Source: Eubacteriaceae bacterium
Lineage (GTDB): Bacteria; Bacillota; Clostridia; Eubacteriales; Eubacteriaceae
Assembly: GCA_012522805.1 (NCBI GenBank)
Contig: JAAYJS010000023.1
Location: 57,976-121,975, forward strand
Reading direction: 5' to 3'
DNA: 64,000 nucleotides
This document shows positions 1 through 64,000 of this stretch, piece by piece; position 1 is the stretch's first letter, and each line of letters opens with the position of its first letter. Below the pieces are notes generated by a model. The model ran no database searches. It was not told the origin of the DNA and was given only the letters and a program-made list of their open reading frames with translations. The position numbers were made by a program, and so were the translations under genes.

Positions 1-226
1 AAAACGCTACAGGCATGCGCAAGTCCCAAATGACAAAATTGCTCACCGCATCAGCTTTCATTACCAAACCCTTTAGTGTTTCGCCTAAGGTAAGGTCTGC
101 ATTGCCGACAAAGAGATTGACGAGTGTACTGACAAGGATCATGATGGATAATCCGACAATCAACAACACTTTTTTATAAGTGAGAGATCTGTAAATGCGT
201 CGCGCTTCTCGGGTCGTGCTATTCAT
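1..226 (-). CDS. FecCD/BtuC-type ABC transporter permease, N-terminal part (runs off the window)
   Basis: Reverse-strand translation MNSTTREARRIYRSLTYKKVLLIVGLSIMILVSTLVNLFVGNADLTLGETL...IWDLRMPVAF resembles the FecCD N-terminus; downstream of the binding protein. Confidence 0.75.
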   Translation of the reverse strand, partial: MNSTTREARRIYRSLTYKKVLLIVGLSIMILVSTLVNLFVGNADLTLGETLKGLVMKADAVSNFVIWDLRMPVAF

Positions 227-1373
227 CGAGGGATTCACCTAATTTGTAAAACCAAACGCCGTCTTCATAATCTAGTAACATGAATTTTTCATAGAACTCT
301 TTTAAATTTGCATCCGGGTCCAAATCTTGAAACTCTTCGGGATACAGAATTTTTGCTATTTTTTGTGTCGGATAAAAGGTAAAATAGTTTCTGGCATGAT
401 CGTGGAAGAAGGTATATACGTCTTTATTCTGGACTGCGGAGAGCTTATCCCAGCCTGTGCGTTGAATGTATTGCCCAACGGTATTGTCCATACTTTCCTG
501 TGCCTCTGCCGGTGTGAGATAACCGAGATGTCCTGTTACAAAAATATAATTCGGATCCGTTGTAATCAAATACTCGGGGTCTATTTTGCTCGTTTCACCG
601 ACGTGACCAACCGCAATATTATCGCCGCCGACGTATTGGATGATACTCCCCCATCCGTCTTGAATACCGGTCGAGTCGTATTCGTCCTTGGAGCCGGAAC
701 CTTTTTCCTGATACACCGTGGGTTTTTCGGCTTTATCCGGCAGGTTTTTTTTCGAGACCAATGCAAATTGCTTGTCTAAAAAATCGCTGATCTCTTCTGC
801 TCGCTCTTCTTTGTTAAAGACTTTCCCCAATAGCTTTGTCGCTTCTTGTGGGGCGGAGAATGGATCCTTCGGCATACTCAACATCAAGGTCGGAATGCCC
901 ACTTCTTCTAGTTTCTTTGCAGCTTCCAAGGGTTTTTCGCTGAATCTGCTGGAGGTGTTCACAATAAAAAGGTCGGGTTTCAATGCAATCATCTGCTCCA
1001 CATCATAACCTTGTTTACCGCCTCCTCCGATGACGGGTAAGTCTTGGAGCTTAGGATACCTTTCTCCTTATATTTTTTGAAATTCTTTGAGACTGCCCGA
1101 GGAGCCGACCCCTACAAACATATCCGTAAAGTCTTCGCCGACAACGGCTATGCAAGCTTCCGCCGCGTCCCATTGATTGACGATAACCCGCTTCACCGGG
1201 GTTTTGATGGTCACTTCTCGGTCCATCATATCCGTCAAGGTGATTTCTTTTTCCACCTCATCCGCTGTGTCCGCCGCTTGATCGGTTGTACCGTCACTCC
1301 GGTTGTTCGGCGCACAACTGCATAAAGACAGGATCAGCACACCGATGACCAACCACAAAACCATTCTTTTCAT
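219..1373 (-). pseudogene. Corrinoid/siderophore-type ABC substrate-binding lipoprotein, reading frame interrupted by an in-frame TAA at 1068-1070
   Basis: Lipoprotein signal MKRMVLWLVIGVLILSLCSCAP; ORFs 1068..1415 and 219..1001 are in the same frame and join as ...SLKEFQKI*GERYPKLQDLPVIGGGGKQGYDVEQMIALKPDLFIV. Confidence 0.75.
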
Positions 1374-1400
1374 AAACTTTTCTCCTTTCGATTTTGGGCT

Positions 1401-1428
1401 AAAAAAAGAGCCCACAGCGAAGGCTCAC
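1401..1428 (-). terminator. Intrinsic terminator hairpin, probable riboswitch expression platform
   Basis: Minus strand GTGAGCCTTCGCTGTGGGCTCTTTTTTT, between the riboswitch and the lipoprotein start. Confidence 0.75.
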
Positions 1429-1474
1429 GTTTTTGGTTAATCAATTTCAGAGAATTGATTAACGCATCAACTCT

Positions 1475-1670
1475 GTTTTCATCGCTCGTAAAAACAGAAT
1501 TACATCGGTATGGCAAAGTATTCCGACTTAAGAACGATGTTGTGAGACGTTTCATCGGATGAACCGTTGGATCTCAATCGTTCAATTACGGCAGCGGGAC
1601 TGCGTGGGAGTTACACCCAACTTCCTTCGCTTCAACTTGTAATGTGATTTTGAATACCATTTCAGTATAG
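1475..1670 (-). promoter_or_regulatory. Cobalamin riboswitch (boundaries approximate)
   Basis: Minus strand has GGGTGTAACTCCCACGCAGTCCCGCTGCCGTAA and AAGTCGGAATACTTTGCCAT, matching conserved cobalamin riboswitch core elements; upstream of a corrinoid-type ABC system. Confidence 0.8.
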
Positions 1671-1873
1671 GGTAACCCAGCCATGATGTCAATTGAAAAT
1701 TGAAACTTCTATAATTTTTCATTTCTTAGATTGAAACCGGTGTCGATCTTCTTGTTGAGGCTCTATGGCAACACCCACCTTGCTTTTATGTACCCCGATT
1801 AAGTTGATAGGACCCTAGCGCCACGGATGGACAGGGTTTGGTATCCCATTGATTTAAGGACATGGCACTAAAT

Positions 1874-1906
1874 AAAAAAAGCCACCGGAGAATTCAATTC
1901 CGGGGC
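1874..1906 (-). terminator. Intrinsic terminator downstream of thiN
   Basis: Minus strand AGCCCCGGAATTGAATTCTCCGGTGGCTTTTTTT. Confidence 0.75.
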
Positions 1907-1918
1907 TCGTTGGATGCT

Positions 1919-2584
1919 TTACAATACTTTGTTGTGTCCATCTGTGGTTAATACAGCGACCATCAGAACACCTTTTTTAAGGGATATACTCTGTGTGGAT
2001 TCAGAGGTCACATTGCTGATTCCATAGCCGGGATTGCTGAGCCTTAGGGTGGCATCCTTTAAAGGATATTGAAAACCCTCGAGGGTGACGCCCTCGCAAG
2101 CATTGCTGAATGAGAGTATGGAAACGGTGGTTCCTATTGGCAAATTCAAATGCAGCTCTTGATCTACGAGGGTGATGCATTGCTCCGAGTTGATGATGGT
2201 CGCCGGTATTTGCTTTGCCAGTAATTCGTTCAACAAAAGTAAATTGCCGTAACTATGGTCAAAGCGCGATCCCACACCGCCATAGACATCGATGGCCGTA
2301 GCACCCATTTTCAAGGCGGCGGTAACTGCCAATTGTGTGTCGGTTTCATCTTTTTCCGGCGAATATTCCAAAATTTCCACACCCCTTTGCATATAATCGG
2401 CTTTCGTATGGGGATCGATGGAATCCAAATCGCCGATGATCAGATCCGGACGGTACCCGATGTGGTGCAAAAAATCCGAACCACCGTCGACGCCGATCAC
2501 ACGGTCGTAGATCCTATTTTTAAATGTCTCTTGAATTTCATTTTTTTTACCGTAATGACCATTTGCAAAAATGGCTACTCTCAT
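1919..2584 (-). CDS. thiN: Thiamine pyrophosphokinase
   Basis: MRVAIFANGHYG...DRVIGVDGGSDFLHHIGYRPDLIIGDLDSI; start trimmed to MRVAIF; next to rsgA. Confidence 0.85.
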   Translation of the reverse strand: MRVAIFANGHYGKKNEIQETFKNRIYDRVIGVDGGSDFLHHIGYRPDLIIGDLDSIDPHTKADYMQRGVEILEYSPEKDETDTQLAVTAALKMGATAIDVYGGVGSRFDHSYGNLLLLNELLAKQIPATIINSEQCITLVDQELHLNLPIGTTVSILSFSNACEGVTLEGFQYPLKDATLRLSNPGYGISNVTSESTQSISLKKGVLMVAVLTTDGHNKVL

Positions 2585-3471
2585 CAGTATTTGTTCTCCG
2601 TTTTTTCCAGCAGTTGAAGGTAGAATTTGTAGCGTTGTGGCGATATTTCTTTTCTTTCCAATTGCTTTTTGATGGCACAATTCGGTTCGTTTAAGTGAAC
2701 ACAATCATTGAATTTACACCCTGCATTATCAAATTCTCTAAAATAATATTTTAAAGTTTCCCTTTCGATATTTTCCCCTAATTCTATGGAGGTAAATCCC
2801 GGTGTATCCACAATGGCACCACCCGCTTCCAAGGGGACCAGCTCCACATGTCGGGTCGTATGACGTCCGCGCAACACTTTTTTGCTGATTTCTCCAATTT
2901 CCATTTGTGCTTCGGGAATCATGGCATTGATCAAAGTCGATTTGCCCGTTCCGGAGGGGCCTGCCAGAAACGATGTTTTGCCGATCAGGCGCTCTCTAAT
3001 CTCGTGGATCATCCGATCCCGTTCTTCATCAAACCCCACGATGTACATGGGATAGTCCGTAGCATACAAATAGTCTTGAATGTTTGAAAGGGCTTTTTCC
3101 CCTGCTAGATCGGATTTTGTGAAGCAGAGAATCACCTCTACCTTATTGTATTCGCATTGCACTAAAAGTTTTGTCATAACGCCAAAATTTGGTGGCGGGT
3201 TGTTCATAGAGAAGACCAACACAGCTGTATCCACATTGGCAACCGGCGGGCGCAAAAAATAATTACGCCTCTCCTTGATCTCTTCAATAACGTAGTGACC
3301 GTCATCTTCTTGGTTGACGATCACATGGTCTCCGATAGCCGGCGTAATGTTTTTTAATCGCAATAATCCTCTTAAAGAGCATCGAATGGTTTCACCGGTA
3401 TCGGTAGATTTTACATCATAAAATCCACCGATTCCTTTTATAATAAATCCTTCTATCTTTTCTTTATTCAT
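2584..3471 (-). CDS. rsgA: Ribosome small subunit-dependent GTPase A
   Basis: GPSGTGKSTLINAMIP, DTPGFTSIEL, C-terminal Cys/His motif CKFNDCVHLNEPNC. Confidence 0.95.
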   Translation of the reverse strand: MNKEKIEGFIIKGIGGFYDVKSTDTGETIRCSLRGLLRLKNITPAIGDHVIVNQEDDGHYVIEEIKERRNYFLRPPVANVDTAVLVFSMNNPPPNFGVMTKLLVQCEYNKVEVILCFTKSDLAGEKALSNIQDYLYATDYPMYIVGFDEERDRMIHEIRERLIGKTSFLAGPSGTGKSTLINAMIPEAQMEIGEISKKVLRGRHTTRHVELVPLEAGGAIVDTPGFTSIELGENIERETLKYYFREFDNAGCKFNDCVHLNEPNCAIKKQLERKEISPQRYKFYLQLLEKTENKY

Positions 3472-3485
3472 CGTTCACCGTTCTA

Positions 3486-5270
3486 TTAAGTTTCCTCTCC
3501 CGGCGTATGAGGTGGTTCCGGTTGGGCAGGTGTTGGGGGGTCCGTTTTATCATCTTTAAAAAACGGATCGGTTTTCTTAGGTTTTCCGGTAGAGACGACA
3601 AAGTTAACGGCGGTACGACTTTCAATTTCCGTACCCTCTGCGGGGCTTTGTGAAATGACCAAACCCGCAGCGTAAAAATCGCTTTCTGCAGTCGTAATGG
3701 TCCCTACGGTTAAGCCGTTGTTGCTGATGCGTGCCCGAGCATCGGCTTCGGTTAAACCGACAATACCCGGAACAACCACTAAGTCCTTGCCCTTGGAAAT
3801 AAACAAAGTGACCTTGGTCCCCTCCGGTACGGAGGTACCCACGGATGGGCTGATGCCGTAAGCCATGCCCGACTCAACTTCGCTGTTGTGTTCTCGTTCA
3901 ATTTTTTCTATCATCAAATGGGCATTTTCTATGATACGTATCGCCTCGTCCTCTTTATAGCCGCGTACATCGGGAACTTCAACATTTTTAACACCCTTGG
4001 AAACGGTAACCCGAACGCTTTTACCCTTGGTGGTTTCCTTACCGGCCTCCGGGTTCTGACTGATAATATGTCCCGCTTGGATATTGGCATCGTTGACTTC
4101 CTTTTCAACTTCCAAGACTAATCCCAAGTCGGTGATTTCTTTTTGCGCTTCTTCCAAGCTTTTGTTATTTAAATCCGGTATGACAATGCGCTTTAAAAAG
4201 ACGGTGTTGATCAGAATGCCCGTGAGAACTGCCAAAACGGCAAGGCCAAAAACAAAACCTAAAATATTGTTTCTACGCTTTTTGCGCTTCGCTTGGATAA
4301 AATCCTGATCCAAAGTGTCGTCGTAATCCGGTTCGTACATGGGGTGGTCGGCGGCGGTGGTAACGGTAAAGACACCGTTGCCGGCGCCGACAGCATTTTG
4401 TGCACCGTCCTGTGCTAATACCACAGCCGATGCACCGAGGACTTCAGCGTTGACATCTTCTTTAATTCTTGTTAAATCCTCAATGAGCTCTTCCATGCTT
4501 TGGTAGCGATCATCGGGCTTTTTTTGTGTCAATTTCACGACGACCTCGTTAACTGAGTTCGGTATTTCAGGACGCAACTCCTGAGGGGGTACCAACTTGT
4601 CTTGAATATGCTTGATGGCAATGGTCACGGTGCTTTCTTCATCGAAGGGCAGCTCGCCCGTCAGAAGTTCGTAAAACATAATGCCTAAGGAATACAAGTC
4701 GGAACGCTCGTCAACAAAGGAACCTCGCGCTTGCTCCGGCGATATATAGTGTACCGAGCCCATGGTTTGATTGGTCATGGTAACGGTGGAGCTGGTAATG
4801 GCCCGTGCGATACCGAAATCTGCCACCTTGGGGGTATTGTCCTTTGTCAGCAAGATATTGTGGGGTTTGATATCTCGATGAATGATTTTATTTTCATGGG
4901 CACAACTCAAGGCTTCCGCTATGAGTACGATAAAATCGATGGCTTCTAAATAATCCAAATGTCCTTTTTTGTTCAGGTATTGTTTTAATGTGATGCCATC
5001 CACATATTCCATGATAATAAAATAGATGTCTTCCTCTACCCCAACGTCATAAATAGAAACGATGTTGGGATGGGTTAAGCCAGCGGCCGCTTGGGATTCC
5101 CTATCAAATTTTTTGATAAATTGTTCGTTTTCCGTGTACTCTTCTCTTAAAACTTTAATGGCTACATAGCGGTTCAGCTTGGTATCCAACGCTTTGTACA
5201 CATAAGCCATGCCGCCTCGCCCGATCAATTCCAGAATCTCGTAACGGTCGTTCAATACTTTATTGATCAT
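3486..5270 (-). CDS. prkC: PASTA-domain Ser/Thr protein kinase
   Basis: Hanks kinase motifs (HRDIKPHNILL, DFGIA), TM helix, PASTA repeats; adjacent to a PP2C phosphatase. Confidence 0.95.
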   Translation of the reverse strand: MINKVLNDRYEILELIGRGGMAYVYKALDTKLNRYVAIKVLREEYTENEQFIKKFDRESQAAAGLTHPNIVSIYDVGVEEDIYFIIMEYVDGITLKQYLNKKGHLDYLEAIDFIVLIAEALSCAHENKIIHRDIKPHNILLTKDNTPKVADFGIARAITSSTVTMTNQTMGSVHYISPEQARGSFVDERSDLYSLGIMFYELLTGELPFDEESTVTIAIKHIQDKLVPPQELRPEIPNSVNEVVVKLTQKKPDDRYQSMEELIEDLTRIKEDVNAEVLGASAVVLAQDGAQNAVGAGNGVFTVTTAADHPMYEPDYDDTLDQDFIQAKRKKRRNNILGFVFGLAVLAVLTGILINTVFLKRIVIPDLNNKSLEEAQKEITDLGLVLEVEKEVNDANIQAGHIISQNPEAGKETTKGKSVRVTVSKGVKNVEVPDVRGYKEDEAIRIIENAHLMIEKIEREHNSEVESGMAYGISPSVGTSVPEGTKVTLFISKGKDLVVVPGIVGLTEADARARISNNGLTVGTITTAESDFYAAGLVISQSPAEGTEIESRTAVNFVVSTGKPKKTDPFFKDDKTDPPTPAQPEPPHTPGEET

Positions 5271-6006
5271 CGGTGCTTGCCCCTTTCTCTGTAAACAATA
5301 CAACGGTAATATTGTCCGTACCGCCGTTATCGTTTGCTTCGTTGATGAGGTTTTTTGCCGACACTTCTAAGTCATCTTGATCAATCAGCTCTTGAATTCG
5401 TTTTTCCAAGACCATATTGTATAAACCGTCGGTACAAAGCATAATCGTATCCTCAGCTTGGAGTGTGTATCGATAATAGTCTGTTCGGATTTTTTTGTCT
5501 GTTCCCAAAGCCCGAGTAATCACATTTTTTTGCGGATGCATCAATGCTTCTTGATTGGAAATGCGTCCTTCGTCCATCAAAACTTGTACCAAGGAATGGT
5601 CTTTCGTCAACTGTTCGATATCCTTTTCAGTGACGCGATACGCTCTGCTGTCTCCTATATGGACCAAGCACATATCTTGTCCACAAACAATTGCCATGGT
5701 TAAGGTCGTCGCCATTCCGGCAAGCTCTTGATTGGTATCGGCATATGCCAGCATCTCAGCATTCATTTCCGAGACAAAGTCCTGTAATTCCTCTTGAGAA
5801 AATAAATCCTCCATCTTGCAGGCGTTTTGTTTGATGTAATCGACAGCCATGTTGCTGGCGACATCGCCTGAACGATGTCCGCCAAGCCCGTCGGCCACTG
5901 CAAAAATATAATATTCTTGATTGTGGCATTCAATGGTTGCCGCAAGACAGGCATCTTGATTAATTTTTCTTTGTATTCCCACATGGGAGGAATAAGCACA
6001 ATTCAT
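5260..6006 (-). CDS. prpC: PP2C-family Ser/Thr phosphatase
   Basis: VADGLGGHRSGDVAS, HIGDSRAYR, CTDGLYNM, GGTDNITVV. Confidence 0.95.
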   Translation of the reverse strand: MNCAYSSHVGIQRKINQDACLAATIECHNQEYYIFAVADGLGGHRSGDVASNMAVDYIKQNACKMEDLFSQEELQDFVSEMNAEMLAYADTNQELAGMATTLTMAIVCGQDMCLVHIGDSRAYRVTEKDIEQLTKDHSLVQVLMDEGRISNQEALMHPQKNVITRALGTDKKIRTDYYRYTLQAEDTIMLCTDGLYNMVLEKRIQELIDQDDLEVSAKNLINEANDNGGTDNITVVLFTEKGASTDDQ

Positions 6007-6013
6007 CGGAGAG

Positions 6014-7036
6014 TCACCTCGTTAACACTTTGTGTCGCAATTGTCCACAAGCCGCATCGATATTTTTACCTATAATTCTTCTAATTGTACAGTTTAATCC
6101 GTGTCTTTTCAACTCAAGGGCAAATTTTTTTACATTTGGACTCGATTTGTATACACTTTCCTCTATGGGATTGAGGGGAATGAGATTGATATGTACAGGA
6201 ATTCTTCGATGAATAGCCGCTAAAGCTCGGACTTCTCGAAGACTGTCGTTGGTACCTTCCATGAGGGCGTACTCAAAGGTAATGCGCCTGCCGGTTTTCT
6301 CAAAATAATAGCGACAGGCCTCTACCAAGTCGTCGACGGAATAGGTTTTTGCAATGGGCATCAGTTTCTGTCGCTCACTGTCGATGGGGTGATGCAGAGA
6401 TACGGCTAAATTAATTTGCAGATTTTCTTCTGCTAAGGCACGGATTTGAGGTACCAAGCCGGAGGTCGACAAGGTGATATGTCGCTGCCCAATGCCCCAT
6501 GCGTTGTTGAGAAGATCGATAAATTGCAAAACATTGTCGTAGTTATCTAAGGGTTCTCCAATGCCCATCATCACCACATTGGAGATGCGCTCGCCGGAGG
6601 CTTCTTCCGCCAATGCAACTTGAGACAGCATTTCACCGGGTGTTAAGTTGCGCACCAATCCCTTTTTCGTTGAAGCGCAAAACTCACAACCCATGCGACA
6701 GCCCACTTGGGTGGAAATACAAAGACTCATGCCGTGATGATAATCCATCAGAACGCTCTCCACGGTTTGACCGTCTTCAAATTCTATTAAAAACTTGGAG
6801 GTCCCGTCATCGCTTTGCTGTTGCAGGATGCGGCCTGTATGAATATAAAAGTCTTTTTTTAAACGCTCCTTAAAATCCTTGGATAAACCTTTGATCCGGG
6901 AGATATCTTTTACTTTTTGTCGATACAAACCCTCGTAAAGCTGTTGGCCTCTAAACTTTTTTTCTCCAACATCGAGGGCTAATTGTTGGAGCTCCTTCAG
7001 AGTCCAACCGAAAATATTTTTTCTTTCTAAAGCCAT
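6014..7036 (-). CDS. rlmN: 23S rRNA (adenine2503-C2)-methyltransferase
   Basis: Radical SAM CEFCAS; GIGEPLDNYDNV; C-terminal IGKNIDAACGQL. Confidence 0.95.
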   Translation of the reverse strand: MALERKNIFGWTLKELQQLALDVGEKKFRGQQLYEGLYRQKVKDISRIKGLSKDFKERLKKDFYIHTGRILQQQSDDGTSKFLIEFEDGQTVESVLMDYHHGMSLCISTQVGCRMGCEFCASTKKGLVRNLTPGEMLSQVALAEEASGERISNVVMMGIGEPLDNYDNVLQFIDLLNNAWGIGQRHITLSTSGLVPQIRALAEENLQINLAVSLHHPIDSERQKLMPIAKTYSVDDLVEACRYYFEKTGRRITFEYALMEGTNDSLREVRALAAIHRRIPVHINLIPLNPIEESVYKSSPNVKKFALELKRHGLNCTIRRIIGKNIDAACGQLRHKVLTR

Positions 7037-8368
7037 TTAATGACCTCTATCCTTTTTCTGTAACTTACAAAGATAAAAACAATCGCTACCCCTTTCTTTC
7101 GGACAATAATAATGGTTGTCCAAATAGGGCGGTAGCTCGACCATGGCCAGTTCCGGGTGTTTTTCCATTATTTTAACTATTTGTTCTTCGTTTTCCGCAG
7201 GGTTGACGGTACAAGTGCTGTACAATAAAAAACCTCCGGGTTTTAAAACCTTGAAGGCGTTCTCCAATAAGGCAGCTTGTAGGGGCAGCAATTCCGAAAT
7301 GGCATTGGGGTCTGTTCGGTAGCGTATTTCCGGTTTCCTGCCGATGACCCCTAAACCGGAGCAGGGTGCATCCAACAAGACTTTATCGTAAAGCTCAAAT
7401 TCTGAGGGATTGTGGAGCCGCCCGTCCACCTGTTGGATTTGTATGTTGGTGAAACCCATGCGTTGGGCCGTACTGCGAATGAATTCTAAGCGGTGATCGT
7501 AAAGATCTCTGGCGACGATGGTGCCGGTGTTGGCCATGGCTTGTGCCAGATGGGTTGTCTTGCCACCGGGAGCGGCACACATATCCAAAATGCATTCCCC
7601 TTTTTGGGGTGCTAACCAATGGCCCGCCAACATAGCCCCTTCGTCCTGAATGGTAAAATGACCTTGGCGATAGGATTCGGTGTCGGTGATCAACAGCTCT
7701 TCCGGAATATCCTCCACATACAGCGCCTCTTCTGCCACCGTTCCCTTGGATATCTCAAAGCCTTGTGCCATCAAATCAGCCATGAGGCCATCCGGCGAGG
7801 TCTTCAATGTATTGGTTCGCAGGGTTAAGGGCGGCACGCGGTTGAGCCTTGAAAATAAAATTTCCACTTGCTCTTTCGAATAGACTTGTAAATATTTTTC
7901 CGTAATCCAATGTGGGACGGAATGGTTTAAAGCAAATTTTTCGTCGGAATCGGAAAGTTTTTCTATTTCCTTTTCCGGTGTGGTCTCCTGGTGCAAAAGC
8001 CCACGAAGAACCCCGTTAACAAACCCCCGTAGGGCCGGTTTAAATTTCTGGGCGGTTTTAACCGCTTCGTTGACTGCGGCATAAGCCGGCACGCGGTCTA
8101 AATAGTAAATTTGAAACAGGGCGATGCGTAAAATGACCAATGCCTCTGCATCCAGCTTTTTCATCGGCCTGTTGATACCCCGTGAGATCATCAGGTCCAG
8201 AGCCATTTGATTTTGCAAAACACCGTAGACCAGCGCCGTAAACAAGCGGGCGTCTTTTTCGGTCATGGATTGTTCATTGAGGCTTTTTTGCACCTCTTCA
8301 TTGGAAAAGGCCTTGCCTCCATTGATGGCCAGCAAGACCTTATAAGCTTTTCTTCTTGGATTTTCCAT
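7037..8368 (-). CDS. rsmB: 16S rRNA (cytosine967-C5)-methyltransferase
   Basis: NusB-like N-terminus, DMCAAPGGKTTHLAQ, LLDAPCSGLGVI, YSTCTVNPAENE. Confidence 0.95.
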   Translation of the reverse strand: MENPRRKAYKVLLAINGGKAFSNEEVQKSLNEQSMTEKDARLFTALVYGVLQNQMALDLMISRGINRPMKKLDAEALVILRIALFQIYYLDRVPAYAAVNEAVKTAQKFKPALRGFVNGVLRGLLHQETTPEKEIEKLSDSDEKFALNHSVPHWITEKYLQVYSKEQVEILFSRLNRVPPLTLRTNTLKTSPDGLMADLMAQGFEISKGTVAEEALYVEDIPEELLITDTESYRQGHFTIQDEGAMLAGHWLAPQKGECILDMCAAPGGKTTHLAQAMANTGTIVARDLYDHRLEFIRSTAQRMGFTNIQIQQVDGRLHNPSEFELYDKVLLDAPCSGLGVIGRKPEIRYRTDPNAISELLPLQAALLENAFKVLKPGGFLLYSTCTVNPAENEEQIVKIMEKHPELAMVELPPYLDNHYYCPKERGSDCFYLCKLQKKDRGH

Positions 8369-9060
8369 TAGCGTCTACTGTTTCTCAAAGCAATCAAACG
8401 TACCAAGTTTAACAACGCCGTAACCATCGAGGCGACATAGGTCAGTGCAGCTGCGGACAAAACCTTTTGAACGCCGCGGTTTTCCTCTGAGGTGACGATG
8501 TAATTTTGCTCTAGGACATTCAGCGCCCGGGAGGATGCGTTGAATTCGACCGGCAGGGTGATGACGTAAAATGCAAATGCGACGATGAATAATAAAATGC
8601 CCAAATTCATCAAGGTCATTCCTATATTGCTGTTACCCATAAAGAGACCGATTAAAAATAATGGCCACGAAGCGGTGGAAGCAATATTGCTGATGGGAAC
8701 GATGAAATTTCTAAAGCGCAGGGGTGCATAACCGCTGGCATCTTGTAAGGCATGGCCGGTTTCGTGAGCTGCAATACCCACCGCCGCAATGCTGTTGTTG
8801 TTGGCCACACCTTGGGATAAACGCAATATTTTAGTGCGCGGATCGTAGTGATCTGTCAACTCCCCGGCCACTTGTTCCACCCGAACGTGGTGTAAGCCGT
8901 AGGCATCCAAAATTTGTCGAGCTGCTTGTGTGCCCGTCAGGCCGTTTTGTGTTCTGACCTGAGAGTATTTATTATAAGCCGATTTGACCTTTGCTTGAGC
9001 AAATGCGGCCAAAATCATGCCGGGTATTAAGAGTATAAAGGTCCAATCATAAAAAAACAT
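8368..9060 (-). CDS. Zinc-dependent membrane metallopeptidase (YugP-like)
   Basis: AAHETGHALQDASGYAPL HEXXH-like motif, TM helices. Confidence 0.88.
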   Translation of the reverse strand: MFFYDWTFILLIPGMILAAFAQAKVKSAYNKYSQVRTQNGLTGTQAARQILDAYGLHHVRVEQVAGELTDHYDPRTKILRLSQGVANNNSIAAVGIAAHETGHALQDASGYAPLRFRNFIVPISNIASTASWPLFLIGLFMGNSNIGMTLMNLGILLFIVAFAFYVITLPVEFNASSRALNVLEQNYIVTSEENRGVQKVLSAAALTYVASMVTALLNLVRLIALRNSRR

Positions 9061-9071
9061 ATGCTTTCTCC

Positions 9072-10010
9072 TTAACTTAAAATCATTCCTTTTTCTATAT
9101 TTCTACCAAGCAAGAAAGACGGTGCATCCATACGCCTCTTTCCTGCTAATTGTACTTCCTTTAAGGTCAGGGCACCGTCGCTGGTTTTGATGATCAGCGC
9201 GTCCTTGGATTGCAACACCGTACCGGGCTTTTCGCTGCCGGAATAGGCTAAGGCTTCTGCTCCGAAACACTTCATTTTAACGCCGTCTAAGGTCGTGTAG
9301 GCACCGGGATAAGGATCTGTTCCCTGAATCAAATTGACGATGGTTTCCGTTGAATCTGCCCAATTGATTTTCCCCGTATCGCGGTCCACTTTCTCTGCAT
9401 AAGTTGCCAAAGCTTCGTCTTGCTTTTCGGGTTGAATGGTCCCCTTCACGTAACCCTCTATGGTTTCCAGTAACAATTTTGCGCCCATTTCAGCTAATTG
9501 ATCGTGGGCCGACCCCACCGTGGTGTGGTCCTCAACCTTTATACAATCCTTTGCGAGCATATCCCCGGTATCCATCCCCGTGTCCATTTTCATGATGGTC
9601 ACGCCGATTTCAGGACAGCCGTCCATCAGGGCTCTGTGAATGGGCGCAGCCCCTCTATAAGCCGGCAGTAAGGAACCATGAATGTTTAAGGCACCGTATG
9701 GAGGAAGGTTTAACAATTCTTCAGTCAAAATCTGACCATAGGCCGCCACCACAAATAAATCCGGTTGCAGCTCTCGCAGCGTTTCTAAAAATGTAGGATC
9801 TTTGACCTTCTCCGGTTGCAAGACGGGATAGCCCAATGCCAAGGCTTTCTCCTTGGCCGGTAAAAAACGTATCTTTTGCTTTCTGCCACTGGGTCTATCG
9901 GGCTGCGTCACTAAGGCTACGATCTCATAATCTGAATGGGACAAGGCATCCAACATCGGGCATGAGAATTCACTGGAGCCGAATGCGACGATTCTAAGAT
10001 TTTTCTTCAT
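9072..10010 (-). CDS. fmt: Methionyl-tRNA formyltransferase
   Basis: FGSSEFSCPMLDAL; LLPAYRGAAPIHRAL; next to def. Confidence 0.95.
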   Translation of the reverse strand: MKKNLRIVAFGSSEFSCPMLDALSHSDYEIVALVTQPDRPSGRKQKIRFLPAKEKALALGYPVLQPEKVKDPTFLETLRELQPDLFVVAAYGQILTEELLNLPPYGALNIHGSLLPAYRGAAPIHRALMDGCPEIGVTIMKMDTGMDTGDMLAKDCIKVEDHTTVGSAHDQLAEMGAKLLLETIEGYVKGTIQPEKQDEALATYAEKVDRDTGKINWADSTETIVNLIQGTDPYPGAYTTLDGVKMKCFGAEALAYSGSEKPGTVLQSKDALIIKTSDGALTLKEVQLAGKRRMDAPSFLLGRNIEKGMILS

Positions 10011-10455
10011 TTTGACCTTCCACCGCTTTATCTAAAAAGACAATACCGTTGACATGGTCGACTTCGTGGCAAACTGCTCTTGCCAACAAGCCCTCGCATT
10101 CCAATTCCTCGTTTTCTAAATCCATGTTTTGATATTGAACTGTCACCTTTTCAGGTCTGGGGACCATCTCAGCCCGTTCCGGAAAAGAAAGGCAGCCTTC
10201 TACCTCGCAAACCTCTCCCTCGGAAGCGGTTATTTCCGGATTCAAGAGCGTCATCGGGCCTTCGCCCACATCGATGACGACGATGCGTTTCAATACGCCC
10301 ACTTGAGGGGCTGCCAAACCAACACCTTCGTGTTCGTACATCGTATCCAACATATCTTGTTCTAAAATTTTTAAACGTTCGTCTACTTCCGTGATTTCAC
10401 GGGAATTTTTTCTAAGAATCGGATCATCGTTGACCCGTAAATATCTGATTGCCAT
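9994..10455 (-). CDS. def: Peptide deformylase
   Basis: GVGLAAPQVG, EGCLSFPE, CHEVDHVNG. Confidence 0.95.
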   Translation of the reverse strand: MAIRYLRVNDDPILRKNSREITEVDERLKILEQDMLDTMYEHEGVGLAAPQVGVLKRIVVIDVGEGPMTLLNPEITASEGEVCEVEGCLSFPERAEMVPRPEKVTVQYQNMDLENEELECEGLLARAVCHEVDHVNGIVFLDKAVEGQNEEKS

Positions 10456-10464
10456 TTTTTTCTC

Positions 10465-12621
10465 CTAACCGTATAGTGGGTTGACATCTATGGAAACTTT
10501 TGACGTAAAACCATAGGTTTCCCTTTTATCGACAATTGTTTTCATCGCCTTGTGAAAGTTTTCTAATTTTTCTGTTTTGACCATTAAGGTCGTTTTGAAT
10601 TGATCCCTACCGCGTATTCTCATGACATTTGGAGATCTATAACATTCTAACCCCTCTTCCTTTAACCATTCGTAGAGTTTTCCGGCGTCTTTAAGTAAAA
10701 CTTTAGGTTGTTTTCCAAATATCATCATTTGTATCAAATTGCCATAGGGCGGATAACGCAACAGCTTTCGAAAGGCGATCTCTTCCTGATAATAGCTTTG
10801 GGGTTTCTCCAAACCTTTGAGCACGTAGTGCTCGGGTTGGTGGGTTTGCACCCACACATCCTCGACGTCCGGCGTCAAGGTACGCAATAAGTTGAAAAAA
10901 CGATAGGCTTGCTCCGATGCCGTGTAATGACCTCGATTGAGTTCGATATCCGCCAAGAGTACCCCCACCGTGGCGATGTGATCCGGGTAATTGAAAAATC
11001 GCAGAAGGGTGGATGAACCGATGAGAATCTGCCAATCCGATTGGATTTTTTCCATGGCTAATCGGTAAGCTTTGCTGTTTTGTGTATCTCTGGCATCTAA
11101 GGTGAGAACCTCATGCTCGGGGTAGCGTTTTTTTAAAATCTCCATCAGGCGATCGATCCCCAAACCTATGGGGCCATAACCTTTTCTCTGATGGCAATTT
11201 GGACAAGTACCTGTAAATTCCTTTGTTTGATCGCAATAGCCACAATACATCAAGGCATTTGCTTTGTCATATTTAAAAGAGACTTCGCAATCCGGGCATT
11301 TTTCGACATAGCCGCATTCTTTGCAAAAGACGTAATTGGCGTAGCCCGTGGCATTCAACAAAAATACCGTTCGTTGACCTGTCTCCAAATTCTTTTCCAA
11401 CTTTTTCCTTAGAGCCTTGCTCATAAAATCCAAATTGCCCCTGCGCATTTCCTGCATCATATCGACCACATGTATCTTGGATTGGGATAGATTTTCAGGA
11501 GATGGGATTTCTTGCCAACGCTTTTCCTCTATATTTTTGACGCTTCGAATCCCTTGGACTTCCTCCAAAAGAACGACATTGGTATGAGGATTGTCTTCTT
11601 GCCAACGGGATGCCAAGGTAACGATATCGTATTTGGGCATGTGGGGTACGGCGTAGGACGGGTCGTTGGCTTCGTCCAAAAGGATGTGATCCAAATGGCG
11701 AAAGGGCAAAAAAAACGCAGAACGCGTGCCGATCACCACCCGTACGTGTCCTTGGGCTATTTCTTGGTAGTTGCGATATCTTTCTTTTTGAGATAAGCCG
11801 CCGTGGTAAAATGATACAAGCGTTCCGAATAAATCTGTGAACGCTTTGCGATAATAAGTTATATAATTGTTTTCCGCTACAATCAACAACAATTGCCCTT
11901 CTTTTGTTTGTAGGGTTTCTTCGATCATGCGTCTATAAAAGGCATGCCGTGTCTCCCCCTTAGGGCAACGGATATACAGCGGCACCTTCCCTTTGTTTGT
12001 AGCCAGAAGGCAGTCGTATAAATCAGATTCTGTGGGCTCCCAAGTTGGCACACTCATGTTTCGGGACAGTGCCAAAGCCTCATCGTAGCTTTCGATCAGC
12101 CTTTTCTTTTCTAAGTTGCGAATACTGGCTGTATTGCCCGCCGCCGCCACCAAGGCCTCCCGACTGATATCCGATTCCCTTAAAAGCGCCATGATACGCT
12201 TTTGCACCGAACCTCTAACCGCCTCGTCCTTGAGTAACCGATAATAGCGGATAGACTCCTGATAGGCTTTGATGCCCTCAGCGGTTACGATCGATTTGAC
12301 GGGTGCGGTAAAGAGAACCAAGGCCTCATAAAACAGACAACCGTAATACCGCTGGATAAATTGACATAGTTTGATTTGCGCTTCGCTCAGTACTGGCTGC
12401 AGATCGATGATTTCCAAAATTTCTTTAACAGACTCTCCGAAATCCGAGTCCCCTTTTAAGGCAAGGACAAAGGCTTCGTGTCTTTTGTTTCCTTTGCCAA
12501 AAGGGACTACCACACGCATCCCTTTTTTGACTTGTCCAACCAACCGGTCCGGGATCCGGTAATCGAAGGGACGATCTATCTTTTTACTTTTTTGTCGTAA
12601 ATAAACTTCCGCAATTCTCAC
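10465..12621 (-). CDS. priA: PriA-family primosomal protein with degenerate helicase motifs
   Basis: PriA N-terminal domain and zinc-binding region (CKEC/CPDC/CGYC/CPNC) present; position between def and rpoZ; canonical Walker A/DEAH not seen. Confidence 0.88.
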   Translation of the reverse strand: MRIAEVYLRQKSKKIDRPFDYRIPDRLVGQVKKGMRVVVPFGKGNKRHEAFVLALKGDSDFGESVKEILEIIDLQPVLSEAQIKLCQFIQRYYGCLFYEALVLFTAPVKSIVTAEGIKAYQESIRYYRLLKDEAVRGSVQKRIMALLRESDISREALVAAAGNTASIRNLEKKRLIESYDEALALSRNMSVPTWEPTESDLYDCLLATNKGKVPLYIRCPKGETRHAFYRRMIEETLQTKEGQLLLIVAENNYITYYRKAFTDLFGTLVSFYHGGLSQKERYRNYQEIAQGHVRVVIGTRSAFFLPFRHLDHILLDEANDPSYAVPHMPKYDIVTLASRWQEDNPHTNVVLLEEVQGIRSVKNIEEKRWQEIPSPENLSQSKIHVVDMMQEMRRGNLDFMSKALRKKLEKNLETGQRTVFLLNATGYANYVFCKECGYVEKCPDCEVSFKYDKANALMYCGYCDQTKEFTGTCPNCHQRKGYGPIGLGIDRLMEILKKRYPEHEVLTLDARDTQNSKAYRLAMEKIQSDWQILIGSSTLLRFFNYPDHIATVGVLLADIELNRGHYTASEQAYRFFNLLRTLTPDVEDVWVQTHQPEHYVLKGLEKPQSYYQEEIAFRKLLRYPPYGNLIQMMIFGKQPKVLLKDAGKLYEWLKEEGLECYRSPNVMRIRGRDQFKTTLMVKTEKLENFHKAMKTIVDKRETYGFTSKVSIDVNPLYG

Positions 12622-12628
12622 AGCCGGC

Positions 12629-12991
12629 TCAATCTAAAATAATATCGTCCAATATCATATCGCCAATTTGATCCGGTTTGTCATCTGCTGCAATCCCATC
12701 GGCTTCTTCGATTGTTTCTTGTACTTCTTCTTGATCCGATGCTGTTTGCTGTATTTTGGCGCCATCTTTACAGATGTGTACCAAATTTTCAGAGATCTCC
12801 GCTGTTGCCACAGACACCGCATTCTCCACATCAATGCTCAACAACGCATCGTCACCGTCGGTGATTTCCCTAGCACGCTTGGCGGTTGCTAAAACCAGTG
12901 CGTACTTGTTACCGGCTTTTTTAATCAATGAGTTGATGGCCGGATAACGCATACCCTTGGATATATATTCTTGTAGTTTTTTCTCGTTCAT
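12629..12991 (-). CDS. rpoZ: RNA polymerase omega subunit, acidic C-terminal extension
   Basis: YPAINSLIKKAGNKYALVLATAKRAREI; next to gmk. Confidence 0.85.
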   Translation of the reverse strand: MNEKKLQEYISKGMRYPAINSLIKKAGNKYALVLATAKRAREITDGDDALLSIDVENAVSVATAEISENLVHICKDGAKIQQTASDQEEVQETIEEADGIAADDKPDQIGDMILDDIILD

Positions 12992-12993
12992 GG

Positions 12994-13638
12994 TTACCTC
13001 TTTAAAATCTCCAAGACATGATTGATTAATCTTTCTGTCCTGCATTTTTCCGCAGTAATAATAGCTCGCACCTGTCGAGCTGCAGTTTCTTTGTTTTCAT
13101 TGATCACGATATAAGAATAGTCGTCGGCATTGGTCATTTCTTCATAAGCACAGGACAAGCGCCGCTCCATCTCTTCTTTTGTTTCCGTGCCTCTACTATG
13201 AATGCGACGTCTCAATTCTTCCATGGATGGCGGTGCAATGAAAATGTAAACTGCTTTTTTAAAAGTTTTACGTATTTGCGCCGCTCCCTGAATATCTATT
13301 TCTAAAATGACATCGTAGCCACCATCGATCATTTTCTCGACATAGTCCCTTGGTGTTCCGTAGTAATTACCATGCACCTTGGCATATTCCAAGTACATGT
13401 TTTCTTCGATTCTTTTTTCGAAATTCTCAACGGATTGGTAGAAGTAATCCACACCTTCCTTTTCCATGGGTCTGGGTTTGCGCGTCGTTTCAGATACAGA
13501 AAATTTTATGTCCGGGCAATGTTGATGTACAATTTCGGTTACCGTACCCTTTCCTGCGCAGGATGGCCCCGATATGACAATCAAACAGCCCTTTTCTTTT
13601 TTGAAAAATTGTTCTTCCTTTTGTGCTGTCATGGTCAC
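12994..13638 (-). CDS. gmk: Guanylate kinase
   Basis: VISGPSCAGKGTV, SVSETTRKPRPMEKEGVDYFY. Confidence 0.95.
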   Translation of the reverse strand: MTMTAQKEEQFFKKEKGCLIVISGPSCAGKGTVTEIVHQHCPDIKFSVSETTRKPRPMEKEGVDYFYQSVENFEKRIEENMYLEYAKVHGNYYGTPRDYVEKMIDGGYDVILEIDIQGAAQIRKTFKKAVYIFIAPPSMEELRRRIHSRGTETKEEMERRLSCAYEEMTNADDYSYIVINENKETAARQVRAIITAEKCRTERLINHVLEILKR

Positions 13639-13650
13639 CTCTTTTCAAAT

Positions 13651-14532
13651 TTACTCGATGTTTTGAACTTGTTCTCTGATTTTTTCTATTTCGCTTTTTA
13701 TATTGACCACATGTTCGGATATATGAATACAATTGGATTTCGAGCCAATGGTATTGATTTCACGGTTCATTTCCTGTACGAGAAAATCCAACTGACGTCC
13801 TACCGGTCCCTCTTGGTTTTTGATGATTTCCCTGAAGCGGGTGAGATGCACCTGAAGCCTGGTCAATTCTTCATCTATGGCAAGGCGATCGGCCATGATG
13901 GCCACTTCCATCATGATGCGATGTTCATCGAAGGTGTTGGTTTCAGTCAACTCGATTATTTTTTCGCGCAATTCCTTACCGTATGTTTCGACCATTTCCG
14001 GTGCCCGTTCTGCTATGCAATGGGTCATATCTTCGATGGAGCTGCAATGGTCCAGCATGCTCTTTTTTAATTTTTCACCTTCAGAACGTCTGCTTTTATC
14101 CACATCTGCTACACATTGTATGAGAGTCGGCTCCAAAATTTGCCAGATACTCTCTAAGTCTGCAGGTTCTTCCCTAGTGGAGACGATGTCGGGATAACGG
14201 GCAACCAGTTCCACATTAAAGTGAGGCTGAATTCTGGAGTCGCTCTCCATGATCTCGCTGAGCACATCGATATAAGCTTTGGCCAAGTCTTGATTGTAAA
14301 CCAACTCAATGTTGGATTCTCCCAAATGATGATATTTGATAAAAATTTCTATGCGCCCTCTTCTAAGAGTCTTTCCGATACAATCCCGTACTCTGTCTTC
14401 TATGGCATTGAGCATTCTCGGCATTTTAATAAAAAAATCTTTATAACGATGATTGACGGTTCGTATTTCTATAGAGATTTCCGCTCGTTGATCTCGAAAG
14501 TCTGCACGACCGAAACCTGTCATACTTCTCAT
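13651..14532 (-). CDS. yicC: YicC family protein
   Basis: MRSMTGFGRAD N-terminus; ...LDFLVQEMNREINTIGSKS. Confidence 0.92.
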   Translation of the reverse strand: MRSMTGFGRADFRDQRAEISIEIRTVNHRYKDFFIKMPRMLNAIEDRVRDCIGKTLRRGRIEIFIKYHHLGESNIELVYNQDLAKAYIDVLSEIMESDSRIQPHFNVELVARYPDIVSTREEPADLESIWQILEPTLIQCVADVDKSRRSEGEKLKKSMLDHCSSIEDMTHCIAERAPEMVETYGKELREKIIELTETNTFDEHRIMMEVAIMADRLAIDEELTRLQVHLTRFREIIKNQEGPVGRQLDFLVQEMNREINTIGSKSNCIHISEHVVNIKSEIEKIREQVQNIE

Positions 14533-14745
14533 AGGATTCTCCTCATTTGCATTTGCTTTCAATACTTCTAATAGATCATTTTACCATTATCTCACTTTTT
14601 TTCAAATGATACAAGAGAAGCTTAGAGATCTTAGCGACGAACGCGACGCTATGTTGGGCTTTATTCACAGCTATTGCGTGACTTCAATTTAATTTTGATG
14701 TATAATGCATAAAAATAAAAAGTTTTGTCTAGTGAAGGAGGACCT

Positions 14746-16521
14746 ATGCCTTTTGACGGAATCGTAACACATCATTTAACAAAAGAACTGCACACACTCT
14801 TATCCGGAGGGCGGGTACGCAAAATCACTCAGCCGGAACAAGATGAAGTGCGCTTTACAATACACAACCACGGGGAGAACCATCAACTGCTTTTAACCTG
14901 TAATCCCAACAGCCCCAGGGTGCACATGACGGATTATAACAAGCCCAACCCTTTAACGCCACCGAATTTTTGTATGGTACTCAGGAAACACTTAAACAAC
15001 GGCATTATCCAGCAAGTGACCCAACACTTAACCGATCGCATCGTGATCTTCGACATTTTAGCAAAAAATGACTACAATGACCTCGTTCTTAAAAAGCTGA
15101 TCATCGAAATTATGGGGCGCCATGCCAACATCCTATTGATTGACCCTGAAAATGAAACCCCTACCATCATTGACGCCATTAAAAAAGTAGGCTTAGCGGA
15201 AAACCGTTATCGCCAAATTTTTCCCGGACATCCTTATTTGGCACCACCTTTAAATGATCGAATTTCCTTTTTATCTGTTGACCAAGAAGATCTTAAAAAC
15301 ATGTTACATCTGGAGAAGAAGAGTACCATCATTCGCTTCTTTTTAGATCATTTTCTCGGTATCAGTCCCAGAGTAGTGGAGGAAATCTGTTACCGCTGCG
15401 GTTTAGACTCCGACACCTGCGTGTCAGATCTCACCGTTAAACGGACCGATTTTTTAGTACAGAGTTTTTTCGAAGTCATCGAAGCAGTGCAAGGCGCGCC
15501 GTACCCCAAGGTGTATTCCCACAGGCGGCAAGTGATTGATTTTTCCACTTTGCATTTGAGACATTTGCCCCAAGAGGATTCGAAATCCTACGACAATGTC
15601 AACACCATGTTGGATGACTACTACTATTTAAGAGATAAGCAGCAACGCTATCGCTCTAAAAGCCACTCCCTGTCCAGCCGTCTGGATACTTTGCTCAAGA
15701 AAGCTTATCGCAAACAACAGAATCTTTTTCAGGATTTAAAGCGAACGGAAAAAGCTGATCGTTATAGATTGTATGGCGATTTGATCACCGCCAATATCCA
15801 TCTATTGAAAAAGGGCATGACCAAGGTCATGTTGCCCAATTATTACGATCCGGAAATGAAGGAAGTGGAAATCAACTTAAAAATCAATGAAACCCCCGCT
15901 CAAAATGCCCAACGCTATTACAAGCGTTACAACAAAGCAAAACGCGCGGTGGGATTGGTGGCGGAGCAATTGGAAATTGTAAAAGATCAAATTTATTATT
16001 TGGAAAGTATGTCCAATTCGGTTAAAAGTTCCACAGAATTAGAGGAGCTTTCGGAAATTCAGGACGAATTTAGACGTTCCGAATTTGCCAGAAAAAAAGA
16101 TCAACAAGACAAAAGAGAGAAGCGCACCCATCAATCGAAGCCGATGCACTTCATCTCTTCGGAAGGTTTCGACATTTATGTCGGAAAGAATAACTATCAA
16201 AACGATGCCATCTCTACGCGCATGGGAGTAGATGAGGATTGTTGGCTTCATGTCAAGGATGCCCCCGGTGCCCACGTATTGGTGGTAGCCGACGGAAAGT
16301 TTATTACGGAACAAACTTTATTGGAAGCGGGGCACTTGGCCGGTTATTACAGTCCCTCCAGACAATCGGAAAACATACCCATCGATTATGTGGAATACAA
16401 ACATGTCAAAAAACCCAACAAATCCAAACCCGGAATGGTAGTGTATACCCACCAAAACACCATGTACATCACACCTTCCAAGTCTATTGTGGAGGGCTTG
16501 AAACAAGTGTCGGAGGCTTAA
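14746..16521 (+). CDS. rqcH: Rqc2-type NFACT protein (ribosome quality control)
   Basis: MPFDGIVTHHLTKEL NFACT-N; coiled-coil; GFDIYVGKNNYQNDAIS...WLHVKDAPGAHVLV. Confidence 0.92.
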   Translation: MPFDGIVTHHLTKELHTLLSGGRVRKITQPEQDEVRFTIHNHGENHQLLLTCNPNSPRVHMTDYNKPNPLTPPNFCMVLRKHLNNGIIQQVTQHLTDRIVIFDILAKNDYNDLVLKKLIIEIMGRHANILLIDPENETPTIIDAIKKVGLAENRYRQIFPGHPYLAPPLNDRISFLSVDQEDLKNMLHLEKKSTIIRFFLDHFLGISPRVVEEICYRCGLDSDTCVSDLTVKRTDFLVQSFFEVIEAVQGAPYPKVYSHRRQVIDFSTLHLRHLPQEDSKSYDNVNTMLDDYYYLRDKQQRYRSKSHSLSSRLDTLLKKAYRKQQNLFQDLKRTEKADRYRLYGDLITANIHLLKKGMTKVMLPNYYDPEMKEVEINLKINETPAQNAQRYYKRYNKAKRAVGLVAEQLEIVKDQIYYLESMSNSVKSSTELEELSEIQDEFRRSEFARKKDQQDKREKRTHQSKPMHFISSEGFDIYVGKNNYQNDAISTRMGVDEDCWLHVKDAPGAHVLVVADGKFITEQTLLEAGHLAGYYSPSRQSENIPIDYVEYKHVKKPNKSKPGMVVYTHQNTMYITPSKSIVEGLKQVSEA

Positions 16522-17420
16522 AGATTCTTTGCGATTTTCAGCGCTTCCTTAAAATAGTCGGGTAAATCAATTTCAAAAGCAAGGACATCTCCTGTTAGCG
16601 GATGTGTAAAAGACAACCGATCCGCTACCAGCAGTTGTCCTTTTTGTTTATAGAAAGTACCCTTTTGGTTGTATAGTGGATCCCCCACCACAGGGTGTCC
16701 CAGATAAGCTAAATGGACGCGAATTTGATGGGTACGACCGGTTTCCAGTTGGCAGCCAACCAAGGTATAACGAGGATAGTGTTCCAGGACTTCGTAATGG
16801 GTCACCGCCCTGCGGCCTTCGGGAACAACCTTTCTCAGATAACGGCTTTTGGGGTTTCTGCCGATGGGTTGATCGATGCGCCCTGAAGTCTCCCCCATCA
16901 CCCCTTCCACCAGGGCTAGGTAGTGCCTTTCTATTTGGCGGTTTTGTATGAGCGTTGACAGGGCTTGGTAAGCCTCATGTGTCTTTGCCACCACCATCAA
17001 ACCGGCGGTGTCCTTATCCAAACGGTGTACAATGCCGGGACGGTAAGCCTCGCCACTTTGAGCCAGTGGAATGCTCAGATACAACAATGCCGAGACCAAG
17101 GTGTTTTCTCTTTCACTGTCCGTTGGGTGAACCAACAAACCCTTGGGTTTGTTGACAACCAACAAGTCCCGATCTTCATGGACGATGTCCAAAGGAATGG
17201 GCTTCGGGATGGGTGTGTTGTCAACGGTCTCCGGTAAAGCAACGGCAATTCTGTCTTTATTTTTTATTTTGTAACCGGCTTTTACCGTTTCGCCGTTAAC
17301 GGTGATCAAGCCCTCCAAGATATAATTTCTGATTTGAGAACGGCTGACATCCACCATCATTCTTTCCAAATAACGATCCAACCGTTCGTTGTTGCTGGTC
17401 GCAACCTCATAAATTTTCAA
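16518..17420 (-). CDS. RluD-family pseudouridine synthase, probable TTG start
   Basis: S4 domain then GIVHRLDKDTAGLMVVAKT, GRTHQIRVHLAYLGHPVVGDPLY; N-terminal 67 residues of the supplied ORF overlap ylmH and are unlikely to be coding. Confidence 0.92.
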   Translation of the reverse strand: MKIYEVATSNNERLDRYLERMMVDVSRSQIRNYILEGLITVNGETVKAGYKIKNKDRIAVALPETVDNTPIPKPIPLDIVHEDRDLLVVNKPKGLLVHPTDSERENTLVSALLYLSIPLAQSGEAYRPGIVHRLDKDTAGLMVVAKTHEAYQALSTLIQNRQIERHYLALVEGVMGETSGRIDQPIGRNPKSRYLRKVVPEGRRAVTHYEVLEHYPRYTLVGCQLETGRTHQIRVHLAYLGHPVVGDPLYNQKGTFYKQKGQLLVADRLSFTHPLTGDVLAFEIDLPDYFKEALKIAKNL

Positions 17421-18157
17421 ATGTATTTCTCCACCATCAATACCGTGTTGCCCTTTTTGGTTTTCCCATCCAAACCGGCGACATAGGCTTTCCCTTTGCC
17501 TCTCAAAGACAGAATGTCCCCGGAAACAATGGGGTAGGATTCCTTGAGCACAGGTTTGCCGTTGATCCGAAACCGTTGTTGTTTGATGGCTCTTTGCGCA
17601 TCCCTTCGGGACATGCCCCAAATCTTTGCGATGACACCGTCCGCTCTGAGGGATGCCGCGACGATGCGCATTTGTTTAACCTGTACAGGGATGGGCGTTA
17701 ACTGAGAGCTGTCTCCGAATTCTTTCTGAATGTCATAACCTTTTAATTTCGTTAAGGAAAAACCGATAAATTCCTCCAATCTTTCAACGAATAAAAATTG
17801 TACGGAATTTTCATGGACGAGAATATCGCCAATACATTCTCTTTCAATGCCCAAACCCATTAAAGCCCCCAACACATGACGATGGGAGCAGGGAAACTGA
17901 ACTGAAATCTTACACAGGCGAATGGGCCAAAACAAATCGTCCTCATGATAGTCATCGGGGTAGACACAGAGCATCTGCCTTTCAGCTTCTTCGTAGCCAC
18001 CCCAAAGCAAATAGGAAACAAGTTTGTTGTTTAAATAGGTTTCAGCCAAGGACTGGTGATGGACATCTAAAAAATCGAAATAGTAGGGATAGTGACATTG
18101 GGACACGACTTCTTTGAGTCGTGCCATGAAAATGGTTTCTTGTTTTTCGTAGGGGTT
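17417..18157 (-). CDS. ylmH: YlmH family S4-domain RNA-binding protein
   Basis: Two-domain YlmH-like protein in the ylm cluster; C-terminal S4 domain. Confidence 0.85.
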   Translation of the reverse strand, partial: NPYEKQETIFMARLKEVVSQCHYPYYFDFLDVHHQSLAETYLNNKLVSYLLWGGYEEAERQMLCVYPDDYHEDDLFWPIRLCKISVQFPCSHRHVLGALMGLGIERECIGDILVHENSVQFLFVERLEEFIGFSLTKLKGYDIQKEFGDSSQLTPIPVQVKQMRIVAASLRADGVIAKIWGMSRRDAQRAIKQQRFRINGKPVLKESYPIVSGDILSLRGKGKAYVAGLDGKTKKGNTVLMVEKYI

Positions 18158-18308
18158 CATAAAGCTTGCAATATTCTTTCTAAAACAACGTAAAAAACCA
18201 ATGCCATTTTGTGCAAGCACAAAGCCATTGGTTTTGTCATCTTTGTAATCTTAAGTTCTCTTGTTGTCTGTACCGGCTGTTCACACAGCACCTTACCCTT
18301 TGCATTGG

Positions 18309-18584
18309 CTAAAAAATAGTGTTGATCATTAGGATGTACAAGGGCTGCACAAGGATTCTGATCACAGCTATGACAGCTATGGGGGAAAAGTCCAGGGTAC
18401 CTACAACGAGGAATTTTCTAAAAGGTGCTAAAAGAGGATCGGTCATTTTAGCAATCCAAGACCCGAACTTAGATCGTCTTAAATCCGGGACCCAACTCAT
18501 CAGCACATTGATAATGACCATATAAGTAACAACTCTAAAAAAGATATCTCCTGCTACTAAGAGTGTTCCCTTTAAAGATGACAT
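18309..18584 (-). CDS. YggT family membrane protein
   Basis: Hydrophobic, MSWVPDLRRSKFGSWIAKMTDPLLAPFRK; next to sepF. Confidence 0.9.
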   Translation of the reverse strand: MSSLKGTLLVAGDIFFRVVTYMVIINVLMSWVPDLRRSKFGSWIAKMTDPLLAPFRKFLVVGTLDFSPIAVIAVIRILVQPLYILMINTIF

Positions 18585-18586
18585 AC

Positions 18587-19036
18587 TCAGTCTTCATCCC
18601 ATTCCAGAATCGGTGTAGCAAAATCGGTGGAAGTGTCCATTTCAGTCGATACGAAAACTCTTCTGGGTGCTAAAATAAAAACGTTATCCGCAATTTTGTT
18701 GATGGTACCATCCAATGCGAAAACAGCGCCGTTTAAAAAATCGAAAATTTTGCGTGCTTGTGCCAAGTCTGTATTTTTCAAATTAACCACTACGGTAATA
18801 TTGTCTCGTATTTTGCGTACAATTCCCGGAGCATCGTCAAAAGAAGAGGGTTCTAAAACCAAAACCTCCGGACCATCAGCTTTAACCTGAGGTTGTTTTT
18901 TTGGTGCTCTCGAAGAAAAAACGCCTCTTGGTTCTTCTTCCATTTGCATCTCATCTTCATCATAAAGATCCATATCATCGTCTTCGAAATTTTCGTCTTC
19001 GTCGCTCAATCCCAAAAATTTTGTGATTTTGTTCAT
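18587..19036 (-). CDS. sepF: Cell division protein SepF
   Basis: C-terminal DUF552-type domain ...ILVNLKNTDLAQARKIFDFLNGAVFALDG-like; ylm cluster context. Confidence 0.92.
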   Translation of the reverse strand: MNKITKFLGLSDEDENFEDDDMDLYDEDEMQMEEEPRGVFSSRAPKKQPQVKADGPEVLVLEPSSFDDAPGIVRKIRDNITVVVNLKNTDLAQARKIFDFLNGAVFALDGTINKIADNVFILAPRRVFVSTEMDTSTDFATPILEWDED

Positions 19037-19692
19037 TTCTCTTCTCCTGTAAATAATTTTGTACCTATTCGAACAGCTGTCGATCCTTCTTCTACAGCAA
19101 TGGCATAATCGTTGGACATACCCATGGACAATGTATCCATTGCTATATTCTTTAAGTCATAATCACTGATTATTCTATCATAGATTTCTTTTAGTTTCCT
19201 AAATACTTCTCTCTGTACGGCCGTATCCGTCGTATGGGGTGCCATGGCCATGACACCTTTTAATACAACGTGATCGCAGGTTTTAAGGACTGCCATCACT
19301 TCAGAGAGGTCTTCAGTAGAAAAACCATATTTTTGCGGTTCTTTTGCGATGTTAAATTGAATGAGGATCGCCGTGACGACTTCTGCTTTTGCACTTTCCT
19401 GATCAATTTTTCTTAAAAGCCGCAAAGAATCGACGGAGTGAATTAAGTGAACCCGTCCAACCAAATCTTTAACTTTATTGCGCTGAAGGTGTCCTACAAA
19501 ATGCCAACGGACCGATGGGCTAAAACGAGACATTTTAGCCGTTAATTCCTGCACTCTGTTTTCTCCTAAATCCAACACCCCCGCATCGATGACCTCTTGG
19601 ATTTCTTCATCCTTGCGGTACTTGGTAATAGCGATGAGCTTTGTGCTATCCGGCAATGTTTTGAGGACATTTCCAATGTTGTCTTTTATCAT
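19033..19692 (-). CDS. yggS: YggS family PLP homeostasis protein
   Basis: LIAITKYRKDEEIQEVIDAGVLDLGENRVQEL; RWHFVGHLQRNK. Confidence 0.93.
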   Translation of the reverse strand: MIKDNIGNVLKTLPDSTKLIAITKYRKDEEIQEVIDAGVLDLGENRVQELTAKMSRFSPSVRWHFVGHLQRNKVKDLVGRVHLIHSVDSLRLLRKIDQESAKAEVVTAILIQFNIAKEPQKYGFSTEDLSEVMAVLKTCDHVVLKGVMAMAPHTTDTAVQREVFRKLKEIYDRIISDYDLKNIAMDTLSMGMSNDYAIAVEEGSTAVRIGTKLFTGEEK

Positions 19693-19700
19693 TTTATCTC

Positions 19701-20957
19701 CTATGGATATACTTTGATGACCATACCGGGACTGAGCTTGCGGTTGAGTTCCGAGTCCAAGCTTAAGATCGCTTTGCCTTGAAGGGTTGTTTTAACCTCT
19801 ACTTCATAGGATTCGGGAAAGGTTCCCTTTTCTAAAACTTGAACGTAGGTTTTGTTATCTCTTTTGTCAATACAACTTTGCGGCAAAATATAAGCATCTT
19901 CTTTTTCCAAATAAATGTCCGGTTGAATCATAATTTCTTTTGCAAACACGTTTACATAGTCTTTAATGAGAAGAACGACAATCTTCTCGTCATTTTCATT
20001 TTCTTCGTTCTCTAGCACATCTACAAAGTAAGCGGAATAATCGTAATGATCGGTGGAGAAGCTGATGGTGGGATAATCCCTTAAATAATCGACACGACGT
20101 ACTAGAAAATGATAATAGTCGGATCGGGTTTTGATCTCGTAATCCGCGCTGTGCTGATTTTTTAATGCTTTCATTTCGGCCTCACCGGAAATAATACCGT
20201 CACCGGGCATGGCAAAAGCCGCAAAGATGTGATCGTTGTTGACTACCTTGAGAGCCGTTTCGTCTTGGCGTTCGATTTTACTGGCGTTTTCTAAAAACGA
20301 CGTGTTGATAAAAGGCAGCGCCGATTGAGAAACGACCTTTTCCATGTTGTTTAAAGTGGAAAACACATAGCCGGAAGACGGCAAGTGCAGACCGCTCAAG
20401 GTAATGTTTCTGGTTTGATCCCCTTGCAATTCGGTGTAAATCTTTTTCTTTTCTTTTAAAGTTTTTTCATCACTTCCCATAAATTGCACGGAGTTGACCA
20501 AAAATATTTTTCTATCCCTTTCCTCTTGTCCAAATTGCGTTTTGACCTTGGCCATACCCACATAATTGGTTTTGATCTCGTCGATGATCGACGGCCAATT
20601 TTCAAAATATTTTTCGTTGATGGTCTGGTCGATGGTGCCGATTTGCTCTGAGAGGAAGTTCTGATCCAAGGTCATGGGCTCCTTGGTGAGTTTTAAATAA
20701 CCGTTACTCTTTTGCCCTTCCTCGATGGCCAAGTCATCGATGGAGAAATCTTGCAATTTGACATACCCGATGTCCTTAAACAAAAAGAAATGGGTATTGT
20801 ATGTATTGGTGTAGACATTCTTCTCCAGAATAATCTCTTTGTTTTTTTGCATGACCCAAAAAATAACAACAATGAGAATAAAAAAAAGAACGCCGCCAAT
20901 AATTCTCTTTTTCCGTTTATTGGCACGTCTTCTCTTTTCTCTTTCTATATATCCCAT
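19701..20957 (-). CDS. HlyD-like/membrane-anchored protein of unknown specificity
   Basis: N-terminal basic region plus TM helix (IIGGVLFFILIVVIFWVM); C-terminal RKLSPGMVIKVYP typical of HlyD-like adaptor folds. Confidence 0.6.
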   Translation of the reverse strand: MGYIEREKRRRANKRKKRIIGGVLFFILIVVIFWVMQKNKEIILEKNVYTNTYNTHFFLFKDIGYVKLQDFSIDDLAIEEGQKSNGYLKLTKEPMTLDQNFLSEQIGTIDQTINEKYFENWPSIIDEIKTNYVGMAKVKTQFGQEERDRKIFLVNSVQFMGSDEKTLKEKKKIYTELQGDQTRNITLSGLHLPSSGYVFSTLNNMEKVVSQSALPFINTSFLENASKIERQDETALKVVNNDHIFAAFAMPGDGIISGEAEMKALKNQHSADYEIKTRSDYYHFLVRRVDYLRDYPTISFSTDHYDYSAYFVDVLENEENENDEKIVVLLIKDYVNVFAKEIMIQPDIYLEKEDAYILPQSCIDKRDNKTYVQVLEKGTFPESYEVEVKTTLQGKAILSLDSELNRKLSPGMVIKVYP

Positions 20958-20981
20958 AAAATTTTCACCTAAAATAAAAAA

Positions 20982-21058
20982 TGGTCTGAGTGAGAGGATT
21001 CGAACCTCCGGCCTCGTGAACCCCATTCACGCGCGCTACCAAACTGTGCTACACCCAG
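20982..21058 (-). tRNA. tRNA-Pro (anticodon GGG), encoded CCA
   Basis: CTGGGTGTAGCACAGTTTGGTAGCGCGCGTGAATGGGGTTCACGAGGCCGGAGGTTCGAATCCTCTCACTCAGACCA; loop ATGGGGT gives anticodon GGG. Confidence 0.93.
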
Positions 21059-21158
21059 ACATTGTACCTATTATAAGCTGAATCGTTTTAAATTTCAAGG
21101 GCACTTTAAATTTTTCTGATTAAATTTAGGTTTTCCTTAACTTTACTCAGTATCCATG

Positions 21159-21198
21159 AGCCTTTAACGCTTTTAGTTTTCTAAAAGCGTTAAAGGCT
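21159..21198. repeat. 18-bp perfect inverted repeat with 4-nt loop spanning the rseC-like stop codon
   Basis: AGCCTTTAACGCTTTTAG tttt CTAAAAGCGTTAAAGGCT. Confidence 0.95.
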
Positions 21199-21628
21199 GT
21201 GCTTCTGTTTCTGAAATAATTTGAGTGATCTTCGCATGATGATTGAGATGGATCATTTTTCTTTTATCTAGAAAATGAATGCCGACATAAGCGATCACAA
21301 TCATGGCAATGCCGGTAAAAAACGGAATCAACTCGTTATTCCATTCCTGCGAAACGTTGAGTAAATAACCAATATAAATGCCCAGCATAAACATCACAAA
21401 GGGTAGTCCGTAGCCAATTAAGGTCGCTTTGAAAGCATTGGCAAATTCCACATCTAACATGACGGTATCCCCTTCCCTTGCCTGAAGGGGATTGTCTGCA
21501 ATGATTTCCATAGCTAAGCGCTTGCTACCCAATTGACATGCCCCGCAGCTACCGCAGGCGGCATGTCTTTTAATTTCTACACGGGCTTTATCTTGGAGAT
21601 TTTTTTTTACAATTCCAATCTCTTTCAT
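21173..21628 (-). CDS. SoxR-reducing system protein RseC family
   Basis: CGSCGACQLG cysteines, two TM helices. Confidence 0.82.
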   Translation of the reverse strand: MKEIGIVKKNLQDKARVEIKRHAACGSCGACQLGSKRLAMEIIADNPLQAREGDTVMLDVEFANAFKATLIGYGLPFVMFMLGIYIGYLLNVSQEWNNELIPFFTGIAMIVIAYVGIHFLDKRKMIHLNHHAKITQIISETEAQPLTLLEN

Positions 21629-21629
21629 A

Positions 21630-23402
21630 CTAGATCTCGTCTATGGAAATGCCCAAATCGATCAGTTGATCGAGTTCTGCGTTGGCCGGCGCATCGGACA
21701 TCAAGCAACTGTGATTTTGTGTTTTCGGAAAAGCGATGACGTCGCGAATGTTATCGATACCCATCAGCATCATGATCAGGCGATCAAATCCGAAGGCAAT
21801 ACCGCCGTGGGGTGGTGTGCCGTACTTTAAGGCTTCCAACAAGAAACCGAATTGATTCCAAGCGGATTCCGTGCTGAACCCAAGGGCTTTAAACATTCTT
21901 TCTTGAATATCCTGGTTGTGAATACGAATGGAGCCTCCGCCCAATTCGACGCCGTTAACGACCACGTCATAAGCGTCGGCGTGTACGGCTTTAGGATCGG
22001 TTTCCAACAAGGGCAAGTCCTTCTCTAAGGGAGATGTGAAGGGATGGTGCATGGCTGTAAAGCGTCCGGATTCCTTATCGTACTCCAACAAGGGGAAATC
22101 CACTACCCATAAAAATTTAAAATCGTCTCCCAGATCCAATTCCAATTGATCCGCCAATTCCAATCGCAATTGTCCCAATGCGGTGCAGACAATCTCGTCG
22201 GTATCCGCAACGATAAAGATCAAATCGCCGGATTCTGCCGACATTCTTTCGATGATGGCGGTTTTCTCTTCTTCAGAAATAAATTTTAAAATAGGCGATT
22301 TCGTTTCACCATCGGTAACATCAATCCACGCCAAGCCCTTAGCTTTGTAAATCTTCGCAAAGCTTTCCAACTTTTTCAAGGCTCTATTGCTCAATTGGCC
22401 TTGGGCCCCTTTGGCGTTGATGGCGCGCACCTTGCCACCCTTGCTGACGGCGGAGGCAAAAACATTGAAATCGGAATTTTCTACTATGTCGGACAAGTCC
22501 ACCAATTCCATGTCAAAGCGTAAGTCCGGCTTGTCGGAGCCGTAACGGGCCATGGCTTCTTGGTAGGTCATGCGTTGGAAGGGTGTTTCCAATTCGATTC
22601 CTTTAATCTCTTTGAAGATTTCGGACAACATGCCTTCCATAATGGGAATGATGTCTTCCTTTGTAACAAAGGACATTTCCATATCGATTTGTGTAAACTC
22701 CGGCTGTCTGTCTTGTCTTAAGTCCTCGTCTCTAAAACATTTGACGATTTGATAGTAGCGGTCCATTCCCGCCACCATGAGAATTTGTTTAAACAATTGC
22801 GGGCTTTGGGGTAACCCGAAAAATTTGCCTTTTTGCACTCTGGAGGGCACTAAAAAGTCCCTGGCACCTTCCGGTGTGGGTTTGGCCAGCATGGGGGTTT
22901 CAATTTCACAGAAACCATTTTTCTCCAAATATTTTCTGACGATAGAGGCGGTTTTGGCCCTGGTCATGAGTACTTGTTGATTTCTCGGTTTCCTTAAATC
23001 TAAATAACGGTATTTTAAACGTGCGGTTTCGTTGGCGTGGTCCGTATCTTCAATATAAATTGGTGGGGTGTGGGCTGTATCCAAAATAGTGAGCGTATCG
23101 ACGATGACTTCTAGCTCCCCGGTCGCCATTTTAGGATTGATGTTTTCCTCTGCCCTCTTCACAACAGTGCCTTGGACAGACAGAACGAACTCATTTCGAA
23201 TTTTTTCGCCCTCTTTAAAGAGGTCTTCGCCGCTTTCTTCGTTAATTACCAATTGAATTTTACCGGAACGGTCTCTTAAATCAATAAAGATGACACCGCC
23301 CAAATCCCGTCGGGTATCGACCCAACCTGCCAGTTTTACTCTTTTTTCTACATCCTGTGGGGTTATGTTGCCGCACATGGTACTTCTAAAATGGGTTTGC
23401 AT
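21630..23402 (-). CDS. aspS: Aspartyl-tRNA synthetase
   Basis: Class II motifs, RYLDLRK, FRDEDLRQDRQPEFTQID, GIAFGFDRLIMM. Confidence 0.97.
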   Translation of the reverse strand: MQTHFRSTMCGNITPQDVEKRVKLAGWVDTRRDLGGVIFIDLRDRSGKIQLVINEESGEDLFKEGEKIRNEFVLSVQGTVVKRAEENINPKMATGELEVIVDTLTILDTAHTPPIYIEDTDHANETARLKYRYLDLRKPRNQQVLMTRAKTASIVRKYLEKNGFCEIETPMLAKPTPEGARDFLVPSRVQKGKFFGLPQSPQLFKQILMVAGMDRYYQIVKCFRDEDLRQDRQPEFTQIDMEMSFVTKEDIIPIMEGMLSEIFKEIKGIELETPFQRMTYQEAMARYGSDKPDLRFDMELVDLSDIVENSDFNVFASAVSKGGKVRAINAKGAQGQLSNRALKKLESFAKIYKAKGLAWIDVTDGETKSPILKFISEEEKTAIIERMSAESGDLIFIVADTDEIVCTALGQLRLELADQLELDLGDDFKFLWVVDFPLLEYDKESGRFTAMHHPFTSPLEKDLPLLETDPKAVHADAYDVVVNGVELGGGSIRIHNQDIQERMFKALGFSTESAWNQFGFLLEALKYGTPPHGGIAFGFDRLIMMLMGIDNIRDVIAFPKTQNHSCLMSDAPANAELDQLIDLGISIDEI

Positions 23403-23479
23403 TGATTCTCCTTATTAAACGTCGGTTGCCTTGATGGCTCTCTGCCAAAAAACAAAAGCGTTGGTAATCGTCCAGTTTG

Positions 23480-24916
23480 TTATTTTAAATAGAGACGGTA
23501 ACTCTCGCTTTTCTTAGCGAGAATTTCGTCATAGTGTTCGTTGTAAGTTTTGACATCCTTGGCGGTAAAAACCCGGTAGTATTGATCCCTGTCGGGGTGA
23601 TATAATTTCCCGGAAGAACCGGCACCAATACCGATGATGCTTTGTTTTTCAGCCATCATCAAAATATTATAAAGCCCTTCTTTCCCGGGCAAAGTGTAGC
23701 CGATGTTTTCACCATTGCCTACGGTATATTTTTGTCGATATAAATAATAAGGAAGATAACCGCTTCTGTCAAGGTGTGCCATCACTTTTTTATGAAAGGT
23801 TTCTCCATAACCTTCTCCCACATCGACACCCAATTCATCTTTCATACGAGACCCTTTTTTAAGGGACAAGCAATGAATCGTAATGTTTTCAGGTCCCATT
23901 TCTAAAACTCGATTCAAAGAGAACATAAAATCCTCGGGGGTTTCCTTGGAGAGACCTAAAATTAAATCCATATTGATGGCGTGAAAGCCCGCTTCTTTTA
24001 ATCGTCCATAGCAGTTTTCAATAGCTTGTATGGAGTCGTGCCGCCCGATGTGACGCAGGGTTTTTTCGTTCATGGATTGAGGGTTTAAGCATATCCTGTC
24101 AATCCCATAGGCCTTAAGAAGGTGCACCTTATCCTCGGTGGTGGTCTCCGACCTGCCGGATTCAAAGGTATACTCACGAAGAGCCGATAAATCAAAGGCC
24201 TGCCGGATCGTTTCCAATAATCTTTCAAGAGCTCTCACCGATAGGACCGATGGCGTTCCCCCACCGATATAAATCGTATCGATTTTTTTACCGGCTTTCT
24301 CTAAAAGGCTTCCTGTCCATTGAATCTCTTTGATTAAATTTTCAAGATACAGAGCTAAGTTCTTTCCCTTTTGGTCCACCACCGTGGAGATAAAGGAGCA
24401 ATAGGTGCACTTGCTCAGACACAAGGGAATGCCGATGTATAAGGACACCTTGTCGGGGTTTAAAGGATAGATTAAAGGCATTTCACGAAGTGCAAGGCCG
24501 GTCATTAAGTCGGCTTTTTCGCTTGAGCAATGAAAGTGCTCGCGAATTTTTTGAAGCGTTTCCGCCTCTGTATACCCTTTTCTTAAAAGTGCATGGGCAT
24601 GTTTAACGGGTTTGACACCTGTAAAAGCGCCCCATGCCAAGGGCTTATTCAAATACGCCGACATAAAATCATAAAGATAGAGTTTGATTTGTTGGTTTTG
24701 TTTTCGATCGCCACCGAAGGAGAAACACTGTTTTTTGCACAATTTCTCTCCATTAAAAGCTTTGATCTGTAATTTTGACTCTTGTACTTCTACCTGAATG
24801 TGATCTGCGTATGTCTCTGTATAACTGATGGGTAGTTCCGGCATCAGTTGCTGCATAATTTCAAAAAACAACCGGTTCGTTTCAGGACGGTTGCTTTGAA
24901 AACTCAGTTTGTCCAC
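23480..24916 (-). CDS. hemZ: HemZ-like coproporphyrinogen III oxidase-family radical SAM protein
   Basis: Radical SAM CLSKCTYCSF, IYIGGGTPSVL, HemN-like C-terminal domain. Confidence 0.88.
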   Translation of the reverse strand: MDKLSFQSNRPETNRLFFEIMQQLMPELPISYTETYADHIQVEVQESKLQIKAFNGEKLCKKQCFSFGGDRKQNQQIKLYLYDFMSAYLNKPLAWGAFTGVKPVKHAHALLRKGYTEAETLQKIREHFHCSSEKADLMTGLALREMPLIYPLNPDKVSLYIGIPLCLSKCTYCSFISTVVDQKGKNLALYLENLIKEIQWTGSLLEKAGKKIDTIYIGGGTPSVLSVRALERLLETIRQAFDLSALREYTFESGRSETTTEDKVHLLKAYGIDRICLNPQSMNEKTLRHIGRHDSIQAIENCYGRLKEAGFHAINMDLILGLSKETPEDFMFSLNRVLEMGPENITIHCLSLKKGSRMKDELGVDVGEGYGETFHKKVMAHLDRSGYLPYYLYRQKYTVGNGENIGYTLPGKEGLYNILMMAEKQSIIGIGAGSSGKLYHPDRDQYYRVFTAKDVKTYNEHYDEILAKKSESYRLYLK

Positions 24917-25540
24917 TTATCGCCTCGCGATAAAGGGATTGGCTTTTCTTTCGTAACCGATGGTGGTATTCTCTCCGTGACCGGATAAAACCTTCGTTTC
25001 GTCGGGTAATTCCATCAATTTGTCCAAGGAGGACATCATGGTTGTATAAGAGCCACCGGGGAAATCCGTTCGACCGATGGAAGACCAAAACAAGGTGTCA
25101 CCCGAAAACAAGGTGTCGCCCGTTAAAAAACACACGGAACCGACAGTATGACCGGGGGTGTGCATCACCTTTAATGCATGACTGCCCACATTAATGACAT
25201 CCCCATCTTTAAAGGTATGCTCCGCGGGGTCAAAGGTTTTGCCGATGCCCATCATATTCGATAAGTTATGGGCTGCAGAGGTTAAACACGAAGCATCCTC
25301 TTCGTGGATGTACACCGCTGCGCCGGTTAAGGCTCGCGCCTCATCCAAACCCAGCAAGTGGTCGATATGCCCATGGGTTAAAATAATTTTGTTGACCTTT
25401 AAATGATTGTTGTTGATGATTTGTTCAACGCGTTGGTCGGGATAACCGGGATCGATGATTGCCGCCTCCTGAGAGGCTTCGTCCCAAATAATATAGCAAT
25501 TGGCCCCCATAGGGCCAACCATTAATTTTTCTATTCTCAT
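24917..25540 (-). CDS. MBL-fold metallohydrolase (glyoxalase II-like)
   Basis: THGHIDHLLGL, HTPGHTVGSVCF, SGDTLF. Confidence 0.93.
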   Translation of the reverse strand: MRIEKLMVGPMGANCYIIWDEASQEAAIIDPGYPDQRVEQIINNNHLKVNKIILTHGHIDHLLGLDEARALTGAAVYIHEEDASCLTSAAHNLSNMMGIGKTFDPAEHTFKDGDVINVGSHALKVMHTPGHTVGSVCFLTGDTLFSGDTLFWSSIGRTDFPGGSYTTMMSSLDKLMELPDETKVLSGHGENTTIGYERKANPFIARR

Positions 25541-25548
25541 GTCGTCTC

Positions 25549-26001
25549 CTAAAAAACTTTTTCGCTGTCCAAAAGCAACGTTACCGGCCCGTCGTTGTGA
25601 ATAGTCACTTGCATTTCGGCTTGAAATTCGCCGGTGGCAATTTTTTTGACGGGGCTTTCTTGAACCATCCGAACAAATTGATCGTATAATTTCTCCGCAT
25701 CCTCAACGGAGCCACCTCTGGAAAATCCGGGACGTCTGCCCTTTCTGCAATCGCCATAAAGGGTAAATTGAGAAATGACTAACAATTCGCCGCCAACATC
25801 TAAAAGGGATAAGTTCATTTTTCCGTTTTCATCTTCAAAAATCCGCAAGTGGATGGTTTTGTTGATGATATACTCACAATCTTGAAGGGTATCGTCTTCT
25901 TTAATTCCTAAAAACAACGTAATGCCGGGACCGATAGCGCCAATCTCTTGACCGTCTACCGATACGGACGAAGAGGATACTCTTTGAATTACTGCTCTCA
26001 T
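25549..26001 (-). CDS. dtd: D-aminoacyl-tRNA deacylase
   Basis: MRAVIQRVSSSSVSVDG, SQFTLYGDCRKGRRPGF. Confidence 0.95.
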   Translation of the reverse strand: MRAVIQRVSSSSVSVDGQEIGAIGPGITLFLGIKEDDTLQDCEYIINKTIHLRIFEDENGKMNLSLLDVGGELLVISQFTLYGDCRKGRRPGFSRGGSVEDAEKLYDQFVRMVQESPVKKIATGEFQAEMQVTIHNDGPVTLLLDSEKVF

Positions 26002-26008
26002 AACACTC

Positions 26009-28174
26009 CTACAATCGAGATACCGAAATCACTTGGGGGATTTTATTGATTTTATTCATCATCAAGCTCAGTTCTCGTCTATTTTTTACTTCAAAGGCGA
26101 TGCGAATATAGGTAAAGCCGTCGTTGGCATCGTAGGCGGATATATTGGTCATGCGAATATTGGATTCGATGAAGACCTTTTGAACTTCAATTGTAATGCC
26201 CTCGCCGATGTGCGCCTTGATTTCCAACTCCGCATGGTAGGTTCCAACATAACCGTGTTTATTCCACTCGACCTTTACAATTCGGCTGGGATCTTTTAAA
26301 TCCATGACGTTTTTACAATCGCTTCGATGGACGGATATTCCCCTGCCCACTGTAATGTATCCTACGACGGGATCTCCGGGTAAGGGATGACAGCATTTAG
26401 CAAAATGCACGTCGATGTCGCTGTAACCGGCTACGGTGATATCGCTTAAACCGGTGCTTTTGCTTTCGACCGGGGTAACGATTTCCTTTTCTTCTTCCTT
26501 TGGAAATTCTTCGGGAAAAATCATTTGCATTTTCTGAAAAACCGTTTGGAAGCGAATACCGCCAAAACCGAGGGCAGCATAAAAATCGTTGAGATTTTTA
26601 TAACCCATCTTCTCGGCCACCACTTCTATTTCCGAGACGTTGGCCAGTTTGGAATCCTGTAAGCCTTCTCGCTTGAGCTCTCGCTCAATGATGTGTTTCC
26701 CCTTGGAAATATTTTCGTCTTTTTCTGCTTTCTTAAAAAACTGACGAATTTTATTCCGTGAGTTGGCGGACTTAACAATTTTCAACCAGTCCCTACTGGG
26801 GCCGTTGGAGTTTTTAGAAGTTAAGATTTCGATGATGTCTCCGTTTTTTAAGGTGTAGTTGAGAGGAACAATTCTCCCATTGACCTTAGCCCCGACGCAT
26901 TTGTTGCCGACATCGCTGTGAATGCGGTATGCAAAGTCCAGAGGGCATGCCCCTTGGGGCAGAGAGATGACCTCTCCTTGAGGTGTAAAAACGTATACCT
27001 CTTCGTTTAAAAAATCGACTTTAACGGTCTCCATCAAGTCGGTGGCTGTTTCCATTTCTTGTTGCCACTCGATGATTTGGCGTATCCAAGCGATCTTCTC
27101 GTCGAATTTATTGTCTTTCCTTTTGGAGCCTTCTTTATACTTCCAATGCGCGGCGATTCCGTATTCTGCAATTTTGTGCATTTCTTCGGTGCGCACTTGT
27201 ATTTCGAAGGGTTCGCCACTGGGCCCGATAACCGTCGTGTGAATGGATTGGTAGTTGTTGGGTTTTGGCGTTGCGATATAGTCTTTAAATAATCCGGGAA
27301 TCGGATTCCAAATTTGATGAACGGCACCGATAACAGCATAGCAATTGGGCAACGTGTCCACGATGATGCGCACGGCAACGAGGTCGTAAATTTCATCGAA
27401 CTCCTTGCGCTGAGCTTTCATTTTTTTATAAATGGAATAAAAGTGTTTGGGACGTCCGTAAACCTTTGCGGTGATGCCCGCTTTGTTTAGCGTCTCTTGG
27501 ATCATCTCAATGACCGTGTTGATGTAATCGTCCCGGCTTCTCTTTTTGAGTTTGACTTTTTTGACCAAATCGTAATAAGCCTTGGGATCCAAATATTTTA
27601 AGGAAAGATCTTCCAATTCCCCTTTAAGTTTTTGAATCCCCAAACGGTTGGCAATGGGCGCATAGATTTCCAAGGTTTCCTTAGCCTTTTCGACTTGCTT
27701 GTATTCTTTCATGTACTCTAAGGTGCGCATGTTATGCAGTCTGTCCACCAGTTTGATGATGACCACTCGGATATCCTTGGCCATGGCTAAGATCATTTTT
27801 CTAAGGTTTTCCGCTTGACTCTCTTCCTTGGATTGAAAGTCGATGCGCCCTATTTTAGTCACACCATCGACTAAATTGGCAACATCTTGGTTGAATTGCT
27901 TTTTGATCGTTTCATAAGAAACGTCCGTATCTTCGATAACATCGTGAAGGATGGCAGCGACGATGGTTTCCACGTCCATTCTAAATTCAACCAAAATATA
28001 GGCAACAGAAACAGGATGTATGATGTAGAGTTCACCAGACATCCTCCTTTGGTCTTTATGCGCTTCCTTAGCCAATTCAAATGCCCTTTGTATCATATCG
28101 ATATCGGCATCCGCATCGTTGGCTTTAACTAGGTTGATGACATTGTCTATTTTACTTTTTATTCCGTCGCTCAA
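26009..28174 (-). CDS. rel: Bifunctional (p)ppGpp synthetase/hydrolase
   Basis: HD domain AILHDVIEDT, synthetase region, TGS, ACT domains. Confidence 0.95.
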   Translation of the reverse strand: MSDGIKSKIDNVINLVKANDADADIDMIQRAFELAKEAHKDQRRMSGELYIIHPVSVAYILVEFRMDVETIVAAILHDVIEDTDVSYETIKKQFNQDVANLVDGVTKIGRIDFQSKEESQAENLRKMILAMAKDIRVVIIKLVDRLHNMRTLEYMKEYKQVEKAKETLEIYAPIANRLGIQKLKGELEDLSLKYLDPKAYYDLVKKVKLKKRSRDDYINTVIEMIQETLNKAGITAKVYGRPKHFYSIYKKMKAQRKEFDEIYDLVAVRIIVDTLPNCYAVIGAVHQIWNPIPGLFKDYIATPKPNNYQSIHTTVIGPSGEPFEIQVRTEEMHKIAEYGIAAHWKYKEGSKRKDNKFDEKIAWIRQIIEWQQEMETATDLMETVKVDFLNEEVYVFTPQGEVISLPQGACPLDFAYRIHSDVGNKCVGAKVNGRIVPLNYTLKNGDIIEILTSKNSNGPSRDWLKIVKSANSRNKIRQFFKKAEKDENISKGKHIIERELKREGLQDSKLANVSEIEVVAEKMGYKNLNDFYAALGFGGIRFQTVFQKMQMIFPEEFPKEEEKEIVTPVESKSTGLSDITVAGYSDIDVHFAKCCHPLPGDPVVGYITVGRGISVHRSDCKNVMDLKDPSRIVKVEWNKHGYVGTYHAELEIKAHIGEGITIEVQKVFIESNIRMTNISAYDANDGFTYIRIAFEVKNRRELSLMMNKINKIPQVISVSRL

Positions 28175-28233
28175 TCCAACCGACCTCTTTCATCTTTATT
28201 AAGCATAGATTCTTGCAAGCTCAAACATTAACA

Positions 28234-28761
28234 CTAACGATCGTATCTCACTAAACTTTTAATCGTGTATTCCTTCAGCAGTTCCCTGCCCTTTAACTCT
28301 TCCAGTTCTATCAAAAACAACGCACCGGCTACTTCGCCTCCCAGACGTTCCACCAAATTACAGGTGGCTTTCATCGTGCCCCCCGTGGCCAATAAATCGT
28401 CGATGATTAGAACCCTATCTCCCGGTTCTACGGCATGTTCTTGAATTTGAACAATGTTCTCTCCATACTCCAAGCTGTAGGATTCCGTTTCTACGATTCC
28501 CGGAAGTTTTCCCGGTTTTCTGACGGGAACCAAGGCGACCTTCAACAGATATGCCAGAGGAGAGGCAAAAAAGTAACCTCTGGATTCCGGTGCACAAATC
28601 TTGTTGATATCTAAAGCTTTGGCAAATTTAAAATAAGTGTCGATTACTTCCGTAAAAGCATCGGGATCAATGAGAACGCTGTTGATATCTTTAAAACTTA
28701 TCCCTTCGATGGGAAAATCTTCATAAACATGGATCTTTTCTTTCAGTTCTTCCAGTGGCAT
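28234..28761 (-). CDS. apt: Adenine phosphoribosyltransferase
   Basis: PESRGYFFASPLAYLL, VLIIDDLLATGGTMKA. Confidence 0.95.
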   Translation of the reverse strand: MPLEELKEKIHVYEDFPIEGISFKDINSVLIDPDAFTEVIDTYFKFAKALDINKICAPESRGYFFASPLAYLLKVALVPVRKPGKLPGIVETESYSLEYGENIVQIQEHAVEPGDRVLIIDDLLATGGTMKATCNLVERLGGEVAGALFLIELEELKGRELLKEYTIKSLVRYDR

Positions 28762-28783
28762 TTCTAAAAACTCACTTTCCTTA

Positions 28784-30808
28784 TTAACGTGAATACGTTT
28801 TTAATTTTATCATTAACGGGGCTTTTTGAATATCTTTTTTATCTCTCGTTTTGTGAATTTTAAAAGATAATGATTCATCTTCTATTGTATAGGATATCAA
28901 ATCTAATTCAACTAGTATTTCTAAGACAAACAAAAGTTTTATAAAATCCGTATGGCTGTGCAGTGGATAAGGGCTTTGGGTCTTTCTCAACCATTGATAA
29001 ATTTCTACACAAGCTCCACGGTCGATGTCGACGTTTTGCAGTCTTTGTAATTCGATAGAACTTAAGGGAGCACCTAGGGATACTTTGTTGAGGACCGATC
29101 GGGCTTGCTTGTGGGCAGTTTCAGAATTTATTTTTAAATCCTGAATTACCCATTGTAAGTTCTCCATACCGCGAAACCGATTGATCGTCGGTTGGGCAAC
29201 CACCGATACCACATGGTGGTTGGATACGGGAAAGCGTCCCTTAGCTCTGAAGGCAATGGCTTTTTCCGTGCCCAGTTGAAAGCTCAAATGGTTTTGCTCT
29301 TGACCCAACCAGCGCACATTGTCCACCACTTCGTTTTCAATGCAAACCAAGGGTTTCGGATTGCCTAGGCCGTAGGGTTCAAAGCGCTCGATGTTTTTGA
29401 CGTTTTCCAAACTCATCTCCTTGGAAGAGATGGCCACATCGTAGGAGATGGTCTTGATATTGTATTGTTTTTGATTTTTTTCTTCCGCCCGTTGCAACAA
29501 CGCCCTGTAAAATGTCGCGATATTTTCAGGTTCAATGCTGAAACCCGCCGCTTGGTTGTGCCCGCCATAGTTGATGAGGTGTTCCCCCGTCTCTTTTAAA
29601 TACTCATAGATAGAGGTACCCACGACGGAACGGCAAGAGCCCTTGGCCACACCCTTGTCGTCCAACCCGATAACGATGGTCGGTTTGTACCAAATTTCCT
29701 GAATTTTAGATGCAACAATACCGATGACACCGGTGTGCCATTCGGGGTGATAGGCCAACAAAATGTCTTTCTTTTCATCTTCTGCTTGGCGGATAGCTGT
29801 AACGGCCTGGCGGGTCATATCTCTTTCGATGCGTTGGCGCTCATCGTTGAAATCCTTCAGTTTACGGGCGATTGTTTCGGTCCCTTCCGCTCCTTCGGAC
29901 AACAACAAGGCGACAACACAATCCCCGACATCCAAACGTCCGGGAGCATTGAGTTGCGGCCCGAGGATAAAACTGACCTGCCCGGCATTGAGTTGCTCCA
30001 GGCGATTGACCTGCATCATCGCTGCGATACCGGGGTTTTTAGGGCCTTCATTGATGCTTTTTAAACCGTGATACACCAGAATGCGGTTTTCTTCCACAAT
30101 GGGTACCATATCTGCAATGGTTGCCAACGCGACGCACTCCAGCATATTGAGAAGGTCCACCTCTGCGGGGCGCACCGTCAACAAGGCCTGTATCAGTTTA
30201 AAGGCGACACCGGCACCGCAAAGTTCGTGAAAAGGGTAGGTGTTGTCTTCCCTTTTGACATCCACCACCGCAACAGCGTCCGGAAGCATACCCGGGCATT
30301 CGTGGTGGTCCGTTACGATGGTATCGATACCCAAGCTTTTTGCATAAGCGATCTCTTCGCCTGCAGCGATACCGTTGTCGACCGTTATGATCAACGATAC
30401 CCCATCCTCGTTTAATTGGGTAATCACACCTTTGTGGAGACCATACCCTTCCAGATGGCGATTGGAAATATGATAGCGCACACGGCCGCCGGCGGCATTC
30501 AAATAGCGACACAGCACGGCCGTACCCACAGTGCCGTCGGCATCGTAATCGCCATAGACGCAAATTTTTTCTTGTTGTTCAATGGCATCGACGATGCGTG
30601 TAACGGCTTTTTTCATGTCCGGCAATAGAAAAGGATCGTGCAGATCTTCCAGACGCGGTTTCAAAAATGAGGTCATCGCTTCCGGGGAAGACAAACCCCT
30701 GCGGTAAAGAATTTCTGCCGTGATGGTATCGATTCCCATTTGCGCTGCGTTTTTTTTGATTTGTTCATCATCAATGACGATGTCGTTTCTTATTTTCCAT
30801 TGTGACAT
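28784..30808 (-). CDS. recJ: Single-stranded-DNA-specific exonuclease RecJ
   Basis: CVYGDYDADGTVG, TVDNGIAA, VTDHHECPG, NYGGHNQAAGFSI. Confidence 0.95.
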   Translation of the reverse strand: MSQWKIRNDIVIDDEQIKKNAAQMGIDTITAEILYRRGLSSPEAMTSFLKPRLEDLHDPFLLPDMKKAVTRIVDAIEQQEKICVYGDYDADGTVGTAVLCRYLNAAGGRVRYHISNRHLEGYGLHKGVITQLNEDGVSLIITVDNGIAAGEEIAYAKSLGIDTIVTDHHECPGMLPDAVAVVDVKREDNTYPFHELCGAGVAFKLIQALLTVRPAEVDLLNMLECVALATIADMVPIVEENRILVYHGLKSINEGPKNPGIAAMMQVNRLEQLNAGQVSFILGPQLNAPGRLDVGDCVVALLLSEGAEGTETIARKLKDFNDERQRIERDMTRQAVTAIRQAEDEKKDILLAYHPEWHTGVIGIVASKIQEIWYKPTIVIGLDDKGVAKGSCRSVVGTSIYEYLKETGEHLINYGGHNQAAGFSIEPENIATFYRALLQRAEEKNQKQYNIKTISYDVAISSKEMSLENVKNIERFEPYGLGNPKPLVCIENEVVDNVRWLGQEQNHLSFQLGTEKAIAFRAKGRFPVSNHHVVSVVAQPTINRFRGMENLQWVIQDLKINSETAHKQARSVLNKVSLGAPLSSIELQRLQNVDIDRGACVEIYQWLRKTQSPYPLHSHTDFIKLLFVLEILVELDLISYTIEDESLSFKIHKTRDKKDIQKAPLMIKLKTYSR

Positions 30809-31040
30809 GATCGCTCCGAATCTTTTTATGTATAAAAATCCATTTTTCTTAAAACGGGACTCTGCTCTTCAGCAAGCCACACCTTTTGGGTAGTTGCATC
30901 TCGATAGAAAAATCTCGCCGATATCAAATAAAATCGCCGAACTTCAAGGCACAATCGTCGCCTTTTCATACATCTCAGATAGGCGCCTTGCCCTTGAGTG
31001 CAAGCGATTTTATCGAATCATTCATATGTTTTTGGTTATT

Positions 31041-31949
31041 TTATCCTCGCACTCGCTTTGCCTTTTGAGTAAAGCGAGAGTGGGGGAATTTTTTCTCCAA
31101 CAGCACCCAAATAGGGCTGGCGACAAAAATCGATGAATAACAACCGATGATTAAACCGACTATAAGGGGTAGCGCAAAATCTCGAATAGCAACACCGCCA
31201 AAAATATAGAGACTTGTAACCGCCATTAAGGTGGTCAGGGTTGTATTGACGCTTCTCCTTAAGGATTGGTTAATGGAGCGATTGACCAATTCATCCACAT
31301 CCATTTTTTTGTAAAGTCGACTGTTTTCTCTGATTCTGTCAAAGACGACAATGGTGTCGTTAATGGAATACCCTAAAATGGTTAAAATCGCTGCAATAAA
31401 CGGGCTGTTGACGGGTATTCTGAAAAAAGAATACACTCCGATCATAATGATCACGTCGTGGATCAACGCCGATACTGCCGCCAAACCGAAAAAGAATTGA
31501 AAGCGAAAGGTAATGTACACCAAAATCATGACGACCACCACAGTGGAGGCAAGAGCCGCATTCTTGGCAGTTTCGCCACCGATGGTGGGAGAAATGGTGT
31601 CGATGGACAATAAGTCTTTATCCTCTAAGCCATATTCTTTCTTGAATCCCTCAAAAATCTCTTTACGCTGTTTTTCATCTAGGTTTTCCTTGGTTCCGAT
31701 GATGATATTCGTTTTGTCATCCCCCGCATAGGTGATGTCTGCTCCTTTGTCGTAGGGGTCTACAATTTTTCGGGCATCTTCGGTTTTAAAGTGTTGGTGC
31801 AAATCGATGGTGATGATGGTACCGCCTAAAAAGTCGATGCCGTAGTTTAAACCCTGCACCAAAAAAGAACCAATGGTCAATAAGAGCATCAAACCGGATA
31901 AGATAAACCATATTTTTGTTTTTTCAATTATTTTGAAATTATTTTTCAT
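31041..31949 (-). CDS. secF: Protein translocase subunit SecF
   Basis: GIDFLGGTII, GYSINDTIVVFDRIREN. Confidence 0.95.
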   Translation of the reverse strand: MKNNFKIIEKTKIWFILSGLMLLLTIGSFLVQGLNYGIDFLGGTIITIDLHQHFKTEDARKIVDPYDKGADITYAGDDKTNIIIGTKENLDEKQRKEIFEGFKKEYGLEDKDLLSIDTISPTIGGETAKNAALASTVVVVMILVYITFRFQFFFGLAAVSALIHDVIIMIGVYSFFRIPVNSPFIAAILTILGYSINDTIVVFDRIRENSRLYKKMDVDELVNRSINQSLRRSVNTTLTTLMAVTSLYIFGGVAIRDFALPLIVGLIIGCYSSIFVASPIWVLLEKKFPHSRFTQKAKRVRG

Positions 31950-31961
31950 TCCAGTCTCCCC

Positions 31962-33239
31962 TTATATCCCATAGAATTGTTCGCTCTCGATAAACTCGGC
32001 GCCGACAAACCATTTGATCAATTGTTTTGTCAGAACAACCGCAGTCAATAAAGAGATGACAATACCCAATACCAAGGTCACCGCAAAGCCTTGAACCGAT
32101 CCCGTACCTAGGACGTATAAAACAATACCGGCAATCAAGGTGGTGATATTGGAGTCCATAATGGTGGTCATGGCTCTGCCGAAGCCTGCGTCGATGGCGG
32201 AACCTAAGGAACGGCCCGTACGCGCTTCGTCCTTGATCCTCTCAAAGATAATGACGTTGGCATCCACCGCCATACCCACCGACAAGATCATACCTGCAAT
32301 ACCCGGTAAGGTCAAAACGACGTTCAATGCTGTCATTAAATAAAAATTAAACATAATGAATACCAAGAGGGCAATATCCGCAACCATGCCTAAGCCTCTG
32401 TAAAAGATCAGCATGAAGATAAAGACACCGATAATACCAATCATACCTGCCTTGGCGGATTGTATCAAAGAGTCTTGCCCTAGGGTTGGGCCGATGGTTT
32501 TAACTTCTAAAGGGCTCATTTTTAATGGTAATGCACCACCGCGAATCAATTCTGCCAAGCGCCCCGCTTCGTTCATATCCCTTAAGCCTTCGATGATGGC
32601 TTCCCCTTGGGTAATGACCACGTTGACGACGGGCTCTGAAATAATGTCGTCGTCTAATTTGATTTTAATGGTTTGACCAATAAACTTTTCTGTCGCTTCT
32701 GCAAAGAGTTTGGTACCGTCTTCGTTGAATTTTAAAGTGACAACCGGTTTTTCGATACCGGTAGAACCGGCATTTTTAACGGCCTTGGAGTCGATCACAT
32801 CCTTACCCGTTAAAATAACGTTGCCGTCGGGCCCGACAAATTCCAATTGTGCGGTTTTTCCGATCATTTCAAGGGCTTCCTGTTGGTCTTGAATGGAAGG
32901 AATGGAAACCCTAATGCGGTCCTCTCCTTGTTTGGCTACTGTCGCATTGGTGACACCCATGGTATCCACCCGTTTGGTGATGGCGGCGATGGTCGCTTCC
33001 ATTTTTTCCGCTGTGACGCCGTCGGCATCATCGGAATCAGCTTGAAGGACCACATTCACACCGCCGGTCAAATCTAAACCGTAGTGCAAATGCTGTTGAA
33101 CTTTACCGATATCGTAAATACCGATTGAGATGCCACGAAACATGACAAACCCTAAAACTGCGATGATGCCCAGCGCCAGTAAAAAACGCCACGCATTTTT
33201 TTTGCTCCTTTTGGATTTCAATACTTTTCTCCTTAACAT
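31962..33239 (-). CDS. secD: Protein translocase subunit SecD
   Basis: GLDLTGGVNVVLQ, SVGMAVDANVIIFERIKDE. Confidence 0.95.
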   Translation of the reverse strand: MLRRKVLKSKRSKKNAWRFLLALGIIAVLGFVMFRGISIGIYDIGKVQQHLHYGLDLTGGVNVVLQADSDDADGVTAEKMEATIAAITKRVDTMGVTNATVAKQGEDRIRVSIPSIQDQQEALEMIGKTAQLEFVGPDGNVILTGKDVIDSKAVKNAGSTGIEKPVVTLKFNEDGTKLFAEATEKFIGQTIKIKLDDDIISEPVVNVVITQGEAIIEGLRDMNEAGRLAELIRGGALPLKMSPLEVKTIGPTLGQDSLIQSAKAGMIGIIGVFIFMLIFYRGLGMVADIALLVFIMFNFYLMTALNVVLTLPGIAGMILSVGMAVDANVIIFERIKDEARTGRSLGSAIDAGFGRAMTTIMDSNITTLIAGIVLYVLGTGSVQGFAVTLVLGIVISLLTAVVLTKQLIKWFVGAEFIESEQFYGI

Positions 33240-33281
33240 AGTTATTGCTCTCACAAGTGCTGTCGTACTTACAAATGTCGT

Positions 33282-34223
33282 TCAAGCCCCGGTACTATGC
33301 TTTTTGATCAGCAACAGGGCATTTCTTTTGATGATTTTAAAACCTCGCCATCCCATAGCGGTATGGCCATAGGTTCTTTTAAAGTTCTCATCGGTCATTT
33401 GAATAAAACCTTTTAACTTTGGCGCGATATAACGCAAATCCTCTACAGAAGGTTTGCGAACTTTGGCGTTAAAAGGGCACGCGTATTGACAGATATCGCA
33501 ACCATATAGATAGGTTTGAATTCTTTTCTCCTCACTGGGGTTTAAAGATTTTTTCTGAGTTAAATAAGAGATGCAACGGGTAGGCTCTAAGCAAAAGCCT
33601 TCTCCCAAGGCTTTGTGTGGACAAGCTCGGACACAGCGTTCGCAAGTACCACAACGCGATGCCATGGGTTTCTTTTTTTTAAAATCTATTTTTCTATCTA
33701 CGAGAATTTGCCCAATGTTGAAAAAACTGCCATAATCGGGGTGTATCAACAAGTTGTTTTTGCCAAAAAATCCCAAACCGGCTTCATAGGCACTCTCTCT
33801 ATCCACCAAGCGGGCATTGTCGACGAAAATGCGGTAAACCATGGGGCCGAATTGTTGAACCAATTGTTCCATGAAGCTCTTCGCTTTTTCTTGCAATACC
33901 CGGTGGTAATCTCTTCCCCAGGCTATTTCGGCAATGCGTCCTCTTCCCTTTTCATTGAAGGGTGGCGGTGTTCCACCATAGGGTACGCCAAAAACAATGA
34001 TGGTCTGCACTTGCTCAAAAGCTTTGCAAAAATTAATTCTATCACGAACAGCAACTTTTTCAAACTCCGTTTTTCCCATAGCCTCTCGTTGCAAGAGCCT
34101 TTTACCGGCATCCACCAAAGGATCGGGAGATAAAAATCCGATCATTGGAATACCTTGAGTTTGTGCACATTTAAGGACGTCCTTGTCGCTTAGAGTTGCA
34201 ATTGATGTTCTATCTTTTGCCAT
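33282..34223 (-). CDS. queG: Epoxyqueuosine reductase
   Basis: Two 4Fe-4S motifs CGTCERCVRACP and CDICQYACPFN. Confidence 0.9.
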   Translation of the reverse strand: MAKDRTSIATLSDKDVLKCAQTQGIPMIGFLSPDPLVDAGKRLLQREAMGKTEFEKVAVRDRINFCKAFEQVQTIIVFGVPYGGTPPPFNEKGRGRIAEIAWGRDYHRVLQEKAKSFMEQLVQQFGPMVYRIFVDNARLVDRESAYEAGLGFFGKNNLLIHPDYGSFFNIGQILVDRKIDFKKKKPMASRCGTCERCVRACPHKALGEGFCLEPTRCISYLTQKKSLNPSEEKRIQTYLYGCDICQYACPFNAKVRKPSVEDLRYIAPKLKGFIQMTDENFKRTYGHTAMGWRGFKIIKRNALLLIKKHSTGA

Positions 34224-34774
34224 ATCTTCTCTTTTCCTTTTTTAGTGGTAGCAGAGAAAAAAATATAACCATCTTCATCTAAATCCAAGGTGTCTTTGAG
34301 GGTCTTCATCGAGCGACTCAATTGGTTCTTGGACAATTTATCGGATTTTGATGCGATCACCAAGGGTTTAATCTGATAGTATTCGAGCCATCGGTACATC
34401 AGCACATCGTCCTCCGTAGGTGGGTGACGGCTATCAACCAACAGCAGCACCATCTTTAAATGTTCTCTTGTAAGAAGATAGGTCTCGATCATTTTGCCAA
34501 ATCTCTCTCTCTCTTTTTTCGAGACTTTAGCGTACCCGTAACCCGGCATGTCTACAAAATAAAAACGTTCGTTGAGCCGATAAAAATTGATGGTTTGCGT
34601 TTTTCCCGGCTGAGAAGAGGTCCGCGCCAAGTCCCTTCGATCGATCATGGCATTGATGAACGAGGACTTACCCACGTTGGAACGTCCGAGAAGAACCACC
34701 TCCGGGAGGTGGTCTTCCGGGTATTGTTCCGGTCGAACAGCCGAAATGACTATTTCCGCTGTGTTTATGAACAT
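34190..34774 (-). CDS. engB: Ribosome biogenesis GTP-binding protein EngB/YsxC
   Basis: [29 protein letters not shown]; downstream of lon. Confidence 0.95.
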
Positions 34775-37152
34775 AAAATATCACCAAAAACCGTGTTCAC
34801 CACTTCGTCCATTCTGCTGACTTGAACGATTTCCAAATCTTTTAAAATAATATCCGGCACGTCTTCCAAATCTTTGTCGTTATCTTTTGGAATACAAACT
34901 TTTTTAATACCGGCGCGATGGGCAGCGGTCAGTTTTTCGCGAAGCCCACCGATGGGTAGGACGCGACCACTCAAGGTGATTTCTCCGGTCATTGCAAGAT
35001 TTTGGGACACGCCCTTTTTAGTCAGAGCCGATATCAACGCTGTGGTCATGGTAATCCCTGCAGAAGGGCCATCCTTTGGAACAGCTCCCTCAGGTACGTG
35101 AACGTGAATATCCTTTTTTTCATAAAAATCTTCGGGGATACCCAGACAATCGTATTGCGAGCGGATATAGCTGATGGCCGCTTTAACAGATTCCTGCATA
35201 ATCTCACCCAATTGTCCGGTAATCTCCACTTTGCCTTTACCGCGTACGACAACCACTTCGATTTGAAGGGTTTCGCCTCCCACAGCCGTCCATGCCAAGC
35301 CGTTGACCAAGCCGACAACTTTTTCGTCTGTCGCCAAGTCGAAGTGGTACTTATTTTTGCCCAAGTACTTATTGACATTCCTTTGCGTGATGAAAACGCC
35401 GTCCTTATCGAATTCGACTATTTCCTTGGCTGCAACGCGGGCAACGCGAGCTATTTTTCTGTCCAGTTCCCGGACGCCGGACTCTCTCGTATGATAGGAG
35501 ATGATGCTCTCCAAAGCATTTTCACTGATTCTAAAATTATCTTCATTCAATCCGTGAATTTCTCTTTGCTTCGGTATGAGATAGCGTTTGGCAATTTCCA
35601 ATTTCTCGCTTTCCACGTAACCGTTGACCTCTATGACCTCCATTCGATCCAGTAAAGGACGCGGAATGGTGGCGACAGTGTTGGCAGTGGTCAAGAAAAG
35701 AACTTTGGACAAATCGAAGGGCAGTTCCAAATAATTATCCGTGAAGGTGCCGTTTTGTTCCGGATCTAAAACTTCCAATAAAGCCGATGCCGGGTCTCCT
35801 CTAAAGTCTTGGCTGAGCTTATCCACTTCGTCCAGTAGGAATAAGGGGTTGGAGGACTTTGCTTGTTTGATGTGATAGATAATGCGCCCCGGTATCGCCC
35901 CCACATAGGTGCGGCGGTGGCCCCTTATTTCGGCTTCGTCCCGCATGCCACCGAGGGACATGCGAATGTATTTTCTACCCAAGGCCTCTGCAATGGATTT
36001 GGCGATAGACGTTTTTCCAACTCCCGGGGGGCCTACGAGACAAATAATCGGCGATTTTAAATTATCCGCCAGTTTTAAAACCGAGATGTACTCTAAGATT
36101 CTCTCTTTCACCGACTCTAAAGCGTAGTGGTCCTTGTCCAAAATTTTTCTGGCTTTGGCCACATCGACAGTTTCTTCGGTGTAAACCTTCCAAGGTAAAT
36201 CCAAGATCCATTCGATATAGCTTTCGATGACGCCGGATTCAGCGGAGCCTGCAGGTACTTTCCGCAAGCGATTGATTTCATTGTGCACCTTTGAGCGCAC
36301 CTCTTGGCTCACATCCAGAGCTGCCAATCGTTTTTCGTAATCTTCAATCTGGTCGACGGTATCTTCTTCACCCAATTCATCTTGGATAATTTTAATTTGT
36401 TCTCTTAAAACGTAATCTCTTTGGTTTTTGTCTAATTCGGCTCGAACTTTTTCTTCGATCTGTTGTTCGATTTTAATCATCTCGATTTCCGAAACGATGA
36501 CCTCGTAGGTTGCCAAAAGTCGCTTCTCAATATTGCGTTCCTGCAAAATCTTTTGAGCATCCTTCCCGTCAATCATCAAATTGGAACAGACCACGTCGAT
36601 CATTTGATCGGGATTGTCTACAATTTCCAACAGATTCATGATATCCGATGAGGATTTTCTATTGTAGGTTAAATATTTTTGCAAAGCACTTTTGACCATG
36701 CGAATCAAGGCTTTTGTCTCTGCAGTTTCGATATAGGTGGCTGTGATCGGACTATAGATGATTTCAAAGAAGGGTTCATATTGCGTGTATTCCACAATCT
36801 CCGCCCTTTCCTTAATCTCTACTAAAACCCGGATAACATTTTCGGGCATTTTCAGCATTTGTTTAATTTTTGCGACACAGCCTACTTCATAAACCTCTTC
36901 CGGGTTGGGGTTTTCTTCTTTGATGTCTTTTTGTTCGGAAAGCAAAATAATTTGATCCCTCGTCATCGCCGCTTCTATAGCATTGATAGACTTGGTGCGG
37001 CCAATATCGAAGTGGATCACCATACCGGGAAACACGCTGGTGCCTCGCATCGGAATGAGAGGTATCGCTTTTGATTCAAGAACCGTTTGGTTTTGCTCCT
37101 CCGAATGTATGTGGTAACCTTCCACATAAGGTTCTATTTTTTTTATATTCAT
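34765..37152 (-). CDS. lon: ATP-dependent protease Lon
   Basis: [18 protein letters not shown], protease [15 protein letters not shown]. Confidence 0.97.
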
Positions 37153-37426
37153 ATTATTTCCTCTAAATACAATCATATTAAAAAAGCAATCTGGAGAGAT
37201 TGCTCTGGATTAAATAAACCGTGATGATAACAAAATCTCGGTGCATATTGATTCTAGGATGACCATTGAGCATCTCAAATTTCAGCTCTTCATCCACCAA
37301 TGATCGATCAACAAACAATCCATACGGATTCAGCAGTACCTTAAGGCTTTTCCTTCTTCATTCCAAGGTGGCACTTTGTTTCTCAGGTCACCGAGTTTTG
37401 TTACTGATCGTCAACTTTCAGCGGAT

Positions 37427-38680
37427 CTAGGATGCATCCGATGCGTTTTCATTTTTCTTAATGTTAACGGGCTCTGCGTTGTCGTTGACAACTGCAGCGG
37501 TGATGACAACCTTGGCGATATCCTCTTGACAGGGTACGGAGTACATGATATCCAACATGGTATTTTCAATAATACCCCGCAGGCCTCTGGCTCCGGTTCC
37601 ATTTTCGATGGCTTTCTCGGCAATCGCATGTAATGCTTCGTCTTCAAATTCCAATTCGATCTCTTCATAGGAAAGGAGTTTTTGGTATTGTTTGACTAAG
37701 GCATTTTTGGGTTCCGTTAAGATGGATAGCATCGCATCTAAATCCAATGAATCTAGAGTTGTGATGACGGGTATCCTTCCCACAAACTCCGGTATTAAAC
37801 CGTATTTCAATAAATCCTGAGGTAGGATGGCATCGAGGATGTTTTCCTTTTCCCGCTCTTCCAAGGTTTTGATGGTCGCTTGGAATCCGATGGCGGATTT
37901 TTCTTTTCTTCTCTCGATAATTTTTTCCATACCGTCAAAGGCACCGCCACAGATGAATAGAATATCCTTGGTTTCCATGGCGATAAACTGTTGGTGAGGG
38001 TGTTTTCTGCCACCTTGAGGCGGTATATTGGCGGTCGTTCCTTCCAAAATCTTCAACAGAGCTTGTTGAACCCCTTCGCCGCTGACATCTCTGGTGATGG
38101 AGGGGTTGTCTGATCTTCTGGAAATTTTGTCGATTTCATCGATGTAAATGATGCCCGTTTGCGCTCTTTCGATATCCATATCCGCTGCCTGTAGGAGTTT
38201 TAATAAAATGTTTTCGACATCCTCTCCCACATAACCGGCTTCGGTTAAAGAGGTGGCATCGACGATGGCAAAGGGTACTTTTAAAATACGCGCCAAGGTT
38301 TGTGCCAAAAGGGTTTTACCGGAACCCGTGGGGCCCAATAAAAGTATATTGGATTTTTGAATCTCGACGTCGTTATCTTTATCGGTACCGATTCTCATCC
38401 GTTTATAATGGTTATACACAGCCACAGCTAACGCTTTTTTTGCGTTTTCTTGGCCGATAACATAGTCATCTAATTGTTCTTTGATTTCCTTCGGTGTTGG
38501 CAACGCATCGGAAAACAAGTATTGGTGATCCTGATCGGCATTGATGATTTCCTCACAAAAACCGACACATTCGTTGCATATATAGACACCCGGCCCGGCG
38601 ATCATGCGCTTCACTTCGGCCTGGCTTTTCCCACAGAAGGAACATCTCATTTGTTTAATATTGTTTCCTTCTCCGTCCAT
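37427..38680 (-). CDS. clpX: ATP-dependent Clp protease ATP-binding subunit ClpX
   Basis: Zinc finger RCSFCGKSQ...[20 protein letters not shown]. Confidence 0.97.
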
Positions 38681-38693
38681 AAGGTGCTCCTTT

Positions 38694-39284
38694 CTAACGA
38701 TGGGTTAAAATTTGATCGATTAACCCATAATCCAATGCTTCTTTGGCGGACATGTAATTGTCTCTGTCCGTATCTTTCGAAATGGTTTCTAAGGATTTTC
38801 CCGTTCTTTCACTTAAAATTCGATTGAGTTTCTCTCTGGTTTTCAATAAACGTTTGGCGTGGATTTCGACATCTACACTTTGCCCGTGGGCGCCACCCAT
38901 GGGTTGATGAATCATAATCTCGCTATTGGGTAGTGCAAAACGGGAGCCCTTTTCTCCGGCTGCCAACAAAAAGGCACCCATGGATGCAGCCATACCTATA
39001 CATAAGGTTGACACGGGGCATTTAATAAAGTTGATGGTATCGTAAATCGCAAATCCTGCTGTTACCGATCCACCGGGGCTGTTGATATAGATTTCCACAG
39101 GTTGATCGGGACTTTCCGATTCCAAATAAATCAACTGGGCAACCACTAAGGAAGCCACCGTATCGTTGATTTCCCCGTCTAGAAAGATAATTCTATCTTT
39201 GAGCAGACGGGAGTAAATATCATATCCTCTTTCTCCCAATCCGGTTTTTTCCACCACCATGGGTATCAGATTGGCGTTGTACAT
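38694..39284 (-). CDS. clpP: ATP-dependent Clp protease proteolytic subunit
   Basis: [26 protein letters not shown]. Confidence 0.97.
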
Positions 39285-39292
39285 AAGTTCTC

Positions 39293-40606
39293 CTAATTGA
39301 CTTTTGCTGCTGATATCAGCAGGTCCATCGCTTTTTTTCTTTTAACATCCATACGGACATAATCCAACATTTCGCCTTGCATCATTTTTTTGAAGTCTTC
39401 AATTTTCTGATTGTACGTAGCGGCCTGTCTTTCGATTTCCTCTTCTATTTCTTCTTCGGTTACGTCTATATTTTCCGCTTCTACAACGGCGTCAAAAACG
39501 TACTCATTTTTGATTCTCGTTTCGACTTCGTCCTTCATGCTTTCGGCAAAAGCCATTCTGTTTGAGCCGATCATTTGTAAATAGTTGTCGAAGTCCATAC
39601 CTTGGTTGCCCAGTTGTTGCTCTTATTTTTGTACCATTCTGGCGACTTCTTCGTCTACTAAGAGCGAGGGAACATCCATCTCCACATTACCCGCCGCAAA
39701 ATCAATGACTTTTCTTTCCGCTTCAGCGCGACGCTCTTTCGTTTTGGTTTCCAAGAGCTTTTCTTTGGTGTCTGCTTTCAATTCTTCCAAGGTGTCGAAT
39801 TCGCTGACATCTTTGGCAAATTCATCGTCCAATTTCGGCAGTTCCTTCACTTTAACTTCCTTGACGGTTACTTTAAAGACCGCTTCTTTACCCTTTAATT
39901 CTTCTGCATGGTAGGTTTCCGGAAAGGTCACCTTAACTTCGACTTCATCGCCTTTTTTATGACCGATGAGTTGCTCTTCAAAACCCGGAATAAAGGTATC
40001 AGAACCTATAACCAAGGCGTAGTCTTCTCCGGCACCGCCTTCAAAGGCAACATCGTCGATAAAACCTTCGAAGTCGATGACTGCGGTGTCTTTTTCTTTT
40101 AAATTCGCATCGTCATCTGTGATGATTCGCGCGTTTTGCTCTTGCATCTTTTCCATTTCTGCGTTGAGCTCTTCTTCTGTGATTTCCGGTTCAAGGCTTT
40201 CGATTTCAGCGCCTTTGTATTCACCCAATGTCACTTCGGGTTTCACACCCAATTTGACCTTTAATGTCGCTCCCTCTTCGCTGATGTCTTCTATATCTTC
40301 TAAAATGGGACGGGTTACCGGTGCTAATTCTAAAACTTCTATACTGCTTTCATAAGCAGTAGGAAAAGCAAATTCGACAGCATCATCATAAAAAACTTCT
40401 TTACCATAATGCGCTTCGATGAGTTTTCTCGGTGCTTTACCTTTTCTAAAACCTTGAATTGTAAAATGTTTTTTATTTTTTTCATAGGACTGTTTCAAAG
40501 CTTTTTGAAAACTGTCTTTATCGATTTTAAATTCAATGGTTACAACATTTTTTTCATTATTTATAATTTGGGCACTCATAATTCCTCCTGAGTCGGTTAA
40601 TATCAA
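39293..40606 (-). pseudogene. tig: Trigger factor, frame interrupted by an in-frame TAA at 39623-39625
   Basis: ORFs 39623..40606 and 39293..39598 are in the same frame; junction ...EVARMVQK*EQQLGNQGMDFDNYLQMIG; both halves look intact. Could instead be a sequence error or readthrough. Confidence 0.85.
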
Positions 40607-40949
40607 TTTTTAAAGTATATCATAGCTTTTTTGCCAGTTCAACATCAATTTCCACATGGAAAAGGCTATTTTAAGAGAGTTAAGATGTTTTTTAGTGAAG
40701 TTATGCCTTTATTCTTTATCAGAAGCACAATATCTTTACTTTTTAACCTCTCATCAATCAAAATAAGCTCTATGCAAAGAAAAAGAGCTATTCTTTACCA
40801 GAAAATTTGATTGTAGTGCAAATAGATGGCTTTTGAAGCAGATCATCCTATGGCCGATTTTTCTTTCGATAGATAGATGAAAGTTTTCAGATGGCCTGAC
40901 TATGATAAAAGAATAAAACCGGTTTGAAAGTAAGTTTAGAAGATCCCTT

Positions 40950-40977
40950 TTCAGATCGATAGCTTTATCGATCTGAA
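40950..40977. repeat. 12-bp perfect inverted repeat with 4-nt loop in the tig/prsA intergenic region
   Basis: TTCAGATCGATA gctt TATCGATCTGAA. Confidence 0.85.
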
Positions 40978-41032
40978 GGCATACATCTCCACTTAAACCG
41001 GTTTTAAAATTGCTATATGATTTTGTCTGTAT

Positions 41033-42508
41033 TTATTTCAGTCTTTTTTCGTAAGTTTTAACATTGTATTCCGCTTTTAATTCTTGAAGAAAAGCATCTT
41101 GAGCACTGAGAACTTCATCAATTTTTGCATTTTCTTTCTTCTTTAAGTCCTCAAGTGTTTTGGTCAATTCTTCGGAAGCCTTTTGGGATTTTAACTGGCT
41201 TTCGATTTCGGCTTTTTTATCCTCCAATGTCACCTCTTTGGTGTCCGGCTTTTCATAAACATAAATGATGTGGTAGCCAAATTCCGATTGAACCGGTTGG
41301 GTGGGCACATCCTTTTCCGCATTGAAAGCCGCTTTAGAAAACTCCGGAACCATACGTTTTTCATCGAAGGAGCCTAAGTCGGCAGCTTCTTTGACTTTTT
41401 CGTCGCTCTGATAGGTTTCTACGACTTTTGCAAAGTCTTCTTTTGAGTTAATATCTTTAACGTTATTGTAGATCTCTTCGGCGTCTTCTTTCTTTTCCGC
41501 TAAAATATGAAAGGCGGACACCGTTTTAGCATTGTAGGTATCTTTCTTTTTGTCGAAGGTTTCTTTGATTTCTTTATCGCTGACTTCCTGTTTGTCTTCT
41601 ATTTCTCTTTTAATATGTGCGTGAATCCACTGGCTTTCCGCATCCTCTTTTTGAAAGTCTTTAAATTGTTTTTCTGTCATAAAATAGGTCTTTAAAAAGG
41701 TCTCCAAGCCTTCTCCATCGGGAAAGAAGTTTTGCCATTGCCCTTGGATGGCCGCTTCGTTTTCTTTAACTTTTTTCTCGTCAATTTTTAAATTTTCTTG
41801 ATCCGCGTAGTTTTTCAAAGCTTTTTTCTGTACTAAGGATTGAACGACTTGTTCATGAACTTGTTTTTTGCCTTCGCTATCCGTAGGCAATCCTTTACCT
41901 GTCATCGCAACGGAGCCCATCAATTGCTTGATGTAATAGTATTGGTACTCGCCCTTTTTAATATCTTCTTCACCGATGGTTCCGATAATGGCGTTAAATT
42001 CCTTTTCCGGTTCCTTTTGCATGACTTCTATTTTTTTATTCATGGCTTTTTGCGCCATTTCGCCATTGGTTAAAATCGTTTTGATGGCTTTTTCAAAGGA
42101 TTCTTCATTGCTGTTGTACTTTTTTAAAATTTTTTCAAAATTGGTATTGTGTTTGACATTTTCTATTAAGCCTTTGACTTGCCCATCGATCGCTTTTTCA
42201 TCGACTTCTAAGTTTTCCTTTTCGCCGTTATGGGCTAAAACCGCCAAATTTAACAGCTCGTTAAAAATCTCGGTTTTCATGTTTTGAAGGTCCTTATCTT
42301 CCGGAAGTGCCTTGTTTTGCATGCTCAAGTTCATTTCATAATAAGCCATGTAATTTTGAAATAAACTCTTTTCCATATTGTTACCGTCGATTTCCGCAAT
42401 GGTCTGAGCATTATCCTTTTCCGGGTTGACGGCAACCATGCCGCAACCGGCTAGGTACACCATTGTGAGCAGCAATGTTAAAATTGCCAGCATTTTTTTC
42501 TTTTTCAT
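41033..42508 (-). CDS. PrsA/SurA-like peptidylprolyl isomerase lipoprotein
   Basis: Lipoprotein signal LLTMVYLAGCG; parvulin domain VSAFHILAEKKEDAEEI...GSFDEKRMVPEFSKAAF...SEFGYHIIYV. Confidence 0.88.
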   Translation of the reverse strand: MKKKKMLAILTLLLTMVYLAGCGMVAVNPEKDNAQTIAEIDGNNMEKSLFQNYMAYYEMNLSMQNKALPEDKDLQNMKTEIFNELLNLAVLAHNGEKENLEVDEKAIDGQVKGLIENVKHNTNFEKILKKYNSNEESFEKAIKTILTNGEMAQKAMNKKIEVMQKEPEKEFNAIIGTIGEEDIKKGEYQYYYIKQLMGSVAMTGKGLPTDSEGKKQVHEQVVQSLVQKKALKNYADQENLKIDEKKVKENEAAIQGQWQNFFPDGEGLETFLKTYFMTEKQFKDFQKEDAESQWIHAHIKREIEDKQEVSDKEIKETFDKKKDTYNAKTVSAFHILAEKKEDAEEIYNNVKDINSKEDFAKVVETYQSDEKVKEAADLGSFDEKRMVPEFSKAAFNAEKDVPTQPVQSEFGYHIIYVYEKPDTKEVTLEDKKAEIESQLKSQKASEELTKTLEDLKKKENAKIDEVLSAQDAFLQELKAEYNVKTYEKRLK

Positions 42509-42565
42509 TCCTGTATCCTGTCTCCTTTTAAAGATGTTTTATTCTATCATAGATGAACCATTTGT

Positions 42566-45500
42566 TCATTGGCTTTTTTCTTCTTTTAAGACATTTAAAA
42601 ATTGTATCAATGCTTTAAGAATGGCTTTGTGATCGGTCTCTGTAATTTGCATACGCCATCTGGGTCTATCCTCTTTGTCCGCTTTGAGTTTTAATCGATA
42701 ATCTTGATAAAGAGCTGTGATGGTTTCCGATTTCAATACCGGAGGTTTTTTGTGACCAAAGGTTAAATAAAAATCTTTTCCTCGTTGTGTGATTTCTTGA
42801 ATGCCTAAAGCTGTGGCGCTGTTGTTGATAATAGCCAAGTACATTAAATTCATGACACCCTTAGGCAGCAATCCGAAACGGTCCTCCAATTCCTCCTGCA
42901 TATCCCTAAAGTCCTCTTGTGTTTGGATATAGGCAATGCGTTTGTAGATATCGTATTTCATTTCCTCGTTATCGATATAGTATTCAGGAATATAGTTGTC
43001 CACCTGTACATGAATTTGTGTCGGTGTAACTTCCTGTTGGCGAACACCTGTGGTTTTTTCTTGGATGGTTTCTTCCAGAAGACGGGTGTACATTTCATAA
43101 CCGATTCTAAATAAATGTCCCGATTGTTCGCCACCCAGCAGGTTGCCGGCTCCGCGTATTTCCATGTCTCGCATGGCTATTTTAAAGCCGGAACCAAAGG
43201 CGGTGAAATCCTTAATGGCCTTCAAACGCTTTTCTGCAATCTCGGTCAATTGTTGTCTGCGATAGGTGATATAACAATAAGCTTGACGGGGTGAGCGACC
43301 GATGCGTCCCCTTAATTGGTAAAGTTGGGACAATCCAAAACGATCCCCTTGGTCGATGATCATGGTATTGACATTACCGATATCGATACCGGATTCCACG
43401 ATGGTGGTGCTGACCAAGATATCGGTCTTGCCTTCTATAAAGTTCTTCATGGTTTTTTCCATCTCCGACGAGGACATCCGCCCATGGGCCATTTCTATTT
43501 TGGCATGGGGCACCAAGGTCGCCACATCGGCCAAGGTTTCATCCAAATCGTAGACGCGATTATGTACGTAAAATACTTGACCACCTCTGGACAGCTCCTT
43601 TTCGATGTTTTCTTTAATTGTAATCGGGTTGTAAGGCATCACATAGGTTTTGACCGGCTGTCTTCCTTCCGGGGGATCGTTTAAAATACTCATATCTCGA
43701 ACACCGGATAAAGACATGTGCAAGGTTCTCGGTATGGGCGTGGCACTCAGGGTTAAAACATCCACTTCTGTTTTGAGTTGTTTTAAATGCTCTTTGTCTT
43801 TGACACCGAAGCGCTGCTCCTCATCGATGATCAACAGACCCAAGTTTTTAAAACGAACGTCCTTAGAAAGCATGCGGTGCGTACCCACCAGCAAGTCGAT
43901 TTGACCCGTTGATAAGTCTTCAATTATTCTTTTTTGTTCCCCGGGGCTATTGTATCGCGAGAGGACTTCGACCCCTATGGGGTAATTAGCAAAACGTTCC
44001 TTTACCGTAGCGTAATGTTGACTTGCCAAAATAGTCGTCGGGACTAAGAAAGCAACTTGTTTGCCGTCCATGATCGCTTTAAAGGCGGCCCTCAAAGCGA
44101 CTTCCGTTTTACCGTAGCCCACGTCGCCGCATAGAAGGCGGTCCATAGGTACAGGTGCCTCCATATCCTTTTTAATCTCTTCGATGCTCCTCAGCTGGTC
44201 TTCGGTTTCTTCAAAGGGAAAACGATCTTCAAATTCTTTTTGCCAAGGTGTATCTTCGGAAAAGGCAAACCCCTTTCGATTGCGCCGTTCGGCATACAGA
44301 GCGATCAGATCATCCGCCATGTCCTCCACAGCTTTTTTTGCTCTTTGCTTGGCTTTGGACCAATCGGGATGACCTAAACGATTAATTTTCGGCTTGCGTT
44401 CTCCACCGGTACCAATATAGGTTTGGATGGCGTTCATCTGTTCGATGGCAATATACAATCGCGCTTGTTCTGCGTATTCAATCACCAAAAGGTCTTTATT
44501 GACACCGTCAATTTCCATTTTCTCGATACCGCGATAAACTCCGATACCGTGAATATCGTGGACGACGTAATCACCGACTTTTAAATCGGTGAAAGAATCG
44601 ATGGCTTTGCCTTTTCGTTTGCGGCGTTTCTGTTTGGTTTTTGCAGTTTTAAAGACATCGCTGTCCTTTAGGAAGACAATCCTTTCTCCGGGAAGTGCAA
44701 AGCTTTCCTCTAAATCGCCAATTTGAAAGTAAACCCCGGGTTCCGAGACATGGCCAAACCCTGTAAAGTCTCTATCCTTAAAAAAACGCATAAAATGGTC
44801 AGCCGAGCTTTGCTCTGAATGGAAAATTAAAATGCGATTGCCCTCAGCCACACTCTGCTGAATAAATTTTTCAAAATAATCCGGCTTGCCGAGGAAATCC
44901 TCAACTTCTGTCGTATTTAAATCTAAGATCGTTTGGTTCTGCACTTTTGTATTGAATAGGTAGGTCTTTAATTCCCCCCGGGGTGATGCATCTTTTTCCA
45001 AGGTGACTAAGGGGATAAATTTATTTTTCGCTTCTTTAAAAAGCATCCCACCATCGATGAGTCTTTGTGAAGTCTCACGCTGCGACTGATCGAAGTTTTT
45101 TTGTTCAGCAACAATTTTTGCATAGTCGGCCCAGATCACGACGGGGTGCTGCAGGTAATGAAAGAGATGACAACGGTCTTTTTCCATTGCAAACAGCAAC
45201 TCATCCCATGCTCCGGGATTTCTCTCTATGGCTTCTAAAAGCTGACTGTAAATTTCTCCCGAGTATTTTTTTTGTAGATAGGATATGTGTTTATCTCGAC
45301 GTGCTTGTGGAATGATGATTTCCTTTGCAGGTAGTAGCACCGTTTTTTCGATTTCCCGAATAGAACGCTGATTGGAGGCATCAAAACAACGCATCAAGTC
45401 GATTTCATCGTCGAAAAGCTCGATGCGTACCGGATAGGGCGAACCGACGGAAAAAACATCTAGGATGCCGCCTCTGACAGCATACTGCCCCGGCGATTCC

Positions 45501-45997
45501 ACCATATGGGTGCGTTCGTAACCCATTTCTGTTAAGTCGAAGGTAAAGCTCTCCAAGTCTATGCATTTACCGATAGACAGGTGTTGTGCGGTTTTTTTAA
45601 AGGTGTCCAAGGGTAGTAGCCGTTTGAGTAAAGCGGATACCGGCGCGACAACCAGCAAAGGTGTTTGTTGATTGGCTAATTGCCACAAAGTATGGACACG
45701 TTGATGACTGCTTTCAGGATTGTGGGCTTCGGAATAATAATCTTCCAAACTTTCGGCCGGTAAGTACAAGACGCTGTCTTTGTATTTTTTCGCCAACAAG
45801 CGGTATTGTGTTTTTGCGTCTTTTTCTGTTGCTGCGACGAGCAAAACCGTCCGATTGGTCTGTTCTCTGACATAAGCTGCCAAGGGTGCTTTGATCCCGG
45901 ATTTGACATTATTCAGATATATTTTGTCGTCATTTTGTATGTAATTGATGAGTTCGCGATAAGTCGGTGCGGTGTCCAACCACTTTTTCCAGTTCAT
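42566..45997 (-). CDS. mfd: Transcription-repair coupling factor
   Basis: VGDYVVHDIHGIGVYRGIEKME, LLCGDVGYGKTEVALRAAFKA, DEEQRFGV; start trimmed to MNWKKW. Confidence 0.95.
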   Translation of the reverse strand: MNWKKWLDTAPTYRELINYIQNDDKIYLNNVKSGIKAPLAAYVREQTNRTVLLVAATEKDAKTQYRLLAKKYKDSVLYLPAESLEDYYSEAHNPESSHQRVHTLWQLANQQTPLLVVAPVSALLKRLLPLDTFKKTAQHLSIGKCIDLESFTFDLTEMGYERTHMVESPGQYAVRGGILDVFSVGSPYPVRIELFDDEIDLMRCFDASNQRSIREIEKTVLLPAKEIIIPQARRDKHISYLQKKYSGEIYSQLLEAIERNPGAWDELLFAMEKDRCHLFHYLQHPVVIWADYAKIVAEQKNFDQSQRETSQRLIDGGMLFKEAKNKFIPLVTLEKDASPRGELKTYLFNTKVQNQTILDLNTTEVEDFLGKPDYFEKFIQQSVAEGNRILIFHSEQSSADHFMRFFKDRDFTGFGHVSEPGVYFQIGDLEESFALPGERIVFLKDSDVFKTAKTKQKRRKRKGKAIDSFTDLKVGDYVVHDIHGIGVYRGIEKMEIDGVNKDLLVIEYAEQARLYIAIEQMNAIQTYIGTGGERKPKINRLGHPDWSKAKQRAKKAVEDMADDLIALYAERRNRKGFAFSEDTPWQKEFEDRFPFEETEDQLRSIEEIKKDMEAPVPMDRLLCGDVGYGKTEVALRAAFKAIMDGKQVAFLVPTTILASQHYATVKERFANYPIGVEVLSRYNSPGEQKRIIEDLSTGQIDLLVGTHRMLSKDVRFKNLGLLIIDEEQRFGVKDKEHLKQLKTEVDVLTLSATPIPRTLHMSLSGVRDMSILNDPPEGRQPVKTYVMPYNPITIKENIEKELSRGGQVFYVHNRVYDLDETLADVATLVPHAKIEMAHGRMSSSEMEKTMKNFIEGKTDILVSTTIVESGIDIGNVNTMIIDQGDRFGLSQLYQLRGRIGRSPRQAYCYITYRRQQLTEIAEKRLKAIKDFTAFGSGFKIAMRDMEIRGAGNLLGGEQSGHLFRIGYEMYTRLLEETIQEKTTGVRQQEVTPTQIHVQVDNYIPEYYIDNEEMKYDIYKRIAYIQTQEDFRDMQEELEDRFGLLPKGVMNLMYLAIINNSATALGIQEITQRGKDFYLTFGHKKPPVLKSETITALYQDYRLKLKADKEDRPRWRMQITETDHKAILKALIQFLNVLKEEKSQ

Positions 45998-46017
45998 TCT
46001 ATCCCTCAATCCAGTCA

Positions 46018-46039
46018 AACCCGGAGTTGCCTCCGGGTT
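46018..46039. repeat. Short inverted repeat between pth and mfd
   Basis: AACCCGGAG ttgc CTCCGGGTT; no clear T-tract on the minus strand. Confidence 0.5.
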
Positions 46040-46059
46040 GTTGATTTTTATCATTCTGT

Positions 46060-46695
46060 TCACTCCGCTTTAACGCGGCTTTCAGCTTTGTTTGTCTCTG
46101 ATGGCGTTTCCTTTTTAACGGATTTTTTCTTACGTTTGTTGATGCGATTCATAGCGAAATCGATGCCTCTGTCAATAAAGTAATCCACTGCTTTTGTGGC
46201 GGTTTGAATAGCTTCGAGAATGTTTTCTCTTTCATTTTCGGGGAATTTTGAGAGAACGTAATCTGCTAAGTCATCCCATTGGGGTGGTTTTTTTCCGATT
46301 CCCATTCTGATTCTGGCAAATTGATCGTCATCTAATTGATCGATGATCGATCTCATACCGTTGTGGGTACCGGCGGAACCTTTACCCCGCATTCTGACTT
46401 CTCCCACGTCAAAATCCATATCATCGTAGATGACCAAAAGGTTTTCTAAGGGGATTTTATAGTATGCCACGATCTCTTTAATACAAAGACCGCTCAAATT
46501 CATATAGGTCGTGGGCTTTACCAACAAAACTTTTTCTCCATTTTGATAGTAGGAACCGATGAGTCCGCGGTGTTGGTTTTTGTTGATTTCAATCTTTTTT
46601 CTTTTTGCGATAGCATCCACGGCCATATACCCTACATTGTGTCTGGTCTCTTCGTATGCTTGACCGGGATTACCTAAACCAGCGATGAGATACAT
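46060..46695 (-). CDS. pth: Peptidyl-tRNA hydrolase
   Basis: IAGLGNPGQAYEETRHNVGYMAVD, GSAGTHNGMRSI. Confidence 0.96.
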   Translation of the reverse strand: MYLIAGLGNPGQAYEETRHNVGYMAVDAIAKRKKIEINKNQHRGLIGSYYQNGEKVLLVKPTTYMNLSGLCIKEIVAYYKIPLENLLVIYDDMDFDVGEVRMRGKGSAGTHNGMRSIIDQLDDDQFARIRMGIGKKPPQWDDLADYVLSKFPENERENILEAIQTATKAVDYFIDRGIDFAMNRINKRKKKSVKKETPSETNKAESRVKAE

Positions 46696-47667
46696 TTATG
46701 AGTAACTTCCCGCAAAGAGTTTGGATAACGAACGTCCGTAATGGATATATTCGATGGCACGCCCGAAAAAAGCACCGGAGCTTAAGATCTTAATTTTGTC
46801 GATTCTTTTTTCTTGAGGTACATCGATGGTGTCTAGGGTTACCAATTCTTTAATCGGACTTGCGGCTATGCGTTCGACAGCTGGACCGGATAGAACCCCG
46901 TGGGTGCAGGCTGCCCAAACATCTTTGGCACCCATTTTCAACAAGGCTTCCGCACCGCTGGTAATGGTGCCCGCGGTATCGATCATATCGTCGAACAACA
47001 GGCAGTTTTTGCCCTTTACATCACCTATGACATTCATGACTTCGGAAACATTGGGTTTCGGACGGTTTTTGTCGATGATGGCAAAGGGTGCGTTAAAGTT
47101 TCTGGCTATTTTTCTGGTCCGCTTGGCACTACCGGCATCCGGTGAAACTACACATAAATCCTTCTAGTTCTCTTCCATAAAATCATCGCTGATGATTTGA
47201 TTACCGGTCAAGTAGTCTAAAGAAATATCGAAAAAACCTTGAATTTGATTTGAATGTAAATCCATCGTTAAAATTCTGTCTGCGCCGGCGACCGTTAGGA
47301 TATTGGCAATGAGTTTTGCAGTGATCGGATCTCTGGATTTTGCCTTTCGATCTTGTCTGGCGTAACCATAATAAGGTATCACAGCGGTTACTCGACCGGC
47401 AGAAGCACGCCTGAGGGCATCCAGCATGATCAACAATTCCTTGATGTTGTCATTACAAGGAGAGGAGGTGGACTGAATGAGGAAAACATCTTCCCCGCGC
47501 ACGGATTCCGCTATATTTAAGGCTATTTCTCCATCGCTGAATTTCGTTACTTCTGCATCTGAGAGCTCTATTTCTAAGTACTTGGCGATGTCTTTTGCCA
47601 AGGGTATGTTGGCATTGCCGGTTAACAATCTAATAGAGCCGTATTTTTTATCCATTTTAGTTTTCAC
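46696..47667 (-). pseudogene. prs: Ribose-phosphate pyrophosphokinase, frame interrupted by an in-frame TAG at 47164-47166
   Basis: ORFs 47164..47667 and 46696..47037 are in the same frame; junction ...[61 protein letters not shown]; otherwise intact. Could instead be a sequence error or readthrough. Confidence 0.85.
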
Positions 47668-49045
47668 CTTTCTTTTTATTCCTTATCTGATAATTTTCCT
47701 TAACGACCTGTTTTTGTCTGGCTATTGCAAAAGCACGGGAAGGAATGTTTTCCGTTATGGTCGAACCTGCCGCTACATAAACGTTTTCGCCTACTTCTAC
47801 CGGTGCGATTAAATTTGTGTTGCAACCGATGAACGTATTTTTGCCGACAACAACTTTGTTTTTGTCAAAACCGTCGTAATTGACAAAGACGGTTCCACAG
47901 CCCAAGTTGACGTTTTCACCAACTTCCGCGTCGCCGATGTACGTTAAATGGGATGCCTTGGCTCCGTCTTTGATAACGGCGTTTTTAACCTCCACAAAAT
48001 CTCCGATTTTAACATTTTTCCCAATCTTTGAGCCGGGTCGTATGTAAGCATAGGGGCCTACGGTTGTGTCCTCTGCCACGACACTTTCCAAAATGGTGGA
48101 TGCATCCACCTGTGTCCGATCGCCAATCGAAGAGTCGACAATGCGGCTATTTTGTCCAATCACGCAATCTTCTCCAATGGATACCACACCTTCTGTCAGG
48201 ACTCCGGGGTAAATGACCGTATCCCGTCCAATGGTGGTATCTGCACTTAAGTAGGTGGTATCCGGATCTATCATAATGGCACCTTGGTCCATTAAACGAC
48301 AATTGTTAAATTGTCTGAAAGCCTTTTCGACCTCCGCCAATTGTTTTTTTGAATTGACGGCTGTAATATCGTAGGCATCGGTTTTAAAAACACCCACCCG
48401 TTGACCCAAGCTTCGGATAATTTCAATTGTATCCGTCAGGTAGTATTCGCCCTGTGCATTTTGCGGCACGATCTTGGAAAGCGCTTCAACCAAATATTTG
48501 GAGGTAAAACAATACATCCCACCGTTTACTTCCGCAATGGCCTTTTCCTTTTCGGTCGCATCCTTTTCTTCCACAATCTTCAATAGATCCCCTTCTGTGG
48601 TGGTCACCATTCTACCATAGCCCTTGGGGTTTTCAATTTCTGCGGTCAACACCGTCACACCATTGCCCTGTTCTTGGTGGTGTTGCACCATCTTGCTTAA
48701 GACTTCGGGTCTGATAAGGGGCGCATCCCCCATCAGTATCAATACCATATCGTCATTGCGCTCTAAATGTGGCAAAGCGCACATGACGGCATGTCCCGTA
48801 CCCAATTGCTCGGTTTGTAGGACCGTTTTTGTAGATGGCGGCAAGATTGCCTGAACCAATTCGCCTTTATAGCCTATGACTACGATGGTTTCATCACTTC
48901 CGGCTTTTTTGCTATTGTCTAAAACGTGTAAGATCATCGGTTTTCCTGCAATTGGATGTAACACTTTTGGTCTTTGGGAACGCATTCTGGTTCCCTGTCC
49001 GGCAGCAAGTATGATCGTTTTCGTCTTTTCCATTTCTCTCCTCAA
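47657..49045 (-). CDS. glmU: Bifunctional GlmU (N-acetylglucosamine-1-P uridyltransferase / acetyltransferase)
   Basis: ILAAGQGTRMRSQRPKVLHPIAGKPM; left-handed beta-helix C-terminus. Confidence 0.96.
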   Translation of the reverse strand: MRREMEKTKTIILAAGQGTRMRSQRPKVLHPIAGKPMILHVLDNSKKAGSDETIVVIGYKGELVQAILPPSTKTVLQTEQLGTGHAVMCALPHLERNDDMVLILMGDAPLIRPEVLSKMVQHHQEQGNGVTVLTAEIENPKGYGRMVTTTEGDLLKIVEEKDATEKEKAIAEVNGGMYCFTSKYLVEALSKIVPQNAQGEYYLTDTIEIIRSLGQRVGVFKTDAYDITAVNSKKQLAEVEKAFRQFNNCRLMDQGAIMIDPDTTYLSADTTIGRDTVIYPGVLTEGVVSIGEDCVIGQNSRIVDSSIGDRTQVDASTILESVVAEDTTVGPYAYIRPGSKIGKNVKIGDFVEVKNAVIKDGAKASHLTYIGDAEVGENVNLGCGTVFVNYDGFDKNKVVVGKNTFIGCNTNLIAPVEVGENVYVAAGSTITENIPSRAFAIARQKQVVKENYQIRNKKKGEN

Positions 49046-49145
49046 TTCGATTTTTTAAGATGGCAAGCCAACTTCATTCTTCTCATATGTTACACTGAGA
49101 CCGCGGGCTTTACTAGGGGTTTTTCTGTTTTTTATGTTTGAAATA

Positions 49146-49177
49146 AAAAAGAGAGACTCGTTTGAATCTCTCTCTTA
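49146..49177 (-). terminator. Intrinsic terminator downstream of spoVG
   Basis: Minus strand AAGAGAGAGATTCAAACGAGTCTCTCTTTTTT. Confidence 0.7.
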
Positions 49178-49189
49178 ATAACATAACCA

Positions 49190-49567
49190 TTACTCGAAGG
49201 ACAGATCCTCTGAATGATCATCGGATGATTCCGGATCTTCTCCCATCTCTGTTGGTTCTTCTGAATCGACTTCCAGATCTAGTTCGGAGTTTGCTTCTAA
49301 AGTGCTTTCTCTTCTCAATTCTTCCTCGTAAGACTTCAGCACTTCTTCTTGTATGACATGCCTTGTGGAAGATACTATCGGATGACAGATATCTTTAAAC
49401 TCTCCATCGGCAGTCTTTCGACTCGGCATGGCGATAAAGTAACCATTTTGACCTTCAATCACCTTAATGTCGTGTACGACAAATTGATCATCGAAAGTCA
49501 CAGATGCAATGCCCCTCATTTTCCCTGTATGGTATATTTTTCTTATCCTTACATCAGTTATTACCAT
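49190..49567 (-). CDS. spoVG: Septation protein SpoVG, acidic C-terminal extension
   Basis: [39 protein letters not shown]...FIAMPSRK. Confidence 0.95.
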
Positions 49568-49750
49568 AACGAACCCCCTTTTTGAATCAACACCCTCTTG
49601 TCACTATCATTTTACCACACCTACAGGGAAAAGGAAACAAATTCTTTCTTAGAAGCGACATGCACCATGAAATGGACTCACAATTTTGATGGATTCCACC
49701 ATACTCCTAAAATAAAGGGTTTAATGCCTTGGTGATGGCCGTTGATACCC

Positions 49751-50539
49751 TTACTTTTTTTGTAATAAGCCCAAATAAGTGACTTCTTTGTTCACTGATC
49801 GCTGTATGGTCTCCAAGTGCTCTTTATGTGTAACCACAATACAAGAAGAGCTCGGCCCGCCGGAGGTATGGATATCGATGGGTATATTTTCATCATATTG
49901 GGCGATTAAGCCGTTGTTTTCTGCTAAATGGTCCAGTTCGTAGGCGATACCTTTAGAACCCACAGGACGCATTTCTTTGATTTCCGGTAAACTCCGAAGT
50001 TGTTGATAATCTGTCAGTTTTAAAGCCTTGTCAAAATAGGTGACATAATCGTGACCGACCAGCGTTCGTCCTATTAATAAGGCGATATCCCCGGGTTTTG
50101 CCAATTGAGTTTTAAAACCGTCGTTATCGATGAGACCGATAACGGTAATACCCGCACCGGTTTGTACGGTTTTCATGTTGTCTTCGCAAGAACCGGTCAA
50201 GGCTATGTCGCTTTCCGTTAATTCTGACATGGCTTCCCGAATACCTTGAACAATTCTTTTCCCGGTAGGGTCGGTTTCTACAGATAAACCGTTGGAAATA
50301 GCAACCGGCGTCGCACCGATGGCAATCATTTCCGCTAAAGCGACCCGTACAGTGGTTTCTCCAACGTGTTCCGGGGTGACCTTTACAAGATCCGCCTCTT
50401 TATTGCCGATGGCACCGATGGAATCGCAGGTGATCACCAAAGAGCGACCGTCCGTTAAATCGACAACGGTACAGTCGCCAATGCTAAAATGTTTGTAATG
50501 CTTTTTTATACGATTTGTCATGTACTCCCTACTCTTCAT
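49751..50539 (-). CDS. AIR synthase-fold protein, possible alpha-ribazole kinase CblS-like
   Basis: CDSIGAIGNKEADLVKVTPEHVGETTVRVALAEMIAIGATPVAI...ALTGSCEDNMKTVQTGAGITVIGLI, resembling PurM/CblS-type ATP-binding domains. Confidence 0.6.
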   Translation of the reverse strand: MKSREYMTNRIKKHYKHFSIGDCTVVDLTDGRSLVITCDSIGAIGNKEADLVKVTPEHVGETTVRVALAEMIAIGATPVAISNGLSVETDPTGKRIVQGIREAMSELTESDIALTGSCEDNMKTVQTGAGITVIGLIDNDGFKTQLAKPGDIALLIGRTLVGHDYVTYFDKALKLTDYQQLRSLPEIKEMRPVGSKGIAYELDHLAENNGLIAQYDENIPIDIHTSGGPSSSCIVVTHKEHLETIQRSVNKEVTYLGLLQKK

Positions 50540-51374
50540 AAAGTTCCTCTAAGGTTAAGCCCGTTTCATGTATGAGTTGCGCCATTTCTACTCCAATGTA
50601 ACGCAAATGCCAAGGTTCGTAGCCGTAACCGGTCTTATGAGTTTTATCCTTTGGGTAGCGAACGATAAAACCATATTGCCAAGCATGTTCCGCCACCCAC
50701 CGACCTTCCGGTGTGTTTTCAAAGGCTTCCACCAAATCATGACCCACGGATTCGCAGGACAGATCTACCGCCAAGCCGGATTGATGTTCGCTGGCTCCGG
50801 GCGGCGCCGATTCATTTTCCGCTGCTGCTCGTCCCATACTTGCGATATAGCCGTTATGGAGGCGTTCTTGCAGGGCATAGGAGCGATAAACCGAAATCAC
50901 ATAAAGAATTTGGCCATTTGCTTCGGCATCCGCCATCAGACGCTCCAAAGCCTCGGCGGCTTCCGCGCGCATCATGGCGCCGTCATAGGCTCGCGTGCCT
51001 AAAACCGACATGTTTTCCGGAATATAATCCGGTGGTAAGGGATGTTCAGGACTGATCAGAGCCGTTATGGCTTTGTAACCCTCGTCGCTGTGTACAGCGC
51101 GCAGCTCACTTGCTTGCATTTTCAAATTTTGAAGATATTCTTCTCCAGAAAGCTCAGATTCCGATTCCGGATCTGGTTGCTGCCCATGGATTTGCGCATA
51201 TTTTCCAACGATGCTTTCGTCAAACAACCAGGTTCGTTCTTGCTGTTCGTACATTTTTTCTTCGTCAGGATCTCCAGTCCATAAAGGCTGTAAGGCCATG
51301 GTGAGAGAAATTACAAAGATGGCGATCCATTGTAGTAGAATATATTGACTGTGACGATTCATCGTATACCTCAA
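50529..51374 (-). CDS. VanY-type D-alanyl-D-alanine carboxypeptidase (M15)
   Basis: SVYRSYALQERLHNGYI, PPGASEHQSGLAVDLS, EPWHLRYIG. Confidence 0.92.
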   Translation of the reverse strand: MRYTMNRHSQYILLQWIAIFVISLTMALQPLWTGDPDEEKMYEQQERTWLFDESIVGKYAQIHGQQPDPESESELSGEEYLQNLKMQASELRAVHSDEGYKAITALISPEHPLPPDYIPENMSVLGTRAYDGAMMRAEAAEALERLMADAEANGQILYVISVYRSYALQERLHNGYIASMGRAAAENESAPPGASEHQSGLAVDLSCESVGHDLVEAFENTPEGRWVAEHAWQYGFIVRYPKDKTHKTGYGYEPWHLRYIGVEMAQLIHETGLTLEELYEE

Positions 51375-51431
51375 GTGATGTCAAATGGACATCCAAGGAT
51401 GTCCATGAGTATTGGCCTTCTAAATTTCTTG

Positions 51432-51656
51432 TTACGATTCCCCTTGATTGAAAAGAATTTTTGCCTTTAACAATGCTTCTTTGCTTTTTAGAAAATTGTC
51501 TTTGGCTTGGATTAAATTTTCATGTACTCCGGGAGCACTGTTCTTTGTTTGATCAATCCAAGTTTGATAATCTTGACTATGGGCATCGATATGATTTTGC
51601 CAATACACCACCAAGACTTTAAATAACTCTTTTTCCTTTTGACTCAACATATGCAT
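51432..51656 (-). CDS. 74-aa helical protein resembling the linker domain of the His-rich AcsB
   Basis: LFKVLVVYWQNHIDAHSQDYQTWIDQ aligns by eye with MLKVLLAHWADHNEEHAKEYKQWAEK in the 52721..55564 product. Confidence 0.75.
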   Translation of the reverse strand: MHMLSQKEKELFKVLVVYWQNHIDAHSQDYQTWIDQTKNSAPGVHENLIQAKDNFLKSKEALLKAKILFNQGES

Positions 51657-51658
51657 TC

Positions 51659-52078
51659 TTATGATCCTAATTTCAATTCTTTTTTGATACGGTCGACAGC
51701 TTCTTTGAGTTGCAATAGCAAGGGCTTATCTTCCAATGCAACGATTCGATAGTTGTCCGGCATGATGGGAATCAGAACTTTGATGGCATTGCTGTTGCTG
51801 ATGGCTTCCACCATTTTAGTGGTGACTTCTCCAAACAACTCGTTGGGGATGGCGATAGACAATGCTCCGACGACAATATCGGCTTTCTGTACATTGACGA
51901 CAATGGCGTTTTCTCCTGTTGCCCCTTTGTTGGCACCCTTTTTAAGCATGGCAGCCGTTGCCAAAGCATTTGTACCCAGGCCAAATATTTCGATGTCGGG
52001 AGGTAATTCTTCTTTTAATAAGCTGACAAGGCGGGAGCCAACGCCCCCACCCATGCCATCTATGACTACTATATTCAT
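51659..52078 (-). CDS. DUF3842-like small Rossmann-type protein
   Basis: MNIVVIDGMGGGVGSRLVSLLKEELPPDIEIFGLGTNALATAAMLKKGANKGATGENAIVVN. Confidence 0.75.
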   Translation of the reverse strand: MNIVVIDGMGGGVGSRLVSLLKEELPPDIEIFGLGTNALATAAMLKKGANKGATGENAIVVNVQKADIVVGALSIAIPNELFGEVTTKMVEAISNSNAIKVLIPIMPDNYRIVALEDKPLLLQLKEAVDRIKKELKLGS

Positions 52079-52279
52079 CTATATATTTGTTTCTTCCAAG
52101 ATAATTTTATGCTTGAGTAATTTTACTTCCTTTATTTTAGCCTGAAGGGTTTTGGTCGTTCCCAATAAATCTGTTAAAGTCAATTGACCATCTTCTTCCG
52201 GGAAGATGTCGATGACGTATTCCATAATTTTTTCTTCTTCTCCGTTTTTATTTAAGAGAAAAGCTGTAGATTCACACAT
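52079..52279 (-). CDS. CooT-like small nickel-binding protein
   Basis: About 66 aa, begins MCESTAFLL (Cys at position 2 as in CooT) with ...EEDGQLTLTDLLGTTKTLQAKIKEVKLLKHKIIL. Confidence 0.72.
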   Translation of the reverse strand: MCESTAFLLNKNGEEEKIMEYVIDIFPEEDGQLTLTDLLGTTKTLQAKIKEVKLLKHKIILEETNI

Positions 52280-52394
52280 AATTGTTCCTTTCAAAATTTT
52301 ATTTTTCGTTGTTGATTTCAATATCAAATTGTTTTATTTTTTATCAATCGTCCTACCAACTGCTGTGCTGATAGGTTGATTGGTAGCAAGCTCT

Positions 52395-52680
52395 CACAAT
52401 GCTTTACACAAGCCATGACACTCGCTTTTTTTGCTTCGCAAAAACCATACATAGTAAGAAATGCGGCGTGACTTCATTCGCTCCGTTAGCAAACAGTTTT
52501 GCAAGCAAGCTCTCACAGTGCTTTATATAAGCCATGACACTCGCTTTTTTGCTTCGCAAAAATCGCAACATAGCAAGAAATGCGACGTGTCCTTCATTCG
52601 CTCCGTTTCACTTCGCTCATTTACGGACACGCCATATGAACACCTTCGTCATTATGCACTTGTAAGAGCAAGCTCTTACA
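52395..52680. repeat. Two imperfect copies of an intergenic repeat downstream of the His-rich acsB
   Basis: Shared cacaagccatgacactcgctttttttgcttcgcaaaaa...aagaaatgcg-cgtg-cttcattcgctccgtt blocks. Confidence 0.8.
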
Positions 52681-52720
52681 GTGCTGCATTCCTTGATATT
52701 CGCATTTCTTATGTCTACGC

Positions 52721-55564
52721 TCACATAATCGCTTCTAAGTCGAGGGCTGGGTGTCCTTTTTCGGACAAGAATTCCAGTACGGCTTCGGATTCGGTTGCAA
52801 TGGTTTCATCGCAGACCATATCCGTAAAATTGTCGATGTCGTATAACTCTTTTGCCGCTCTGTTTAACCTATCCGCTACATCGTCTTTCAGCTCTTTGGG
52901 CATCCATACGATACGTTCGATACCGCCTTCGGCAGCCATAAATTTCTTGGATCCGATAAAGTGACGGCCATGTCCCATAAAACCGGGTGTTTGAACACCG
53001 CCACCGGTCATGGAGGCCAATTCACCGAAGGTCATGCCCACAGGTGTCATACCGCCAAATTCACGGTTGACGATCACCACGCCGTTGGCTTCGGGCATGA
53101 TGCCGCAAATACACTCAAAGCAGCCGCAAGAAGTCATGGGATCTTCCAAAATCGAATAAAGCGTTACTTGTTCCACCGCACCCCTGGATAAGTCCGCCAC
53201 CATTTCGTTGACTTCCTCCCAAGCGCCGGTTCTGCTGTCGATTTGTTTTTCCTTATCAATCGGCTGTGAGGGACCGACGGGATCCAGCTCGAAGGTTGCC
53301 TTGGAGTCTAACCAAGATACGGCACCGCACAGACCTAAGCGCTCCGGTGTGACCACGCATACATGGGCCGGTGCAAAGGATTGACAGAGGGTACAGGTAT
53401 AAAATTGATCGACACTTTCGTCCGTCATGGCGTCCAAGCGTTCGTCCCTGCGCCTATAAATGGGTTTTGCCAATTCCTCTTCGTATTTTTTGACGTCTTC
53501 TTCGTTGGTATACAGGGTTACAGCACATTTATCGACAATCGTGCTGAATTCATCCCGTAGTTTTGCATAGAGTACTTCACCGATGTGTTTGAGTCTAAAC
53601 CCTTTATTGTAGGAGTCCTTGCTGATGCGTATCCAAGAGATGTCTCTCTGACCGACGTGCATCACCCCTTCAATATAATTGGTAAAGTAGTGGATGCGTC
53701 TTTCTAAAACGGATTCGAAATCCTCTTGCATGTTTTTTCCGGCAACGGAAACCTTGATGCCCAAGGGCAAGCGGATGACGTCTTGTCCCTCAAAAGAAGG
53801 ATCGTCGATGTCTTTTCCAATCACTTCGATGTGGTGGTCTTCAATATTGTTTAACTCTTCCGTGACGACCAATTCCCAACATTTTGTGATGTTTCCGCCA
53901 AATTCTGCCTTCATCATGTCTTTGCGAATTCGTTCGCCTTCAAAGGCCGAGGCAACTTGTACGGGGCTGTCGATCTCTGTCACTTTAATTTTGATACCCC
54001 TCGTATCCAAAGAAGTTTGTAATGTTTCTTTGTGATCGGTTACGGACAGCAGCGCATCGGGGACTTCGGGAACTTCGGTATCTGCTAGAACCGGGAATCC
54101 CAAAGCAATGGCTCCGGCACCGGCGGATACGGTAATCTCATCTAAGGGACCGAAGGTATTGACAAAAGCCGGGACTCTCTCCTTGGTGTACGCTAAAAGA
54201 GCACCTAAGTTGCCGGGTTCTACGGCTCCGAAAATAAGCGCAGCGCGTATGGCCACGGATACAACGTGAATGACGGCTGTAATGTCATACCCTAGTGGGA
54301 TCACTCTGAATTCCAAGCCCATTTTAACGTCCGATTCGGCTATTTGATCTACGATATCTCCCACAAGAAAGGTCATTAAACCTCTGTTCTGGTATTCCTT
54401 AACCAGTTGAACGGCATCCTCCGGTGGGTCGCATTTGCCAATCATCACGGCAATACCTGGAATATCGCCCGTTACCAGAGGAACCCCTAAAGATCGAATG
54501 ATGGGATCCGGTATATGCCCGATGCCTACCTGATCTTCGTAAGGGTTCGGGTTGAGATATTTAAGTGCCTCGATGATTTCGGCACCAACTGCGGTTGCCA
54601 AACCGGCATTCAAAGCTTCTCCTAAATCGTCCTTTCCGGATATCAAACTCTTTTGAATGTTGATGGCTTCAACCAAATCTTCCAACCGTGTTATTTTAAT
54701 ACCGGTTGCCGCATAAATGACTGGCAATCCGTAAGCGGTATCGGGAAACGATACAGCGGCTTCTTCTCCATGTTGTTGAATAGCCTCTTGTACTAAACTT
54801 TCCGTTAAATCTGCTACGGCATTTGCACCTGTGTAAATAATATCTACTAGTCCCATAAAGTCCTCCTTCGGGTTATACCATTGATTCATCAATGGCTTAG
54901 ATTGATATGTCTGATAATCTGCTATATGGTCATACAAGCTTTTTAGCGCTTCTGCTAAATACTGATTGGCTTTATCGACATAATCGATGGCTTCGTCAAT
55001 GGCTTTTGCGACATCTTCCTTTCCGGCGGCTTTCATTTTTTCCGCCCATTGTTTATATTCCTTTGCGTGTTCTTCGTTGTGGTCTGCCCAATGTGCCAAC
55101 AAAACTTTCAACATTTTGTCTTCATTACCCGTCGCACCGTGACTATGGCTATGGCCTTCGCCATGGTCGTGACCGTGGTGATGACCATGTCCGAGATCGT
55201 GGCCATGACTATGGCTATGACTGTGCGCATGGGTATGAACGCCCACCTCTTCGTCGTGGGTATGACCGTGGTCGTCCCCTGAGCTGTGGTCGTGCTCGTG
55301 GCAATGCTCGTGGGTATGTTCATGGCTGTGATCATGTTTGTGATCGTGGGGATGATCGTGGTCGTGGCTATGACTGTGGGTATGGGTATGGGCATGTGTG
55401 TGAACGCCCACTTCTTCGTCGTGGGTATGACCGTGGTCGTCCCCTGAGCTATGGTCGTGCTCGTGGCTATGCTCATGGGTATGTTCGTGACAATGCTCGT
55501 GTCCGTGATCATGGGAATGTTGATGATCGTGGGGATGATCGTCGTGATTGTGGTGATGGCTCAT
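52721..55564 (-). CDS. acsB: Acetyl-CoA synthase (CODH/ACS beta-type subunit) with N-terminal His-rich tract and small helical domain
   Basis: C-terminal ~710 aa is full-length AcsB-like with A-cluster motifs YTCTLCQSFAPAHVCVVTPERLGLCG and SCGCFECICG; N-terminus MSHHHNHDDHPHDHQHSH...; start trimmed to MSHHH. Confidence 0.93.
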   Translation of the reverse strand: MSHHHNHDDHPHDHQHSHDHGHEHCHEHTHEHSHEHDHSSGDDHGHTHDEEVGVHTHAHTHTHSHSHDHDHPHDHKHDHSHEHTHEHCHEHDHSSGDDHGHTHDEEVGVHTHAHSHSHSHGHDLGHGHHHGHDHGEGHSHSHGATGNEDKMLKVLLAHWADHNEEHAKEYKQWAEKMKAAGKEDVAKAIDEAIDYVDKANQYLAEALKSLYDHIADYQTYQSKPLMNQWYNPKEDFMGLVDIIYTGANAVADLTESLVQEAIQQHGEEAAVSFPDTAYGLPVIYAATGIKITRLEDLVEAINIQKSLISGKDDLGEALNAGLATAVGAEIIEALKYLNPNPYEDQVGIGHIPDPIIRSLGVPLVTGDIPGIAVMIGKCDPPEDAVQLVKEYQNRGLMTFLVGDIVDQIAESDVKMGLEFRVIPLGYDITAVIHVVSVAIRAALIFGAVEPGNLGALLAYTKERVPAFVNTFGPLDEITVSAGAGAIALGFPVLADTEVPEVPDALLSVTDHKETLQTSLDTRGIKIKVTEIDSPVQVASAFEGERIRKDMMKAEFGGNITKCWELVVTEELNNIEDHHIEVIGKDIDDPSFEGQDVIRLPLGIKVSVAGKNMQEDFESVLERRIHYFTNYIEGVMHVGQRDISWIRISKDSYNKGFRLKHIGEVLYAKLRDEFSTIVDKCAVTLYTNEEDVKKYEEELAKPIYRRRDERLDAMTDESVDQFYTCTLCQSFAPAHVCVVTPERLGLCGAVSWLDSKATFELDPVGPSQPIDKEKQIDSRTGAWEEVNEMVADLSRGAVEQVTLYSILEDPMTSCGCFECICGIMPEANGVVIVNREFGGMTPVGMTFGELASMTGGGVQTPGFMGHGRHFIGSKKFMAAEGGIERIVWMPKELKDDVADRLNRAAKELYDIDNFTDMVCDETIATESEAVLEFLSEKGHPALDLEAIM
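55200..55500 (-). repeat. In-frame ~165-bp tandem repeat within the His-rich coding region (approximate bounds)
   Basis: SSGDDHGHTHDEEVGVHTHAH occurs twice, 55 codons apart; DNA copies near 55237 and 55402. Confidence 0.9.
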
Positions 55565-55665
55565 AATATTTCTCCTGTTCTTTATTTTCGATCTGAAATC
55601 GATTCTCATTGTTAACTGTCTGAATTTAAGAACGCATCCCAAATGTGGTGGTTTACGTTACCGTT

Positions 55666-55671
55666 ATTATA
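55666..55671 (-). promoter_or_regulatory. Candidate extended -10 promoter element for the His-rich acsB
   Basis: Minus strand TGTTATAAT upstream of the acsB start and downstream of a terminator. Confidence 0.5.
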
Positions 55672-55706
55672 ACACGTTTTCCAAAATATATAAAAATGAA
55701 TCTAAA

Positions 55707-55735
55707 AAAAGCAAGGGTTTGACACCTTGCTTTTC
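55707..55735 (-). terminator. Intrinsic terminator separating the His-rich acsB from upstream genes
   Basis: Minus strand AAGCAAGGTGTCAAACCCTTGCTTTTTTT. Confidence 0.75.
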
Positions 55736-55859
55736 AAAGCAAATTGATTATTGATGGATCGACGGTTCTGTACGATCTAACTTCTGTTTTGTTATCGCAA
55801 AATATAAGATATGCGATTGGTCCGATTCGTTTTCGTGTTTCCTCGAAACATTCATGTAC

Positions 55860-56250
55860 GAGCGCGCCTAACAAACCACCACGTCGTGCTTTGGATTTTT
55901 ATATAAAAAAATCCAGAACGCAGTCTCTATTCGCTTTTTTTGCTTTGCAAAAATCGTTACACAATCAGAAATGCGGCGTGACCTCATTCGCACCGTTTCA
56001 CTTCGCTCATTTCGCGGTTACGCACAAATTTCTAGGACCAAAGGGACGTAGCCATTTGTAACGCGTAACCTGTGCAACAGGAGTCCAAGAACCCGACTGT
56101 AAGGAGGGGTGATTGGAAACGACGAACTGCTCGGACACGCCTAACAAATCCCAACGTCGTGCTTTGGATTTTTATATAAAAATCCAAAACGCAGTCTCTA
56201 TTCGCTTTTTTTGCTTTGCAAAAATCGCTCATAGAGGACCGCGTCCTATA
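55860..56250. repeat. Two further imperfect copies of a related intergenic repeat upstream of the His-rich acsB
   Basis: acgtcgtgctttggatttttatataaaaa..atcca.aacgcagtctctattcgctttttttgctttgcaaaaatcg occurs twice; shares ttcgcttt-tttgct-cgcaaaaa and aaatgcggcgtgac-tcattcgc with the downstream copies. Confidence 0.8.
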
Positions 56251-56330
56251 AAACTCTTCACAATCATGCGTTTCTGAGAGCAAGCTCTCAAGACGCATGA
56301 TTGCTAGAGCTTTGCACGACTTTGGACTAA

Positions 56331-58478
56331 CTACATGATTTCATCCATGTTTAAGGCCGGGTGACCTTTTTCTGTTAAGAATTCTAAAACTGCTTCCGAT
56401 TCGGTTGCAATGGTTTCGTCGCAGACCATGTCGGTAAAGTTATCGATACCGGACAGTTCTTTAACGGTTTTGTTAAGTCTGTCGGCTACGTCGTCCTTCA
56501 ATTCCTTCGGCATCCATACGATTCTTTCTACGCCGCCTTCAGCAGACATAAATTTCTTGGAGCCGATAAAGTGACGACCGTGTCCCATAAAGCCGGGTGT
56601 TTGAACACCACCACCGGTCATGGAGGCCAATTCACCGAAGGTCATACCCACGGGTGTCATGCCGCCAAATTCACGGTTGACGATGACCACACCATTGGCT
56701 TCGGGCATAATACCGCAAATACACTCAAAACAACCGCAAGAGGTCATGGGATCTTCCAAGATGGAGTATAAGGTTACTTCTTCAACAGCACCTTGAGAGG
56801 CTTGAGCAACGACTTCGTTGACGCTTTGATAAGCACCGGTTCTTTCGTCGGTTAAACCTTTTTTCTCAATCGGTTGGGAAGGTCCTGTGGGGTCTAGTTC
56901 TTTGGTTGCTTTGGAGTCTAACCAAGATACAGCACCGCATAAACCTAAACGCTCGGGTGTAACGACACAAACGTGCGCCGGAGCAAAGGATTGACATAAC
57001 GTACAGGTATAGAATACATCGACGCTTTCGTCTGTCAGAGAGTCCAGTCTTTGGTCTCTGGCATTGTAAATCGGTCTTGCCAATTCTTGTTCTAAGCGTT
57101 TGACTTCTTCTTCATCGGTATAGATGTTTACTTCGACTCTGTCTACTACTTTGCCAAATTCGTCTAGCATTTTAGCATAGATGACTTCGCCGATATGTTT
57201 GAGTCTAAAGCCAGCTTCATAGGCTTCTTTTGTCAAACGTACCCATGTAATGTTTCTTTGACCAACGTGCATTGCACCCTCGATGTAGTTCATAAAGTAG
57301 TGCAATCTTCTTTCCAATACGGATTCGAAGTCACTTTGCATCGCTCTACCGGCAACTTTTACTTCGATTCCTAGGGGTAATCGAACAACTTCACCGGCTT
57401 TAAAGCTTTCATCGTCGATATCCGGTCCGTGTAATGTAATTTTGTGGTCTTCACATTCACTTAAACCGACAGTACGCACCAATTCCCATGCCGGGGTTCT
57501 GTTGCCGCCAAATTCAGCAAACATATTGTCTCGACGTACACGTTCTCCTTCGAAAGCAGAGGATACGGATACAGGACAATCGATTTCTGTAACCTTAATT
57601 TTAATATTTCTAGCTTCTAAGGAAGTAGTGACCACTTTGTCGCTATCCGGCTGATGCAACAACAAGGTCGGAACTTCGTTGATGTAAGTTTCTGTAATTG
57701 CCGGGAAACCCATGTCAATGGCCGCTGCACCAGCTGCAATGATTTTAGGTGTCCAGTCATCAAATACGTTAACAAATGCAAAGACACGGTCTCTGGTGTA
57801 GATACGGTGTTTGATCCATTCGCCCGGAGGGGTCGCTCCAAACATGATCGAAGCTCTAACCGCTACGGATACAACGTTGATGACGTCTTCGATGTCATAA
57901 CCACAGGGGATGACGCGCAGCTCAACGCCCATTTTAATATTTTGTTCTACCGCTTGGTCGATTACATCGCCAACTAAATAAGTTTGCAAACCTTTATTTT
58001 GGTAGGATTTAATAATTTCTGCAAGTTTTTCAGGGTCTTTGTGTTTACCAATGATAACAGCAACACCTGGAATATCTTGAGTAACTAAAGCAACACCGAA
58101 GGAACGTACCATAGCGTCGGTTAAGTGACCTTGTACGTGTTCCGGGTGCGGTTTGCCGTCGATATATTTACATGCTTGAATGATTTCTGTATACATGGCT
58201 GCTGCAACACCGGCATCCAATGCATCTTGTAGGTAGCGCGTGCGGTTGGTTCTGGCTGCTGCCATTTCCAAACCTCTTTCCAAATCGCCTACTGTTTCAA
58301 GTTTTTCGCCTGTGATGGCATAGATAACCGGTAGAGCGTAAGCGGTATCCGGTAGTTTACCGACAGCCTCGCGACCTTTTTCTTCGATCGTTTTGGCAAC
58401 CAGCTCTTCTGCTCTTTCTTTATATTGGGCAACGCCTTCAAAAATAACGTCAAAAAGGTTTACAGCTTTGTGTTCCAT
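56331..58478 (-). CDS. acsB: Acetyl-CoA synthase (CODH/ACS), standard-length copy
   Basis: Full-length AcsB-like with A-cluster motifs YTCTLCQSFAPAHVC...LCG and SCGCFECICG. Confidence 0.96.
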   Translation of the reverse strand: MEHKAVNLFDVIFEGVAQYKERAEELVAKTIEEKGREAVGKLPDTAYALPVIYAITGEKLETVGDLERGLEMAAARTNRTRYLQDALDAGVAAAMYTEIIQACKYIDGKPHPEHVQGHLTDAMVRSFGVALVTQDIPGVAVIIGKHKDPEKLAEIIKSYQNKGLQTYLVGDVIDQAVEQNIKMGVELRVIPCGYDIEDVINVVSVAVRASIMFGATPPGEWIKHRIYTRDRVFAFVNVFDDWTPKIIAAGAAAIDMGFPAITETYINEVPTLLLHQPDSDKVVTTSLEARNIKIKVTEIDCPVSVSSAFEGERVRRDNMFAEFGGNRTPAWELVRTVGLSECEDHKITLHGPDIDDESFKAGEVVRLPLGIEVKVAGRAMQSDFESVLERRLHYFMNYIEGAMHVGQRNITWVRLTKEAYEAGFRLKHIGEVIYAKMLDEFGKVVDRVEVNIYTDEEEVKRLEQELARPIYNARDQRLDSLTDESVDVFYTCTLCQSFAPAHVCVVTPERLGLCGAVSWLDSKATKELDPTGPSQPIEKKGLTDERTGAYQSVNEVVAQASQGAVEEVTLYSILEDPMTSCGCFECICGIMPEANGVVIVNREFGGMTPVGMTFGELASMTGGGVQTPGFMGHGRHFIGSKKFMSAEGGVERIVWMPKELKDDVADRLNKTVKELSGIDNFTDMVCDETIATESEAVLEFLTEKGHPALNMDEIM

Positions 58479-58619
58479 TAATAGTTCTTCCTCCGTTTAT
58501 ATTTCAATATAACTAATCGGTGGGGTCTTGTTTTTCAAAAACAAAGGTTCCGATTGTCCGACTTGAGTTGTCGGATGATGCCCTTCCCTTTCGGGAAGGG
58601 CTATTACTCCTTCTGTACA

Positions 58620-59399
58620 CTACTTTGAGCCTACAGTCGCTTCTATTTTTTCTCCTAATTGTCCGATGATTTCTCTAGTTTCTGGATCATCGTATGGTGA
58701 CATATTGTTCCGATCGGATGCAATGATTTCGTCTCTATATGGGAGGAATCCGATAATATTGGATTCCCCTACTCTTTCCGTAATAAAGTCTTCATCGGCT
58801 TTTGATCTGATTTTGTTTCCAATGACAAATACTTTTTTAACTCCGATATCCTCCGCCAGTTTGCAAATTTTGTTAAAAGTTTGAACACTTCTAACACCCG
58901 GCTCCACAACGACAATGAACGCGTCCACTGATTGAGCGGTGCCTCTTGCCAGATGTTCGATACCGGCTTCCATGTCCATGACGACTACGTCTTTTTCGAA
59001 AAGAACCAAGTGCGTCATCAACATTTTTAAAAGCACGTGTTCGGGACATACACAACCGGACCCTCCGGCATCTACTGTACCCATGGTCAGCAGTTTGACG
59101 CCTTTGTGAACTTTTGAAAACTTTTCAGGAATATCATCCACATCCGGGTTCATCTTAAAGAGTGAGCCGTAGGTTCCTGTTTGTGCATTTGTTCTTTCTT
59201 CGACAAGGTCTTTCATTTCAGAAATGGGAACAATATCAGCGATTTCTTCTTCTGACATACCTAAAGCTAATCCTAGGTTCGCATCGGGGTCCGCGTCCAC
59301 AGCTAAAACTTTGAATCCCTTGTCAGCAAAATAACGACACAGGCTTGCTGTGATGGTGGTTTTACCGACACCACCCTTACCTGTCAATGCAATTTTCAT
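58620..59399 (-). CDS. cooC: CODH/ACS nickel maturation ATPase CooC-type
   Basis: MKIALTGKGGVGKTTITASL deviant Walker A; CVCPEHVLLK; between CODH and acsB. Confidence 0.93.
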   Translation of the reverse strand: MKIALTGKGGVGKTTITASLCRYFADKGFKVLAVDADPDANLGLALGMSEEEIADIVPISEMKDLVEERTNAQTGTYGSLFKMNPDVDDIPEKFSKVHKGVKLLTMGTVDAGGSGCVCPEHVLLKMLMTHLVLFEKDVVVMDMEAGIEHLARGTAQSVDAFIVVVEPGVRSVQTFNKICKLAEDIGVKKVFVIGNKIRSKADEDFITERVGESNIIGFLPYRDEIIASDRNNMSPYDDPETREIIGQLGEKIEATVGSK

Positions 59400-59426
59400 G
59401 ATAACACCTACTTCCGAATCGGTTTA

Positions 59427-61322
59427 TTAAATACCTAAATTCTTTCTCTTCTCTTCAATATCGTCTGCGATTAAGTCTGCCATGACAACCGGGTCTTTTT
59501 CAAAGACGAAAACTGATTTAGTGGTTTCCATCAAACCTTCGGTCATAAGCTTTTTAAAGTTTTCGCTACCATCTACATAAGGCACAATACCTAGGTATGT
59601 ATTGATTCCGGAACCAACGCAGTAAGATGCAATCGCAACAGCTTTTTCAGACATCCACTCCGGTGCTACCCCTACAACCGGTAGATCGGAAATGTCCACG
59701 CCTCTTTCGTTGGCAACTCGGGCTACGATATCTAGAATACGGGAAATGTCAACACAGGAGCCCATGTGTAATACCGGAGGAATATTTGCTCTTTCACATG
59801 CTTCTTTCAGTCCACGTCCAGCTAATTCTTTTGCTTCTAATTGTAGCAAACCTGCTTTTGCAGCTGCTTGAGCGGCACAACCTGTGGTAACACAGATGAT
59901 GTCGTTTTTAATCAATTCCTTCATAACGGTAACGTGACTGTAGTCATGTTCTGTTTTAGGGTTGTTACAACCAACAATACCTGCTGCCCCTCTTAAAACA
60001 CCTGCCCAAATTAAGTCGGATAGTGGTTTAACGGTTCCTTCAATGTCTACTTGAGTGTTGACAACACGGTCCAAGCAGCCGATGGTCGTTTCTACAGAGT
60101 AGCCGATCATGGTGTCTTGTTTTAAATCCGGGATTTCAATTTTAGAAGCATCTCGGTTTTTGTAATTGTCGACAGCAACTTTAACGACTTCCTTTGCTGT
60201 TTCATAAGGATTGTGTTCGTCAAATTCTATGTAGAGGTCTCCTGCAATTTTTGCCTTTGGAGAAGTCGAAATAAAACGTGTATGATAATGGTCCACTAAG
60301 TTTGGCAATGCCGGGAAGATACATTGTACGTCCACAATGACGGCTTCTACTGCTCCGGTAATAACTGCCATTTCTTGTTGATAGAAGTTACCGGCAATCT
60401 TAATACCGTGACGCATGGTTACTTCGTTACCCGTACAGCACATACCAACTACGTTGATGCCCTTAGCACCGTTTGCTTTGGCTATTTCAAGCATTTCCGG
60501 ATCCTTGGATGCAACAACAACCATTTCTGCTAAGTTGGGGTCATGCCCGTGTAGAACGATGTTGACAGATTCTTCATCTAAGACACCTAAGTTGGACTCG
60601 GATGCTCTTTCTTGTGGAACACCGTACATGATGTCGGAGAACTCGGTTCCGATCATAGAACCTCCCCAACCGTCGGACAAACCTGTTCTTAATGAACGTC
60701 TCATTAAGGATTCGTAGTCCGATGCACAACCAATGTGGGTGGAGTGTAATAAAGTCGTAACTTCTTGGTCAATCGCTCTAGGTGCAATATTTTCTCTTTC
60801 CCAAAGTTCTTGACGTACTTTTGGTGCTCTCTTAAGGAATTTAAGTGTTCCAAAGGGCTTACCAAATTCTAACAATGCCATTTCTGCCAATTCATGGGCT
60901 AATTCATAGGTTTCTTTTGTGTCTGAACCTTCGATTCCCCATTCATTTGCAATTTGACGAAGTTTTGCTTCGTCTCTGATTTTAAAAGGTCCTTCTGCAG
61001 ACGATAAGTGCATCGCATGGACAATATCTCTTGCGTGGTCAGAGTGGGCTGAAGTTCCCGCTGCTACCATTCTTGCAAAGTTACGTGCTACGATGGTGTC
61101 TCTATCTGCACCGCAAATACCGCGTTGTGGTCCTTTTTCCGGGTTCGGGCTGACTCTGCATGGACCCATAGCACAAATACGGCAGCAAATACCTTGCTCA
61201 CCAAATCCACATTGGGTTTTAAGTGCTTTTTTACGGTCCCACATGGTTTCTGCGCCTTCTCTAGAGGCTTTTTCCATTAATGCTTCAGCAATAACATCAA
61301 ATTCTAACAATTCATTGCTCAT
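59427..61322 (-). CDS. acsA: Ni-dependent carbon monoxide dehydrogenase catalytic subunit
   Basis: CGFGEQGICCRICAMGPCRVSP...RGICGADRDTIVARNFARM; HMGSCVDISRIL. Confidence 0.95.
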   Translation of the reverse strand: MSNELLEFDVIAEALMEKASREGAETMWDRKKALKTQCGFGEQGICCRICAMGPCRVSPNPEKGPQRGICGADRDTIVARNFARMVAAGTSAHSDHARDIVHAMHLSSAEGPFKIRDEAKLRQIANEWGIEGSDTKETYELAHELAEMALLEFGKPFGTLKFLKRAPKVRQELWERENIAPRAIDQEVTTLLHSTHIGCASDYESLMRRSLRTGLSDGWGGSMIGTEFSDIMYGVPQERASESNLGVLDEESVNIVLHGHDPNLAEMVVVASKDPEMLEIAKANGAKGINVVGMCCTGNEVTMRHGIKIAGNFYQQEMAVITGAVEAVIVDVQCIFPALPNLVDHYHTRFISTSPKAKIAGDLYIEFDEHNPYETAKEVVKVAVDNYKNRDASKIEIPDLKQDTMIGYSVETTIGCLDRVVNTQVDIEGTVKPLSDLIWAGVLRGAAGIVGCNNPKTEHDYSHVTVMKELIKNDIICVTTGCAAQAAAKAGLLQLEAKELAGRGLKEACERANIPPVLHMGSCVDISRILDIVARVANERGVDISDLPVVGVAPEWMSEKAVAIASYCVGSGINTYLGIVPYVDGSENFKKLMTEGLMETTKSVFVFEKDPVVMADLIADDIEEKRKNLGI

Positions 61323-61437
61323 AATTTTTCCTTCCTCACTCGATAAGAAATTTTATTTTTATTGTAACGCGGATCACCTTTACAAAAATTTGTAAATGGT
61401 GTATCCTTACATGTAGTACTTAAATATTTGTTCGACT

Positions 61438-61474
61438 GCCCCCTACTTGCATCGCAAGTGGGGGCTTTTTTTAT
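61438..61474 (+). terminator. Strong intrinsic terminator oriented on the plus strand
   Basis: gccccctacttgcatcgcaagtgggggcttttttt. Confidence 0.75.
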
Positions 61475-61516
61475 GACTATTGGTTTAACCGCAAGTGGTT
61501 AGATGGGTCACTACGA

Positions 61517-62302
61517 TTAAAGTTCTAATAAAGAGTCTGCGTATAATACGTTGTTTTTAAAGATATCTGCAGCGACAATGGTTTCCATGAGTCTCTTGTC
61601 AAGCGGGTTGACGATTGCAGAGGAGAAACCACATTGCATCGCCATGGCACATAGAGTGGAATCCAATATCGTACGCAAGTGACTGGGTACACCGTTGGAG
61701 TTGTTACTTAAACCACCGGTTGTTTTGAGACCCATGTCCGTAATCATTTGGACTGCTTCTAGGACTTCTAATTGTTTTTCTTGCATGCCCTTAACAACGA
61801 GGAATAGCGGGTCAAACCACATGTCTTCCGGATCCATACCGTGCTCCATACCTCTTTCCAGTAATTCTGAACAGTATGCGATACGCTCGTCGTTGTCTGC
61901 GGGAATACCTTGTTTAGAACACAGGCAGATGCAGGCTGCATCGTTAGCAGCTGCTAAGTCCAAGTAACCGATACGGTCACCGGCGTCTGCTGAGTTAACC
62001 AAGGGTTTTCCTTTTTCACGATTGTAAACTTTTATACCCGCTTCTATGGCTTTCATGTTTGCGGTATCTAAAGCGAGAGGTACATTATCAAAGTTTTCCT
62101 GAAGAAGTTTAACACCCCATTGCATTAATTCTTCTCCATCTCTCTCTGCCGGTCCGATGTTTAAGTCTAAATAATCGGAGCCTGCATCCAATTGTTCTTT
62201 TGCACGTTTTAAAATTGGTTCCGGATCACGTTTATCAAACGCTTCGCGGATAACAGGAGAGATACAGTGAATTCTTTCACCAATGATTATAAATTTTGAC
62301 AT
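61517..62302 (-). CDS. acsE: Methyltetrahydrofolate:corrinoid/iron-sulfur protein methyltransferase
   Basis: Pterin-binding domain DYLDLNIGPAERDGEE, TTGGLSNNSNGVP; adjacent to acsC. Confidence 0.94.
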   Translation of the reverse strand: MSKFIIIGERIHCISPVIREAFDKRDPEPILKRAKEQLDAGSDYLDLNIGPAERDGEELMQWGVKLLQENFDNVPLALDTANMKAIEAGIKVYNREKGKPLVNSADAGDRIGYLDLAAANDAACICLCSKQGIPADNDERIAYCSELLERGMEHGMDPEDMWFDPLFLVVKGMQEKQLEVLEAVQMITDMGLKTTGGLSNNSNGVPSHLRTILDSTLCAMAMQCGFSSAIVNPLDKRLMETIVAADIFKNNVLYADSLLEL

Positions 62303-62341
62303 AGTGTTCCCCTTTCGGAATGTTTATTATTTTATAGTTGT

Positions 62342-63688
62342 TTATGCGAGACCAGATAATTCTCTTAAATATTTCGGAATTTGCATTGCTTCTGGTGGTC
62401 CCACCAAAATCTCCCAATCCGGTAATGCTTCTTTGATATCGCCTTGAAGGACAGCAACCTTACCAGGTATGATGAGTTTTCTGCTCTTCGTTTTTTCTTC
62501 AATACCGCTATTCTTAATGAAGTCGGAGATCACACCGGAGCCGAAGCTGCCTGCTGCCCATGCGGTCAATACGGAGTAGCCGCCTGCGTCCGGAATTGCC
62601 AAGTATGCAGGTACTTTGGATCTTTCTATTTCGCCGGATACGGTAAAGTAGGTCAATGCAAAGTCTACGGTTAGCAATACCGGCGACTCGTCGTCTGCAT
62701 TGTTAAATTCATAGATGGTTGCTTCTACACGCATCGGTTTTTGCGGGTCGGTGTAGATGTTTTGTCTCATACCGAACAGAGCTAAAGCTGCCGGGTAGTC
62801 GACATCGTCCATTACGATAACGGAACCATAGCGAAGAATGAATGCAGATGTCATGGCAACTTGCAAGCTTCTATTGTCGCTTAATTGGTTGGTAAATACG
62901 ATTGACGGATAACCAAATGTTCTGTCTTTGTTTTTCAATGCAGATGTGCGAATATCTACAGCATTGCGATATGCATCTTTGATGCTCTTGCTACCGACGT
63001 TTAAGATCAGTTCTTTATAGCCCAATGCTTCGATTTTTTCCACAACATCGTGAAGTTCGGATAAACTGTCGGCAGAAACACCTAGAACCAGTTTGTTATC
63101 TTTAGCAATAGCAGTTACTGCTTCGTAATTTGCCGGTGTAGCGGCCATCAGGATACCCTTGGTATCTTTGATTACTGCTGCAGCTTCTTTTGCAACTGCT
63201 TCGTCTTCTACAACAGCCATGGGGATTCTGCCCATTTCTACTACTTTTTTCAGAAGTTCTAAGAATTTTGCCTGATCCGATGCATAGCGCACAGAGACGA
63301 CTTCGGCAAACATCATTTCGCCAATACGGTCGAATTTTACTTTTTCTAAGTTTGCAAATCTGGCGTCGTTGACTTCGTCAGATAAGGCGTCGGAAACTTC
63401 AGAAGCTAGGAGCGCTTTGCTGACATACGTTTTTTCATGTCTATACAACACGGTTTCTCCGCCCAAGTTGTGTTCTAGTTCTCCTACACCTACTTTGATT
63501 GTCTTCATAGGTGGTGCGGTTGCCTCGGACAATTGAGCCTTTGCATCTTCTGTAATATAAGGACATGCTTCAATTTGTGCCGCACCGGACGCAACTTTCA
63601 TGGAGAAAGCCATACATGTGGGGAAACCACATTCTTTACAATTTGTCTTCGGTGTTAATTTAAATATATCTAAACCTTTTACTGCCAT
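62342..63688 (-). CDS. acsC: Corrinoid/iron-sulfur protein large subunit
   Basis: N-terminal Fe-S motif KTNCKECGFPTCMAFSMKVASGAAQIEACPYI; CODH/ACS context. Confidence 0.95.
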   Translation of the reverse strand: MAVKGLDIFKLTPKTNCKECGFPTCMAFSMKVASGAAQIEACPYITEDAKAQLSEATAPPMKTIKVGVGELEHNLGGETVLYRHEKTYVSKALLASEVSDALSDEVNDARFANLEKVKFDRIGEMMFAEVVSVRYASDQAKFLELLKKVVEMGRIPMAVVEDEAVAKEAAAVIKDTKGILMAATPANYEAVTAIAKDNKLVLGVSADSLSELHDVVEKIEALGYKELILNVGSKSIKDAYRNAVDIRTSALKNKDRTFGYPSIVFTNQLSDNRSLQVAMTSAFILRYGSVIVMDDVDYPAALALFGMRQNIYTDPQKPMRVEATIYEFNNADDESPVLLTVDFALTYFTVSGEIERSKVPAYLAIPDAGGYSVLTAWAAGSFGSGVISDFIKNSGIEEKTKSRKLIIPGKVAVLQGDIKEALPDWEILVGPPEAMQIPKYLRELSGLA

Positions 63689-63702
63689 TTTATACCACCT
63701 TC

Positions 63703-63834
63703 CTAACCTACTAAGCCTGCAATAAGCTCATTTAAAACTGCAACGGATTCAGGATGTCTTAACATCACTGCGTTGGATCCACCGACTAAGCAAGCTGTTG
63801 CAGTCGCTACTTCTAAATCCATACCTCTATGTTC
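63703..63834 (-). pseudogene. acsD: C-terminal remnant of the corrinoid/iron-sulfur protein small subunit
   Basis: EHRGMDLEVATATACLVGGSNAVMLRHPESVAVLNELIAGLVG* directly upstream of acsC; in-frame TAA at 63835-63837, then unrelated sequence. Confidence 0.72.
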
Positions 63835-64000
63835 TTACTCATTTTGATACAATTTTCAAATGCCTAAAAACGGCTGAAACGCCTTGAAAGAGCGGGATTT
63901 CAGCAGATTTACGCCTGTCAACTTTTGTAAAACTGAAGCGGTTTTTCACCTGTTTCAGATAATTGTTTTATTTAAGTTCGGAATTTTGCACCCCCTACCA
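63835..64000. mobile_element. Possible terminal portion of an insertion element or rearrangement junction (runs off the window)
   Basis: Sequence abruptly stops resembling acsD; multi-stop non-coding DNA ending ...aagttcggaattttgcaccccctacca. Confidence 0.4.

Follow-up and report, generated by a model that had tools for sequence, protein, structure and literature searches.

The window, the whole 64,000-nucleotide stretch that we analyzed of a contig from an acetogen-type Eubacteriaceae bacterium, carries a series of CODH/acetyl-CoA synthase (ACS) genes and small candidate nickel-handling genes on its minus strand. Read along this strand, the series begins with acsA, encoding the Ni-CODH catalytic subunit (59427..61322; TIGR01702), a gene for a CooC-type nickel-insertion ATPase of 259 aa (58620..59399), assigned from P-loop NTPase families and gene context, and acsB1, encoding an acetyl-CoA synthase of 715 aa (56331..58478). 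There follows a 947-aa ORF (52721..55564) that we call CooJ::AcsB2, with a Shine-Dalgarno sequence AGGAG ahead of its ATG at 55564, and then a trio of small genes encoding the predicted nickel-binding protein CooT of 66 aa (52079..52279), a DUF3842 protein of 139 aa with a conserved DGxGGGxG motif (51659..52078) and a 74-aa stand-alone CooJ-type domain without a His tail, CooJ2 (51432..51656). The preliminary description of the locus placed this trio, tightly spaced and on the same strand, behind the His-rich acsB. Spacing and strand stand, the gaps within the trio being 2 and 0 nt, but a repeat-bearing spacer of 441 nt separates it from the stop codon of that acsB. The spacers flanking acsB2 (52280-52720 and 55565-56330) contain direct repeats of 91 nt at 80% and of 59 nt at 95%, and also a 20-nt perfect inverted pair. 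Downstream of the module (49751-51374, minus strand) lie genes for a VanY-type carboxypeptidase and an AIR-synthase-related protein, a pair that likewise follows the module in Eubacterium (L041). A search for a riboswitch at the module found none; a cobalamin riboswitch above the Rfam threshold lies at 1495-1676 of the window (minus strand).

The first two products of the trio had been described as CooT-like, with Cys2, and as resembling DUF3842, and profile searches bear out both assignments. CooT matches PF10133 (E=2.7e-22, 79.3 bits against a Pfam cut-off of 27) and the solved CooT of PDB 6fan (E=4.9e-9), its start MCESTAF aligning on CEASAF of 6fan. The likeness to known CooT thus lies in a protein of 66 aa, in the conserved Cys2 and in a match over the whole length; the difference is that the window gene is tied to DUF3842 and CooJ genes beside acsB. 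Cys2 is the nickel ligand in R. rubrum CooT; known CooT binds nickel as a dimer. The second protein matches PF12953 (E=1.7e-48, 164.8 bits against a Pfam cut-off of 28.5). Its predicted model has a Rossmann-like arrangement (pLDDT 93), but a fold search returned only weak Rossmann-type matches (TM-scores of about 0.4-0.53), and we therefore claim no enzyme activity for it. The term DUF3842 was absent from the literature searched.

The third product had been read as a stand-alone copy of an AcsB linker domain, aligning by eye with the helical part of the His-rich AcsB. Homology between the two withstood testing: they align with a Smith-Waterman score of 78, where shuffles average 28 (z=9) and 0 of 5000 came up to it, and each sequence retrieves the other in a genome-wide search of this assembly (E=1.2e-4 and 1.6e-3). 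Against a profile built without either window sequence the 74-aa protein obtained 28.1 bits, the best shuffle 13.2. A weak third match lies on contig C3 of this genome (E=0.5). The name of the domain, by contrast, has to change. A profile of 25 aligned relatives collected from the order, in which an H-x3-H motif keeps both of its His throughout, found as its best PDB match R. rubrum CooJ (6hk5, E=0.0019), aligned across the whole domain and with the three-His motif falling column by column, HWADHNEEH of the AcsB2 domain on HFLDHVEGH of 6hk5. The great distance of R. rubrum CooJ keeps the E-value modest; R. rubrum CooJ itself obtained 20.8 bits against the profile, the best of about 4,900 shuffles 10.8. 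On this alignment the window domain is a relative of the nickel chaperone CooJ, present as two paralogs, one His-rich and one tail-less. An AcsB-specific linker was rejected, the domain being a separate gene in related genomes.

Other searches were less informative. Pfam and NCBIfam hold no family for the 74-aa protein or its His-rich relatives, and single-sequence PDB searches returned nothing useful, CooJ being recovered by the profile only. The AlphaFold2 monomer of the CooJ domain is a two-helix hairpin (pLDDT 97.8), a shape too simple for a fold search to inform, and this search gave generic helical matches with none at E<=0.001. When the helical domain of the window served as query against named genomes, no matches were found; an Acetobacterium sequence as query gave four loci and three named Acetobacterium species, the 25-row alignment being too diverse to serve as a scan query.

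Known CooJ forms a homodimeric coiled coil that holds nickel where its subunits meet, and in the work of Alfano et al. 2019 on the 6hk5 structure it is reportedly defined by the motif H(W/F)X2HX3H and a His-rich tail. The domain of the CooJ::AcsB2 ORF (residues 150-209; 54938..55117) is homologous, has the motif as HWADHNEEH and has a tail with about 60 His, which is N-terminal (residues 1-145; 55130..55564). The 74-aa protein departs further. Its motif reads YWQNHIDAH, with Tyr in place of the first His, where its orthologs have HWINHNGEH and similar sequences, and it contains only 4 His in 74 residues. Judged by its sequence it is CooJ-like and not a strict CooJ: it is homologous, but lacks the first motif His and the tail. 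Across the 63 domains found, 55 retain H[WF]X2HX3H, and the window 74-aa protein is among the 8 that do not. At one locus (L117) two CooJ matches accompany a separate His-rich protein of 168 aa.

Gene order in Acetobacterium and Eubacterium is acsA-cooC-acsB-His-rich cooJ-cooT-DUF3842-74-aa cooJ2, in which the His-rich cooJ forms a gene of its own. Many Acetobacterium genomes have a second acsB between the His-rich cooJ and cooT, and the window has the same order with cooJ and acsB2 in one frame. Second acsB genes have been reported in Eubacteriaceae strains (PMC10625859). Orthologs of the 74-aa gene encode 72-77 aa and are present in 26 of 28 ACS-bearing Eubacteriaceae genomes, the window genome included. 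In the synthase tree, the window AcsB1 groups with Eubacterium AcsB (82% identity) and AcsB2 lies nearest the Acetobacterium AcsB2 group, on a long branch and at no more than 72% identity. At the DNA level acsB1 and acsB2 (56331-58478 and 52721-54856) are 42-76% identical in most blocks and 93% identical over codons 600-650, a tract that may reflect gene conversion.

The preliminary description took the long ORF as a His-rich AcsB with a helical domain. As an ORF this is correct, but incomplete, because an internal ribosome-binding site and ATG permit a separate AcsB2. The internal Shine-Dalgarno sequence AAGGAGG (54862..54868) lies five bases upstream of ATG GGA CTA GTA at 54856 (MGLVDIIYTG), where Acetobacterium AcsB2 begins (MSLTDLIYAG), and the product from this start (52721..54856) would have 711 aa, the length of Acetobacterium AcsB2. 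This AcsB2 part is full-length (NF040764, 1059.7 bits against a cut-off of 800) and keeps the C-terminal CGCFEC. The CooJ domain reaches roughly the full extent of separately encoded CooJs and is followed by 27 codons (54857..54937) that are probably former intergenic sequence. From these sequence features it looks as if cooJ had lost its stop codon while acsB2 retained its start; CooJ::AcsB2 as well as free AcsB2 would therefore be expected, and the making of the two products is likely.

A wrong base in the assembly would give the same frame, the true order then being acsB1-cooJ-acsB2-cooT-DUF3842-cooJ2 as in Acetobacterium. This fits the intact acsB2 start with its strong ribosome-binding site and the extent of the CooJ domain. 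It also fits the finding that, of the 61 genomes in which CooJ matched strongly, this one alone has it in frame with acsB: in the surveyed genomes every other strong match to CooJ lies in a frame of at most 240 aa, and the remaining synthase ORFs do not exceed 778 aa. Moreover, a random 26-codon spacer stays open with a probability of 0.21, hence one wrong base would be enough. Against such an error, all 27 codons are open with no frame break, and the assembly has a completeness of 97.8% and a contamination of 0.25%. We regard the error as doubtful, while giving it more weight than the other alternatives considered below. The fusion is also the basis of a tentative proposal, which we hold with no greater confidence: CooJ::AcsB2 might act as a working chaperone tethered to its client and provided with a His-rich store, alongside free AcsB2 made from the internal start, with the tail-less CooJ and the DUF3842 protein as the mobile part of the delivery.

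The description had staked its proposal of a nickel module on co-occurrence with acsB in other genomes, and this was found. Across 67 genomes from the order, CooJ and full-length ACS coincide without exception (39/39, 0 discordant), a count from which one weak match to CooJ and three genomes whose synthase-like proteins are all divergent were left out; CooT agrees with ACS in 38/39. A sample of 392 genomes of the class contained 19 with CooJ, 18 of them with ACS and all 19 with CooT, and three ACS-bearing genomes without CooJ. In the phylum sample ACS was present in 14/14 further genomes with a strong CooJ match and absent from three with weak partial matches. Pooled, strong CooJ matches occur in 61 Bacillota genomes, of which 60 have acetyl-CoA synthase, usually with CooT adjacent; the surveyed genomes are related, so that these counts are not independent events and overstate independence. 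In the neighborhoods CooJ (J), CooT (T) and DUF3842 (D) occur in the orders J-T-D, T-D-J, D-T-J, J-T and T-J, and that their linkage is kept despite this reshuffling argues for a shared function.

The DUF3842 protein behaves differently from CooJ. It is part of the CooJ/CooT/acs cassette in several families, but the suggestion that it belongs to a dedicated ACS system does not hold genome-wide: across the order it occurs in 31/39 genomes with acetyl-CoA synthase and in 18/28 without, which is no significant association (p=0.26), and we rejected ACS-specificity on this count. In part of the acs-less loci it lies near CooT, CbiMQO, Nik/Opp-type transporters or corrinoid genes. At L108 (G036 contig C72), in an Acetobacterium genome, an additional DUF3842-cooJ2 cassette adjoins an Opp/Nik-type ABC transporter, and the copy of CooT there contains a stop codon. 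Further His-rich CooJ-type proteins are encoded beside Opp/Nik-type ABC transporters at L044 and L046.

These features of DUF3842, together with the His-rich CooJs of family f3 that adjoin Opp-type transporters, would suit general cobalt/nickel housekeeping such as uptake buffering, with CooJ, CooT and DUF3842 beside acs by chance and with no part in delivery to CODH/ACS. We consider this unlikely, since CooJ tracks ACS in 60/61 genomes and mutants of an acetogen point the other way. In the acs cluster of C. autoethanogenum the gene for a His-rich protein, hp (CAETHG_1604), lies beside that for the CooT nbp (CAETHG_1605), and deletion of cooT (nbp) or of hp lowered AcsB and CooS1 protein and altered growth and products; added nickel in minimal medium did not separate the cooT mutant from its parent (PMC10230548). 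The likeness to the window is a His-rich protein adjoining CooT at an acs cluster. The differences are that hp was left hypothetical in that paper and that no tail-less paralog and no fusion accompany it. At L114 and L115 a CooJ-CooT pair lies in a setting like that of hp/nbp, with which we do not equate it. A third alternative, that AcsB2 and the window 74-aa protein are functionless copies undergoing decay, is in keeping with their long branches, with the loss of the first motif His from the 74-aa protein and with a small genome (2.0 Mb against 3-4 Mb in relatives), but both ORFs are intact, AcsB2 retains CGCFEC and its domain matches and the 74-aa gene is present in 26/28 synthase-bearing genomes of the family, which makes decay improbable.

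We consider it highly probable that the module is a CooC/CooT/CooJ-type set for nickel storage and delivery to CODH/acetyl-CoA synthase and that DUF3842 is in many cases an additional partner. The ACS nickel maturation and storage module of the preliminary description thus persists as a CooC/CooT/CooJ set, on homology and co-occurrence, and loses DUF3842 as an ACS-specific member. In such a set, the His-rich CooJ would buffer nickel on its His tail, and the CooJ helical hairpin would bind a single exchangeable nickel at its H(W/F)X2HX3H site and pass it on through the three-His site. CooT would carry nickel via Cys2, and CooC would use ATP to open or prepare the client for insertion, the A-cluster being the presumed destination. 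The tail-less 74-aa CooJ may pair with the His-rich CooJ or act as a carrier, and the two paralogs may interact or compete, as had been suggested. Pairing is conceivable, since the title of a cited paper reportedly calls R. rubrum CooJ dimeric.

Several known systems resemble this one in part. R. rubrum CooJ (6hk5) shares with the window the helical domain with H-F/W-x2-H-x3-H, the His-rich tail of the His-rich form and a gene that accompanies cooC and cooT beside a Ni-CODH. It differs in that its tail is C-terminal and that of the window form N-terminal; moreover, the window form is in frame with an acetyl-CoA synthase, has a tail-less paralog and belongs to a cluster that presumably serves CODH/ACS. 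In R. rubrum, strain tests demonstrate that cooC, cooT and cooJ matter under nickel scarcity and that CooT and CooJ help to load Ni-CODH (PMC6006190). Ni-CODHs of structural groups B-1 and B-3 likewise carry a His-rich metal-binding stretch on the nickel enzyme itself (PMC6344411), but there it is a His-rich extension only and on CODH, whereas in the window an acetyl-CoA synthase carries a complete CooJ domain. CooJ and CooT have already been noted in one-carbon-associated clade E CODH operons (eLife 2026, PMC13056359); the text of that article contains no DUF3842, and the portions considered here do not describe a tail-less paralog or a CooJ::AcsB ORF. As far as those portions go, CooJ and CooT at acs are partly known, and the tail-less paralog, the link to DUF3842 and the CooJ::AcsB2 frame are added here.

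Little is understood of how the A-cluster of acetyl-CoA synthase receives its nickel. With a CooJ-type domain and the synthase together in 60/61 genomes, the CooJ-CooT-DUF3842 set becomes a direct and deletable candidate for the A-cluster nickel step, for which A. woodii, E. limosum and C. autoethanogenum are tractable acetogens. CooJ::AcsB2 is possibly a naturally tethered pair of chaperone and enzyme, and the cassette provides a first functional context for DUF3842.
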